64,000 nt of DNA from Staphylococcus capitis subsp. capitis (GTDB lineage: Bacteria; Bacillota; Bacilli; Staphylococcales; Staphylococcaceae): NCBI RefSeq assembly GCF_040739495.1, contig NZ_CP145263.1:744001-808000 (forward strand), written 5' to 3'. Positions within the stretch are counted from its first letter, which is position 1; every line of letters starts with the position of its first letter. This document shows positions 1 to 64,000 of this stretch, piece by piece. The notes under the pieces were generated by a model. The model ran no database searches. It had not been told where the DNA came from and saw only the letters and a program-made list of their open reading frames with translations. Made by a program: the position numbers and the translations under genes.

Positions 1-1
1 T

Positions 2-70
2 GTTTTAACATCTGAAGATTTAGATAGCGTATTCGAAGGTGATTTTACGCTTATAATCAGTTATATTTAA
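2..70 (+). CDS. C-terminal end of an unidentified protein (cut by window edge)
   Basis: An open frame of 22 codons runs in from the left edge and stops at TAA 68-70. It ends in residues LIISYI. Too little is present to name a family. It is followed by a gap of about 60 bases before the next small gene, so it could be the last gene of an upstream operon. It could also be a chance open frame, as nothing but the absence of stops supports it. Confidence 0.35.
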   Translation, partial: VLTSEDLDSVFEGDFTLIISYI

Positions 71-132
71 GCTTGATTAAAAATAAATTGCTAGTAATTA
101 TATAGAGATTAATCATACAAGGAACGTTAGTT

Positions 133-363
133 TTGAAGCAATTTTTATATATTTCTCTCATTTGTGGAATGATTTCAGGAGCTGGAATATTTTTACATAT
201 GCCACATTACCCTACATTAATTCTACCGAGAGTTGTAGCAATTGTAGGTATTATTAGTGCTTTGATTACGATTAAAGATAAAGATATTAATGCTATGCTT
301 AAATTAGGTGGAGTAATGATTAACGTCATTCCGTTATTAGGTAGCATGATTACACCTCATTAA
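133..363 (+). CDS. Small hypothetical membrane protein, 76 aa
   Basis: Predicted three-pass membrane protein with hydrophobic stretches at about residues 4-22, 27-46 and 54-74, separated by short polar turns (the KDKD cluster near residue 50). I recognise no named family. The start is TTG at 133, preceded by AAGGA about nine bases upstream; a later ATG (residue 13) would remove half of the first membrane segment. It sits alone, followed by a terminator at 424-459. Function is unknown. Confidence 0.6.
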   Translation: MKQFLYISLICGMISGAGIFLHMPHYPTLILPRVVAIVGIISALITIKDKDINAMLKLGGVMINVIPLLGSMITPH

Positions 364-423
364 TAAAGTTGTTTATTATAGGTTGTGTAAATGTTTATTA
401 AAAGTTTTAATGACTTTTTATTC

Positions 424-459
424 GAAGCTAAGACAGATGAGTTGTCTTAGCTTCTTTTT
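424..459 (+). terminator. Rho-independent terminator
   Basis: A perfect 12-bp stem (424-435 with 443-454) and 7-base loop are followed by a run of T. It ends the transcript of the small membrane protein gene. Confidence 0.85.
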
Positions 460-600
460 CTTAAAATGATAAAAACAGCTAATTGTTAGAGAATATTGAA
501 AATGTGTGATAAAAATTATGATAAAATGGATTTAAAATTTGTATCAAAGTATTCGTAATACACATTTATTTAAATTATAGGTTAGATAAGGAGTATCATA

Positions 601-1977
601 ATGACTGAGGAAATTAACTATTTTTGGCTAAATTGTGGTTATAATAGATGGAATCACAATGAACCCCTTGTAGGTCAAACAACTTTATTTGAATCGGGTG
701 CACATTTCAATCCTTCTCAAGGATTTCGTGCTTTTAAAAAGGCCAAAGCAGGAGATCAAGTCATCTTTTATCAAGTACAAACTGATTCTGGTTTATTAGG
801 TATTGGCGAAATTATAAGTGTTCAAGCAGGCGCTCAAAATAAAATTAGGGTAGAATTTAAATTCAATGAAGAACTGAAATCATTGACGACCGACTATTTA
901 AAACGAAGTGAAGCTTTAGATTTTCGTATGAATAATATGAAAGAAACGTTGTTTAATCAAATTAAACAATCAGAATTTGATTTAATAGTAAGTTTAGGAA
1001 AAGGGGAATCTAAAATCCCAAGATACTTTTTATTATCTGAAACAGATGACTTTGAACCAGGTAAAAATTATACAATTTTTACGCATACTTACAATGGAAT
1101 AAAAAGAAATGGTTATCACTTCTATACACAACTTGAAGTTGGAGATAATATTATTATCTATAATAAAGAAAAAGATCAATCAGTAGTAGGTATCGGCGAA
1201 GTGTCTCGTCATATTCATGAGAAACCTCCAATTCCAGGTAGAACGAATAGTACGGCTATTGAAATCTTGTATGGCAAGAATATTAACCCAATTTCCTTAG
1301 GTCATTTAAATAAACATCAGAAATTAAAGAATTTATATTTCTTACAAGAAAATGCTAAACAAGCTATCGCGAGTATGTCACAAACACAATATGATGCTAT
1401 ATTAGAAATGAGTGACAATAATGGTATTAAAAATCCATTCGAGACAGTTCAAAAATCAGAAGTCACTGAATATCAAAATGATGATTCACTCAAACCATTT
1501 ATATTATTAGTTGTTGATAGAAAAGAAGAAGGCTTAAAAGCAGCTAATGATTTATTACAAAAAACAAATGCAAATCCTGTCATTACTAGTGGACATCCTG
1601 ATTTTACAGAGGATATGTTATATGGCAAATATTTACCAAATGAATCAGGCGCTCTATATTATCGCGAAGGATTTATTACGCAATTAATGCCTACCAAAGA
1701 TAAAAATTATTTAGTTATTGATAATTTTAATCGTATCGATCCAGATATCTTCCAAACGTACATTAATGTATTAGAAGGTTATGAGGTGACATTACCTAGG
1801 TACAATAAAGATGGAAGTATGATTAAATGGTCTAAGAACAAAGATTCCTTCTATCACTTTAATCCTAATTGGCATATTATTGGTGTAACATATGATTCTA
1901 TTGAGGACATTAAACAGAAGTATTCTCAACAGTTTCTTAAGTATACGCGCATTGTACGCGTTAATCATTCAGAGTAA
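601..1977 (+). CDS. Double EVE-like domain protein with degenerate McrB/MoxR-like AAA+ domain, 458 aa
   Basis: Residues 5-130 (starting YFWLNCGYNRW) and about 141-270 look like two tandem EVE/PUA-like domains, each with a GDxxIxY...GIGE strand pattern. EVE domains are known to read modified bases in DNA or RNA. Residues 299-435 align by eye to the AAA_5/McrB type of AAA+ ATPase: a GHPDFTEDMLYGKYLP segment, ALYYREGFITQLM, a Walker-B-like LVIDNFNRIDP (about 371-381) and a sensor-like strand near 425-433. The Walker A position (about 301-318) has no GxxGxGK, and the Walker B glutamate is asparagine, so ATP hydrolysis is unlikely. There is no McrC or nuclease neighbour. The start is ATG after GGAGTATCATA. 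Its job is unknown; a modified-nucleic-acid sensor is my inference. Confidence 0.75.
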   Translation: MTEEINYFWLNCGYNRWNHNEPLVGQTTLFESGAHFNPSQGFRAFKKAKAGDQVIFYQVQTDSGLLGIGEIISVQAGAQNKIRVEFKFNEELKSLTTDYLKRSEALDFRMNNMKETLFNQIKQSEFDLIVSLGKGESKIPRYFLLSETDDFEPGKNYTIFTHTYNGIKRNGYHFYTQLEVGDNIIIYNKEKDQSVVGIGEVSRHIHEKPPIPGRTNSTAIEILYGKNINPISLGHLNKHQKLKNLYFLQENAKQAIASMSQTQYDAILEMSDNNGIKNPFETVQKSEVTEYQNDDSLKPFILLVVDRKEEGLKAANDLLQKTNANPVITSGHPDFTEDMLYGKYLPNESGALYYREGFITQLMPTKDKNYLVIDNFNRIDPDIFQTYINVLEGYEVTLPRYNKDGSMIKWSKNKDSFYHFNPNWHIIGVTYDSIEDIKQKYSQQFLKYTRIVRVNHSE

Positions 1978-2031
1978 GTTAGTTTAATAGAATATTTTAA
2001 TTAAATTTTAGAAATTAAATTTGAAATGACT

Positions 2032-2082
2032 CTCCTCAAACTCTTTACGTTAATAAGTGAAAGTTTTGGGGGGAGCTTTTTA
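2032..2082 (+). terminator. Rho-independent terminator
   Basis: An imperfect stem of about 17 bp (2032-2048 with 2057-2075), including G-U pairs, is followed by a short T-rich tract. It lies directly after the EVE/AAA gene. Confidence 0.7.
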
Positions 2083-2244
2083 TGTTTTAAAGATTCTTAA
2101 TCGCCATTAAGTTAAATACAAATGCTTTTATTTCGATTAATTAAAATTACTAAAGAAATGTTTGTAAATGAGGAGGCGGCCGTGTTTATGATGTTTTGAA
2201 AAAAGGAAATGTAATTGTAAGAGTTAATAAAGGAGGTATTTAAT

Positions 2245-2655
2245 ATGCCTATTATATATTATGACGGTAATTGCATTTATTGTTATAATTATGCGATTTG
2301 GCTTATTCAAAATGGACTTTCTAAGAGCTATGAGTTCGCAACTATAAAAGGTGAGATTGGCGAACAATTTTTTAATCAACACCCCGAAGCCAAAAATAGA
2401 AATAGTGTAATCTTGCAAAAAGGTGAGCATTTAGAATATAAATCAGACGCGATTGCTACGCTTATTACTTCGTTGCCAAACAATAAAAAATGGTTAGGTA
2501 TAGGTCTAAGAGTACTGCCGAAACCAATACGTGATTTAAGTTATAATTTATTTGCTAATAATAGAGACAAAATGTGGAAGACACACTGGCATAAGCCTAC
2601 TGAATATGAAAAATCATTCTTTTTAGATGATAATGCTAAAATCAAGTTAACTTAA
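2245..2655 (+). CDS. DCC-family (DUF393) thiol-disulfide oxidoreductase-like protein, 136 aa
   Basis: The N-terminus carries the DCC signature: D7-G8-N9-C10 followed by C13, i.e. DGxCxxC, in a thioredoxin-like context. This defines the DUF393 family (B. subtilis YuxK and relatives), predicted disulfide oxidoreductases of unknown substrate. Length is normal for the family. The start ATG at 2245 follows a strong AAAGGAGG. It has no operon partners; dps lies 250 bases downstream with its own promoter. No signal peptide is visible, so it probably acts in the cytoplasm. The family call is firm, the function is not. Confidence 0.85.
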   Translation: MPIIYYDGNCIYCYNYAIWLIQNGLSKSYEFATIKGEIGEQFFNQHPEAKNRNSVILQKGEHLEYKSDAIATLITSLPNNKKWLGIGLRVLPKPIRDLSYNLFANNRDKMWKTHWHKPTEYEKSFFLDDNAKIKLT

Positions 2656-2828
2656 TTGATAATTTTGACCACTAATTGATAATATATAGGTGGAAGTCAA
2701 AAAGTAAAAATAACTTTCAATATTAGAAAATATTAGAATTTGTATGTAATGAGTTCATTGATCAATGCAAATAAGCATCGTCATAATTTCGACAACAATT
2801 TGAAATAATTATAAATAAAAGTGTGATT

Positions 2829-2873
2829 TTGCTTTACAGATTATAATTATTATAATATAATAATTATTGTAAT
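2829..2873 (+). promoter_or_regulatory. dps promoter with tandem PerR boxes
   Basis: A 15-base sequence at 2841-2855 matches the PerR consensus TTATAATnATTATAA at every position. A second copy at 2858-2872 matches at 13 of 14 or so defined positions, offset by 17 bases. The first box overlaps the probable -10 (TATAAT 2851-2856; -35 TTGCTT 2829-2834, 16-base spacer). PerR is the peroxide-sensing Fur-family repressor known to control dps/mrgA in Firmicutes, so peroxide or iron-dependent derepression is expected. Confidence 0.88.
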
Positions 2874-2908
2874 CAAGGAAAGCTGATTAATTAAGGAGTG
2901 TATTTTAA

Positions 2909-3355
2909 ATGAGTAATCAACAAGATGTAGTAAAAGAATTAAATCAACAAGTAGCAAACTGGACAGTAGCATACACAAAATTACACAATTTCCATTGGTA
3001 CGTAAAAGGACCAAACTTCTTCTCATTACACACTAAATTCGAAGAACTTTATGATGAAGCTAGCCAATATGTAGATGATTTAGCAGAAAGAATCTTAGCT
3101 ATTGGTGGTAACCCAATCGGTACTTTAACTGAAAGTTTAGATAAATCAATTGTTAAAGAGGCTGGAAAAAATTATGCAGCTGAACAAATGGTAGAAGAAC
3201 TTTCACATGATTTCACTAACATTTCTAAACAATTAGAACATGCAATTGAAGTAGCAGGTAATGCGGGTGATGATGTATCAGAAGATATGTTTATTGGCAT
3301 GCAAACTTCAGTTGATAAACATAATTGGATGTTACAATCTTATTTAGGCAAATAA
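2909..3355 (+). CDS. dps: Dps/MrgA DNA-binding ferritin-like protein
   Basis: A 148-aa Dps-family mini-ferritin: a dodecameric cage that oxidises ferrous iron with peroxide and shields DNA. The intersubunit ferroxidase ligands are present in the family spacing: H29, H41, D56 and E60, in the block HNFHWYVKG...FFSLHTKFEELYDEASQYVDDLAERI. The start at 2909 follows AAGGAG. The gene is monocistronic, driven by a promoter with two PerR boxes and ending in the strong hairpin at 3406-3450. The alternative name in staphylococci is mrgA. Confidence 0.96.
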   Translation: MSNQQDVVKELNQQVANWTVAYTKLHNFHWYVKGPNFFSLHTKFEELYDEASQYVDDLAERILAIGGNPIGTLTESLDKSIVKEAGKNYAAEQMVEELSHDFTNISKQLEHAIEVAGNAGDDVSEDMFIGMQTSVDKHNWMLQSYLGK

Positions 3356-3405
3356 TTTGATAGACAACGTTCTAAAAAATATTTGGACATAATTGCTAAA
3401 AATAA

Positions 3406-3450
3406 TAGCAGTAAGAAGATTTCAATTAGTATCTTCTTACTGCTACTTTT
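3406..3450. terminator. Bidirectional terminator between dps and deoD
   Basis: A perfect 15-bp stem (3406-3420 with 3431-3445) with a 10-base loop sits between the convergent dps and deoD genes. T-rich sequence follows on both strands (CTTTTATTTTC on plus; TTATTTTT on minus). Confidence 0.88.
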
Positions 3451-3453
3451 ATT

Positions 3454-3478
3454 TTCAACACTAAGTACTAGTGTTGAA
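3454..3478 (-). repeat. Perfect inverted repeat after deoD
   Basis: A 10-bp perfect stem (3454-3463 with 3469-3478) with a 5-base loop lies 11 bases beyond the deoD stop. It has no clear U tract, so it may protect the mRNA 3' end or help the terminator next to it. Confidence 0.6.
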
Positions 3479-3489
3479 CCTTTAATATT

Positions 3490-4200
3490 TTATTCAGCGA
3501 TTTCAAGTGCAATTTCCATCATTTGAGTGAATGATGTTTGTCTTTCTTCTGCACTTGTAGCTTCATCACGTAAAATATGGTCACTAACTGTGAAGACGCC
3601 AAGTGCTTTTTTGCCTGCATTGATGGCATTTAAATATAAACCTGCTGACTCCATTTCAATTCCTAATATACCCATTTTCTTCCATGCATCGTTAAATGTT
3701 GCATCTGCATTATAAAAAGTATCAGATGATAATACATTTCCCACATGTGAAGTAGCACCAATTTCGTCTGCTGCTTTTTTAGCTTTAGTAATTAAGTCAA
3801 AATCAGCAATCGGCGCAAAATGTCCAGGAATATTAAATTGATCTACATAATTTGAATTTGTTGATGCAGCTTGAGCAATAATTACATCATATAAATTAAC
3901 ATCCTCTTGAAGTGCACCACATGAACCCACGCGAATAATTGTTTCTACATCAAAGAAATTATATAACTCATAAGAGTAAATACCAATACTTGGAATTCCC
4001 ATTCCTGACCCCATAACAGAGATTTCTTTACCTTTATATGTTCCTGTATAACCGAACATGTTGCGTACTTCATTAAATTGTTCAACATTTTCTAAGAAGT
4101 TATCCGCAATGTATTTAGCACGTAGCGGGTCACCTGGCATTAATACAGTTTTAGCAATTTTTACACCATTTGGTTGAATATGAGGTGTACCATTCGTCAT
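3490..4200 (-). CDS. deoD: Purine-nucleoside phosphorylase DeoD-type
   Basis: A 236-aa enzyme of the hexameric (trimer-of-dimers) PNP family, which phosphorolyses purine (deoxy)nucleosides to base plus (deoxy)ribose-1-phosphate. Family hallmarks are clear: TPHIQP near the N-terminus, GDPLRAKYIA (phosphate binding), VMGSGMGIPS, IIRVGSCGAL, the EMES substrate loop and the catalytic Asp in TVSDHILRDE. The start follows AAGGAGAA on the minus strand. It is divergent from deoC-pdp-deoB, with a 292-base shared promoter region; product sugars feed DeoB and DeoC across the divide. Confidence 0.96.
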   Translation of the reverse strand: MTNGTPHIQPNGVKIAKTVLMPGDPLRAKYIADNFLENVEQFNEVRNMFGYTGTYKGKEISVMGSGMGIPSIGIYSYELYNFFDVETIIRVGSCGALQEDVNLYDVIIAQAASTNSNYVDQFNIPGHFAPIADFDLITKAKKAADEIGATSHVGNVLSSDTFYNADATFNDAWKKMGILGIEMESAGLYLNAINAGKKALGVFTVSDHILRDEATSAEERQTSFTQMMEIALEIAE

Positions 4201-4492
4201 AAGTTATCTTCTCCTTATTATTTAAGTTATCAATATAGATTAAAAAGCTTTATATCACAATATAAGATAACATTTGTTTATCTTTTATGCGAATTTTTGT
4301 ACTATATAATTGTAAGTAAATATTATGTGATTATTAACTAAGTGTGAAGCTGTATAACAAATTAAATTAAAATTTGGTGACTTCAAGACACTTTTTTCTG
4401 TCATCTTCAGAAGTATACCAGGACTTATATTTGTATGCTAGTTCCATTCTTAGTAAGCAGTTACATATATTTTGAAAAATGGAGGAACGGAA

Positions 4493-5155
4493 ATGAACGT
4501 AGCAAAATATATAGATCATACTTTACTAAAACCTGATTCAACTAGAGAACAAATTGATAAAATTCTTGAAGAAGCTAAAAAGTATCAATTCAAATCAGTG
4601 TGCATTAATCCAACTCATGTTAGTTATGCAAGTCAACAATTGCTAGATACAGATGTACTTGTGTGTACTGTAATCGGGTTTCCATTAGGGGCAACTACGA
4701 CTGACGTAAAGGTCTTCGAAACTGAAAATGCAATTAAAAATGGTGCTTCAGAAATAGATATGGTTATTAATATTGGGGCTTTAAAAGATCAACGCTATGA
4801 TGAAGTGCAAAAAGATATTGAGGGTGTTATCGCAGCTGCTAATGGAAAAACAGTTAAAGTGATAATTGAAACAGTACTTTTAACTGATGAAGAAAAAGTT
4901 AAGGCTTGTGAATTAGCTGAAAAAGCAGGCGCTACTTTTGTTAAAACATCTACAGGATTTGCTGGTGGGGGAGCTACACCAGAAGACGTCAAATTAATGA
5001 AAGATACTGTAGGCAACCGCTTAGAAGTAAAAGCATCTGGAGGAGTGAGAAGTCTAGAAGACTTTGAAAAAATGATTGAAGCAGGTGCGACAAGAATTGG
5101 TGCAAGTGCGGGAGTCCAAATTATAGAGGGTCTTGATTCCAACTCAGATTATTAA
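4493..5155 (+). CDS. deoC: Deoxyribose-phosphate aldolase
   Basis: A 220-aa class I aldolase (TIM barrel) cleaving 2-deoxyribose-5-phosphate to glyceraldehyde-3-phosphate and acetaldehyde. The Schiff-base lysine is K151 in [15 protein letters not shown]89 (EIDMVIN) and K180 (VKASGG) complete the active site. I chose ATG 4493 because the upstream in-frame ATG at 4472 overlaps the GGAGG ribosome site that serves 4493. It is the first gene of the deoC-pdp-deoB-doxX operon. The acetaldehyde product may connect to the aldehyde dehydrogenase elsewhere in the window, but that is speculation. Confidence 0.96.
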
Positions 5156-5181
5156 AAGATTCATTTAAGGGAATGATTTTT

Positions 5182-6483
5182 ATGAGAATGATAGATATTA
5201 TTGAGAAAAAACGTGACGGACATGCGCTAACAGAAGAAGAGATTGAATTTTTTATTAATGGTTATACGAAAGGTGACATACCTGATTATCAAGCTTCGAG
5301 TTTAGCTATGGCCATCTTTTTCCAAGACATGAATCAAGAAGAAAGAGCAGCAATGACGATGGCAATGGTTAATTCAGGAGATAAGATTGATTTATCTCAA
5401 ATTAAAGGCGTAAAAGTGGATAAGCACTCGACTGGTGGTGTGGGAGATACGACAACACTAGTATTAGCGCCTTTAGTAGCGTCATTGGGTGTACCTGTAG
5501 CTAAAATGAGTGGTCGTGGTTTAGGTCATACTGGTGGAACGATTGATAAATTAGAATCAGTAAATGGTTTTAATGTAGAGATAAGTGAACAAGAATTTAT
5601 TAAACTTGTTAATGAAAACAAAGTTGCTGTGATAGGTCAATCTGGAAATTTAACACCAGCTGATAAAAAACTATATGCACTAAGAGATGTTACGGGTTCT
5701 GTTAATTCTATTTCATTAATCGCGTCATCAATTATGAGTAAAAAAATCGCAGCTGGTGCAGATGCAATTGTTCTTGATGTTAAAACCGGGAGCGGTGCTT
5801 TCATGAAAACGTTAGAGGAAGCAGAAGCATTAGCACATGCAATGGTAAGTATAGGTAATAATGTAGGTAGAAATACTATGGCGATTATTTCTGATATGAG
5901 CCAACCATTGGGTCGTGCAATTGGTAATGCTTTAGAATTAAAAGAAGCGATTGAGACACTAAAAGGCCAAGGGCCAAAAGATTTAACGGAACTTGTATTA
6001 ACATTAGGCTCACAAATGGTAGTGTTAGCTCAAAAAGCGCAATCATTAGAAGAAGCACGTCAAATGCTTGAGGAAGCTATTCAATCAGGTAAAGCTTTAG
6101 AGAAATTTAAAACCTTTATTAGTCACCAAGGTGGTGATTCGTCTATTGTTGATGACCCAGATAAGTTGCCTCATGCGAAGTATCAAATTCATTTTCAAGC
6201 GAAAAAGGATGGCGTGATTACCAAGATGGTTGCAAATGAAATCGGTGTTGCTTCAATGATGCTTGGTGCAGGACGTCAAACGAAAGAAGATAAAATTGAT
6301 TTAGGTGTAGGGATTGTTCTAAATAAAAAAGTTGGGGATTCTGTCAAACAAGGAGACAATATTCTCACTATTCATAGCAATAAAGAAAATGTTAATGAAA
6401 TATTAGACAAATTAGACGAGAGTATTACAATTGAAGAAAAAGGTGAAACACCAACCTTAATTCACAAAATTATAACCGAGTAG
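5182..6483 (+). CDS. pdp: Pyrimidine-nucleoside phosphorylase
   Basis: A 433-aa thymidine/uridine phosphorylase, the usual length. It carries the family signature [17 protein letters not shown] and the phosphate loop [12 protein letters not shown]. It converts uridine, deoxyuridine or thymidine to base and sugar-1-phosphate. The start at ATG 5182 is supported by AAGGGA eight bases upstream; an ATG nine bases earlier (5173) would overlap that site. It lies 26 bases after deoC and 12 bases before deoB in one operon, giving a complete deoxynucleoside catabolic set. Confidence 0.96.
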
Positions 6484-6495
6484 GAGATGTAAAGA

Positions 6496-7686
6496 ATGAC
6501 TACAGCGTTTAATCGAATCCATCTTATCGTTATGGACTCAGTAGGTATTGGTGAGGGTCCAGATGCGGCTGCATTTAAAGATGAGGGTTCTCATACACTC
6601 AAACACACTTTAGAAGGATTTAATCAAGAACTTCCAAATTTACAACGACTTGGATTAGGAAATATTGATTCTTTACCAGTAGTTTCTAAGGTTGAAAAAC
6701 CAGGTGCATTTTATACAAAATTGAGCGAAGCTTCAGTTGGTAAAGATACAATGACTGGGCATTGGGAAATTATGGGTTTAAATATTATGCAACCATTTAA
6801 AGTATATCCTAATGGTTTCCCAGATGAACTTGTTAAGGAAATTGAAGAGATGACAGGACGTAAAGTTGTTGCGAATCGTCCCGCTTCAGGTACTCAAATC
6901 ATCGATGAGTGGGGCGAACATCAAATGAAGACAGGCGACTTAATTGTTTACACAAGTGCTGACCCTGTACTTCAAATTGCTGCTCATGAAGATATCATTC
7001 CACTTGATGAATTATATGATATATGTGAAAAAGTTCGTGAATTAACTAAAGACCCTAAGTATTTAATTGGACGTATTATTGCAAGACCATATGTAGGTGA
7101 ACCTGGCAACTTTACACGTACATCAAATCGCCATGATTATGCATTGAAACCTTTTGGTAAAACAGTGATGAATACGTTACAAGATAATGATTACGATGTC
7201 ATTGCTATTGGTAAAATTAATGATATTTATGATGGTGAAGGTGTGACAGAAGCCATTCGTACCAAAAATAATATGGATGGTATGGACAAACTCATTGAAG
7301 TAGTACAAAAAGACTTTAAAGGGATTAGTTTCTTAAATTTAGTAGACTTTGATGCGCTTTATGGTCACCGACGAGATAAAGAAGGCTATGCTCAAGCTAT
7401 TAAAGACTTTGATAATCGTTTACCGGAATTAATTGAACACTTACAAGAAGACGATTTAGTGATTATTACAGCTGATCACGGAAATGACCCAATAGCCGAT
7501 GGTACGGATCATACACGCGAATATATACCAGTATTAATGTTTAGTCCTAAAATTAATCAGTATCATGAACTATCTCAAGACACGACATTTAGTTCAATCG
7601 GTGCTACAATTGCAGATAACTTCAACGTAGAATTACCAGAATACGGTAAAAGTTATTTAAAAGAAATGGGAGTTGAACACAAATGA
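6496..7686 (+). CDS. deoB: Phosphopentomutase
   Basis: A 396-aa alkaline-phosphatase-superfamily enzyme that isomerises (deoxy)ribose-1-phosphate to the 5-phosphate, linking the Pdp/DeoD products to DeoC. Metal and phosphate motifs are visible: [11 protein letters not shown] near the start, [10 protein letters not shown] (the phosphorylated threonine loop) and ITADHGNDP...DHTREYIP near the C-terminus. The start ATG follows GGAGATG. As I recall, S. aureus keeps deoB at a distant locus, so the order deoC-pdp-deoB here is a species-level difference. Its TGA overlaps the ATG of the next gene. Confidence 0.96.
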
Positions 7687-8033
7687 AATTCTTAAGATTT
7701 CTATTAGGAATCGCATTTGGAACAGCTGGCGTATTACATTTTACGAATGAACGTCAATTTAGAAATATTGTTCCAGATTATTTACCTTTACAAAAAACAG
7801 CTGTATTAGTTACAGGTGTTTTCGAAATCTTCTTTGGAATCATGCTATTAATTCAAAGACCAGCAAGTTGGTTGAAGAAAGGAATTAATTTATTCCTATT
7901 AGCAGTATTCCCAGCAAATATTTATATGGCACGTAAACAATTACCATTGGGAGACAAAGAAGTTCCAAAATGGGCACTTTATTTAAGATTGCCATTACAA
8001 TTTGTTTTAATGGGACTAGTTAAGAAACTATAA
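7683..8033 (+). CDS. DoxX-like small membrane protein, 116 aa
   Basis: A four-helix membrane protein resembling the DoxX/DoxD family: an N-terminal [15 protein letters not shown] segment, then helices near 38-58, 66-82 and 98-114. It overlaps deoB by four bases (ATGA), so it is translationally coupled as the last gene of the deo operon. Function is unknown; the family is loosely linked to redox and membrane stress. The context does not by itself imply nucleoside transport, and the protein is too small for a known nucleoside transporter. Confidence 0.7.
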
Positions 8034-8046
8034 TATAATTTTTGAA

Positions 8047-8083
8047 CTACAACTGCTATTGAGTGGTTGTAGGTTTTATTTTT
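8047..8083 (+). terminator. Terminator of the deo operon
   Basis: A 7-bp stem (8047-8053 with 8066-8072) with a 12-base loop is followed by GTTTTATTTTT. It lies 14 bases after the last gene. Confidence 0.7.
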
Positions 8084-8179
8084 AAAATGGGAAAATCCTT
8101 ACATCATTTCATAATGAAAAAGATAAAAGGGAGTTTATGTTAATGATAGTTATTACAGGGGCAATAAGTACATAAAAGA

Positions 8180-8224
8180 AAGACTCTAGATCATCTTGTG
8201 AAAAGCAAGTGAATCTAGAGTCTT
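8180..8224 (-). terminator. luxS terminator
   Basis: A perfect 12-bp stem (8180-8191 with 8213-8224), with a smaller nested pairing in the loop, is followed on the minus strand by a pyrimidine-rich TTTCTTTTAT. It lies 18 bases after the luxS stop. Confidence 0.8.
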
Positions 8225-8242
8225 ATTTAATCTTAAATTAAT

Positions 8243-8713
8243 TTATTCTCCCGCATCGTAAATATCATTCCATTGATTACGTTTATCTAGGAAAGATTGA
8301 GCGATTTCTTTTGCACCTTCTAATGAATGACTTGCTGCCCATCCACATTGAACCTCGTTACATGCCGGTACTTCAGTAGCGTTTAATACATCGTTTAAAG
8401 TCTTTTCAACAATATTTAAAACATCATCATAATCGTCATGATTAATGAATGATACATAGAAACCAGTCTGGCAACCCATTGGGCTTAAATCAACAACTTT
8501 ATCAGTGTGATTTCTAATATTTTCAGCCATTAAGTGTTCTAAAGAGTGTAAGCCTGGCATTTCCATATGTTCTTTATTAGGTTGCTTGAAACGAATATCA
8601 TATTTGTGAATAATATCTCCATTTAAACCTTCCATCGTTCCAGCTAAACGAATAAATGGTGCAACAACTTTAGTATGATCTAAATTGAAACTTTCAACGT
8701 TCATTTTAGGCAT
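8243..8713 (-). CDS. luxS: S-ribosylhomocysteine lyase LuxS
   Basis: A 156-aa LuxS that cleaves S-ribosylhomocysteine to homocysteine and the AI-2 precursor DPD in the activated methyl cycle. The metal site is H56, H60 (HSLEH) and C123 (QCGWAASHS); catalytic residues are E59 and C81 (MGCQTGFY). The start ATG at 8713 follows AAGGAGGATACA; the 36 codons open upstream of it lack family similarity. It is monocistronic with its own terminator. The pfs partner is not in the window. Confidence 0.97.
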
Positions 8714-9063
8714 TATTGTATCCTCCTTATTGCAGTTAAGTGATTTATTGTGTATTTCAATAATATGATTGTAACAATCCTCGATGTGAATGACAATTTT
8801 TGAAAATGAGTAGCAAAACAATTAGCGTTTAAATTGTAAGAAAATTGTGTATATATGATAAAAAGTAATGACAACAATTATTAAATCCGATAGAATAAGT
8901 AATAATTCTATTGAGGGAAGTTAAAAACTAGAAAATGATAGGAAAAAGTTAATTAGCTCCACACATTTTTAGGAGTAATTATAAGTGATACTCGTCAATT
9001 AACAAGTATTAAATACGTATAAATTGAATTAAGCTAGTAAGGTTTCAAAGGGAGTTAGGTACA
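8714..9063. other. Intergenic region between divergent luxS and the M20 peptidase gene
   Basis: No gene is visible in these 350 AT-rich bases. They hold the divergent promoters, none with a clear consensus. One hairpin stands out: AATTAGCTCC (8951-8960) can pair with GGAGTAATT (8972-8980), one bulge, loop of about 11 bases. It carries an anti-Shine-Dalgarno-like CTCC but lies 80 bases from the next start, so a role is uncertain. Confidence 0.5.
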
Positions 9064-10248
9064 ATGAGTGCAAAACAAGAGATATTAGATTTTATTGAAA
9101 ATAAAAAATATGATTATGTTGAAATCAGTCATCGTATACATGAGCGCCCTGAACTAGGAAATGAAGAAATATTTGCTTCAAGAACGCTAATCGATATTTT
9201 AAAATTGCATGGTTTTGAAATAGAAACAGATATTGCTGGGCATGCTACAGGTTTTATTGCATCATACGAGTCAGATAAACCTGGTCCTACAATTGGTTTC
9301 TTAGCAGAATATGATGCGCTACCTGGGCTGGGACACGCATGTGGTCATAATATTATTGGAACGGCAAGTGTTTTAGGGGGTACAGCTTTAAAACAAGTCA
9401 TAGACAAAATAGGTGGCAAAGTTATTGTGCTAGGATGTCCAGCTGAAGAAGGTGGAGAAAATGGTTCGGCTAAAGCTTCGTATGTTAAAGCTGGCATTAT
9501 TGAAGATTTAGATGTTGCACTTATGGTTCACCCTGGTAATGAAACATATCGTACGATTAACACTCTAGCAGTGGATGTATTAGATATTAAATTTTATGGT
9601 CGCAGTGTGCATTCTTCTGAAAATGCAGATGAAGCACTTAATGCCCTTGATGCTATGATTTCTTATTTCAATGGTGTCGCGCAGTTAAGACAACATATTA
9701 AAAAAGGGCAACGTGTACATGGCGTTATATTAGATGGTGGTAAAGCTGCCAATATTATTCCAGATTATACACATGCTCGTTTCTATACTAGGGCAACATC
9801 TCGCAAAGAACTAGACGTGTTAACAGAGAAAGTAAACCAAATTGCACGTGGTGCAGCCATTCAAACAGGATGCGATTATGAATTTGGACCTATTCAGAAT
9901 GGTGTAAATGAATTTATTAAATCACCTAAATTAGATGATTTATTTGAAAAATATGCTGAAGAAATGGGAGAGGAAGTCATTGATGATGACTTTGGTTATG
10001 GTTCAACAGATACGGGTAATGTGAGCCACATCGTTCCAACAATTCATCCTCATATTAAAATTGGTTCACGTAATCTTGTAGGGCATACACATCGTTTCAG
10101 AGAAGCGGCTGCAAGTATTCATGGTGATCAAGCTTTAATAAGAGGAGCTAAAATATTAGCCTTAATGGGCTTAGAATTAATTGAAAATGAGGAGTTATTC
10201 AATGAAATTATTGAAGAACATACTCATATAAAGGGGCATGTTAAATAA
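9064..10248 (+). CDS. M20-family metallopeptidase, PM20D2/AbgB-like
   Basis: A 394-aa di-zinc amidohydrolase/peptidase of family M20. Visible landmarks are H91-A-C93-G-H95 in YDALPGLGHACGHNIIGTA, the acid pair E128-E129 in GCPAEEGGENGSAKA, and VHPGNE further on. The block ALPGLGHACGHN is typical of the M20D subgroup that includes PM20D2 (dipeptides with a basic C-terminal residue) and AbgB. The start follows GGGAGTTAGGTACA. Its stop codon shares a base with the start of the ATP-grasp gene (TAATG), so the two are translationally coupled. The substrate is unknown. Confidence 0.88.
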   Translation: MSAKQEILDFIENKKYDYVEISHRIHERPELGNEEIFASRTLIDILKLHGFEIETDIAGHATGFIASYESDKPGPTIGFLAEYDALPGLGHACGHNIIGTASVLGGTALKQVIDKIGGKVIVLGCPAEEGGENGSAKASYVKAGIIEDLDVALMVHPGNETYRTINTLAVDVLDIKFYGRSVHSSENADEALNALDAMISYFNGVAQLRQHIKKGQRVHGVILDGGKAANIIPDYTHARFYTRATSRKELDVLTEKVNQIARGAAIQTGCDYEFGPIQNGVNEFIKSPKLDDLFEKYAEEMGEEVIDDDFGYGSTDTGNVSHIVPTIHPHIKIGSRNLVGHTHRFREAAASIHGDQALIRGAKILALMGLELIENEELFNEIIEEHTHIKGHVK

Positions 10249-11438
10249 TGAATGAAAAAGTAAATGGTCCAATGTTGACGTTAAGTGATTTATACAATGA
10301 TGATGTAGTTTATACATCAAGACCTTCATATATTTCTAACCCATGGTTAAAACCTGATGAACATCAATCCAATTTTTTAACTGGTAGAGAATTACTTATT
10401 GGTAATCGCTTTCCAGTTATTGTGCATGAAGCAAGTGTTACTGAAAAATTAGCATATTTGTTTGACTTAGTAGGAAAGCAAATTCCTACACACATCTATA
10501 AGTTTAATAATAAAGAGACATATGAGGAATTATTACAAACTTTAGCGCATAAAGATGGTAAGAAAATTTATTTTCAATATATACATGATGAAGATATTTT
10601 AGAAAAAGAATATTACGCACTTAATAAGGATACATTTGTTGCTTTAAATAATAAATCGAGGATACCTGAGTGGACGAACAACAAATATTTACCTGATAGA
10701 GAAATTGTACCTATAGAGGAATTTGAAACACGAATTCAGTCTTGGGCTTATCCATTTGTAATTAAACCCGGAGATGATTTACCTACAGCAGGTGGCTACG
10801 GTGTAATGATTTGTTACAATAACAAAGATTTAGAACAAGCCAAACAGCGTATTAAAGAAGCTACGGAAGCTACAGATTATTTAATTATTGAACAAAAAAT
10901 TGAAGCTGTGAGTAACTACTGTGTGCAATACGCTTATGCTCCGGATTTAGGAATTAAATATTTAGGTACAGCGCAACAGCTAACGAATGAATACGGTTTT
11001 TACAATGGAAATGAAAATGTAAATGATGTACCTCAGCATGTTATTGATGCTGGCAAGGAAATTATGGAAATAGGTGTAAGTAAAGGGTTCTTTGGCGTTG
11101 CTGGATTTGATTTATTAGTTGATAAAAATAATGATGTCTTTGCAATTGATTTGAATTTTAGACAAAACGGTTCAACAAGTATGTTATTACTCGCAAAGGA
11201 TTTAGCAAAAGGATACCATAAATTTTATAGTTATTTCTCTAACGGTGATAATACACATTTTTATAATACAATTGTTAAATATATTAAAAAGGGTGTTCTT
11301 TATCCACTTTCATATTATGATGGTGATTGGTATGGAAAGGATAAAGTGAATTCGCGATTCGGATGTATATGGCATGGATCAAGCAAAGAAGAAATTATCC
11401 AGTATGAAAATGAGTTTATAAGAGAATTAGATTTATAA
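10248..11438 (+). CDS. ATP-grasp domain carboxylate-amine ligase-like protein, 396 aa
   Basis: An ATP-grasp fold protein. Residues about 145-175 contain YPFVIKPGDD (ATP-binding lysine), followed by a glycine-rich GGYGVM loop; the C-terminal half has the metal-binding acidic strand FAIDLNFRQNGST. ATP-grasp enzymes join a carboxylate to an amine through an acyl phosphate. The start ATG at 10248 overlaps the stop of the M20 peptidase gene by one base, suggesting both act on the same metabolite. I do not recognise a specific product. Biosynthesis and turnover of a small peptide-like compound is an inference. Confidence 0.82.
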   Translation: MNEKVNGPMLTLSDLYNDDVVYTSRPSYISNPWLKPDEHQSNFLTGRELLIGNRFPVIVHEASVTEKLAYLFDLVGKQIPTHIYKFNNKETYEELLQTLAHKDGKKIYFQYIHDEDILEKEYYALNKDTFVALNNKSRIPEWTNNKYLPDREIVPIEEFETRIQSWAYPFVIKPGDDLPTAGGYGVMICYNNKDLEQAKQRIKEATEATDYLIIEQKIEAVSNYCVQYAYAPDLGIKYLGTAQQLTNEYGFYNGNENVNDVPQHVIDAGKEIMEIGVSKGFFGVAGFDLLVDKNNDVFAIDLNFRQNGSTSMLLLAKDLAKGYHKFYSYFSNGDNTHFYNTIVKYIKKGVLYPLSYYDGDWYGKDKVNSRFGCIWHGSSKEEIIQYENEFIRELDL

Positions 11439-11617
11439 GTAATATTCAATGAACATTAATAAATAGTAAGTAAACTTATTATTTTCGAAACTTTCAGAAA
11501 TGAAAAGAAATATAATGAAATTATATTATTAATTGTACACGATTGACTATCGGTTCTTAGTCATTTAACATTTAAGTTAACACACTATACGAATAACTAA
11601 TGAATTGAGGGTTTGAC

Positions 11618-12283
11618 ATGTCGTACAAATATGAAGCATTTTTCAAGGATATTTTGATAAACGAATATATTTATTTTGCTTCAAAAAACAAGAAGTTAGT
11701 AAGGTTAAATCAAAAAGAGCAATCTTATATTGCTATGTGGACAGATGAAGCTATGGCAGAATCGTATTTATCTCAACATTCAGTAGATTATGATAAGGTT
11801 GTTCGAGCTGATATTGACAGATTCGTCACATATGAATTGGATGATTTATTTGATGAAGGCGATGAAATCTTAGTTAACGTTAACAATGAGGAAGATGGAC
11901 AGTTAGTGGATGTTATTCAAATGACAGATGAGTTGATGTCAGAACTTGATGACATTAGAATCAAAGAATTTGTTAAAGATGTAGCTAAATACGATGAAGT
12001 TTATGGTTTAACTAATAAAGATGAGAAAAACTTTGTCATGATTAGTGATGATGATCACCACAAACCTCATATTATGCCTGTTTGGAGTATTAAAAACCGT
12101 GCAATTAAGGTACGAGATGAAGATTTTGAGGAATGTGAAATTATCGAAATTGAAGGTAAAGTTTTCGGAGAGTGGTTAGATAAGTTACGTGATGATGATG
12201 AGGCGGTAGCTATCGATTTAAAACCTGGAGTTGTAGGTACAGTCGTTTCAGCACAAAAGTTATCTAACGAAATTACTTTTTAG
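11618..12283 (+). CDS. DUF2750-like protein, two repeated modules, 221 aa
   Basis: A soluble acidic protein. Each half has the layout of DUF2750: a short helical start, a strand like NKKLVRL or EVYGLTNKDEKNFVMI, then a W followed by an alanine-containing strand (MWTDEAMAESYL near residue 41; PVWSIKNRAIKV near 151). The two modules look duplicated. It has its own GAGGG ribosome site and ends in a bidirectional terminator. Function is unknown, and the family is known only by sequence. Confidence 0.68.
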   Translation: MSYKYEAFFKDILINEYIYFASKNKKLVRLNQKEQSYIAMWTDEAMAESYLSQHSVDYDKVVRADIDRFVTYELDDLFDEGDEILVNVNNEEDGQLVDVIQMTDELMSELDDIRIKEFVKDVAKYDEVYGLTNKDEKNFVMISDDDHHKPHIMPVWSIKNRAIKVRDEDFEECEIIEIEGKVFGEWLDKLRDDDEAVAIDLKPGVVGTVVSAQKLSNEITF

Positions 12284-12299
12284 CATATTAAAATTGACA

Positions 12300-12362
12300 A
12301 CGGTAGTGAATGGGAAATTTAATTTATAATAAATGATTTCCTTTAATTCACTACCGTAGTTT
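12300..12362. terminator. Bidirectional terminator
   Basis: A perfect 12-bp outer stem (12300-12311 with 12346-12357) encloses a second helix formed by GGGAAAT and ATTTCC. It lies between the convergent DUF2750 and coaW genes and is followed by AGTTTTATTATTT on the plus strand. Confidence 0.75.
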
Positions 12363-12368
12363 TATTAT

Positions 12369-13166
12369 TTATAAATATAAAGCGCCCAATGCACCTGAAA
12401 ACGCACCATTTTCAATATAATAGGGTCTAAAACCTCTTAATACTGTATAATCTTCAATTACTTCACGTAGTAAATGATTATTATTAAATGATGAACCTAT
12501 ATATACTACATTTTCAGTTTGGTATTCACGTGCTAGTGTGATAGCCATTGTTGTAATGACTTCACCAACTACACCGATGACAGAAGAAAGCTTATCTGCA
12601 GGTGAGAAGTTGTTATCAAGGTGATGTAAAACGTTCCCAAAATTAGCAGCAGTCAAATCACCTGAAATGGGTGGTTCGCTATCTTTGTAAATATGTTTGA
12701 CTTTCAAATCAATAGAATCACGATCACCTTTTTGCGCTAAATTAGTAAGCTCTGTATAGTTAGTAATATTAGATAACAAATAACCTAATCCTTGTATCAT
12801 ACCACCACCAGTGCCTACACCACCCACACGTTGTTGATCCTGTCCATCAAAATAGTGCAATGAAGTCCCTGTACCTACATTAGCAAATATGTAAGTATCA
12901 ATATGATGTCCTTGTTCTTCTAGCAATATACTCAAGCCTCTAGAAGAAGCATCAAACTCAACATAGCTTTGCGCTGATATATTAATATGATCAGCAATGA
13001 CACCAGCATTACCACCAGTTAAATTTAGTGATTCAATATTTTCATTATTAAGCCAGTCTATGACTTTATCTATATTAGTTGTAAGTTCTGTCCGATAAAA
13101 ACGTTCATTACCTTGCTCTTGAACTATCTTTATTAATGTACCTCCGGCATCAATACCTACCTTCAT
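12369..13166 (-). CDS. coaW: Type II pantothenate kinase
   Basis: A 265-aa eukaryotic-like (type II) pantothenate kinase, the form staphylococci use in coenzyme A synthesis; it is not feedback-inhibited by CoA in S. aureus. It has the ASKHA-fold phosphate loops: [11 protein letters not shown] at the N-terminus, [10 protein letters not shown], and [17 protein letters not shown] 13166 was chosen because GGAGTGAG lies nine bases upstream; the 12 codons before it include that ribosome site. It is a single gene on the minus strand. Confidence 0.95.
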
Positions 13167-13390
13167 CTGACTCTCACTCCACATCAAAAATATGTCACTC
13201 ACTATAGTATAATAAAATCTCTGAAAAACAAGTATTATTTAAATAAATTCATATTTACGGTTGTTTAATTTCTTAATAGGGTAATGCTATTGTGAGATAA
13301 ATTTTCAAAAAAGAAATTTAAGCTAAATAGTAATCAATATTTATTTCATATATAATAGAGGTTGTAATTAACGAATAGGGGATTTAAGAA

Positions 13391-14251
13391 ATGTTTATCA
13401 AAAAGGAATTTGAAGATATTACAGTCCAAGTGTTTGAAGAAAAGTATCGTGAAGCAGTAAATGAATTTAAATTGAGTGAGAGACAGCAGATTTATTCTTC
13501 ATTACCTAAATCAGTTTTGGATGATGCGTTAAATGATGAGAATAGAGTAGCCAATATTGCAATGAATCAAGAAGGGCAAGTAGTGGGATTCTTCGTCTTA
13601 CATCAATATTATCAACATGAAGGATACGATACACCAGAAAATGTCGTTTATGTTCGATCTCTATCAGTAAATGAAAAATATCAAGGTCATGGATACGGAA
13701 CTAAGATGATGATGTTCTTACCTCAATATGTACAGGAATTATTCCCAGATTTTAATCATTTGTATCTTGTAGTTGATGCTGAGAATAAAGGAGCGTGGAA
13801 TGTATATGAACGCGCTGGCTTTATGCATACTGCGACTAAAGAGGAAGGCCCTATTGGTAAAGAACGACTTTATTATTTGGACTTAGACTCTAAGCATGTT
13901 TCTTCACTTCGCTTGGTTGAAAGCGAAACTTCAAATGAGGCAAATATTCATGTGATTAATTTACTTAAAGATAATGATAAAGTTGGATTTATTGCTATTG
14001 AACAGATTGAAGATAGAATGAGAATTTCAGCAATTGAAGTCAATAAAGCGCACCGTAACGAAGGTATAGCGGAAAGTGCTTTAAGACAATTAGCAACGTA
14101 TATTCGTAAAAACTTTGATGGTATAAAGGTTCTAGCTATAACGTTATATGGAGAGAATAATGAATTAAAACCGTTGTGTGATAATAGTAATTTTGTAGTG
14201 ATTGAAGAAGCTGAAGACTATGTTTTATTTGAAAAGTATATCAACTACTAG
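13391..14251 (+). CDS. GNAT-family N-acetyltransferase with two GNAT domains, 286 aa
   Basis: Two tandem GNAT folds. The N-terminal one (about 1-165) has the acetyl-CoA motif VRSLSVNEKYQGHGYGTKMM and a typical AENKGAWNVYERAGF end. The C-terminal one (about 170-286) has ISAIEVNKAHRNEGIAESALRQL, a looser version. The substrate is unknown. It lies immediately upstream of rpoE, as in other staphylococci as I recall, but is separated by about 150 bases. Confidence 0.85.
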   Translation: MFIKKEFEDITVQVFEEKYREAVNEFKLSERQQIYSSLPKSVLDDALNDENRVANIAMNQEGQVVGFFVLHQYYQHEGYDTPENVVYVRSLSVNEKYQGHGYGTKMMMFLPQYVQELFPDFNHLYLVVDAENKGAWNVYERAGFMHTATKEEGPIGKERLYYLDLDSKHVSSLRLVESETSNEANIHVINLLKDNDKVGFIAIEQIEDRMRISAIEVNKAHRNEGIAESALRQLATYIRKNFDGIKVLAITLYGENNELKPLCDNSNFVVIEEAEDYVLFEKYINY

Positions 14252-14399
14252 TTCTATGAACTGAGAGTTAACAATAATTAAACTAGAAGTAGTGATTGCG
14301 AAATCAGTAGTTGTCATTTATAATTTATTTTTGTTACTATTAGTTAATGAAAATTTGACGTTTAGATAAGAGAAAAATCCTTTGAAAGGAAGTATTTTA

Positions 14400-14936
14400 A
14401 TGAAAATTCAAGATTACACAAAAGAAATGGTTGATGAGAAGTCATTTATCGATATGGCTTACACTTTATTAAATGATAAACAAACAACAATGAATTTATA
14501 TGATATTATCGACGAGTTCAAATCTCTAGGTGGTTATGAATACGATGATATCGAGAATCGTGTTGTTCAATTCTATACTGACCTTAATACAGATGGTCGT
14601 TTCTTAAATGTGGGAGAAAATCAATGGGGTCTTCGTGATTGGTACTCTGTTGATGATATTGAAGAAAAAATTGCTCCTACAATCCAAAAATTTGATATTC
14701 TTGATGACGAAGATGAAGAAGATAAAAACCTCAAATTATTAGGTGAAGATGACATCGATGATGACGATGATATTCCTGCTGAGACAGATGATCAAGAAAC
14801 CCTAAATGACCCTGAAGATGAAGAAGTAGAAGAAGAAATTAATGATTCAGATATCGTGATTGAAGAAGATGAAGATGACGATATTGCTGAAGAGGAAGAA
14901 GAAGAATTTGAAGATGAGGAAGACTTCAACGACTAA
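14400..14936 (+). CDS. rpoE: DNA-directed RNA polymerase delta subunit
   Basis: A 178-aa delta subunit of Firmicute RNA polymerase, which improves promoter discrimination and enzyme recycling. The folded N-terminal HARE-HTH domain spans about 1-90 ([19 protein letters not shown]...NQWGLRDWY); the remainder is a disordered, almost purely Asp/Glu tail, as in the family. The start ATG 14400 has GAAAGGAAG seven bases upstream; an earlier in-frame TTG falls inside that site. It is followed by the pyrG leader. Confidence 0.95.
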
Positions 14937-14954
14937 TTCTTATTTTCTGAACAT

Positions 14955-14976
14955 TAAAGTGGGACTTTTATTTTTA
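14955..14976 (+). terminator. Weak terminator after rpoE
   Basis: A short stem, AAAGT with ACTTT around a GGG loop, is followed by a T-rich tract (TATTTTT). It is weak and sits just before the pyrG promoter. Confidence 0.4.
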
Positions 14977-14988
14977 ATTAAAAGATGA

Positions 14989-15085
14989 TAGAATTTTATT
15001 CGGGCTCCTTTAATTAGGACACGTGTATTAAATAGATACGCTCCCCCTTACAATTGTTGTGAGAGGGAGCGTTTTTTTATTTTTC
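14989..15085 (+). promoter_or_regulatory. pyrG promoter and CTP-sensing attenuator
   Basis: A -10 box TAGAAT (14989-14994) is followed seven bases later by GGGCTCC (15002), the probable transcript start. About 37 bases on is a terminator: stem 15038-15053 with 15055-15072, whose 5' arm is CGCTCCCCC, then seven T. This matches the established pyrG mechanism of Bacillus: at low CTP, polymerase adds extra G residues at GGGC, and the poly-G tail pairs with the C-rich arm and prevents termination. The start site is inferred, not measured. Confidence 0.85.
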
Positions 15086-15184
15086 AAATGACTAAATAAT
15101 TTAAAGTGAACAGAATTGTAGAGTAATTTAAAATCTATTAACATGCTATACCATGGTCGTTATGTTACTCACAATTTTAATTAA

Positions 15185-16840
<1,656 letters not shown>

Positions 16841-16890
16841 TCGTTAATTGATTATATTTAAAATTTAGATAAATAAGTATTAAAACCAAA

Positions 16891-16931
16891 GCAGTAAGAA
16901 GATTGATAACAATCTTTTTACTGTTTTTTTA
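16891..16931 (+). terminator. pyrG terminator
   Basis: A 13-bp stem (16892-16904 with 16911-16923) and 6-base loop are followed by seven T. Confidence 0.88.
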
Positions 16932-17014
16932 TCTGTATATTGTGTTGTATGCTTTCACATTCTTAAGAGGCTACCTTTACAAATAAACAGACTATATAAA
17001 TAAAGTACTTTTAA

Positions 17015-17056
17015 AATATAAAAAAAGAGATTGCTAATTTTTTGTATAGCAATCTC
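17015..17056 (-). terminator. Terminator of the DUF2529 gene
   Basis: A perfect 10-bp stem (17027-17036 with 17047-17056) reads on the minus strand into TTTTTTTATATTTT. The 344 bases from pyrG to the next gene contain only this hairpin and the pyrG terminator. Confidence 0.85.
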
Positions 17057-17184
17057 AATTATTTTTTAAGTGTATCTTGAGTTAATGTTTAAAATAATGA
17101 AGTGTATAAATTTATGAAAATTTAATATGAATAGAGATAAGTTTGATACCTGTTATATAGTTTGCGCAAATGTAGAAACTTAAG

Positions 17185-17706
17185 TTATAGATTTAAATCT
17201 CGTGTCATCTCTATCATTTGAGTGTAAATTTCATAATATACATAATTAAATGTCATCGCATGAGGTTGAACAATCTTATCATAATCTTCAGTATAAACAA
17301 TGGGTCTAGGTGTTGAAAGGTTAACGTAATGCATTAAGTGTTGTGGAAAATCATCACGTTTTGGATTGTTACAAACTAATACAAAATCGACATCTAATTC
17401 AATTAAACGTTGAACGTCTTGCTCTACATCCTCATTGTAAAAAGGTGAGAATAAAAACACTCTGTCTGTAGAATCAATTTCACTCATAGATTTTAAGTCA
17501 TCTAGTGAACGGCTTGATTCGAGCTTTTCTTTACTATTCAAGACAAAAGCTTCATAAAATTTTAAATCTTCATATCCTTTAACATAAACATAACCCTCAC
17601 CGCCAATAGCTTGTATTAAACATTGTGCTGCCATTTGTATATCTAATGCTTGCTTTTCAAGCCTATTAAAGATACCAGTCAATTGTGTATTTAGAATTTT
17701 TGACAT
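17185..17706 (-). CDS. DUF2529 family protein (YwjG-like), 173 aa
   Basis: It resembles B. subtilis YwjG (DUF2529), which also sits between pyrG and the fructose-bisphosphate aldolase gene. The protein has alternating strands and helices, with GGEGYVYVKGYEDLKFYEA near residue 35 and VFLFSPFYNEDVEQDVQRLIELDVDFVLVCN in the middle, compatible with a SIS-like sugar-phosphate-binding fold. Here it is inverted relative to pyrG and fba. The start follows GGAGG on the minus strand. Its function is not known to me. Confidence 0.75.
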   Translation of the reverse strand: MSKILNTQLTGIFNRLEKQALDIQMAAQCLIQAIGGEGYVYVKGYEDLKFYEAFVLNSKEKLESSRSLDDLKSMSEIDSTDRVFLFSPFYNEDVEQDVQRLIELDVDFVLVCNNPKRDDFPQHLMHYVNLSTPRPIVYTEDYDKIVQPHAMTFNYVYYEIYTQMIEMTRDLNL

Positions 17707-17926
17707 GATTTTCCTCCATTCTTTTCAATAAAACATTTTAAATAATACACTAGAGTAATGCAATATTTGAAAAATTGATAAAATGAATGCGGTTGCAACA
17801 GTTTAAAATCTAAGGATTGTGAAAATTATTAATATTATATAAAGTATTCGAATGCATTAACTATGTATTTTTGATATAATGATTTTTGAAAAATACGTGC
17901 ACTTATGCACTCAAGGAGGAACTTTC

Positions 17927-18787
17927 ATGCCTTTAGTTTCAATGAAAGAAATGTTAATTGATGCGAAAGAAAACGGTTATGCAGTTGGTCAATACAACTT
18001 AAATAACCTTGAGTTTACACAAGCTATTTTAGAAGCTTCACAAGAAGAGAATGCACCAGTTATTTTAGGTGTATCTGAAGGTGCTGCTCGTTATATGAGT
18101 GGTTTCTACACTGTAGTAAAAATGGTTGAAGGTTTAATTCACGATTTAAACATTACAATTCCAGTTGCAATTCACTTAGACCATGGTTCAAGCTTCGAAA
18201 AATGTAAAGAAGCGATTGATGCTGGATTCACTTCAGTAATGATTGACGCTTCACATAGTCCATTCGAAGAAAATATTGAAATTACTTCTAAAGTAGTTGA
18301 ATATGCACATGAAAGAGGCGTTTCTGTAGAAGCTGAATTAGGTACGGTAGGCGGACAAGAAGACGACGTAGTAGCTGACGGCGTTATCTACGCTGATCCT
18401 AAAGAATGCCAAGAATTAGTTGAAAAGACTGGCATCGATACTTTAGCACCTGCATTAGGTTCAGTTCATGGTCCTTACAAAGGTGAACCAAAATTAGGAT
18501 TTAAAGAAATGGAAGAAATTGGCGCTTCTACTGGATTACCATTAGTATTACATGGTGGAACTGGTATCCCAACTAAAGACATTCAAAAAGCAATTCCTTA
18601 TGGTACTGCTAAAATCAATGTAAATACTAAAAACCAAATTGCTTCAGCTAAAGCTGTTCGTGATGTATTAAATAACGATAAAGATGTTTACGATCCTCGT
18701 AAATATTTAGGACCAGCTCGTGAAGCAATTAAAGAAACAGTAAAAGGTAAAATTAGAGAATTCGGAACTTCTAACCGAGCTAAATAA
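17927..18787 (+). CDS. fba: Class II fructose-bisphosphate aldolase
   Basis: A 286-aa zinc-dependent aldolase of glycolysis and gluconeogenesis. Landmarks: the zinc-binding histidines in [10 protein letters not shown] and LVLHGGTG, the ALGSVHGPY block, and the [13 protein letters not shown] loop typical of FbaA/GatY. ATG 17927 was chosen because AAGGAGGA lies just upstream; the 16 open codons before it include that site. A TATAAT at 17875-17880 probably supplies the promoter. It ends in a strong terminator. Confidence 0.96.
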
Positions 18788-18806
18788 TTTGATAAATCAT
18801 TATCAT

Positions 18807-18842
18807 AGACCATTGAACAAAGGTTTCAATGGTCTTTTTTAT
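18807..18842 (+). terminator. fba terminator
   Basis: A perfect 11-bp stem (18807-18817 with 18824-18834) with a 6-base loop is followed by TTTTTTAT. Confidence 0.9.
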
Positions 18843-19333
18843 GGAATATTTTAGAAGATGAAAACTGATAGAATTCCCTTTTAATCAAGGTTTTAAAATG
18901 CATAACGACGGGAGTTTGCATTAGTAAATGAGCTAGGCATGCATGAAATGACAATGAGTGAAAGGGTTTGTCTACAGTCTGAGCCCATTGAACAAAGGTT
19001 TCAATAGTCTTATTTATGCTATACTTGAATCAGAATGAAATTCATTTAAATGAATTTCCTCAAATTAATCAGATGTTACATAAAAATAAAAGATATATAA
19101 ATCATAAATAAACAAAAATTTAACGATTAAGAAGTTGTATATGAGGTAATAGTCTTATATTAATTATTAGAGTATTATTATTTAGCGAGAAACTTTGACA
19201 CTATTTATGTGTAAAGCTGCTAAAATAACTTAACATTGATTAGATTTGAACTATTTTACAAACAAAGTAAAATTATTTTATAATGCTAATAATGTGAAAT
19301 TTTAAAACGAAGGAAACAAAGGAGATAAATCAT
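18843..19333. other. Long intergenic region between fba and murZ
   Basis: No convincing gene is present. The first part (18890-18985) is richer in G and C than its surroundings and has small inverted repeats (AATGC/GCATT, GCATGC); it ends in the terminator copy at 18985-19017. The second part holds a probable murZ promoter, TTTACA 19255-19260 and TATAAT 19279-19284 with an 18-base spacer. The GC-richer part could encode a small RNA. Confidence 0.5.
18985..19017 (+). repeat. Decayed second copy of the fba terminator
   Basis: Bases 18985-19005 are identical to 18810-18830 in the fba terminator, and the similarity continues for about 12 more with one stem change (G to A) and one change in the T tract. 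The offset is 175 bases. It looks like an old duplication, or a dispersed element inserted at a terminator. Confidence 0.7.
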
Positions 19334-20593
19334 ATGGTTCAAGAGGTAATAAAAATAAGAGGTGGACAAACACTAAAAGGAGAAGTAGAAATTAGTGGAG
19401 CGAAAAATAGTGCAGTAGCTATTATCCCCGCAACTTTATTAGCTCAAGGACATGTAAAGTTGGAAGGTCTTCCCCAAATCTCTGATGTAAAAACTTTAGT
19501 AAGTTTGTTAGAAGATTTAAATATTAAAACGACTTTAAAAGGAAAAGAATTGGATGTAGATACAACTGAAATTGAAAATGCGCCGTTACCTAATAATAAG
19601 GTTGAATCATTGCGTGCATCTTATTATATGATGGGAGCGATGCTAGGACGTTTTAAAAAATGTGTCATTGGGCTACCAGGTGGATGTCCATTAGGACCAC
19701 GTCCTATTGATCAACATATAAAAGGTTTCAAAGCATTAGGGGCAGAAATTGATGAATCAAGCGATACTTCTATGAAAATTGAAGCTAAAGAATTAAAAGG
19801 TGCAAATATCTTTTTAGATATGGTTAGTGTTGGTGCTACAATAAATATTATGCTTGCTGCTGTACATGCTAAAGGTCAGACTGTCATTGAAAATGCAGCT
19901 AAAGAACCTGAAGTTGTAGATGTCGCTAACTTTTTAATGAGTATGGGAGCTAATATTAAAGGCGCAGGAACAACTACCATCAAAATTAATGGCGTGGAAG
20001 AGTTGCACGGTTCAGAATATCAAATTATTCCTGATAGAATTGAAGCTGGTTCTTATATGTGTATGGCTGCTGCTATGGGTGAAGAAGTTGTATTAAATAA
20101 TATTGTACCTAAACATGTAGAAGCGTTAACTGTTAAATTGAGAGAGCTTGGTGTTGATATCCAAATAGATGATGAGAAAGCAATTATTCGTAAACAATCA
20201 CCATATAAAAATGTTGATATCAAAACTTTAGTTTATCCTGGCTTTGCTACGGATCTTCAACAACCTATTACACCATTATTATTTATGACTAATGGGCCAT
20301 CATTTGTTACAGATACAATTTATCCAGCTAGATTTAAACACGTTGATGAACTACAACGTATGGGCGCAAATATTTATGCTGATGAAGGTACAGCAACTAT
20401 TAAACCTTCGCGTCTTGAAGGAACGGAAGTATATGCAAGTGATTTACGTGCCGGTGCATGTTTAATTACTGCGGGATTAATCGCTGAAGGTGTAACAACA
20501 ATATTCAATGTAAAACATATATACAGAGGTTATACAAATATTGTTGAACATTTAAAATCACTCGGAGCAGATATTTGGACTGAAGAAATTTAA
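19334..20593 (+). CDS. murZ: UDP-N-acetylglucosamine 1-carboxyvinyltransferase, second paralogue
   Basis: A 419-aa EPSP-synthase-fold enzyme that transfers enolpyruvate to UDP-GlcNAc, the first committed step of peptidoglycan synthesis and the fosfomycin target. The reactive cysteine is C118 in [15 protein letters not shown]. Low-GC Gram-positives have two copies; its position after fba identifies the MurZ (MurA2) form, and the other copy is at 40195. The start ATG follows AAGGAGATAAATCAT. Confidence 0.95.
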
Positions 20594-20681
20594 GGTTTGT
20601 GGTATAATATTTATATTAATAATTGGAAGACAATAGAGAAATGCCTACAATTATAAGCATATTAAATGTGAGGTGAGGCAA

Positions 20682-21014
20682 ATGGAAATCTGTCCATATC
20701 TTGAAGAAACCTTCAAAATTGTTGGTCGTAGTTGGAATGGGCTAATTATTAATTATTTATCAAGATGTGAAAGTCAATCAGCTCACTTTTCCGATATGAA
20801 AAGAGATCTAAAGACGATCACTCCTAGAGCTTTAAGCTTAAAATTAACCGACCTAGGAGAATGGAAACTAGTAGAGAAGCAAATTATTTCATCTAGCCCA
20901 TTAGAAATTGTTTATCAATTGACTGATAAAGGACAAGCTTTAGCCGAAGCATTAAAGCCTATGGAAGCTTGGGCACAAAAATACGTTGAGTTAGAAGCAA
21001 ATTCTTCAAAATAA
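20682..21014 (+). CDS. HxlR-family transcriptional regulator, 110 aa
   Basis: A winged-helix HxlR/DUF24 regulator. C5 (MEICPYLEETFKIVGRSWNGLIINYL) occupies the N-terminal cysteine position used for thiol-based sensing in YodB, CatR and HypR; the wing and recognition helix follow (FSDMKRDLKTITPRALSLKLTDLGEWKLV). I chose ATG 20682, which has GAGGTG six bases upstream; a GTG at 20673 lies within that site. It precedes an aldehyde dehydrogenase gene, so control of that gene in response to quinones or aldehydes is plausible but inferred. Confidence 0.88.
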   Translation: MEICPYLEETFKIVGRSWNGLIINYLSRCESQSAHFSDMKRDLKTITPRALSLKLTDLGEWKLVEKQIISSSPLEIVYQLTDKGQALAEALKPMEAWAQKYVELEANSSK

Positions 21015-21027
21015 ATAAGACATGATG

Positions 21028-21067
21028 AACTGTTTATAAAATAAAAAACTTTATAAGCAGTTTTTTA
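21028..21067 (+). terminator. Terminator after the HxlR gene
   Basis: An almost perfect 13-bp stem (21028-21040 with 21050-21062, one mismatch) is followed by TTTTTTATG. Confidence 0.75.
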
Positions 21068-21205
21068 TGTTGATGCAAAATGATGCTTTATAATTTCCAA
21101 TATAAAATGAATTGAGCGTAATTCATTTTAGTGTTTCATATGTTTAAAGTAACGCTTTAAAGGATAGAATACACATATAACTTTTCTAAGGAGTGAAGAT
21201 TTAAT

Positions 21206-22633
21206 ATGAGAAATTTCACTAAACAATATATTAATGGCGAATGGGTTGATAGTGCGAGTGGCGAAACAATTGACGTAATCAATCCTGCAACTGAAGAAGT
21301 GATGGGATCTGTAGCTAACGGGAATGAAGAAGATGTTAACAAAGCTGTTGAAGCGGCTGACAAAGTTTATTTAGAATTTCGTCATAGTTCAGTTGAAGAA
21401 CGTAGAGACTTGTTAGATAAAATTGTAAAAGAATATGAAAATAGAAAAGACGATATTATCCAAGCGATTACAGATGAATTAGGTTCTCCATTATCTGTTT
21501 CTGAAAATGTTCACTATCAAATGGGACTAAATCACTTTACGGCAGCAAGAGATGCTTTAGATAATTTTGAATTTGAAGAGCAACGTGGAGATGATTTAGT
21601 AGTTAAAGAAGCTATTGGTGTCTCAGGATTAGTTACACCTTGGAATTTCCCTACTAATCAAACATCATTAAAATTAGCTGCTGCATTTGCTGCAGGTAGT
21701 CCAGTAGTTCTTAAACCTTCTGAAGAAACACCATTTGCAGCTATTATCTTAGCAGAAATCTTTGATAAAGTTGGCGTACCTAAAGGTGTATTCAATTTAG
21801 TTAATGGCGATGGTGAAGGTGTAGGAAATCCATTAAGTGAACACCCTAAAGTGAGAATGATGTCATTTACTGGTTCTGGCCCAACAGGATCTAAAATCAT
21901 GGAAAAAGCTGCAAAAGACTTCAAAAAAGTGTCTCTAGAACTAGGAGGAAAATCTCCTTATATCGTTCTTGACGATGCTGATATCAAGGAAGCAGCTAAA
22001 GCTACAACTGGCAAAGTTGTTAATAACACTGGCCAAGTATGTACTGCAGGTACACGTGTACTTATACCTGAAAGCATTAAAGAAGATTTCTTAACAGCAG
22101 TTAAAGAAGAATTTAGCCAAGTTAAAGTAGGAGATCCTCGTGAAGATGGTACACAGGTCGGACCAATTATCAGCAAAAAACAATTCGATCAAGTTCAAGA
22201 CTATATTGATAAAGGCGTAAATGAAGGTGCTGAATTATTCTACGGTGGCCCTGGTAAACCAGAAGGCCTTGATAAAGGTTATTTCGCACGTCCAACTATT
22301 TTCATCAATGTGGATAACCATATGACAATTGCTCAAGAAGAAATCTTCGGTCCAGTTATGTCAGTGATCACTTATAATGATTTAGATGAAGCAATTGAAA
22401 TTGCTAATGATACTAAATATGGTCTTGCTGGCTACGTTATTGGTAAAGATCAAGAGACTTTACGTAAAGTAGCACGTTCAGTTGAGGCAGGAACTATTGA
22501 AATCAATGAAGCTGGCAGAAAACCTGACTTACCATTCGGAGGTTATAAACAATCAGGTTTAGGTCGTGAATGGGGCGACTATGGTATAGAAGAATTCTTA
22601 GAAGTTAAATCAATTGCTGGTTATTTTAAATAA
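21206..22633 (+). CDS. NAD(P)-dependent aldehyde dehydrogenase family protein
   Basis: A 475-aa ALDH-superfamily enzyme. It has the nucleotide-binding [32 protein letters not shown], the general base Glu in LELGGKSPY and the nucleophile Cys in [13 protein letters not shown], so it should oxidise an aldehyde to an acid. The substrate cannot be read from sequence. The start ATG follows AAGGAGTGAAG. It lies downstream of an HxlR regulator but has a terminator between them, and so probably has its own promoter. In S. aureus the equivalent is called aldA. Confidence 0.9.
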
Positions 22634-22669
22634 TTGAACAAATTAATTAAAACTTGCAATTAAACGATG

Positions 22670-22702
22670 CACGGAACTATATTAGTTCCGTGTTTTGTTT
22701 TT
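22670..22702 (+). terminator. Terminator of the aldehyde dehydrogenase gene
   Basis: A perfect 9-bp GC-containing stem (22670-22678 with 22684-22692) with a 5-base loop is followed by TTTTGTTTTT. Confidence 0.85.
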
Positions 22703-22935
22703 ATTGTTATATTTTCTAAATTCATTTTGTAATTAAATTGAAAATTTGCTATAGTTATTCTAGTAATTAGAAGGTCATGACACATTTGAATATAAAATAA
22801 AGACGATAAGGCTTACTGAAATTCTTAAATTTTACTCGCACATCTTAAAATTTAAAAATTTCATTTAACGTCTAAATTTAATATTTATATGTCAAAGTCT
22901 CGCAATATAAAAAATAATGAAATGGGTGCAAGTCT
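22703..22935 (+). promoter_or_regulatory. rho promoter and long leader
   Basis: A candidate promoter is TTGAAA (22738-22743), 17 bases, TAGTAA (22761-22766). It would leave a leader of about 165 AT-rich bases before rho. Bacterial rho genes often autoregulate in their leader; no hairpin or C-rich site is obvious here, so that is only a possibility. Confidence 0.5.
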
Positions 22936-24252
22936 ATGCCTGAAAGAGAACGAACATCTCCTCAGTATGAATCTTTCCACGAATTATACAAAAACAACAC
23001 TACTAAAGAGCTCACTCAAAAAGCCAAATCTTTAAAATTAACAAATTATAGTAAATTAAATAAGAAAGAGTTAGTTTTAGCTATCATGGAAGCTCAAATG
23101 GAGAAAGATGGCAATTACTACATGGAAGGTATCCTTGATGATATCCAACAGGATGGGTATGGTTTCCTTAGAACCGTTAACTATTCTAAAGGTGAAAAGG
23201 ATATATATATTTCTGCAAGTCAAATCCGACGTTTTGAGATCAAACGTGGAGACAAAGTAACTGGTAAAGTACGTAAACCGAAAGATAATGAAAAATATTA
23301 TGGGTTACTTCAAGTCGATTTTGTGAATGATCAAAATGCAGAAGAAGTTAAAAAACGCCCTCATTTCCAAGCGTTAACGCCACTCTATCCGGAAGAAAGA
23401 ATTTTATTAGAAACGCTTCCGACTAATTATTCAACTCGAATTATGGATTTAGTGACGCCGATTGGTTTAGGGCAACGTGGTTTAATTGTAGCGCCACCTA
23501 AAGCAGGTAAAACAAGTTTATTAAAAGAGATTGCTAATGCGATTGCTACAAATAAACCTGAAGCTCAACTTTTTATTTTACTAGTAGGTGAACGACCTGA
23601 AGAGGTAACTGATATTGAACGTTCAGTTGAATCTGCGGAAGTAGTGCACTCCACTTTTGATGAGCCGCCAGAACATCATGTCAAAGTAGCAGAATTATTA
23701 TTAGAACGTGCTAAAAGATTAGTTGAAATAGGTGAAGATGTTATCATCTTAATGGATTCTATTACACGTTTAGCACGTGCTTATAACCTTGTAATCCCAC
23801 CGAGTGGACGTACGCTATCTGGTGGTTTAGACCCTGCTTCACTGCATAAACCTAAAGCATTTTTCGGTGCAGCAAGGAACATTGAAGCAGGTGGTAGTTT
23901 AACCATATTAGCTACTGCACTTGTTGAAACTGGTTCAAGAATGGATGATATGATTTACGAGGAATTTAAAGGTACAGGTAACATGGAATTACATCTTGAT
24001 CGTAAATTATCAGAACGCCGTATCTTCCCAGCAATTGACATTGGTCGTAGTTCAACACGTAAAGAAGAATTACTTATCTCGAAAGCTGAACTTGACTCAT
24101 TATGGCAATTACGTAACTTGTTCACAGACTCTACAGACTTTACTGAACGTTTTATTCGCAAGTTAAAACGCTCTAAAAATAATAAAGACTTCTTTTCACA
24201 ATTACAAAAGTCAGCAGAAGAAAGTACAAAGACAGGTAAACCAATTATCTAA
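22936..24252 (+). CDS. rho: Transcription termination factor Rho
   Basis: A 438-aa hexameric RNA helicase. Domains in order: an N-terminal Rho_N helical region (about 10-55, SFHELYKNNTTKELTQKAKSLKL), a cold-shock-like RNA-binding domain (about 60-135, GYGFLRTVNYS...DIYISASQIRRF), and the RecA-like ATPase with Walker A APPKAGKTSLL (about 185-195) and Walker B VIILMDSITRLARAYN (about 267-282). The start ATG at 22936 lies after GGGTG. The order rho-rpmE-tdk-prfA-prmC is conserved in Bacillus. Confidence 0.97.
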   Translation: MPERERTSPQYESFHELYKNNTTKELTQKAKSLKLTNYSKLNKKELVLAIMEAQMEKDGNYYMEGILDDIQQDGYGFLRTVNYSKGEKDIYISASQIRRFEIKRGDKVTGKVRKPKDNEKYYGLLQVDFVNDQNAEEVKKRPHFQALTPLYPEERILLETLPTNYSTRIMDLVTPIGLGQRGLIVAPPKAGKTSLLKEIANAIATNKPEAQLFILLVGERPEEVTDIERSVESAEVVHSTFDEPPEHHVKVAELLLERAKRLVEIGEDVIILMDSITRLARAYNLVIPPSGRTLSGGLDPASLHKPKAFFGAARNIEAGGSLTILATALVETGSRMDDMIYEEFKGTGNMELHLDRKLSERRIFPAIDIGRSSTRKEELLISKAELDSLWQLRNLFTDSTDFTERFIRKLKRSKNNKDFFSQLQKSAEESTKTGKPII

Positions 24253-24270
24253 GTTATCTTTGATAAAGGG

Positions 24271-24299
24271 TTGCGTTTTGATTTGATAACTATTATAAT
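24271..24299 (+). promoter_or_regulatory. rpmE2 promoter
   Basis: TTGCGT (24271-24276), a 17-base spacer and TATAAT (24294-24299) form a near-consensus housekeeping promoter about 70 bases ahead of the ribosomal protein gene. Confidence 0.75.
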
Positions 24300-24370
24300 T
24301 ACACAGTATTGGGTAAAAAACTCACAAATAACTCTGTTCCAGATGGTTCAGGGCAAAGGAGCTGAAAGAA

Positions 24371-24628
24371 ATGAAACAAGGAATTCATCCTGAATACCAC
24401 AAAGTTATCTTTTTAGATACTACTACAAACTTTAAATTCTTAAGTGGTTCTACTAAAACATCTTCAGAAACTATGGAATGGGAAGATGGAAATGAATACC
24501 CAGTTATTCGTTTAGACGTATCATCTGATTCACATCCATTCTATACTGGCCGTCAAAAATTCGCCGCTGCGGATGGTCGTGTGGAACGCTTCAACAAAAA
24601 GTTTGGTTTCAAATCAAACAACAACTAA
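24371..24628 (+). CDS. rpmE2: 50S ribosomal protein L31 type B
   Basis: An 85-aa bL31 of the B type. It starts [19 protein letters not shown] and contains [28 protein letters not shown]. There is not one cysteine, so the CxxC zinc site of the A type is absent; B-type copies are the zinc-independent form. No A-type copy is in the window. The ribosome site is AAAGGAGCTGAAAG. A strong terminator follows. Confidence 0.97.
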
Positions 24629-24639
24629 ATTTGAATTTC

Positions 24640-24683
24640 AACTGTCTACGTATCCATATAGGGAATGTAGACAGTTTTTTTAT
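24640..24683 (+). terminator. rpmE2 terminator
   Basis: A perfect 10-bp stem (24640-24649 with 24667-24676) is followed by TTTTTTATTTTTT. Confidence 0.88.
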
Positions 24684-24847
24684 TTTTTAACCCTTTATTA
24701 TGTGAGTAGATTTTGTTTTTACTCAATTTGTTTGTAAAATGAGAGTATCGTCGTTTAATTTAGAATAATACTTTGAAAATGCATTTAACTACTCATAAAA
24801 TATGATATAATTAAGCGATTATGTTTTGAAAAAAGGTGGAACTCTCA

Positions 24848-25447
24848 ATGTATGAAACGTACCATTCCGGATGGATTGAAACAATTACTGGAAGTATGTT
24901 TAGTGGTAAATCAGAAGAGTTGATTCGTCGTTTAAGACGAGGGATTTACGCGAAACAGAAAGTCATTGTTTTTAAGCCAGCTATTGATGATCGTTACCAT
25001 AAAGAAAAGGTCGTCTCACACGATGGTAATGAAATTGAAGCGATAAATATTTCTACGTCAAGAGAAATTTTAAACCAAGATTTAGACGATGTAGACGTTA
25101 TCGGAATAGATGAAGTGCAGTTTTTTGATGGTGAAATAGTAAATATTGTAGAACAACTGGCTAAAAATGGTCACAGAGTTGTTGTTGCAGGTTTAGATAT
25201 GGATTTTAGGGGAGAACCTTTTGAACCTATGCCAAAATTATTAGCTGTTAGTGAACAAGTGACTAAATTACAGGCAGTTTGTGCTGTTTGTGGGTCACCT
25301 TCTAGCCGTACACAAAGATTAATCAATGGAGAACCAGCTAAAATAGATGACCCAATTATATTAGTTGGTGCGAATGAAAGTTACGAACCACGTTGTAGAG
25401 CACATCATATTGTGGCTCCAAGTGAAAATGAGAAGGAGGAAATGTAG
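24848..25447 (+). CDS. tdk: Thymidine kinase
   Basis: A 199-aa type II thymidine kinase. It has a P-loop, [15 protein letters not shown], near residue 13, the Walker B-like [11 protein letters not shown], and a zinc knuckle with Cys pairs ([11 protein letters not shown] and a C-x-x-H ending PRCRAHH). It phosphorylates thymidine for salvage. I chose ATG 24848, which has AAGGTGGA ahead of it; a GTG at 24836 lies inside that site. The stop overlaps the start of prfA by one base. Confidence 0.96.
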
Positions 25448-26523
25448 TGTTTGATCAATTAGATATAGTAGAGGAACGATATGAACAATTAAATGAGATG
25501 TTAAGTGACCCTGATGTCGTGAATGATTCAGATAAACTTAGAAAATATTCAAAAGAACAAGCTGATTTACAAAAAACTGTTGAAGTTTATCGTAGTTATA
25601 AATCTAAAAAAGAAGAACTTGAAGATATTGAAGAAATGTTAAAAGAAACTTCAGATAAAGAAGAAGTGGATATGCTTAAAGAAGAGAGTGCGTCTTTAAA
25701 AGCTGAATTACCTGAAATGGAAGAAGAACTTAAAATCTTATTAATTCCTAAAGACCCAAATGATGAAAAAGACGTTATCGTTGAAATCCGAGCAGCTGCA
25801 GGTGGTGACGAAGCGGCCATATTTGCTGGGGACTTGATGAGAATGTATTCTAAATATGCCGAAGCATATGGTTTTAAAACTGAAATTGTTGAAGCTTCTG
25901 AAAGTGACCATGGTGGTTATAAGGAAATTAGTTTTTCAGTATCAGGTAGTGGAGCCTATAGTAAATTAAAATTTGAAAACGGTGCTCACCGAGTTCAACG
26001 TGTACCAGAAACTGAATCAGGTGGTCGTATACATACTTCTACGGCAACAGTAGCTGTATTGCCAGAAGTAGAAGATGTTGAGATTGAAATTCGTAACGAA
26101 GATCTAAAAATTGACACGTATCGTTCAAGTGGTGCGGGTGGTCAGCACGTTAACACAACTGACTCAGCAGTACGTATTACCCACTTACCTACTGGTGTTA
26201 TTGCAACGTCATCAGAAAAATCACAAATTCAAAACCGTGAGAAAGCGATGAAAGTCTTAAAAGCACGTTTATACGATATGAAGTTACAAGAAGAACAACA
26301 AAAATATGCGTCACAAAGAAAATCTGCTGTAGGTACAGGTGACCGTTCAGAACGTGTCAGAACATATAACTATCCACAAAGTCGTGTGACTGATCATAGA
26401 ATTGGCTTAACGCTACAGAAACTTGGTCAGATTATGGAAGGTAATTTAGATGAAATCATAGACGCACTTACTCTATCTGAACAAACTGAGAAATTGAAAG
26501 AACTTAATAATGGTGAACTATAA
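25447..26523 (+). CDS. prfA: Peptide chain release factor 1
   Basis: A 358-aa RF1 that reads UAA and UAG. The codon-recognition PxT motif is P187-E-T189 (RVPETESGG) and the peptidyl-hydrolysis motif is G231-G-Q233 ([12 protein letters not shown]). The PxT motif, as opposed to SPF, separates RF1 from RF2. It begins with GTG overlapping the last base of tdk, with GAAGGAGGAAATG as ribosome site, and overlaps prmC, whose product methylates this very glutamine. Confidence 0.97.
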
Positions 26524-27346
26524 AGATAAACTTCAAGAGGCTATTCAATTAACATTAGATAAAGGGTATGAGCAGACTAGGGCAGAATGGCTACTGTTGG
26601 ACCTTTTTAAATGGTCACGAACAGACTATCTTATCCATCGTGAAGAACAGATGTCACAAGCTGATTTAGCAAAATTTGACCTAGCTCTACATAGAATGTT
26701 GAGCGGTGAACCTATTCAATATATCGTAGGCTTTCAATCTTTTTACGGCTATACCTTCGAGGTAGATAATAATTGTCTAATCCCTCGTCCTGAAACTGAA
26801 GAAGTGATGCTTCATTTTCTAAATCAATGTCATCATCAAGATACAGTTGCCGATATTGGTACAGGAAGCGGTGCGATTGCTATTACACTTAAGTTGCTTA
26901 AGCCAGATTTAAACGTTCTCGCTACAGATTTATATGAAGATACACTGAATGTTGCACGCAATAATGCAACATTACATCAGCAAGAAATTCAATTTCTTCA
27001 AGGAGACGCATTGAAACCTCTAATTGATAATAATATTAAAGTTGACGGATTAATTTCTAATCCACCTTATATTGATGAATGTGAAGCAAGAGATATGGAT
27101 GATACTGTACTTAAATATGAGCCTCACCATGCTCTGTTTGCTGAAAATGAAGGCTACGCCATTTATGAGGGTATTTTAAAAGATTTACCACAAGTAATGA
27201 AAGAGCAAGGGCATGTCGTGTTTGAAATTGGATATAATCAAGGCAACCAACTAAAAGCATTAATTAATTCTATGTATCCTGACAAGTTAGTTAAAGTTAT
27301 TAGAGATATTAATGGTAATGAACGCATCGTGTCATTCAAATGGTAA
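26510..27346 (+). CDS. prmC: Release factor glutamine methyltransferase
   Basis: A 278-aa SAM-dependent methyltransferase that N5-methylates the GGQ glutamine of release factors. It has the SAM-binding [11 protein letters not shown] motif and the N184-P-P-Y187 catalytic motif (ISNPPYID). An N-terminal helical substrate-binding domain covers about 1-85. It overlaps the end of prfA by 14 bases, so the enzyme and its substrate are translated together. Confidence 0.96.
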
Positions 27347-27436
27347 AGAATTCATGAGATTATAATGCGTTTTTTTGTGAAATTAAATGTATCTTTAAAT
27401 GCGGATAAAGTTTTAAACAAAATTAAAAATGAATGG

Positions 27437-27490
27437 GTGGAACTTCAACTTCAACAATAATGAACTGAATTGAGTTCCACTCTTTTTAAA
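27437..27490 (+). terminator. Terminator after prmC
   Basis: An 8-bp stem (27437-27444 with 27473-27480), extendable by weaker pairs, is followed by TCTTTTTAAATT. Confidence 0.65.
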
Positions 27491-27519
27491 TTCATAATAT
27501 AGATAAGAAAGAGGTGAAA

Positions 27520-28566
27520 ATGGTGAATACTCAAATATGGGATCTTAGAAAATATGAAGAGGATGTAGTTAAATATCCTAAGTTAAACGAGATTAAAGAG
27601 ACATTATTGAATGGTGGATTAGTAGCGATTCCAACAGAGACAGTTTATGGGCTTGGTGCGAACGCAAGAAATGAACATGCGGTAAGAAAAATATATGAAG
27701 CTAAAGGACGTCCTTCTGATAATCCTTTAATCGTTCATATACATCAAAGGGAGCAACTTGAAGAGTTTGTAGATGGAATTGATGAACGTGTTTCAAAATT
27801 AATGGATGCCTTTTGGCCTGGACCAATTTCATTTATTTTACCTCTTAAAACAGGTTATTTATGTGAAAAAGTTACAGGCGGATTAAACTCTATTGCAGTT
27901 CGTATGCCAAGTCATAAAATAGGGCGGGCGTTACTTCAATATATTGACGAACCTATAGCTGCACCAAGTGCCAATTTAAGTGGTAGACCTTCACCTACAA
28001 AGTTTGATCATGTTTTTCAGGATTTAAACGGAAAAGTGGACGGAATTGTTAATGGAGATCAAAGTGAAGAAGGTCTTGAGAGTACAGTGTTAGATTGTAC
28101 TCAATATCCTTTTAGAATAGCACGCCCAGGTTCTATAACCACTTCAATGATAGAACAAGTTTTACCGGGGAGTATTCAAAAGGCTAATTATTTTGAAAAG
28201 GACAAACCTATTGCTCCTGGGATGAAATATAAACATTATTCGCCAGATACGCCACTAACAATTGTTGAAAATTTAACTCACAAAATTGATAATAATGAAA
28301 AATGGAATGATGTAGTATTTATTTTTCCTATTAGTATGAAATATTTATTGCCTGAGAATGCTCAATTTATTCCACTATGTGATGATGAGCAAGATATTAA
28401 AGGGGCAAACCATAATTTATATAGTGTATTGCACTCTATAGATAGCTCTAATGATATTAAACACGCTTATATTTATAGTTTTGAAAAAAAGGATCAGTCT
28501 GAAGCGATTATGAATAGAATGTTGAAAGCAGCAGGTAATGAAGTGATAGAAGGTGACGAATTATGA
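27520..28566 (+). CDS. L-threonylcarbamoyladenylate synthase, Sua5 type
   Basis: A 348-aa Sua5/YwlC protein for the first step of tRNA t6A37 synthesis (threonine, bicarbonate and ATP to threonylcarbamoyl-AMP). The YrdC-like domain (about 20-205) shows GGLVAIPTETVYGLGANA, KGRPSDNPLIVHI and the PSANLSG motif; the extra Sua5 domain follows (about 235-348). ATG 27520 was chosen over the GTG at 27514, which overlaps the AGAGGTG ribosome site. Its end overlaps the next gene by four bases. Confidence 0.93.
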   Translation: MVNTQIWDLRKYEEDVVKYPKLNEIKETLLNGGLVAIPTETVYGLGANARNEHAVRKIYEAKGRPSDNPLIVHIHQREQLEEFVDGIDERVSKLMDAFWPGPISFILPLKTGYLCEKVTGGLNSIAVRMPSHKIGRALLQYIDEPIAAPSANLSGRPSPTKFDHVFQDLNGKVDGIVNGDQSEEGLESTVLDCTQYPFRIARPGSITTSMIEQVLPGSIQKANYFEKDKPIAPGMKYKHYSPDTPLTIVENLTHKIDNNEKWNDVVFIFPISMKYLLPENAQFIPLCDDEQDIKGANHNLYSVLHSIDSSNDIKHAYIYSFEKKDQSEAIMNRMLKAAGNEVIEGDEL

Positions 28567-28979
28567 AATTAATATTTGTTTGTACAGGTAATACGTGTAG
28601 AAGTCCGTTAGCTGAAAGTATTGCTAAGAAATTGATGCCAAACGATGACATTCAATCACGTGGTTTATTTGCTATGGAAGGACAAAAAATCTCTAAAGAA
28701 TCATTACAATTGATTCATAGTCATCATCTACCTAAGCCTTCAAATGCTCAACAATTTACTTTGGAAGATTTAGAAGCAGATTTAATTCTCACAATGTCTC
28801 CTTCACATAAAGATTTAATTAAGTCTCAATACGGTCAATATTCAAATGTGTACACGATAAATGAGTATGCAGGTATTGAGGGGCATATAGAAGACCCATT
28901 TGGATGTTCTTTTGAAGTATATGAAAAAACTTTTCAAAATATCTACGATTTATTGAAAAAAATTGAAATGAATCGATAA
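28563..28979 (+). CDS. ptpB: Low-molecular-weight phosphatase, probable protein-arginine phosphatase (YwlE/PtpB-like)
   Basis: A 138-aa LMW-PTP-fold enzyme with the CX5R loop C7-T-G-N-T11-C-R13-S. In B. subtilis YwlE, threonine at position 11 (in place of the bulkier Ile of tyrosine phosphatases) sets specificity for phospho-arginine, and the residue is the same here. It would reverse McsB-type arginine phosphorylation. The general-acid region EDPFG is near residue 118. It overlaps the sua5 stop (ATGA), as in the Bacillus ywlC-ywlE cluster. Confidence 0.9.
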   Translation: MKLIFVCTGNTCRSPLAESIAKKLMPNDDIQSRGLFAMEGQKISKESLQLIHSHHLPKPSNAQQFTLEDLEADLILTMSPSHKDLIKSQYGQYSNVYTINEYAGIEGHIEDPFGCSFEVYEKTFQNIYDLLKKIEMNR

Positions 28980-29031
28980 CAGAGTAAATTATATATAATT
29001 AGTATATGTTAAGCTTTAAATAAGTTATAAT

Positions 29032-29070
29032 AAAGGGGTATAGCAAGTTTGCTATGTTCCTTTTTATTAT
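29032..29070 (+). terminator. Hairpin terminator or attenuator before the YwlG gene
   Basis: A 15-bp helix (29032-29046 with 29049-29063) with three G-U pairs and a 2-base turn is followed by TTATTAT. A TATAAT lies just ahead (29026-29031). It may end the ptpB transcript or regulate the next operon. Confidence 0.6.
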
Positions 29071-29090
29071 ATTCAAGGGGGTGGGTTTCA

Positions 29091-29615
29091 TTGCGTGATT
29101 TACAAAAGCTACTTATTGAATTAAAAGATATGTCATTCTTTAAGAAAGGCGAATTGTGTATTGTCGGTTGTTCAACATCTGAGGTCATTGGCGAACGAAT
29201 TGGTTCAGTTGGATCATTAGAGATAGCTAAAGAGATTTTTGATGCTTTGAAACAAATTGAAGAGGATACAGGTGTGTCATTTGTCTTTCAAGGATGTGAA
29301 CATATTAATAGAGCAATCACGATTGAAAGAGCAGATTTTAACTCACTGTCTATGGAAGAGGTAAATGTAGTTCCAGATGTACATGCAGGTGGTAGTTTAT
29401 CAACGTATGCCTACCAACATATGGATGATCCAATGGTTGTAGAACATATCAGTGTACCTAAAGGTATTGACATTGGCCAAACATTAATTGGTATGCATAT
29501 CAAGCATGTATGTGTTCCAGTCAGAACAAGCGTTAAACAAGTTGGAGAAGCTATCGTTACCATAGCGACATCACGACCTAAGAAAATTGGTGGCGAACGT
29601 GCTAAATATCAATAA
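29091..29615 (+). CDS. UPF0340/TIGR01440 family protein (YwlG-like), 174 aa
   Basis: A conserved Firmicute protein of unknown function, recognisable by [39 protein letters not shown] and the central [16 protein letters not shown]. The length is normal for the family only if translation begins at TTG 29091, which has AAGGGGGTGG eight bases upstream; an ATG at 29054 lacks a ribosome site. It lies immediately ahead of glyA, as in Bacillus. Confidence 0.88.
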
Positions 29616-29640
29616 TTTAATGAAAGAAGGGGAATTATTT

Positions 29641-30879
29641 ATGTCTTACATTGAAAAACAGGATAAAGTGATTTTTGAAGCAATTCAAAAGGAGTATGAC
29701 CGTCAAAATAGTAATATCGAATTAATTGCATCTGAGAATTTTGTGTCTGAAGCTGTTATGGAAGCTCAAGGTTCAGTATTGACTAATAAGTATGCCGAAG
29801 GTTATCCAGGCCGTCGTTATTATGGTGGTTGTGAATATGTTGATGTTTCTGAAACAGTAGCAATTGATCGTGCTAAAGCACTTTTTGGCGCTGAACATGT
29901 TAATGTACAACCTCACTCTGGTTCACAAGCCAACATGGCTGTTTATTTAGTTGCTCTTGAGATGGGAGATACTGTTCTAGGTATGAACTTAAGTCATGGG
30001 GGACATTTAACTCATGGATCTCCAGTTAATTTTAGTGGTAAGTTTTATAATTTCGTTGAATACGGAGTTGATAAAGAAACGGAATTAATTAACTATGATG
30101 AAGTACGTAAACTTGCACTAGAACATAAACCTAAATTAATTGTAGCGGGTGCCTCTGCTTATTCTAGAACTATTGATTTTAAAAAGTTCAAAGAAATTGC
30201 AGATGAAGTAGGTGCTAAATTAATGGTGGATATGGCTCACATTGCTGGATTAGTTGCAGCTGGTTTACATCCAAATCCTGTTGAATATGCTGATTTTGTC
30301 ACTACTACTACACATAAAACTTTACGTGGCCCTCGTGGAGGCATGATTTTATGTAAAGAAGAATATAAAAAAGAAATTGATAAGACAATTTTCCCTGGAA
30401 TTCAAGGTGGCCCACTAGAACACGTAATTGCAGCGAAAGCAGTAGCATTTGGAGAAGCATTACACAGTGACTTCAAATCATATCAACAACAAGTGATTAA
30501 AAATGCTCAAGTTTTAGCTCAAACATTAATTGATGAAGGATTCAGAGTGGTTTCAGGTGGTACTGATAATCATTTAGTTGCAGTTGATGTTAAAGGTTCT
30601 ATTGAGATTACTGGTAAAGTCGCTGAAGAGACTCTTGATAAAGTAGGTATTACTTGTAATAAAAACACAATTCCTTTCGATCAAGAAAAACCATTCGTTA
30701 CAAGTGGAATTAGATTAGGCACACCAGCTGCAACTACACGTGGATTCGATGAATCAGCATTCGAGGAAGTGGCAAAAATTATTAGCTTAGCTTTAAAACA
30801 TACTGACGATGAAGCTAAACTTAATGAAGCTAAAGAAAGAGTGCACGCCTTTACTTCAAAATATCCATTATATGAATAA
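29641..30879 (+). CDS. glyA: Serine hydroxymethyltransferase
   Basis: A 412-aa PLP enzyme interconverting serine and glycine with tetrahydrofolate, the main one-carbon source. The PLP lysine is K226 in [14 protein letters not shown]; other marks are [10 protein letters not shown] near residue 35 and [12 protein letters not shown] near 100. I chose ATG 29641, which has AAGGGGAA upstream; an earlier in-frame ATG at 29587 lies inside the preceding gene. Confidence 0.97.
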
Positions 30880-30907
30880 TAGAGAAAAACATTGGAGGAA
30901 ATTATAA

Positions 30908-31537
30908 ATGAGTAAAGTACATGTTTTCGATCATCCTTTAATACAGCATAAACTAAGTTATATTAGAGATGCTCATACCGGTACAAAAGAGTTTAGAGAA
31001 CTAGTTGATGAAGTAGGTATGTTAATGGCTTATGAGGTGACTAGAGATTTAGAATTACAAGATGTTGAAATTCAAACACCTGTAACTAAAATGACAGCTA
31101 AACGACTAGCGGGTAAAAAATTAGCTATAGTGCCAATTTTAAGGGCAGGATTAGGAATGACTGATGGTGTTTTAAGTTTAGTTCCTTCAGCAAGAGTAGG
31201 CCATATTGGCTTATATAGAGATCCAGAAACACTTAAAGCAGTAGAGTACTTTGCTAAACTACCTCAAGATATCGATGAAAGACAAATTATCGTTGTAGAC
31301 CCTATGTTAGCGACTGGTGCTTCAGCAATAGAAGCCATTTCATCACTGAAAAATCGTGGTGCGAAAAATATTCGTTTTATGTGCTTAATTGCTGCGCCAG
31401 AAGGTGTGGAAAAGATGCAAGAAGCTCACCCAGACGTAGATATTTATATCGCGACACTTGATGAAAAATTAAATGACAAAGCTTACATCACACCTGGATT
31501 AGGGGATGCTGGTGACAGATTATTTGGCACTAAATAA
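30908..31537 (+). CDS. upp: Uracil phosphoribosyltransferase
   Basis: A 209-aa enzyme making UMP from uracil and PRPP. The PRPP-binding motif [15 protein letters not shown] is near residue 130, and [11 protein letters not shown] closes the C-terminus, as in the family. The start ATG follows TTGGAGGAAATTATAA. It lies 28 bases after glyA in the conserved glyA-upp-mnaA order and would reuse uracil released by the Pdp phosphorylase at 5182. Confidence 0.97.
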
Positions 31538-31560
31538 TAGATTCGGAGATAGATAGTTTG

Positions 31561-32694
31561 ATGAAAAAAATTATGACCATCTTCGGGACAAGACCTGAAG
31601 CTATTAAAATGGCACCACTCGTAAAAGCATTAGAAAAAGATGCTGAATTAGAACCCGTCGTTGTTGTTACAGCTCAACACAGGGAAATGCTTGATTCAGT
31701 ATTAAATACATTTGATATAACACCTTGTCATGATTTGAATATTATGAAATCTGGGCAGACTTTGCCTGATATTACATCAAAATCGATGGTTCTTTTAGAA
31801 GAAGTAATTAAAAAAGAATCACCAGATATGGTACTAGTACATGGTGATACAGTTACTACGTTTTCTGGGTCACTAGCAGCTTTTTATAATCAATTACCTA
31901 TTGGTCATGTTGAAGCTGGGTTAAGAAGTTATGATAAGTATTCTCCTTTTCCTGAGGAGATGAATAGACAAATGGTTGGGGTAATGGCAGACTTGCATTT
32001 TGCCCCAACTTTTAATGCAGCTAAGAATTTGCTTGATGAAGGCAAATCATCTAACAATGTGGTAATAACTGGTAATACAGCGATTGATGCTATGAACTAT
32101 ACAATTAATGATAATTATACTTCTCAAATCATCGATAAACATCGTAACAAGAAATTTATTTTATTAACTGCTCATAGAAGGGAAAATATAGGTCAACCTA
32201 TGATTAACGTGTTTAAGGCAGTTAGAAAATTAATTGATCAGTATGAAGATTTAGCATTAGTATATCCAGTTCACATGAATCCGAGAGTTAGAGAACTCGC
32301 TGAAGCGTATTTAGGTCACCATGATCGTATAGAGTTAATTGAACCTTTAGATGTGATAGACTTTCATAATTTTGCTAAGCACGCTTACCTAATTATGACT
32401 GATTCTGGAGGAATACAAGAAGAAGCTCCATCTCTACATAAACCTGTACTCGTATTGAGAGATAGTACAGAGAGACCTGAAGGGGTAGAAGCAGGTACTT
32501 TAAGGGTTATTGGTACTAATGAGGACTCTGTTTATGAGGAAACTAAGCGTCTTTTAGACGATAAACAGCTTTATAAACATATGAGTGAAACAAACAATCC
32601 CTATGGAGATGGGAATGCAAGTAATAGGATAGTAAATCATATTAAATATTATTTTGGATTAATTAGTGATAAACCCAATCATTTTGAAAAATAA
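31561..32694 (+). CDS. mnaA: UDP-N-acetylglucosamine 2-epimerase (non-hydrolysing)
   Basis: A 377-aa epimerase that makes UDP-ManNAc, used for wall teichoic acid linkage units and capsule. It has KIMTIFGTRPEAIKMAPLV at the N-terminus, GHVEAGLRSYDKYSPFPEEMNR, the TAHRRENIG block and LIMTDSGGIQEEAP. ATG 31561 is taken as the start; a TTG directly before it is possible. GGAGATAG is the ribosome site. In staphylococci and bacilli it precedes the atp operon. Confidence 0.93.
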   Translation: MKKIMTIFGTRPEAIKMAPLVKALEKDAELEPVVVVTAQHREMLDSVLNTFDITPCHDLNIMKSGQTLPDITSKSMVLLEEVIKKESPDMVLVHGDTVTTFSGSLAAFYNQLPIGHVEAGLRSYDKYSPFPEEMNRQMVGVMADLHFAPTFNAAKNLLDEGKSSNNVVITGNTAIDAMNYTINDNYTSQIIDKHRNKKFILLTAHRRENIGQPMINVFKAVRKLIDQYEDLALVYPVHMNPRVRELAEAYLGHHDRIELIEPLDVIDFHNFAKHAYLIMTDSGGIQEEAPSLHKPVLVLRDSTERPEGVEAGTLRVIGTNEDSVYEETKRLLDDKQLYKHMSETNNPYGDGNASNRIVNHIKYYFGLISDKPNHFEK

Positions 32695-32770
32695 AAAGTT
32701 TGTTACGTTACTTTTTTGTGAATATTTTGTGACAAAAATGCCGTAAATTTTAACAAGACTTTGAATAGAA

Positions 32771-32800
32771 TTGACACCATACAATAGGCTATATTATCAT
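32771..32800 (+). promoter_or_regulatory. Probable atp operon promoter
   Basis: TTGACA (32771-32776) is followed by an AT-rich -10 region, either TATTAT at 32792 (15-base spacer) or TATCAT at 32795 (18-base spacer). It lies about 60 bases upstream of atpI. Confidence 0.65.
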
Positions 32801-32859
32801 TTAGATTGTATGAGTGGAACGGTTTACATGATTGGTATAAGACACTCGGAGGCATATAG

Positions 32860-33210
32860 ATGAGTCGTTTCTACATCATTTTTAAACAATATATCCAATA
32901 TTATCTTTATCTCTTAATAGTATTAGGAATATTGTATCTAATTATACCCCGACCTTTTATTTTAGGATTAATGATAGGAACATGTGGTTCTTTGGTTAAT
33001 ACATACATCTTTGAAAGTTATTTAGCAAAGGCACAACAACAAGATGCTATACATATTTCAACGGGCAATATATGGAGATATCTTGTAGCAATCATTGCGT
33101 GTTTGTTATGGTTTTTCTTCAAAGACCACATCAATATCATAGGTGTATTAATTGGTTTAATGATTTCTTATATTGTAATCATATTGCGCCCTCTACTTAA
33201 AAGGGAGTAA
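32860..33210 (+). CDS. atpI: ATP synthase subunit I (AtpI-like), 116 aa
   Basis: A four-helix hydrophobic protein (helices near 13-30, 33-50, 66-84 and 90-110) at the AtpI position ahead of atpB. AtpI is poorly conserved and serves as an assembly factor for the c-ring in some bacteria. The gene position is the main evidence; the sequence shows only the typical membrane layout. The start ATG follows CGGAGGCATATAG. Confidence 0.82.
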   Translation: MSRFYIIFKQYIQYYLYLLIVLGILYLIIPRPFILGLMIGTCGSLVNTYIFESYLAKAQQQDAIHISTGNIWRYLVAIIACLLWFFFKDHINIIGVLIGLMISYIVIILRPLLKRE

Positions 33211-33221
33211 AAATTAAATAA

Positions 33222-33965
<744 letters not shown>

Positions 33966-33970
33966 ATTAA

Positions 33971-34222
<252 letters not shown>

Positions 34223-34232
34223 GACATATTAA

Positions 34233-34275
34233 GGCGAGGCCTGTACAAGGCTATCGCCGTTCGTTTTGTTTTTTA
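34233..34275 (+). terminator. Terminator-like hairpin between atpE and atpF
   Basis: GGCGA (34233-34237) pairs with TCGCC (34254-34258), with an inner GCCT/AGGC helix, followed by GTTCGTTTTGTTTTTTAT. It resembles an intrinsic terminator yet lies inside the atp operon; it may act as a partial terminator or as a 3'-end barrier for processed atpE mRNA. Confidence 0.65.
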
Positions 34276-34308
34276 TAGCTTAGTGATTATATCTACGAAA
34301 GGAGTGTC

Positions 34309-34320
34309 ATGAGCCCGTGA
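34309..34320 (+). CDS. Three-codon minicistron overlapping the atpF start
   Basis: ATG-AGC-CCG-TGA lies five bases after GAAAGGAG, the best ribosome site in the gap. Its TGA overlaps the GTG start of atpF (GTGA). Ribosomes would most naturally start here, end after three codons and restart at atpF. Whether it is translated is inferred. Confidence 0.5.
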
Positions 34321-34832
34321 CTGCAACAGCTAATATGTTCGTTTTAGGTGCAGGAGTCGAATGGGGAACAACAATTGTTACACTTGCCACATTCGTAATT
34401 CTTCTTGCGCTATTGAAGAAATTTGCTTGGGGTCCATTAAAAGAAGTAATGGACAAACGTGAGCGAGACATCAATAAATATATTGATGATGCTGAACAAG
34501 CTAAAATTAACGCTCAAAAACTTGAAGAAGAAAACAGAAAGACACTTAAAGAAACTCAAGATGAAGTTCAAAGAATCTTAGACGATGCTAAGATTCAAGC
34601 ACGTAAGCAACATGAAGAAATTATTCATGAAGCTAATGTAAGAGCTAACGGCATGATTGAGACTGCTCAAAGTGAAATTAACAGTGAAAAAGAACGTGCA
34701 CTTGCTGATATTAATAATCAAGTATCTGAACTATCAGTATTAATCGCATCTAAAGTTCTTAGAAAAGAAATTTCAGAGCAAGATCAAAAAGATTTAGTTG
34801 AAAAGTATTTAAAAGAGGCAGGGGATAAATAA
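34317..34832 (+). CDS. atpF: ATP synthase subunit b
   Basis: A 171-aa peripheral-stalk subunit: an N-terminal membrane helix (about 14-32, [20 protein letters not shown]) then a long charged coiled coil ([30 protein letters not shown]...), ending [18 protein letters not shown]. Translation must begin at GTG 34317: the upstream ATG (34309) is in another frame and stops after three codons. The Shine-Dalgarno lies 13 bases from this GTG, too far for ideal direct initiation, which supports coupling to the minicistron. It overlaps the atpH start by one base. Confidence 0.95.
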
Positions 34833-35371
34833 TGGTAAAGGTAGCAAATAAATATGCCAAAGCATTATTTGATGTCTCTAATGATACAAATCAATTAGAT
34901 GTAGTTTATGAAGATTTAGAAACAATCAGCCATTCATCTTTCGACTATATTAAAAGTTTAAAAGCAATTGATAGTAATCCTTCATTAACAGCAGATGAGC
35001 GTAAATCATTCGTTAATGAAGTATATAGTGGTGCAAATCAATACGTCGTTAATACGCTAAAAGTTTTAGCTGATAATCGTCATTTATCATTAATTGAAGA
35101 TGTATTTAGAGCTTTTCAAAGTTTATATAATGCGCATCATAACCAAGACTTTGCAATTGTAGAATCTACTTATGAATTAAATGAAGATGAATTAGCAAGA
35201 ATAGAACAATTGATTAAAGATCAAACACATTTATCTAGAGTAATTGTTAGCACTAAAATCAATCCAAATTTAATTGGTGGATTTAGAGTTAAGGTCGGCA
35301 CAACTGTTATGGATGGTAGCGTTAAGAATGACCTTGTTCAATTACAAAGAAAATTTGAAAGAGCTAATTAA
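34832..35371 (+). CDS. atpH: ATP synthase subunit delta
   Basis: A 179-aa subunit that joins F1 to the b stalk. It starts [16 protein letters not shown], has the helical N-terminal domain to about 105 and the conserved end [29 protein letters not shown]. The start ATG overlaps the atpF stop (TAATG), so the two stalk subunits are coupled. Confidence 0.96.
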
Positions 35372-35393
35372 TATTTAAAGAGGAGTGACATAG

Positions 35394-36905
<1,512 letters not shown>

Positions 36906-36938
36906 TTCTTAATTGAAAAATTGTAACTGCAGATATGA

Positions 36939-37853
<915 letters not shown>

Positions 37854-37859
37854 TATTAA

Positions 37860-39287
<1,428 letters not shown>

Positions 39288-39306
39288 TAATTAGGAGGTA
39301 TGGATA

Positions 39307-39711
39307 ATGAATACATTAAGCCTAAATATTGTCACTCCTAATGGTTCTGTCTACGAACGAGAAGATGTAGAACTAGCTGTATTACAAACAACAGCTGGTG
39401 AAATGGGTATCATGAGTGGACACATTCCAACAGTTGCCGCATTAAAGACTGGCTATGTTAAAGTTAACTTTCATAATGGTAACGAATATATAGCAGTTAG
39501 TGATGGTTTTGTTGAAGTTAGACAACATAAATTATCAATTATCGTCCAAACAGCAGAAACTGCTAGCGAAATCGATGTTGAGAGAGCTAAATTGGCTAAG
39601 TCGAGAGCAGAATCACATTTAGAAGAAGATGATGATAACAGTGACATTAATAGAGCCAAAAGAGCGTTAGAACGAGCTAATAACCGTTTACGTGTGGCTG
39701 AATTAAAATAA
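39307..39711 (+). CDS. atpC: ATP synthase subunit epsilon
   Basis: A 134-aa regulatory subunit: a beta-sandwich (about 1-85, LNIVTPNGSVYEREDVELAVLQTTAGEMGIMSGHIPTV) and a C-terminal helical hairpin (INRAKRALERANNRLRVAELK) that can inhibit hydrolysis. The ribosome site is TTAGGAGGTATGGATA. It is the last gene of the operon and is followed by a strong terminator. Confidence 0.97.
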   Translation: MNTLSLNIVTPNGSVYEREDVELAVLQTTAGEMGIMSGHIPTVAALKTGYVKVNFHNGNEYIAVSDGFVEVRQHKLSIIVQTAETASEIDVERAKLAKSRAESHLEEDDDNSDINRAKRALERANNRLRVAELK

Positions 39712-39715
39712 CTAA

Positions 39716-39757
39716 AAAGGTTCGAGGCGTTATATACGCTTCGAACCTTTTTTTATT
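39716..39757 (+). terminator. atp operon terminator
   Basis: A 15-bp stem with one G-U pair (39716-39730 with 39736-39750) and a 5-base loop runs into TTTTTTTATT. Confidence 0.92.
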
Positions 39758-39851
39758 AAATATTTTAATTTCACAATCGGAATTATTAAAGTATCTTTAT
39801 CAAGTTATTTCGTGTACAATGTTATACAGTAATCTTACGAAGGAGTAGAAC

Positions 39852-40085
39852 ATGGATTATCTTGGTCAATTTGCAATTGTACACCTTATCTTACATGTAA
39901 TATGTATCTGTATAGCCTATTGGGCTCTAAACTCTGTTAGATTAGATCAATTTTTTAAAAAAGGTTATGCACTACAAGTGCAAATTTGTATGATATTTGT
40001 AGCTATTTTAATAGGTACATCGGTAAGTAATTTTATTGTCGATTTATTACAATATTCAACTCAAGTTAAGTATTTATTAAAGTAA
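39852..40085 (+). CDS. DUF1146 family membrane protein (YwzB-like), 77 aa
   Basis: A small two-helix membrane protein (about 6-28 and 42-66) ending in a short polar tail. Its composition, length and place between atpC and murA match B. subtilis YwzB (DUF1146). The helices contain SVRLDQFFKKGYALQVQ as the connecting loop. The ribosome site is GAAGGAGTAGAAC. Function is unknown. Confidence 0.82.
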   Translation: MDYLGQFAIVHLILHVICICIAYWALNSVRLDQFFKKGYALQVQICMIFVAILIGTSVSNFIVDLLQYSTQVKYLLK

Positions 40086-40194
40086 TTCAAAAACTGTTAT
40101 TTATATCTAAAACTGGATATAATTATAAAATGAATATTAACTTATTAATCAGGGAAATGAATAAGTAATAGGAGTTATAAGTGGAGGATTTAAG

Positions 40195-41460
40195 ATGGAT
40201 AAAATAGTAATAAATGGTGGAAACCGATTAACAGGTGAAGTTAAAGTTGAAGGTGCAAAAAATGCTGTATTACCAGTATTAACAGCTTCTTTATTAGCTT
40301 CAGAGGGGCAAAGTAAACTTGTTAACGTTCCAGCTTTAAGTGATGTAGAGACGATAAATAATGTTTTATCAACACTTAATGCAGATGTTTCATATAATAA
40401 AGAAGAAAATGCAGTTAAAGTTGATGCTACTCAAAATTTGAATGAAGAGGCTCCATATGAATATGTGAGTAAAATGAGAGCGAGTATTTTAGTAATGGGG
40501 CCATTACTTGCTAGACTCGGACATGCAATTGTAGCGTTACCTGGTGGTTGTGCAATTGGTAGTAGACCGATTGAACAACATATCAAAGGATTTGAAGCAC
40601 TAGGTGCCGAAATTCATTTAGAAAATGGTAATATTTATGCTAATGCTAAAAATGGATTAAAAGGTACTCAAATTCATTTAGATTTTCCAAGTGTAGGAGC
40701 AACACAAAACATTATCATGGCAGCTTCACTTGCATCAGGAAAATCAATTATTGAAAATGCTGCTAAAGAACCAGAAATTGTAGATTTAGCCAACTATATT
40801 AATGAAATGGGCGGTAAAATTACTGGTGCTGGAACAGATACAATCACTATACACGGTGTTGATAAATTACATGGTGTAGAACATTCAATCATTCCAGATA
40901 GAATTGAAGCGGGAACATTATTAATCGCCGGTGCAATCACACGTGGAGATATCCTTGTTCGAGGTGCCATCAAAGAGCATATGGCAAGCTTAGTATATAA
41001 ACTTGAAGAGATGGGGGTTAATTTAGACTTCAAAGAAGACGGTATTCAAGTTTCTGCTGAAGGTGACTTAAAGCCTGTTGATGTAAAAACATTACCACAT
41101 CCAGGTTTCCCAACTGATATGCAATCACAAATGATGGCTTTATTACTTACAGCAAATGGGCATAAAGTTATTACTGAAACGGTCTTTGAAAATAGATTTA
41201 TGCATGTAGCCGAGTTCAGAAGAATGAATGCAAATATTAATGTTGAAGGTAGAAGTGCTAAAATTGAAGGAAAAAGTCAATTACAAGGCGCACAAGTTAA
41301 AGCTACAGATTTAAGAGCTGCAGCAGCATTGATCTTAGCAGGTTTAGTTGCGGAGGGTACTACTCAAGTTACTGAACTTAAACATTTAGATCGAGGCTAT
41401 GTAAATTTACATGGAAAATTAAAAGACCTTGGTGCAGATATCAAACGTATTAATGATTAA
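40195..41460 (+). CDS. murA: UDP-N-acetylglucosamine 1-carboxyvinyltransferase, primary paralogue
   Basis: A 421-aa enolpyruvyl transferase of the first peptidoglycan step. The reactive cysteine, alkylated by fosfomycin, is C119 in [15 protein letters not shown]. The position after atpC and before fabZ identifies the principal MurA (MurA1/MurAA); the paralogue is murZ at 19334. The start ATG follows GTGGAGGATTTAAG. It lies 44 bases before fabZ and is probably cotranscribed with it. Confidence 0.96.
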
Positions 41461-41504
41461 ATCATTTTTAAACATCAAAGTTTACATTTCGGAGGTTTAA
41501 TGTA

Positions 41505-41942
41505 ATGGAAACAATTTTTGACTATAATCAAATTAAACAAATTATCCCTCATAGACAACCGTTCTTATTAATTGATAGAGTTGTTGAATATGAAGAAGGA
41601 AAACGTTGCGTGGGTTTAAAGCAAGTTTCTGGTAATGAACCATTTTTCCAAGGGCATTTTCCTGAATACGCAGTAATGCCAGGTGTATTAATAACTGAAG
41701 CACTAGCTCAAACTGGAGCCGTAGCGATGTTAAACAATGAAGAGAATAAAGGTAAAATAGCTTTATTCGCTGGTATTGATAAATGTCGTTTCAAAAAACA
41801 AGTGACACCTGGTGATACGTTAATGTTAGAAGTAGAAATTACTAAAATTAAAGGTCCAATCGGTAAAGGTAGTGCGAAAGCTACAGTCGATGGTCAACTT
41901 GCTTGTAGCTGTGAACTAACATTTGCTATTCAAGATGCTTAA
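41505..41942 (+). CDS. fabZ: 3-hydroxyacyl-ACP dehydratase FabZ
   Basis: A 145-aa hot-dog-fold dehydratase of fatty acid elongation. The catalytic pair is H51 ([13 protein letters not shown]) and E65 ([13 protein letters not shown]). It begins with [13 protein letters not shown], as in the family. The ribosome site is TCGGAGGTTTAATGTA. Its neighbour murA uses UDP-GlcNAc, the branch point with lipid carriers in other bacteria; the pairing is common in Firmicutes. Confidence 0.96.
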
Positions 41943-41957
41943 ACTATTCCTTATTAT

Positions 41958-42020
41958 AAAAGGAGTGTATCAAGAACTAATTGAGATGAATTAGTTCCTT
42001 TTACACTCCTTTTTTTATTT
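41958..42020. terminator. Bidirectional terminator
   Basis: An outer 12-bp stem (41958-41969 with 42002-42013) and an inner 9-bp stem (41974-41982 with 41989-41997) end in TTTTTTATTT. It separates convergent fabZ and the ywpF-like gene. Confidence 0.88.
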
Positions 42021-42022
42021 AT

Positions 42023-42466
42023 TTAATTTCTTTCAAATTTTTCTTCTTTTAGTTTAGGTTTAGATTGCATCATTCGATTAAAGGTCTTCTTAAGCTCTTC
42101 ACCAGTTAAACCATCATCTACCAATTCCTCTAGTAAGCTTTCGGCATAGACTTGTCTTAAAGTATAAATATGACATTCCAAAACAACAGACATTGATTTT
42201 TTAAAATTAGCGACATTTTTAACCGTAGCATCAAATAAAGCTGGATCATTTGCAGGTCTAGTGATGACTACTCTAATATCTAATAATTGTTTATCATCCA
42301 TATATGTTTTAAATGTTTCATAGTGCTCATTTGAAATAATAATCTCAAGTAACCAGCCTGTTCCACTACCTTCTTTATTTATAATAACGCCATCTTCGAT
42401 TTCATATTCTGAAACGCCACCATTCTCATTTACAATTTGAAACCGAACAGCCTTAAATGTTTTCAT
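42023..42466 (-). CDS. YwpF-like protein, 147 aa
   Basis: It resembles B. subtilis YwpF, which likewise lies between fabZ and the ssbB gene. It starts MKTFKAVRFQIVNENGGVSEYEIEDGVIINKEGSGTGWLLE and ends with a lysine-rich tail. No catalytic motif or membrane segment is visible. ATG 42466 was chosen because GGGATGTGA precedes it; five further upstream codons include that site. Function is unknown. Confidence 0.72.
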   Translation of the reverse strand: MKTFKAVRFQIVNENGGVSEYEIEDGVIINKEGSGTGWLLEIIISNEHYETFKTYMDDKQLLDIRVVITRPANDPALFDATVKNVANFKKSMSVVLECHIYTLRQVYAESLLEELVDDGLTGEELKKTFNRMMQSKPKLKEEKFERN

Positions 42467-42656
42467 TATTTCACATCCCAATTGTTTTTTAAATATACAA
42501 TAAATTAAATTATAAGCAGTTATGAACTTAATTAATGATTATTTTCTTTAAATATATCAAAAACATACTACAAATAGCTATCATTTTAAGGGTATTTGTA
42601 ATTTTGACCAAATTATAACCCGTCAATTATTATGTATTACAAGAAGGAGGTGACAC

Positions 42657-43052
42657 ATGTTAAACAAAATAGTAATAGTAGGAAGGTTGACTAAAGATGC
42701 TCAAATTTATGAGAAGGAGGATAGTAAGGTCGCAACATTTTGTGTAGCAACTGAAAGAAATTACAAAGATGAAAATAATGAAATATCAAGTGATTATTTA
42801 TTGTGTAAAGCTTTCGGCAAAACAGCAACCAATATCGAAAAATATACTAGTCAAGGTACATTAGTAGGTATAACAGGACAAATGCGTTCAAGAAAATATG
42901 AAAAAGAAGGACAAAAGCATTTTGTAACCGAACTATATGTAGAAACAATTAAATTTATGTCTCCAAAAACTAAACATAATGAAATCCTCTCTCAAAATCA
43001 ATACGATGAAGACACTTATCATTCAGACGACATTGAAATTATTAATATTTAA
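42657..43052 (+). CDS. Short single-stranded DNA-binding protein (SsbB-like), 131 aa
   Basis: An OB-fold SSB: MLNKIVIVGRLTKDAQI, then DYLLCKAFGKTATNIEKYTSQGTLVGITGQMRSRKYEKEGQKHFVTELYVETIKFM. The linker is very short, and the C-terminus reads DDIEIINI in place of the DDDIPF tip that recruits partner proteins in SsbA. Thus it resembles SsbB, the second Bacillus paralogue (ywpH) that acts in DNA uptake; the position beside ywpF agrees. The ribosome site is AGAAGGAGGTGACAC. Confidence 0.88.
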   Translation: MLNKIVIVGRLTKDAQIYEKEDSKVATFCVATERNYKDENNEISSDYLLCKAFGKTATNIEKYTSQGTLVGITGQMRSRKYEKEGQKHFVTELYVETIKFMSPKTKHNEILSQNQYDEDTYHSDDIEIINI

Positions 43053-43125
43053 AAATTAATTCTCTCCCTAAACTCCATCCTATTTTTAATAAAAATTAAA
43101 TTATCCTTTTCTTTCAATTATACTC

Positions 43126-43178
43126 AAGCGACCTACTTTGATCGGCCAATATTAAAGTAAGGTCGCTTTTAATATTTA
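43126..43178 (+). terminator. ssb terminator
   Basis: A long stem with one internal mismatch (43126-43142 with 43151-43168) is followed by TTTAATATTT. The arm AAGCGACCT is perfectly complementary. Confidence 0.8.
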
Positions 43179-43258
43179 AGTCATCAATCATTCAATCAAC
43201 TTATAATTATCTGACAGATTTCAATTATATTACAAACTTGTTTAAGAATCGATACAAT

Positions 43259-43284
43259 CTCAAAACTGTCATGACAGTTTTGAG
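43259..43284. repeat. Perfect 26-bp palindrome upstream of sceD
   Basis: The two 13-base arms, CTCAAAACTGTCA (43259-43271) and its exact complement (43272-43284), meet without a spacer. A hairpin would have no loop, so it looks more like a dimeric protein binding site or operator than a terminator. There is no T tract next to it. Confidence 0.75.
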
Positions 43285-43318
43285 TAGAAATTTAATTCCA
43301 ATTATAATTAATATTCAT

Positions 43319-43335
43319 TGTAATTCGAGTGTAAA
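43319..43335 (+). promoter_or_regulatory. WalR (YycF) box of sceD
   Basis: TGTAAT, five bases, TGTAAA fits the WalR consensus TGTWAH-N5-TGTWAH exactly. WalKR is known to control sceD and other autolysin genes in S. aureus. A looser pair with a six-base gap follows at 43361-43378. The rest of the 394-base gap holds the ssb terminator and the palindrome. Confidence 0.78.
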
Positions 43336-43446
43336 AAAGAGCTTGTTTTTTTTATTTCACTGTAACCTACACTGTTTATACAGATGTTAGAGTAGTACTT
43401 GTAAATTAGTTAAGAAAACAAATCACTTTTAGGAGGATTTTTAATA

Positions 43447-44172
43447 ATGAAAAAGACAATTATTGCATCATCATTAGCAGTAGGATTAGGCGTTGTAGCA
43501 GGTAATGCTGGACACGACGCACACGCAAGTGAAGCAACAAACGTTGATAAAGCAGAATTAGCTCAAAAAGCTCAATCAAATGACCAATCATTAAACGAAA
43601 GCCCTATCCAAAAAGGTGCTTATAACGTAAACTTTGATTACAATGGTTTCAATTATCACTTTGAATCAAATGGTACTCACTGGAGCTGGAACTATGCACA
43701 AAATGGTCAAGCTACTCCACAACAAGATGTAAGCAACCAAACTTCAGCTGACCAAGTAAGTTCACAACAACAAACTAGCCAAGCTCAACAAGCTCAACCA
43801 GAACAAACTTCTGCTCCACAAACTGAGCAAACTCAACAACCACAAGCTAAAGCAACTACTTCTTACAGTGCACCAACTAACAACACTGCAAGTAGTCAAG
43901 CTTCATCAAACCAAGCTTCAAGTGGTTCATCAGTAAACTTAAATTCACACTTAAAACAAATTGCTCAACGTGAATCAGGTGGCGACATCCACGCTATCAA
44001 CCCTTCAACTGGCGCAGCTGGTAAATTCCAATTCTTACAATCAACTTGGGATTCAGTAGCTCCAGAACAATATAAAGGTCAATCTCCAGCTAACGCTCCA
44101 GAAAGCGTACAAGACGCTGCAGCAGTTAAATTATACAACACTGCAGGCGCTAGCCAATGGGTAACTGCATAA
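43447..44172 (+). CDS. sceD: Transglycosylase SceD
   Basis: A 241-aa secreted lytic transglycosylase. A signal peptide ends AHA-SEA, with cleavage after about residue 27. A conserved aromatic segment ([25 protein letters not shown], about 58-83) is followed by a low-complexity Gln/Ser/Thr-rich linker (about 88-160) and the C-terminal domain (about 165-241), with catalytic Glu176 in QRESGGD and [15 protein letters not shown]. It cleaves peptidoglycan in cell separation and is related to IsaA. It is controlled by a WalR box upstream and ends at a strong terminator. Confidence 0.94.
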
Positions 44173-44190
44173 TTTAAATATATGATTATT

Positions 44191-44226
44191 AACCATCTTC
44201 TCAATATGAGAAGATGGTTTTTTTAT
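44191..44226 (+). terminator. sceD terminator
   Basis: A perfect 13-bp stem (44191-44203 with 44207-44219) with a 3-base loop is followed by TTTTTTTATTT. Confidence 0.92.
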
Positions 44227-44293
44227 TTAGAAGCACATTTAATTGATTTAGTGAGAGTCGTTTGATAATGTAATTATTGAATTAAATAAATAT

Positions 44294-44447
44294 TAACTAC
44301 TAGGGGAGCCACAAGGCTGAGATGATATGATTCAGACCCTTATAACCTGATTTGGTTAGTACCAACGTAGGAAAGTAGTCTTTATCAAATAAGCATCGCT
44401 ATGCCCAGATTTAGCTACTTTTCATTGTTGGAAAGTAGTTTTTTTAT
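44294..44447 (+). promoter_or_regulatory. TPP riboswitch with downstream terminator
   Basis: The THI-box landmarks appear in order: GGGGAGCC (44303), GGCTGAGA (44315), CAGACCCTT (44333), AACCTGAT (44344), then GGTTAGTACCAACGTAGGAAAGTAG. The P1 helix pairs ACTACT near 44296 with AGTAGT near 44374. An expression-platform hairpin (CTACTTTTC 44415-44423 with GGAAAGTAG 44430-44438) ends in seven T. When TPP is bound, the terminator should form and shut off tenA-thiD-thiM-thiE. Confidence 0.96.
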
Positions 44448-44467
44448 TATCCAAGGAGGCTTATTTA

Positions 44468-45163
44468 ATGAAATTTTCACAAGAATTAAGGGAAGAAGCT
44501 CAACCAATTATTGAAAGAATTTACAATGATAACTTTATTCAAGAATTATTAGCTGGGACTTTACCTAAACAAGCAGTACGTCAATATTTAAGAGCGGATG
44601 CATCATATTTAAAAGAATTTACAAACTTATATGCCTTACTTATTCCAAAGGTTCACACTATGCAAGATGTAAAATTCTTAGTCGAACAGATTGAATTCAT
44701 GTTAGATGGTGAAGTAGAGGCACATGAAGTACTGGCTGATTATATCAATGAATCTTATGAAGAAATTGTTAAAGAAAAAGTTTGGCCACCAAGTGGAGAT
44801 CACTATATTAAGCATATGTATTATAATGCTTATGCTCATGAAAATGCAGCATACACTATAGCTGCAATGGCACCTTGTCCTTACGTATATGCAGTTATAG
44901 CTAAGCGTGCGATTAAAGATCCTAAATTAAATAAAGATTCAATTACCGCAAAGTGGTTTGATTTTTATAGTACTGAAATGGATCCACTTGTTGATGTTTT
45001 CGATCAATTGATGGATCGTTTAACGGAAGAATGTACTGATAAAGAAAAGCAAGAAATCAAAGAAAACTTCTTGCAAAGTACAGTACATGAGCGCCATTTC
45101 TTTAATATGGCTTATATCGATGAAAAATGGGATTTTGGAGGAGAAAACCATGAACAAGCCTAA
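44468..45163 (+). CDS. tenA: Aminopyrimidine aminohydrolase (thiaminase II)
   Basis: A 231-aa TenA that salvages thiamine breakdown products to hydroxymethylpyrimidine. The nucleophile is C137 in [13 protein letters not shown]; the fold is all helices. It is the first gene after the TPP riboswitch, with an AAGGAGGC ribosome site, and overlaps thiD by 14 bases. It supplies ThiD with HMP. Confidence 0.95.
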
Positions 45164-45971
45164 AATAGCATTAACGATAGCTGGAACAGATCCCACTGGT
45201 GGCGCAGGGGTAATGGCTGATTTAAAATCTTTCCATTCATGTGGCGTATACGGTATGGCAGCAATCACTAGCATTGTCGCTCAAAATACTCTAGGTGTTC
45301 AGAGCATTCATAATTTGGAAACAAGTTGGGTACAAGAGCAACTTGATAGTGTTTTTGATGATGAATTACCACATGCTATAAAAACAGGAATGATTGCAAC
45401 TAAAGAAACAATGGAACTGATACAAAGTTATTTGAAAAAGTATTCAGATATTCCTTATGTTATTGATCCTGTTATGTTGGCGAAGAGTGGAGATTCACTC
45501 ATGGACGATGATACTAAATCTCACTTACAAACTACCTTATTACCTTTAGCTGATGTTGTAACACCAAATATTCCTGAAGCAGAGGAAATTACTGGTTTAA
45601 AAATAGATAGTGAAGACAATATCCGCAAAGCAGGAGATATTTTTATCAATGAGATTGGTAGTAAAGGCGTTGTTATTAAAGGTGGTCATTCTGCTGATTT
45701 AAATAACGCTAAAGATTTCTTATTTACGAAGGACGATTTTTATACTTTTGAAAATAAACGCTTCGATACTAAACATACACACGGAACTGGTTGTACATTT
45801 TCAGCAGTAATCACTGCAGAACTAGCTAAAGGTCGTTCTATATATCAAGCAGTAGAAAAAGCTAAGTCGTTTATTTCAATGAGTATTGAACATACGCCTG
45901 AAATTGGTAAAGGAAGAGGTCCAGTGAATCACTTTGCATATTTAAAGAAGGTAGGTTTAGATGATGAATAA
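45150..45971 (+). CDS. thiD: Hydroxymethylpyrimidine/phosphomethylpyrimidine kinase
   Basis: A 273-aa ribokinase-fold kinase that phosphorylates HMP twice to HMP-PP. It begins [22 protein letters not shown] and has the ribokinase family motif [21 protein letters not shown] chose ATG 45150, which is preceded by GGAGGAGAAAACC; longer versions reach far into tenA. It overlaps thiM by eight bases. Confidence 0.95.
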
Positions 45972-46752
45972 TTTAGAAAGATTACGTTCAGAAAATCCAC
46001 TTATTGTTTGCTATACCAATGACGTTGTTAAAAATTTTACAGCTAACGGGTTACTTAGTTTAGGAGCAAGTCCAGCAATGAGTGAAGCACCTGAAGAAGC
46101 AGAAGAATTTTACAAAGTGGCAAGTGCATTAGTGATTAATATAGGTACACTAACTCATGATAATGAAGAAGATATCATGAAAATAGGGAGAATCGCTAAC
46201 GAACAAGGTACGCCAATTGTCTTCGACCCCGTGGCAGTAGGCGCGTCTTCTTACAGAAAACAATTTTGTAAGAGATTTTTAGAACAAATTGAAGTTTCTG
46301 TAATAAAGGGAAACGCATCAGAACTACTTACGCTTGTTGACTCTCAAACTACGATGAAAGGAACAGATAGTGATAGTTCACTTGATGCAGTTGAAATTGC
46401 TAGAAAGGCCCATAAAAATCTCGAAACAGCAATTGTCATTACAGGTAAGGAAGACGTTGTCGCACAAAATAATCAAATTGTTAAACTTGCTAATGGCTCA
46501 CCTCTTCTAGCTAAAATTACCGGTGCAGGTTGCCTTTTAGGTGGAGTAGTGGCAAGCTTCTTATTTAGAAATACTCGACCAGAAATTGAACAGTTAATTG
46601 AAGCGGTTAGTGTGTACAATATTGCTGCAGAATTAGCTGAAAATAAAAACCATGTCCATGGCCCTGGATCATTTTTACCAGAATTGCTCGATCAAATGTA
46701 TCAAATTGATGAGACAACATTTGAAAAATATGTACATAAAGTAGAGGTTTAA
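45964..46752 (+). CDS. thiM: Hydroxyethylthiazole kinase
   Basis: A 262-aa ribokinase-like kinase that phosphorylates the thiazole moiety for salvage. Marks: [38 protein letters not shown] at the N-terminus and [14 protein letters not shown] near residue 190. Two ATG codons sit side by side (45961 and 45964); the second matches the usual N-terminus. The start lies within the end of thiD. Confidence 0.95.
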
Positions 46753-46758
46753 TCTTAT

Positions 46759-47397
46759 ATGTTTAGCTCAGAGCAATTACAAGTATATTTTATTTGTGGA
46801 ACTCAAGACATACCAGAAAATAGAACCATTGAACAAGTACTTGATGAGGCTTTGAAAGCCGGAATCACTATGTATCAATTTCGTGAAAAGGGCCCATCAT
46901 CTTTAATAGGTGAAGAGAAGAAACAGTTAGCAATAAATTTAAAACGAAAATGCGAGAGATATCACGTACCATTCATTGTCAATGACGATATAGAGTTAGC
47001 AAAATATATTGATGCTGATGGTGTTCATGTTGGTCAGGATGATAAAGAAGTTAAAGATTTTGCTATGCAGTTTAGAAATAAAATTATAGGTTTGAGTGTG
47101 GGTAATTTAGATGAGTATCAACAATCGGATTTATCTCAAGTGGATTACATAGGTGTAGGGCCTATGTATACCACTACGTCAAAAGATGATGCTAACGCTC
47201 CTGTTGGTCCTCATATGATTACAAAATTGCGAGATTATGTTGGAGAATTACCTATTGTAGCAATAGGTGGTATTAATGAAACAAATATTGAACCAATTGC
47301 TGAAGCCGGTGCTGATGGCGTTTCAGTAATTTCTGCAATAACTAGAAGTAAGAATATTGACAAGACTGTTAAGCATTTTCGTAAATACTTTAATTAA
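46759..47397 (+). CDS. thiE: Thiamine-phosphate synthase
   Basis: A 212-aa TIM-barrel enzyme that joins HMP-PP (ThiD) and thiazole phosphate (ThiM) to thiamine phosphate. Clear motifs: [41 protein letters not shown] and [10 protein letters not shown]. It lies six bases after thiM and completes the salvage operon. No thiamine-phosphate kinase or de novo genes are in the window. Confidence 0.96.
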
Positions 47398-47485
47398 TCA
47401 ATATATTTTTCCACTTTTTGTTTTCTACTATAGTATGAGTATGATAAAATGAATCCTATGTGAATATTACAATAGAGGTGGAAAA

Positions 47486-48358
47486 ATGAAGAAAAAAGCG
47501 TTACTACCTTTGTTTTTAGGGATAATGGTTTTTCTAGCAGGGTGTGACTACTCTAAACCTGAAAAGCAGGACGGATTCTTCTTTAATACATTCGTTCAGC
47601 CAATGAAACATCTCTTACAATGGTTAGGAAATGATGTATTTAATAACGACTATGGACTAGCGATTATTATCTTAGTTCTTGTTATACGTTTAATCTTGTT
47701 ACCATTCATGTTATCAAACTATAAAAATAGTCATATGATGCGTGAAAAAATGAAAGTAGCTAAGCCAGAAGTTGATGGTATTCAAGAAAAAGTTAAACGT
47801 GCTCGTACTCAAGAAGAGAAAATGGCGGCAAACCAAGAATTGATGGAAGTTTATAAAAAATATGATATGAATCCGATGAAGAGCATGCTCGGTTGTTTAC
47901 CAATGCTTATTCAAATGCCAATTATCATGGGATTATATTTCGTATTAAAAGATAAACTTGTTAATGGACTTTCTGATCATCCACATTTCTTATGGTTTAA
48001 TTTAACTAAACCAGATATTTGGATTACGATTATTGCCGGTGTTCTTTACTTTGTTCAAGCATATGTTTCAAGTAAAACGATGCCTCAAGAGCAACGCCAA
48101 ATGGGATACATGATGATGATTGTTTCACCAATCATGATTATTTGGATTTCATTACAAGCGTCATCTGCACTTGGTTTATATTGGTCAGTCAGTGCCTTAT
48201 TCTTAGTAATACAAACGCATTTTGCAAATTTGTATTACTCTAAACTTGCTAAAAAAGAAGTTCAACCTTTCATCGAACAATATGAAAAAGAACATAATCC
48301 GTCTTCTAATAAAAAAGGCAAAAATACGCAAGTTGTTTCTAAAAAGAATAAGAAATAG
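47486..48358 (+). CDS. yidC: Membrane protein insertase YidC/OxaA
   Basis: A 290-aa Oxa1-family insertase. The N-terminus is a lipoprotein signal with lipobox LAG-C20, as in Gram-positive YidC1. Five membrane segments follow, the first with the conserved arginine ([11 protein letters not shown], near residue 68) that forms the hydrophilic groove. [19 protein letters not shown] is the typical second segment; the tail is lysine-rich. It has its own ribosome site (AGAGGTGG) and a terminator after it. Confidence 0.95.
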
Positions 48359-48366
48359 GTAATAAG

Positions 48367-48409
48367 AAAAGCCAGCAAATTAAATTATGATTTGCTGGCT
48401 TTTTCATGT
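48367..48409. terminator. Terminator between yidC and the HD-domain gene
   Basis: A perfect 14-bp stem (48367-48380 with 48390-48403) and 9-base loop, flanked by A and T runs, could serve both convergent genes. Confidence 0.88.
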
Positions 48410-48416
48410 GTCAAAT

Positions 48417-49079
48417 TTACAAATTTGTGTTGTTATTGAAATTCCATTCGTGTAAAAATTGTTTTAAGAATTGAAGCATAAAATGATGACGTTCTTCAGC
48501 AAGCTTTCTTCCAGTTGAGGTATGCATCAAACTTTTAAGTTTTAATAATTTTTCGTAAAAGTGCTTAATTGCTGAAGGATCAAATGCTTCAATATTATCA
48601 GTATGTAGTGATTCGAATGGCACGTTAGATTCAGTCCACATTGGTTCGCCGAAATATCCAGCGAATTGAAAAGTTCGAGCAATTCCGATTGCGCCTAGCG
48701 CATCCAAACGATCAGCATCTCTTACGATTTGCCCTTCAATCGATAATGTGGCTTGATTGTTTTTACCACCACGGTAACTCATATTTTGTATAATATGCAA
48801 AACATGTTGAATATCATCTTGGGTTAAGTCAATCGTTTCTAGAAAAGTAGAAAGTTTATCATATGCTTGTTGTTCATTCGTTATTTTGCTATCCACTGTG
48901 TCATGTAATAAAGCGGCAAGTTCTATAATCGTTGTATGTACTAAACCCTCATTTAAAGCGATATACTTTGCTAATGTATGAACCCGTTCTACATGCGCGA
49001 TATCGTGCCCAGTGTGATCATCTTTATGAACCATTTTCATATAGTTACATGCGTGTTTAATTTTTAATTCATTTTCCAT
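48417..49079 (-). CDS. HD-domain phosphohydrolase, 220 aa
   Basis: An HD-superfamily metal-dependent hydrolase with the ligands in HTGHDIAHVERVHTLA (His near residue 26) and AALLHDTVDSK (HD pair), and an aspartate in RDADRLDALGAIGIAR. The layout resembles YedJ/YpgQ-type nucleotide hydrolases. I chose ATG 49079, which has AAGGAGAC upstream. It is 54 bases after cls on the same strand. The substrate is unknown. Confidence 0.86.
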   Translation of the reverse strand: MENELKIKHACNYMKMVHKDDHTGHDIAHVERVHTLAKYIALNEGLVHTTIIELAALLHDTVDSKITNEQQAYDKLSTFLETIDLTQDDIQHVLHIIQNMSYRGGKNNQATLSIEGQIVRDADRLDALGAIGIARTFQFAGYFGEPMWTESNVPFESLHTDNIEAFDPSAIKHFYEKLLKLKSLMHTSTGRKLAEERHHFMLQFLKQFLHEWNFNNNTNL

Positions 49080-49133
49080 AATAGTCTCCTTCACAAATAA
49101 AAGGTTTAGGAACAACCCAGACCTTTCAATTTA

Positions 49134-50618
49134 TTATAGAATTGGTGACAATAATTGAGAAATACCTTCTTTAAATTTAATCCAAGTACTGCGTTGCTCG
49201 TATCTTTCTTCTGTAAGTCTAGATGACACTTTCATATCGTTAATAAATGCTTGCTTAAGGGAGCGTGCGACACTCTCATCATAAATAAAGGCATTTACTT
49301 CAAAATTCAATGTGAAACTACGATTATCCATATTAGCAGTACCTACACTTGCGAGTTCATCATCGATGACCAATACTTTAGAATGTAGGAAGCCATTCTC
49401 GTAATGATACACCTTTACGCCGGCCTCAAGTAAAGATGCGACATTTTTAAGTGTAGCCCAGTATACGAATGGATGGTCTGGCATACTTGGAATCATAATA
49501 TTGACTGCCACACCACCAAGTGCAGCAATTTTAATTGAGTCTAAAAATGCTTGATCTGGTATAAAGTAGGGGGATTGAATATAAATTGATTCTTTAGCTG
49601 ATGATATCATTTTTAAGTAACCGTATTTGATTTGTTCCCAATCTTCATCAGGTCCACTAGAAGCGATTTGAATGCCGATTGTTCCTCCAGAATTAACATC
49701 AGGGAAATATCGTTCTTGATAAGTTAAATTGTCTCGGGTAGATTGTGAATTCCAATCTAAAATAAATCGAAGTTGTAATGCATTTACAGCATCACCTACA
49801 ATACGTAGATGCGTGTCACGCCAGTAACCAAACTTCTTAGATTTACCTAAATATTCATCACCTACATTGAAACCACCAACATAACCAATTTTACCGTCGA
49901 TAATAACGATCTTTCTGTGGTTTCGGTTATTCATACGTAAATTAATTAATGGCAATTTTGATGGGAAGAATGATTCAGCATGCCCACCTTTATTTCTGAA
50001 ATGTTTTAAATCCTTTTTACGTAAGTCCCTCGAACCCATATCGTCATATAGCATTTTCACTTCAATGCCTTCTTCGGCTTTCTTTTCAAGTTCACTAAGA
50101 ATTTGTTTCCCAAGTCCATCACTATGAAAGATATAGTACTGAATATGTATGTAGTCTTGAGCATTACGGATATCATTAATTAAATCATCGAATTTTTGTT
50201 GACCATCAGTATAAATAGTTAAATCATTATCAGTCGTTAGAAAGGCAGCATTATTATAAAGTAACATTTGCACCATTTCTTTAAATTTAACTATTTGATG
50301 GTTACCTTTAGAGAAATCTTGTTTCTTGAGCGCTTCCAATTGCTCATCGACAATCATTTCTAAACCGACTTTATCTTCTTTATTTAATTTAAAGATTTGA
50401 TCTCTTTGGATTTGACGACCTAACAATAGATATAAAATGAACCCAATTAAAGGTAGAAATACGAGCACAAGTAACCATGCCCATATAGAATTAGCTGTAC
50501 GTCTCTCCATAAAGATAATTGTAAATGCAAAGATCAAGTTTAAAATGAAAGCGCCAATTAAGATAACATTAATGATTATATTTGAATGGTGAAGCGCCAT
50601 AGTAAAGACTTCTAACAT
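49134..50618 (-). CDS. cls: Cardiolipin synthase
   Basis: A 494-aa phospholipase-D-family enzyme that joins two phosphatidylglycerols. Two N-terminal membrane helices (about 13-33 and 43-63) precede two HKD motifs, [19 protein letters not shown] (about 234) and [24 protein letters not shown] (about 413). The start ATG follows AAGGAGGTACCAT. Staphylococci have two cls genes; this is the one next to the csoR region in my recollection (cls2). Confidence 0.94.
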
Positions 50619-50803
50619 ATGGTACCTCCTTTGTATTTCTCATAATTTCGTTGAAGATATTCAAAAAAGTTTTAACTATACAATTATAGCATGAAGAATG
50701 TTGAATATCATAGTCGGTTTTATTTTAAAAAGTGAATGAATCAATTGACTTAATAATTATTGAATAATACGATGATGAAGAATAAAGAAACGAGGTGACG
50801 CTT

Positions 50804-51097
50804 GTGACTGAAAATGAAACTGCACATCACTCAGAGCAAACGAAAGCAAATTTAAAGTCACGATTAAATCGTATCGAAGGTCAAGTACGCGCAATTAATC
50901 GAATGATTGAAGACGATGTGTATTGTGATGATGTTTTAACTCAAATAAGAGCGACACGCTCTGCTTTAAACAGTGTGGCTACTAAATTGTTAGATCATCA
51001 TATGAAAAGTTGTATTATGAATAAAGTGAATAATGGTGCGCAAGAAGAAGCGATGGAAGAACTATTGGTTACTTTTCAAAAATTAATTAAAGATTAA
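50804..51097 (+). CDS. csoR: Copper-sensing transcriptional repressor CsoR
   Basis: A 97-aa DUF156/CsoR-RcnR family repressor, all helical. The Cu(I) ligands C41, H66 and C70 are present (VYCDD; HHMKSC). When copper binds, DNA is released. I chose GTG 50804, which follows GAGGTGACGCTT; a GTG at 50795 is part of the ribosome site. TTGACT (50745-50750) and TACGAT (50768-50773) with a 17-base spacer may be its promoter. The csoZ gene follows by 14 bases. Confidence 0.93.
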   Translation: MTENETAHHSEQTKANLKSRLNRIEGQVRAINRMIEDDVYCDDVLTQIRATRSALNSVATKLLDHHMKSCIMNKVNNGAQEEAMEELLVTFQKLIKD

Positions 51098-51111
51098 TGA
51101 GGTAGAATACA

Positions 51112-51318
51112 ATGGAAAATGGAATTGTTTATGTTGCTAATATTGAGGCTATAGAGGAAGAAAACCAATTAAAGACACGTTTAGAAAATATGATTGGTGT
51201 CGAAAAAGTAGATATTGATAGTAAAGTAGGAGAAATAAAGATATTATTTGAAACGCCTGCGAATTTAAATAGTATTGAAAAAGAAGTATATGATTCTGGC
51301 TTTCGCGTGCGTTATTAG
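51112..51318 (+). CDS. csoZ: CopZ-like protein CsoZ
   Basis: A 68-aa ferredoxin-like (HMA) fold protein: strand-helix-strand-strand-helix-strand can be followed through IVYVANIEAIEEENQLKTRLENMIGVEKVDIDSKVGEIKILFE. It has no cysteine at all, so the CxxC copper site of CopZ is missing. This is known for the second gene of the staphylococcal csoR operon. It therefore cannot bind copper like a normal chaperone, and its role is open. Confidence 0.85.
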   Translation: MENGIVYVANIEAIEEENQLKTRLENMIGVEKVDIDSKVGEIKILFETPANLNSIEKEVYDSGFRVRY

Positions 51319-51454
51319 AGTAATGTTCAATTTACTTACATATAGCATATTTATAGATTTGTAAATAATTTTTTAAAATTTAACAATTGATGTAGTAAAG
51401 TAGTATAAATTGGGGTATGATAATTTTGAAGTCAATCCAAACGAGGTGATTATA

Positions 51455-51592
51455 GTGAAGAATCCAGATAAGATTCAAAACGTAGTCAAATTATTGTCAT
51501 CATTAGGTGTGAATATTAAAAAAACTAAATCTCGTTTAGATATTATTAATACTTTACCTACATCTAATCAAGTAAGTCATGAGTTAAAATAA
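51455..51592 (+). CDS. Hypothetical protein, 45 aa
   Basis: A short frame that reads KNPDKIQNVVKLLSSLGVNIKKTKSRLDIINTLPTSNQVSHELK, probably helical. I chose GTG 51455, which has a good ribosome site (GAGGTG, eight bases away); an upstream TTG at 51410 lacks one. It ends just before a strong terminator, so a transcript probably covers it. I do not recognise it. Confidence 0.55.
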   Translation: MKNPDKIQNVVKLLSSLGVNIKKTKSRLDIINTLPTSNQVSHELK

Positions 51593-51607
51593 TTTGCTTA
51601 AATGATC

Positions 51608-51642
51608 AAAAGCACTCACTATGTGTGAGTGCTTTTTTTGTT
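51608..51642. terminator. Bidirectional terminator
   Basis: A perfect 12-bp stem (51608-51619 with 51625-51636) and 5-base loop, T-rich afterwards, lies between the small gene and rodA, which converge. Confidence 0.9.
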
Positions 51643-51648
51643 TGTAAA

Positions 51649-52860
51649 TTATGCAGTTTTAGCAGTATCTAAAGTATCAGGTTCTTGATAACGCTTAGGT
51701 TCGTGATAATAAATAGATAGAATGACGCCTATGCCTGTCATTAAACTCCAAAGTGAGCTCCCACCATAACTAATAAATGGTAAAGGTATACCAGTAATTG
51801 GTAATAATTGAACCGTCATTCCAACATTTTGAAGTACATGGAAGACGATAAGAGAAACATACCCGATAATAAAGACTTTATTATATTGACTATTGATTTT
51901 ACTTGCTAATCTAATTAAATGAAACACTAAAAATAAGAATATGAGAATTAGCACAACAGACCCAATGAAGCCCATCTCTTCGCCTACAACTGAGAAGATA
52001 AAATCTGTATGATTTTCAGGGATATAAACTTCACCGTGATTGTAACCTTTACCTATTAATTGACCAGATCCAATTGCTTTAAGTGATTCAGTTAAATGAT
52101 ATCCATCGCCACTACTATAAGTATAAGGATCCAACCAAGAATTAATTCGTCCCATTTGATACATCTTAATTCCTAATAGATTTTCAATTAATGTAGGTTT
52201 GAAAATGATAGCTAAAATAATACTAGCACCACCTACAATTGCTGCGATAAATATAGGTGCAAGGATTCTCCATGTAATACCACTAACCATCATAACACCG
52301 GCGATAACTGCACAAATAACAAGCGTAGTACCGAGGTCATTTTGTAATAAAATTAATAGCATAGGGAATATTGAGACACCTATAATTTTTAAAAATAGCA
52401 TTAAATCTGAGTGAAACGATTTGTTGAAAGTAAATTGATTATGTCTAGAAACTGTTTTAGCTAGGGCTAAAATTAAAATAATCTTCATAAATTCTGAAGG
52501 TTGAATACTAATAGGTCCAAAGCTATACCAACTTTTCGCACCGTTGATCACAGGTGTGATGGCTGTTTCAGGTAAAATAAGCAATCCTATGAGTAAAATA
52601 CAAAAAATGAAATATAAAATATATGTATTATGTTTAATTTTCTTAGGGGAAACTATCATAATCAGAAATGCCATAATAGCTCCGAGGATGTAATAAATAA
52701 TTTGTCTGATACTGAAGTTCGCACTATATTGTCCGCCACCCATTGCAGAACTAATTAGTGTTACGCTTATGATTGCTAACACAGTAATTACCAGTACTAA
52801 TATCCAGTCGACTTTACGAAACCAATGTTTGCTTGGTTGTTGACGAGATGAATAATTCAT
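51649..52860 (-). CDS. rodA: SEDS-family peptidoglycan glycosyltransferase RodA
   Basis: A 403-aa polytopic protein of the FtsW/RodA/SpoVE family, about ten membrane segments. Marks: NGAKSWYSFGPISIQPSEFMKIILILALAK, LLQNDLGTTLV, the long outside loop with HTDFIFSVVGEEMGFIGS, and TGIPLPFISYGGSSL near the C-terminus. It polymerises lipid II in lateral wall growth. FtsW is not in the window, so the RodA rather than FtsW name rests on sequence impression and context. Confidence 0.88.
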   Translation of the reverse strand: MNYSSRQQPSKHWFRKVDWILVLVITVLAIISVTLISSAMGGGQYSANFSIRQIIYYILGAIMAFLIMIVSPKKIKHNTYILYFIFCILLIGLLILPETAITPVINGAKSWYSFGPISIQPSEFMKIILILALAKTVSRHNQFTFNKSFHSDLMLFLKIIGVSIFPMLLILLQNDLGTTLVICAVIAGVMMVSGITWRILAPIFIAAIVGGASIILAIIFKPTLIENLLGIKMYQMGRINSWLDPYTYSSGDGYHLTESLKAIGSGQLIGKGYNHGEVYIPENHTDFIFSVVGEEMGFIGSVVLILIFLFLVFHLIRLASKINSQYNKVFIIGYVSLIVFHVLQNVGMTVQLLPITGIPLPFISYGGSSLWSLMTGIGVILSIYYHEPKRYQEPDTLDTAKTA

Positions 52861-54335
<1,475 letters not shown>

Positions 54336-54350
54336 TAGAGGATTTTAAAT

Positions 54351-55706
54351 ATGATTAACGTTACATTAGAACAAATCAAACATTGGATACCTTGCGAAAT
54401 TGATGAACAATATTTAAGCCATTCTATCAATGGTGTAACTATTGATTCTCGTAACATTGAAAAGGATATGCTTTTTATCCCATTCAAAGGTGAGAACGTA
54501 GATGGCCATCGATTTGTTGCACAAGCTTTAAAGGATGGTGCTGGTGCTTCATTTTCAGAAAAGGGAACTGAGTTAAACGAGGATATCGAAGGTCCAATCA
54601 TTTGGGTTGAAGATACACTTAAAGCATTACAAGACTTAGCCAAAGCATATCTTAAATATGTGAACCCTAAAGTGATTGCAGTAACTGGATCAAACGGTAA
54701 AACGACTACAAAAGATATGATTGAGAGTGTCTTAACGACAGAATTTAAAGTAAAGAAAACACAAGGTAACTATAATAATGAGATTGGAATGCCTTTAACA
54801 ATATTAGACTTAGATGAAGATACAGAAATTTCTATTCTTGAAATGGGCATGTCTGGCTTCCATGAGATAGAGTTATTATCTTCAATTGCTGAACCGGATA
54901 TTGCAGTCATCACAAATATTGGTGAATCACATATGCAAGATTTAGGTTCAAGAGAGGGTATTGCTAAAGCCAAGTCTGAAATTACTATTGGTCTTAAAGA
55001 GAATGGGACATTCATATATGACGGTGATGAACCATTACTAAAATCGCATCTCGAACAATTAAATAAAGCAAGATTAATAAGTGTAGGTTTAGGTAATAGT
55101 AATACGCTCGTATGTCATGTTGATGATATAGAAACAGAAGGTATCGCTTTTACAATAAATGATAAAGAAAGCTTCACACTACCTATCCTAGGTACGCACA
55201 ATATGAAAAATGCGACGATAGCCATTGCGATAGGACATGAACTTGGTTTGTCATATGAAACAATAAAAGACAATATTAATCATGTTAAGTTAACAGGTAT
55301 GCGTATGGAGCGTCACCAAACTACTAATAACGTAACTGTCATTAATGATGCTTATAATGCAAGTCCGACAAGTATGAAAGCTGCCATCGATACGCTAAGT
55401 AGTATGGAAGGACGAAAAATCCTTATTCTAGCAGATGTTTTAGAGCTAGGTGAAAATAGTCAATCTATGCACGAAGAAGTCGGGGCTTATCTCAATAATA
55501 AAACAATTGAGGTATTATACACTTATGGTGATGAAGCACGATTTATTTTTAACACAGGTCAAAATGAAGTGACTACTGCACAACACTTTGATGATAAAAG
55601 TGAACTGATTAAAGAATTGAAGACTATTGTGAAAGAAAACGATAAAATATTGGTTAAAGGTTCACGAGGTATGAAACTTGAAGAAGTAGTCGAAGCATTA
55701 ATTTAA
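54351..55706 (+). CDS. murF: UDP-MurNAc-tripeptide--D-alanyl-D-alanine ligase
   Basis: A 451-aa Mur ligase: an N-terminal UDP-binding domain, the central ATPase with [21 protein letters not shown] (about 110-125) and a C-terminal Rossmann domain. It adds D-Ala-D-Ala from Ddl to the muramyl tripeptide. The start follows AGAGGATTTTAAAT. ddl and murF are a typical pair, with a shared transcript. Confidence 0.97.
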
Positions 55707-55722
55707 TAGTTTAAAGTAAATG

Positions 55723-55790
55723 AACATGCATATTTCAATATTCTCGATCTAAACGTTGATGAGTAAGTTGAAATGCATGTTTTTTTGCGT
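55723..55790 (+). terminator. murF terminator
   Basis: A stem with one bulge (55724-55739 with 55769-55781) is followed by TTTTTTTGCG. The loop is long, at about 29 bases. Confidence 0.7.
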
Positions 55791-57545
<1,755 letters not shown>

Positions 57546-57559
57546 TCGATGATGTTATT

Positions 57560-57596
57560 AACCAGTTAAGTCTATTGACTTAGCTGGTTTTTTAGA
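57560..57596 (+). terminator. cshA terminator
   Basis: A 13-bp stem with one mismatch (57560-57572 with 57577-57589) and 4-base loop is followed by TTTTTAG. Confidence 0.88.
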
Positions 57597-57666
57597 TTTA
57601 AAGCTTTATTTAGACCTATCACACTCTATGCTATAATGTGAGTAAATTAATTAAAGGAGCTTTAAT

Positions 57667-58146
57667 ATGAATCTTGATAGTACGTTTCATCGCAGTCCTA
57701 AAAATGCATTAAAGTACTATTACATCACTAGTTTTATTGGTTTAATTGTAGTACTAGTGATTTTGAGCATATTATATTATTGTTGGTCTACTTATAATTG
57801 GTGGAACTTTATTCTATACATACTTATTACAGTTGCGGTGATTTCAGTTATAAACTTTATTGTTGGGCCAGTTCTGAGATATAAATACCATTTTTATAAA
57901 TTTGAAGGCGATTCAATTATTTTGAAGCAAGCTTTTTTCTTTAAAAAGGAAGAACTAAGTAAGATAGAGAGGTTGCAATATATTACAGTCAGTACAAATC
58001 CGCTAGCAAAAATATTTAAAATAAATACAATTGAATTGGTTACAGCAGGTCATGAAATTTCACTGCCGATGGTTTCAGAAAAAGAGGCAGACGTAATAGA
58101 GCATCAAGCATTAAATAGATTGAGAGGTGTAGATGACGATGTATAA
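57667..58146 (+). CDS. Bacterial PH-domain (bPH2) membrane protein, YdbS-like, 159 aa
   Basis: Two membrane helices (about 20-44 and 48-70) are followed by a bPH2/DUF304 domain: YHFYKFEGDSIILKQAFFFKKEELSKIERLQYITVSTNPLAKIF and the TAGHEISLPMV strand. It matches the YdbS place ahead of acpS/alr in Bacillus. The next gene begins inside its end. The three PH proteins are probably a membrane complex, an inference. Confidence 0.82.
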   Translation: MNLDSTFHRSPKNALKYYYITSFIGLIVVLVILSILYYCWSTYNWWNFILYILITVAVISVINFIVGPVLRYKYHFYKFEGDSIILKQAFFFKKEELSKIERLQYITVSTNPLAKIFKINTIELVTAGHEISLPMVSEKEADVIEHQALNRLRGVDDDV

Positions 58147-59638
58147 TCCACAAAAGCTACATCCGGTCTCATATGTAACGAGTCTAATTAATGTTATTAA
58201 AAATAATTTTATTGTAATTATTATTTTCCTGTTTAATATTAAAGATTTTAAATATGATGATTTCTATTCATACTTATGGCCAGGTATCATGACATTAATA
58301 TTTTTAATAACTTTCTTTTATAATATTTTCAAAGTTTATAATACTAGATATTGGATTGAAAACAATCATTTCATTCTTACAACAGGTGTATTAAATAAAG
58401 AGCGAAAAGAACTCAATATTAGTAGAATTCAATCAGTTGATACCACTGAAGGTTTTGTGAATCAAATAGTAGGTGGCGTAGAACTTATTATTAAAACTCC
58501 AAGTGACGGTATTGAACTAAGTACAATATCAAAGAAGCAAAGTGTATCGATTGAAAGTGAGATTAAAAACATACAACAACAATTGAATGCAACGCATCAA
58601 GCTAAAGTGAATGTTGATTTTGAAAAGGATGAAGACGAGGATAATGAATCCTTGAAAAATGTACCTACTAAATCAATTTTTAAAATGTCATTTAAACAAT
58701 TATTATTTATGGCAATGACTAGTGGTGCGATTGGTATTACATTAATAACATTGTCTCCAATTGTGGGAAGTTTCTCGGACATTATACCTTGGGAAAAATT
58801 AGGTGGGGAACTCTCATATGTCTTAAAATCTACTTTCTTCATAATTATTGCTATAGTGGTTGTCGTTTTAATAATGAGCTATATCATCGGTACGTGTCTC
58901 GCATTCATAAGATACTATGGATATAAAGTAACGCAACAAGGTCATCAACTTAAAATTCAATATGGCTTATTTACAAAAAAGAATGTCACTGTACCAACAA
59001 ATCGACTTCAAGGTGTACTTGAACATCAATCATATCTAAGAAGATTATTTGGTTATACTTCTATTCATTTTTATATTACTAGTGACATTGTTACTTCTGC
59101 AGAGATGAGTGATGTTAATGGACGTATAATGATTTTACCTTTTATTAAACGGCAACAAGCTTATGAAGTGATTCAATCACTGGTACCAGAAATGCGTTTT
59201 AATACAGCCCATACTGGCATGCCACTAAGAGGTTTTCATCGACATTTTCTTATACCATCACTTATTCTTATTTTTGCTAGTTTTATTGGATGGTATTTCT
59301 GGTCTACGTGGTCGTTTGTTATTGCGGGGTTATTAATCATTTTACTAATAATAAGGGCCATATTATATGTGCGATATAGTGGTTATTACCTTGAAAATGA
59401 AGAAATTGTTATCCAAAAAGCATCATTACTTAATATGAAAAGATTCTACTTCAAACTCAATAAAGTCATAGGTATGGAAATTAAACAGCATCCTTTATTA
59501 GAAAGAAAGCATTTGGCCAATTTTAAATTTATAATCGCCAAAGGTTTTGAAAATAAAAAAATAGGTCTTAAATACACAGACGTTTCTAAAGTTAATGAAT
59601 TTAAAGAGTGGTACATGAGAGGTGATACTCATGAGTAA
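58133..59638 (+). CDS. Bacterial PH-domain membrane protein, YdbT-like, 501 aa
   Basis: A large membrane protein with several bPH2 modules between pairs of helices: modules near 75-150 (YWIENNHFILTTGVLNKERKELNISRIQSVD), 260-350 (YKVTQQGHQLKIQYGLFTKKNVTVPTNRLQGV) and 420-490 (YYLENEEIVIQKASLLNMKRFYFKLNKVIG). In Bacillus the ydbST pair is linked to resistance to some antimicrobial peptides. It overlaps the previous gene by 14 bases and the following one too. Confidence 0.82.
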   Translation: MTMYNPQKLHPVSYVTSLINVIKNNFIVIIIFLFNIKDFKYDDFYSYLWPGIMTLIFLITFFYNIFKVYNTRYWIENNHFILTTGVLNKERKELNISRIQSVDTTEGFVNQIVGGVELIIKTPSDGIELSTISKKQSVSIESEIKNIQQQLNATHQAKVNVDFEKDEDEDNESLKNVPTKSIFKMSFKQLLFMAMTSGAIGITLITLSPIVGSFSDIIPWEKLGGELSYVLKSTFFIIIAIVVVVLIMSYIIGTCLAFIRYYGYKVTQQGHQLKIQYGLFTKKNVTVPTNRLQGVLEHQSYLRRLFGYTSIHFYITSDIVTSAEMSDVNGRIMILPFIKRQQAYEVIQSLVPEMRFNTAHTGMPLRGFHRHFLIPSLILIFASFIGWYFWSTWSFVIAGLLIILLIIRAILYVRYSGYYLENEEIVIQKASLLNMKRFYFKLNKVIGMEIKQHPLLERKHLANFKFIIAKGFENKKIGLKYTDVSKVNEFKEWYMRGDTHE

Positions 59639-60131
59639 TTATAACTATATGAATAAAAAGGGTTTAAAAGCAATGCGAATGAATGCTTTGGTATGGATAA
59701 CAATCTTTACTATTGCATTAATCGTATTTACCATCTTTAATGTGTTGAAATTTCATTGGATAGATAATCGTACACTCATCATTGCTGAAATAGTTGGAGT
59801 CGTTATTTTAGGAGTCTTTTTTATATTTGTAATGCCCATATTTCGATATAAAAATTTTAGATACGCAATTGAAGAAGATGAAGTACATGTTAGAAGAGGC
59901 ATTATTTTCATAAAGACAAATATCATTCCCTACTTTAGAATTCAGAACATCGATATTAATGAGGGCTTTATAATGAGAAGATATCAACTAGCTACTCTCA
60001 CGCTATCAACAGCTGGGGGTAATAGTGAAATTGAATTGATAGATAAAAATGAAGCTCAAAAATTAAAGTTATTAATTAAACAAAATAAAACTAGAGATGC
60101 GCATGATATGTTAAACGGTGATGATGCATAA
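59631..60131 (+). CDS. Bacterial PH-domain membrane protein, 166 aa
   Basis: A third protein of the cluster, similar in layout to the first: two helices (about 20-40 and 50-70), then a single bPH2 domain (FRYAIEEDEVHVRRGIIFIKTNIIPYFRIQNIDINEGFIMRRYQLATLTLSTAGG). I chose ATG 59631; a GTG at 59622 would place it further into the preceding gene. It overlaps that gene by eight bases. It is a third member beyond the two-gene Bacillus ydbST pair. Confidence 0.8.
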   Translation: MSNYNYMNKKGLKAMRMNALVWITIFTIALIVFTIFNVLKFHWIDNRTLIIAEIVGVVILGVFFIFVMPIFRYKNFRYAIEEDEVHVRRGIIFIKTNIIPYFRIQNIDINEGFIMRRYQLATLTLSTAGGNSEIELIDKNEAQKLKLLIKQNKTRDAHDMLNGDDA

Positions 60132-60179
60132 GATACTATGAATAGAAACTATAATGAAAGTGATTAAAGAGGCGAAGTT

Positions 60180-60536
60180 ATGATAAATGGAATAGGTATA
60201 GATTTGATAGAAATTGAGCGTATTAGAGAGGTGTTATATAAACAACCTAGATTAGTTGACCGAGTATTAACTAAAAATGAAAAGCTAAAGTTTGAAAAAT
60301 TCACTCATGAAAAACGTAAGATTGAATTTTTAGCAGGTCGTTTTGCTGTTAAAGAAGCTTTTAGTAAAGCATTGGGTACAGGGTTAGGTCAGACGATATC
60401 TTTTAAAGATATCAATTGCTATAACGATGAATTAGGTAAGCCATGTATCGACTATGATGGATATAGAGTTCATGTAAGCATTACCCATACAGATAATTAT
60501 GCAATGAGTCAAGTTACCTTAGAAAAATTAGAATAA
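60180..60536 (+). CDS. acpS: Holo-[acyl-carrier-protein] synthase
   Basis: A 118-aa phosphopantetheinyl transferase that activates the acyl carrier protein. The metal ligands are D8 ([12 protein letters not shown]) and the Glu in [13 protein letters not shown]. The start ATG follows AGAGGCGAAGTT. It precedes alr, as in most staphylococci and bacilli. CoA from the CoaW pathway is its substrate. Confidence 0.96.
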
Positions 60537-60602
60537 AGGCGTTATATAATAAATGTATTAATACTTTAGTATTAAGCGAGTAGTTTCAAGGAGGACCTTT
60601 TC

Positions 60603-61751
60603 ATGTCGGAAAAATTCTATAGATCAACCTATTTAAATGTTAATTTAGATGCAATATTAAACAATTATCAAATATTCAATCAGTTACATCATAACAAGAC
60701 TGTTATATCAGTCATTAAAGCTAATAGTTATGGATTAGGTAGTGTAAAAGTAGCACATCACCTAATGGAACATGGGGCTTCGTTTTTCGCAGTTGCAACA
60801 CTTGATGAAGCAATTGAATTAAGAATGCATGGAATTGATGCAAAAATACTAGTCTTAGGTGTCATTCCAACTAAAGACATAAGTAAAGCTATTCAACATC
60901 GTGTAGCTCTTACTGTACCTTCAAAAGCTTGGCTTAAAGAAGCTATTAGAAATATACCTGAAAAAAATGAGAAAAAACTTTGGTTACATGCCAAAATAGA
61001 TTCTGGTATGGGTCGATTAGGTATGAAAGATGTTGAAGAGTATAAAGATGTTGTTGATATAATTAATAAAAAAGATGATCTTGTATTTGAAGGCGTGTTT
61101 ACACATTTCGCTAGCGCAGATGAACCAGGGGATTCTATGAATGAACAGTATGAATTTTTTAAAGATATTGTTAATCAAGTAGAAAAACCAAATTACATTC
61201 ATTCACAAAACTCTGCAGCTTCTTTATTAATGGATGGACAATTTTGTAATGCGATTAGATTAGGTATCTCATTATATGGGTATTATCCTTCACAATATGT
61301 TAGGGATAATGTCAAAGTACATCTTCGCCCAAGTGCTCAACTCGTTACTGAAATAGTACAAGTGAAATCTCTTAAAGTTGGCGAAACTGTGAGCTATGGA
61401 CGTACTTTTACAGCTGATAAAGAAATGAAAATTGCTATACTACCAGTTGGATATGCTGATGGTTATTTAAGAGCTATGCAAGGTGCTTATGTGAATGTTA
61501 ATGGCCATCAATGTGAAGTGGTAGGTCGGGTTTGTATGGATCAGACTATAGTGAGCGTGCCTGATGATGTGAAGATGGGAGACAAAGTGATATTGATGGA
61601 TAATCATATAGATTCACCACAGTCCGTTGAGTCTCTAGCTGAAAAGCAACATACAATCAATTATGAAGTATTGTGTAACTTATCAAAACGTTTACCAAGA
61701 ATCTATCACCATAATGAAGAACAAATGGTTACGAACGATTTGTTAAAATAG
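60603..61751 (+). CDS. alr: Alanine racemase
   Basis: A 382-aa fold-type III PLP racemase. The PLP lysine is K39 ([11 protein letters not shown]) and the second catalytic base is Y265 (ETVSYGRTF). It supplies D-alanine to Ddl (53265) and to teichoic acid alanylation. The start ATG follows AAGGAGGACCTTTTC. The mazEF genes lie downstream with a separate ribosome site. Confidence 0.96.
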
Positions 61752-61839
61752 TATAGTCACTGCGTTAAAAATTTGTTATTATAAACATAAATTAAAGGTT
61801 AAATAACAACTTTTTTGGAATCAGATGGAGGTTCTTCAT

Positions 61840-62010
61840 ATGTTATCTTTTAATCAATCTAGGAGTCACAGTCTTGAACAATCATTAAAAGAAGGCTATG
61901 CACAAATGGCCGATTTAAACCTCTCCCTAGCAACGGAAGCTTTTCCCATCGAATGTGAAGCTTGCGATTGTAATGAAACATATCTTACTTCTAACTCTAA
62001 GAATGAATGA
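61840..62010 (+). CDS. mazE: Antitoxin MazE
   Basis: A 56-aa antitoxin matching the staphylococcal MazE type: [49 protein letters not shown]. The N-terminal part is helical and the acidic C-terminus binds MazF. I chose ATG 61840 with GATGGAGG upstream; the five preceding codons overlap that site. It overlaps mazF by four bases. The sequence is almost identical to what I recall from S. aureus. Confidence 0.95.
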
Positions 62011-62363
62011 TTAGAAGAGGCGATGTTTACTTAGCTGATTTATCACCAGTTCAAGGGTCTGAACAAGGGGGAGTAAGACCTGTTGTAATTATACAAAATG
62101 ATACTGGTAATAAATATAGTCCAACTGTCATAGTTGCTGCTATTACAGGTAGGATTAATAAAGCGAAGATACCAACCCATGTAGAAATTGAAAAGAAAAA
62201 ATATAAGTTAGATAAAGACTCTGTTATCTTACTTGAACAAATTAGAACACTAGATAAAAAACGTTTAAAAGAGAAGTTGACCTATTTGTCTGAAAGTAAG
62301 ATGAAGGAAGTTGACAACGCCCTAGATATCAGTCTAGGATTACATAATTTTGACCATCAATGA
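62007..62363 (+). CDS. mazF: Endoribonuclease toxin MazF
   Basis: A 118-aa toxin that cuts mRNA at UACAU-like sites in S. aureus. Family marks: [42 protein letters not shown] and [13 protein letters not shown]. The frame is intact, so the pair looks functional. The start overlaps mazE (ATGA). In staphylococci mazEF is the first part of the sigB locus. Confidence 0.96.
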
Positions 62364-62741
62364 TTATAGCGTTTTATATGTAGTTAACATAAATAAAATA
62401 ATGAATTTAAAGACAATAACTTTATAATAATTATAACTCTTAATTAACTAGGTAACTTAGACCGATTGCTTACATCAAGAATTTTTTGCAAATCAAGACT
62501 AGTGCTACCTCTCATTAGTTAAATAGCATATAATTATAGTTATTATGTAAATACATTTATTATAAAAGAATGTCTTGAGTTTTACGGCTTTAGGTATTCC
62601 AATCCTAAAGTCTTTTTTAGATATTAAGAAACTGTGGCTTTTTAGTTATTTGCTATTCATTTTATAGATAAAAAAGAATTCCAAAAAGTACCAGATTAAA
62701 AGCATATGGAATTGTGAATTGGAAGTAAGGAGGCACATCTT
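62364..62741. other. Region between mazF and rsbU with a possible structured RNA
   Basis: There is no gene. Bases 62444-62522 can fold into a nested structure: TTAACTAGGTA pairs with TACCT and TAGTTAA, with an inner GATTGC/GCAAATC helix (62464-62469 and 62488-62494). A terminator follows at 62586-62619. The rsbU promoter should lie after it, but I see no strong consensus. Confidence 0.4.
62586..62619 (+). terminator. Terminator between mazEF and rsbU
   Basis: A 9-bp stem, one G-U pair (62586-62594 with 62604-62612), is followed by TTTTTTA. It should partly separate mazEF transcription from the rsbU operon. Confidence 0.75.
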
Positions 62742-63743
62742 GTGGAAGAATTTAAGAAAGATTATATGGAACTTGTAAAAGAAAGTTTAACTACTGAAAA
62801 CCGAACGCAACTTATAAAAAAGTGCGAAGAATTTACAAATTAAGTAATTAAAAAGGATTTACTGCCAGAAGATATTGTAGAAATTCATAAATCATATATT
62901 AACCAATTAGATTTAGAAGAAAAAGAAATACTCGGTACATTAGATGTCCTTCAAGAGGTAGTAAAAGGATTCGGTTATAGTTATAGAGATTATCAAAGAT
63001 TAGTTAATAAATTACAAGTTCACGACAAAGAAATTGATTTGGCTTCTAGACTTCAGCAAACTATGCTTAAAACAGATATACCTCAATTCGATAGTATACA
63101 AATCGGTGTAATTTCCGTTGCGGCTCAAAAGGTAAGTGGCGATTATTTTAATTTAATTGATCATAAAGACGGAACTATGAGTTTCGCTGTTGCGGACGTT
63201 ATCGGTAAAGGTATACCTGCTGCTTTAGCTATGAGTATGATTAAATTTGGAATGGATTCATATGGTCACTCTCAATTGCCTAGTGATGGTTTAAAGCGTC
63301 TTAACCGAGTTGTCGAAAAAAACGTCAACCAAAATATGTTTGTAACGATGTTTTATGGCTTGTATGAAGAAATGAATCATCTTTTATATTGTAGTTCTGC
63401 AGGGCATGAGCCTGGTTATATTTATCGAGCTGAAACAGAACAATTTGAAGAGATTGACGTTCGTGGGCGTGTACTTGGAGTAAGTCAGAAGACTCGATAT
63501 AATCAACAAGAGATACCTATTTATCTCGAAGATTTAATAATTATCTTTACTGATGGTGTAACTGAGGCACGAAATAGAGAAGGTGAATTTATCGATAAAG
63601 ATAAATTGTTAAATTTAATACAAAAATATAAACATATGCATCCACAAGATATAGTTCAAATTATTTATGAAGGAATTTTAAAAGTTCAAAATCCTAGTAG
63701 AAAAGACGATATGACAATTTTAATTATAAAAAGAGTAAATTAA
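62742..63743 (+). pseudogene. rsbU: rsbU with premature stop (sigma-B activator phosphatase)
   Basis: The frame from GTG 62742 (ribosome site AAGGAGG, eight bases upstream) to TAA at 63743 is 333 codons, the usual RsbU length, without insertion or deletion, but codon 34 (62841-62843) is TAA. The reading around it, EEFTN-stop-VIKKDLLPEDIVEIH, follows the family, where I recall glutamate at the stop position; GAA to TAA is one base. The PP2C phosphatase domain (about 120-333, VSGDYFNLIDHKDGTMSFAVADVIGKG...DGVTEARN) is intact. No ATG or GTG restarts the frame; the first alternative is TTG 63039. RsbU dephosphorylates RsbV to free sigma-B. Confidence 0.9.
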
Positions 63744-63844
63744 TTTAAATAATTTAGATTAAAGTTTCAAGTCGTAGGGTATACATATTTTTGAACACAA
63801 ATGTAGAAATGAAGCAGATTTGATAAAGACTAGGAGTGTATCGA

Positions 63845-64000
63845 ATGAATCTTAATATAGAAACTGTAACTCATGACGATTATTATGAAGTTAAAGTTGG
63901 CGGAGAATTAGATGTATATACAGTGCCTGAATTAGAAGAGGTACTTGTACCAATGCGACAAGAAGGGACTCATGACATTCATGTTAATTTAGCTAACGTA
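63845..64000 (+). CDS. rsbV: Anti-anti-sigma factor RsbV (partial, cut by window edge)
   Basis: The first 52 codons of RsbV: MNLNIETVTHDDYYEVKVGGELDVYTVPELEEVLVPMRQEGTHDIHVNLANV, a STAS-domain protein. When dephosphorylated by RsbU it sequesters RsbW and frees sigma-B; the phosphorylated serine lies beyond the edge. The start has TAGGAGTG ahead of it and is 101 bases after the rsbU frame. Confidence 0.95.
   Translation, partial: MNLNIETVTHDDYYEVKVGGELDVYTVPELEEVLVPMRQEGTHDIHVNLANV

What the first reader, a model, noticed from the sequence alone, without database searches (positions are those of the whole stretch)
62742..63743. rsbU carries an in-frame nonsense codon; the sigma-B pathway may be broken in this strain
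The 333-codon rsbU frame is intact in length but has TAA at codon 34 (62841). The rest of the frame keeps a normal PP2C domain. In S. aureus rsbU loss (as in the 8325 lineage) sharply lowers sigma-B activity and changes stress resistance, pigment and biofilm. Here a single base change (GAA to TAA) would explain it. A weak internal TTG (63039) would remove the first 99 residues. The mazEF genes upstream and rsbV downstream look intact.
Basis: partly seen in the sequence, partly recalled or inferred. Interest (0 to 1): 0.85.

Follow-up and report, generated by a model that had tools for sequence, protein, structure and literature searches.

The report
Broken stress-switch gene in Staphylococcus capitis
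This skin bacterium's genome carries a stop signal early in rsbU, the gene that turns on its general stress response, so that response is probably weak in this strain; such losses are already known in related staphylococci.

Summary
The rsbU frame (62742-63743) has TAA at 62841-62843, codon 34, behind a good ribosome-binding site. The host is probably Staphylococcus capitis. Intact 333-aa proteins, 99% identical to the post-stop part, exist, so the stop is a lesion of a strain or lineage, not of all relatives. The post-stop part shows no relaxed selection, which suggests a recent event. rsbV, rsbW and sigB downstream are intact, and a sigma-B-type promoter-like site before rsbV is kept. Best reading: RsbU is lost, RsbV stays phosphorylated, RsbW holds sigma-B, and the stress regulon is low. 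Expression was not measured and reads were not seen.

rsbU loss is known in S. aureus (8325, KS26; PMC6748969), so this is a new member of a known kind. One addition: of 108 Staphylococcaceae species genomes, 3 have a broken rsbU and 4 others a damaged sigB, while the inhibitor gene rsbW shows no lesion that I count. The comparison is small and was chosen after the fact, but it is a testable warning about reference strains.

The parts
62727..62733 (+). ribosome-binding site AAGGAGG of rsbU, 8 nt before the GTG start
   Evidence: sequence; same in three aligned relatives
62742..62843 (+). first part of rsbU: 33 codons and the internal stop
   Evidence: no Pfam match on its own at E 0.01
62841..62843 (+). 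internal stop codon TAA (codon 34)
   Evidence: a sense codon in P0001-P0004 and P0008
62844..63743 (+). rest of the rsbU frame, 299 codons: end of RsbU_N domain (PF08673) and whole SpoIIE/PP2C domain (PF07228)
   Evidence: under purifying selection
62862..62864 (+). CTG in frame (codon 41) with AAGGA 4 nt before it: weak candidate for restart of translation
   Evidence: inference
63039..63743 (+). internal TTG ORF of 234 aa, no ribosome-binding site seen; phosphatase domain only
61825..62010 (+). small ORF of 61 aa at the mazE place
   Evidence: no Pfam match at E 0.01; named by place
62007..62363 (+). mazF, intact, PF02452
62586..62618 (+). hairpin of 9 pairs followed by six U between mazF and rsbU, probably the terminator of mazEF
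   Evidence: the consensus scan reported 0 terminators (its loop limit is 8, this loop has 9)
63757..63782 (+). sigma-B-type promoter-like site GATTAA-N14-GGGTAT before rsbV
   Evidence: like sites at the same place in L114, L118, L150, none found by the pattern in L151; consensus recalled
63845..64000 (+). rsbV, start of the gene (continues outside the window; STAS domain)

Best explanation
In this S. capitis strain rsbU is a recent pseudogene. Translation from the GTG at 62742 ends after 33 residues, inside the N-terminal domain, so no working phosphatase is made. RsbV stays phosphorylated, RsbW keeps holding sigma-B, and sigma-B genes such as asp23 are expressed at a low level, although rsbV, rsbW, sigB and their promoter-like site are intact. 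Shown: the stop, the intact neighbours, the intact relatives, no relaxed selection after the stop. Inferred: loss of RsbU activity, low sigma-B output, recent origin. Why the lesion was kept is open; growth in culture or within a host could both favour it.
For: Stop and frame. Good start site upstream of the stop, poor ones downstream. 33-aa product has no Pfam domain, phosphatase lies wholly after the stop. Intact 99%-identical proteins. Post-stop part: dN/dS 0.027; 3 nonsynonymous and 41 synonymous codon changes on this branch, 2 and 38 on the S. caprae branch. rsbV, rsbW, sigB open. In S. aureus, rsbU lesions lower asp23 and pigment (PMC6748969, passages).
Against: No reads and no expression data. 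The source strain is unknown. A restart at the CTG of codon 41 or the TTG of codon 100 is not excluded. Sigma-B need not depend on RsbU alone (title of Palma and Cheung 2001, seen in a reference list).
Confidence: 0.8

Rival explanations
1. The stop is a base error of the assembly or of the sequenced stock.
Against: It is a substitution-type difference in a non-homopolymer codon, while the usual long-read errors are length changes (recalled); the genome is 99.99% complete with 4 contigs.
Confidence: 0.1
2. A shortened RsbU is made from a start after the stop (CTG 62862 or TTG 63039) and keeps sigma-B partly active.
For: AAGGA lies 4 nt before the in-frame CTG, 18 nt after the stop. The phosphatase domain is whole. 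The post-stop part is under purifying selection, though that is also expected if the stop is recent.
Against: CTG is a rare start and the spacing is short; the TTG has no ribosome-binding site. In B. subtilis the N-terminal domain and linker carry dimerisation and activation (PMC12143880, passages).
Confidence: 0.07
3. Sigma-B is kept active without RsbU by another route in this strain.
For: rsbV, rsbW, sigB, the promoter-like site before rsbV and an asp23-like gene with an exact sigma-B-type promoter are kept.
Against: If the stop is recent these would look intact anyway. The search of the genome with the post-stop part gave one match at E 0.001, so no second RsbU.
Confidence: 0.03

Closest known systems
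rsbU deletion of S. aureus NCTC 8325 / 8325-4
   Same: natural rsbU lesion in one strain with the rest of the operon kept; asp23 low (PMC6748969, passages)
   Different: 11-bp deletion there, nonsense codon at residue 34 here; other species; no expression data here
S. aureus KS26, stop codon in rsbU
   Same: premature stop in rsbU (PMC6748969, passage)
   Different: other species; place of that stop not seen
IS256 insertion in rsbU of S. epidermidis
   Same: rsbU lost in a coagulase-negative staphylococcus (title of Conlon 2004 in reference lists)
   Different: insertion, not a stop; paper not seen
Listeria monocytogenes MQ140025, rsbU Q317 stop
   Same: strain-specific rsbU stop that lowers SigB; faster growth at 30 C (PMC13068326, passages)
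   Different: late stop; effect not significant at 37 C; Listeria has the stressosome and RsbT

Membership tests
rsbU, activator phosphatase of the rsbUVW-sigB locus | RsbU_N and SpoIIE/PP2C domains in one frame | tested here: met
   in the 299-codon part after the stop (RsbU_N from profile position 29)
rsbU, activator phosphatase of the rsbUVW-sigB locus | directly before rsbV, rsbW, sigB and after mazEF | tested here: met
rsbU, activator phosphatase of the rsbUVW-sigB locus | one open frame that makes the full protein | tested here: not met
   TAA at codon 34: a pseudogene of rsbU
natural rsbU loss-of-function strains (8325 type) | rsbU lesion absent from other members of the species | tested here: met
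   three 99%-identical intact entries, without species names
natural rsbU loss-of-function strains (8325 type) | rsbV, rsbW, sigB intact | tested here: met
natural rsbU loss-of-function strains (8325 type) | low asp23 expression | not testable with these tools
   needs RNA or protein measurement
S. capitis type strain DSM 20326 as source of the window | crtN split by a frameshift of two nucleotides, icaD missing (PMC10570620, PMC9669719, passages) | tested here: not met
   crtN is split here too but the length change against S. caprae differs, and an icaD-like frame is present (named by recalled sequence). The paper's statements may rest on annotation, so the source is left open

The most novel reading that the evidence does not exclude
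Sigma-B activation is lost again and again in reference strains across the Staphylococcaceae, by independent lesions in the activating genes rsbU and sigB and not in the inhibitor gene rsbW, so that stress, pigment and biofilm traits described from reference strains are skewed towards sigma-B-negative behaviour. Growth without stress, in collections or at isolation, would be the selecting force.
Probability: 0.4. Interest if true: 0.55.

Novelty: new member of a known kind. Interest (0 to 1): 0.33.

Why it matters
This genome should not be taken as the wild-type picture of S. capitis stress response, pigment or biofilm until sigma-B activity is measured. If the wider count holds (7 of 108 species genomes with a lesion in rsbU or sigB), about one reference strain in fifteen may be sigma-B damaged, which is easy to test by resequencing and an asp23 assay.

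Tried and rejected
Stop fixed in the species: not supported, intact 99%-identical entries exist. Long decay of rsbU: rejected, no excess of amino-acid changes after the stop. Source strain = type strain DSM 20326: not supported, not excluded. Link between a sigma-B lesion and a crtN lesion: 53 of 108 genomes had a CrtN-like match at E 1e-50; crtN looked broken in G000 and G114 only; of the three sigma-B-damaged genomes with crtN (G000, G025, G010) one is broken; Fisher p 0.11, no claim. Rfam match in 61700-64000: none at E 1.

Rows set aside or corrected. G127 alr is cut by a contig end whose last bases look like a sequencing adapter (adapter recalled), not counted as a lesion. rsbW stops listed for nine genomes, all nine of genus g9, were taken as natural ends: the matches end 6 to 9 residues before the end of the query, and in seven named Macrococcus and Macrococcoides loci (L085-L091) of 73 loci the frame ends at the same place, residue 146 to 148; the g9 rows themselves were not inspected residue by residue, and that g9 is this group is an inference. 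G032 tex starts at residue 69; counted as a control lesion only in the second binomial test. In one search my first threshold missed two sigB lesions (L044, L059) that one search found in the same loci. Seven tex rows flagged were not counted there: one (L047, S. xylosus) is a real split, the others stop at the end of the fetched stretch (inferred from the flank length). In one search nine loci of G handles on the reverse strand (L008, L012, L014, L016, L018, L019, L020, L027, L031) were read in the wrong direction; they were ignored, and their genomes are covered. Of the 80 named loci, six Planococcus loci (L106-L111) were left out. rsbV was checked in 73 named loci only (0 flagged), not in the 108 genomes.

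Full report
What is there. The frame 62742-63743 on the + strand is rsbU. It starts with GTG behind AAGGAGG and has TAA at codon 34. [quoted passage not shown] The window is one place in a 2.48-Mb genome of 4 contigs, and a search with the post-stop part gave one match in that genome.

Host. The nearest RsbU of a named species is S. caprae at 95% (records of the window's own genome or very near it may be left out there). The alanine racemase next door is 98% identical to a protein named Staphylococcus capitis and 100% to two unnamed entries, while S. caprae (G002) is at 86%. I take the host as S. capitis. Whether it is the type strain DSM 20326 I cannot say. That strain is unpigmented with a broken crtN and is said to lack icaD (PMC10570620 and PMC9669719, passages). 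Here crtN is broken too, by an early frameshift and a later in-frame stop, but the length change against S. caprae differs and an icaD-like frame is present.

Not in all relatives. Three full-length proteins of 333 aa, 99% identical over the post-stop part, stand in the protein collection (P0001-P0003, 982 proteins at E 1e-60, the best 120 listed). They equal the window in residues 2-33, have a sense codon at the place of the stop, and differ at three residues each after it. Their sources give no species name. No entry with this stop could be seen, since such collections seldom list a broken gene.

Recent. Against S. caprae the post-stop part has dN/dS 0.027, like rsbW (0.032) and sigB (0.021). 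With G114 as outgroup, 3 nonsynonymous and 41 synonymous codon changes fall to this genome and 2 and 38 to S. caprae. There is no sign of decay after the stop.

How it should act. RsbU removes the phosphate from RsbV; RsbV then binds RsbW and frees sigma-B (PMC13068326 and PMC6748969, passages). In B. subtilis the N-terminal domain (1-81) holds the dimer and the linker (82-112) passes the signal to the phosphatase (PMC12143880, passages). A 33-residue product has none of this. The TTG at codon 100 has no ribosome-binding site and would lack that domain and part of the linker, by B. subtilis numbering. A CTG at codon 41 with AAGGA 4 nt before it is the likeliest of the other candidates. rsbV, rsbW and sigB are open, and a sigma-B-type site lies before rsbV (63757-63782), with like sites in S. 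caprae, G114 and S. pasteuri but none found by the pattern in M. lentus. An asp23-like gene (PF03780) lies behind an exact sigma-B-type site; that exact pattern occurs 5 times in the genome against 2 for the reversed control, so exact matches alone are only weakly above background. I therefore expect RsbW to hold sigma-B and its regulon to be low. This step is inferred, not shown.

Wider survey. Of 108 Staphylococcaceae species genomes, all with an rsbU match, rsbU is broken in 3: this one, G025 (S. pasteuri DSM 10656, stop at residue 215) and G076 (Mammaliicoccus lentus NCTC 12102, frameshift). Full-length S. pasteuri RsbU of other entries is in the collection. sigB is damaged in 4 others: G035 (stop, residue 137), G096 (stop, residue 32; same contig as L059, S. 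edaphicus CCM 8730), G024 (frameshift near residue 64) and G010 (11-residue deletion near the C-terminal end; same contig as L044, S. nepalensis CCM 7045). No genome has both. rsbW has none that I count, alr none that I count, tex one or two. If lesions fell by gene length alone, 7 of 8 (or 7 of 9) in rsbU plus sigB would have p 0.002 (or 0.006). This is weak evidence. The genes were picked after the finding. alr and tex may be under stronger constraint. One lesion is an in-frame deletion of unknown effect. Reads were seen for none. Most species genomes are probably type strains in any case (recalled), so no excess in collections can be claimed. In the 74 named loci that I scored, 2 had a broken rsbU and 2 of 73 a damaged sigB, with 0 of 73 for rsbV, rsbW and mazF.

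The direction, activators lost and inhibitor kept, fits reports that a Listeria rsbU stop gave faster growth at 30 C (not significant at 37 C) and that rsbW mutants arose instead under acid selection (PMC13068326, passages), that S. aureus sigB mutants arise in biofilms (PMC3640034, passages), and that rsbU changes arise within hosts and on passage (PMC6748969, passages).

Known or new. rsbU loss in a staphylococcal strain is known. I found no report of this stop in S. capitis: 13 papers hold both 'Staphylococcus capitis' and 'rsbU', of which I saw passages of three, none of them on a broken rsbU. The listings showed none by title or abstract start (one search lists 12 of 124), and (sigB, loss-of-function, staphylococci, genus-wide, rsbU) gave no paper. 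The library holds open-licence papers only, so absence there is not absence in print.

Noticed in passing
window 62586-62618: A hairpin with a U run between mazF and rsbU, its sequence conserved in four aligned relatives, folding better than 198 of 200 shuffles. A simple hairpin scan hit 53 of 74 named loci: 39 with a CTTTAG stem, 9 Salinicoccus with a GACTTTTG stem, 5 unrelated. No Rfam match; one search's terminator scan found none. Probably an old terminator that insulates rsbU from mazEF.
   Followed up: partly
L115 5644-7170: crtN of this genome is broken twice: an early frameshift and a later in-frame stop; crtP, crtQ, crtM and a crtO-like frame are open (gene names partly recalled). Intact crtN-like genes exist in most matching relatives.
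   Followed up: partly
L146, L147, L148, L149: sigB damaged in four other species genomes: two stops, one frameshift, one 11-residue deletion.
   Followed up: partly
window 60603-63743 and L113: Synonymous divergence from S. caprae is much higher in alr (1.55) and rsbU (1.27) than in rsbW (0.46) and sigB (0.56) next to them. Recombination or stronger codon constraint could explain it.
   Followed up: no
L152 end: The alr-side end of this 7.7-kb contig ends in bases that look like a transposase adapter (recalled), which makes alr look truncated in that genome.
   Followed up: no
P0005: A 333-aa RsbU from a 1.4-kb contig equals this strain's RsbU up to residue 233 apart from the stop position, then differs at 25 residues: a recombinant or a chimeric assembly.
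   Followed up: partly
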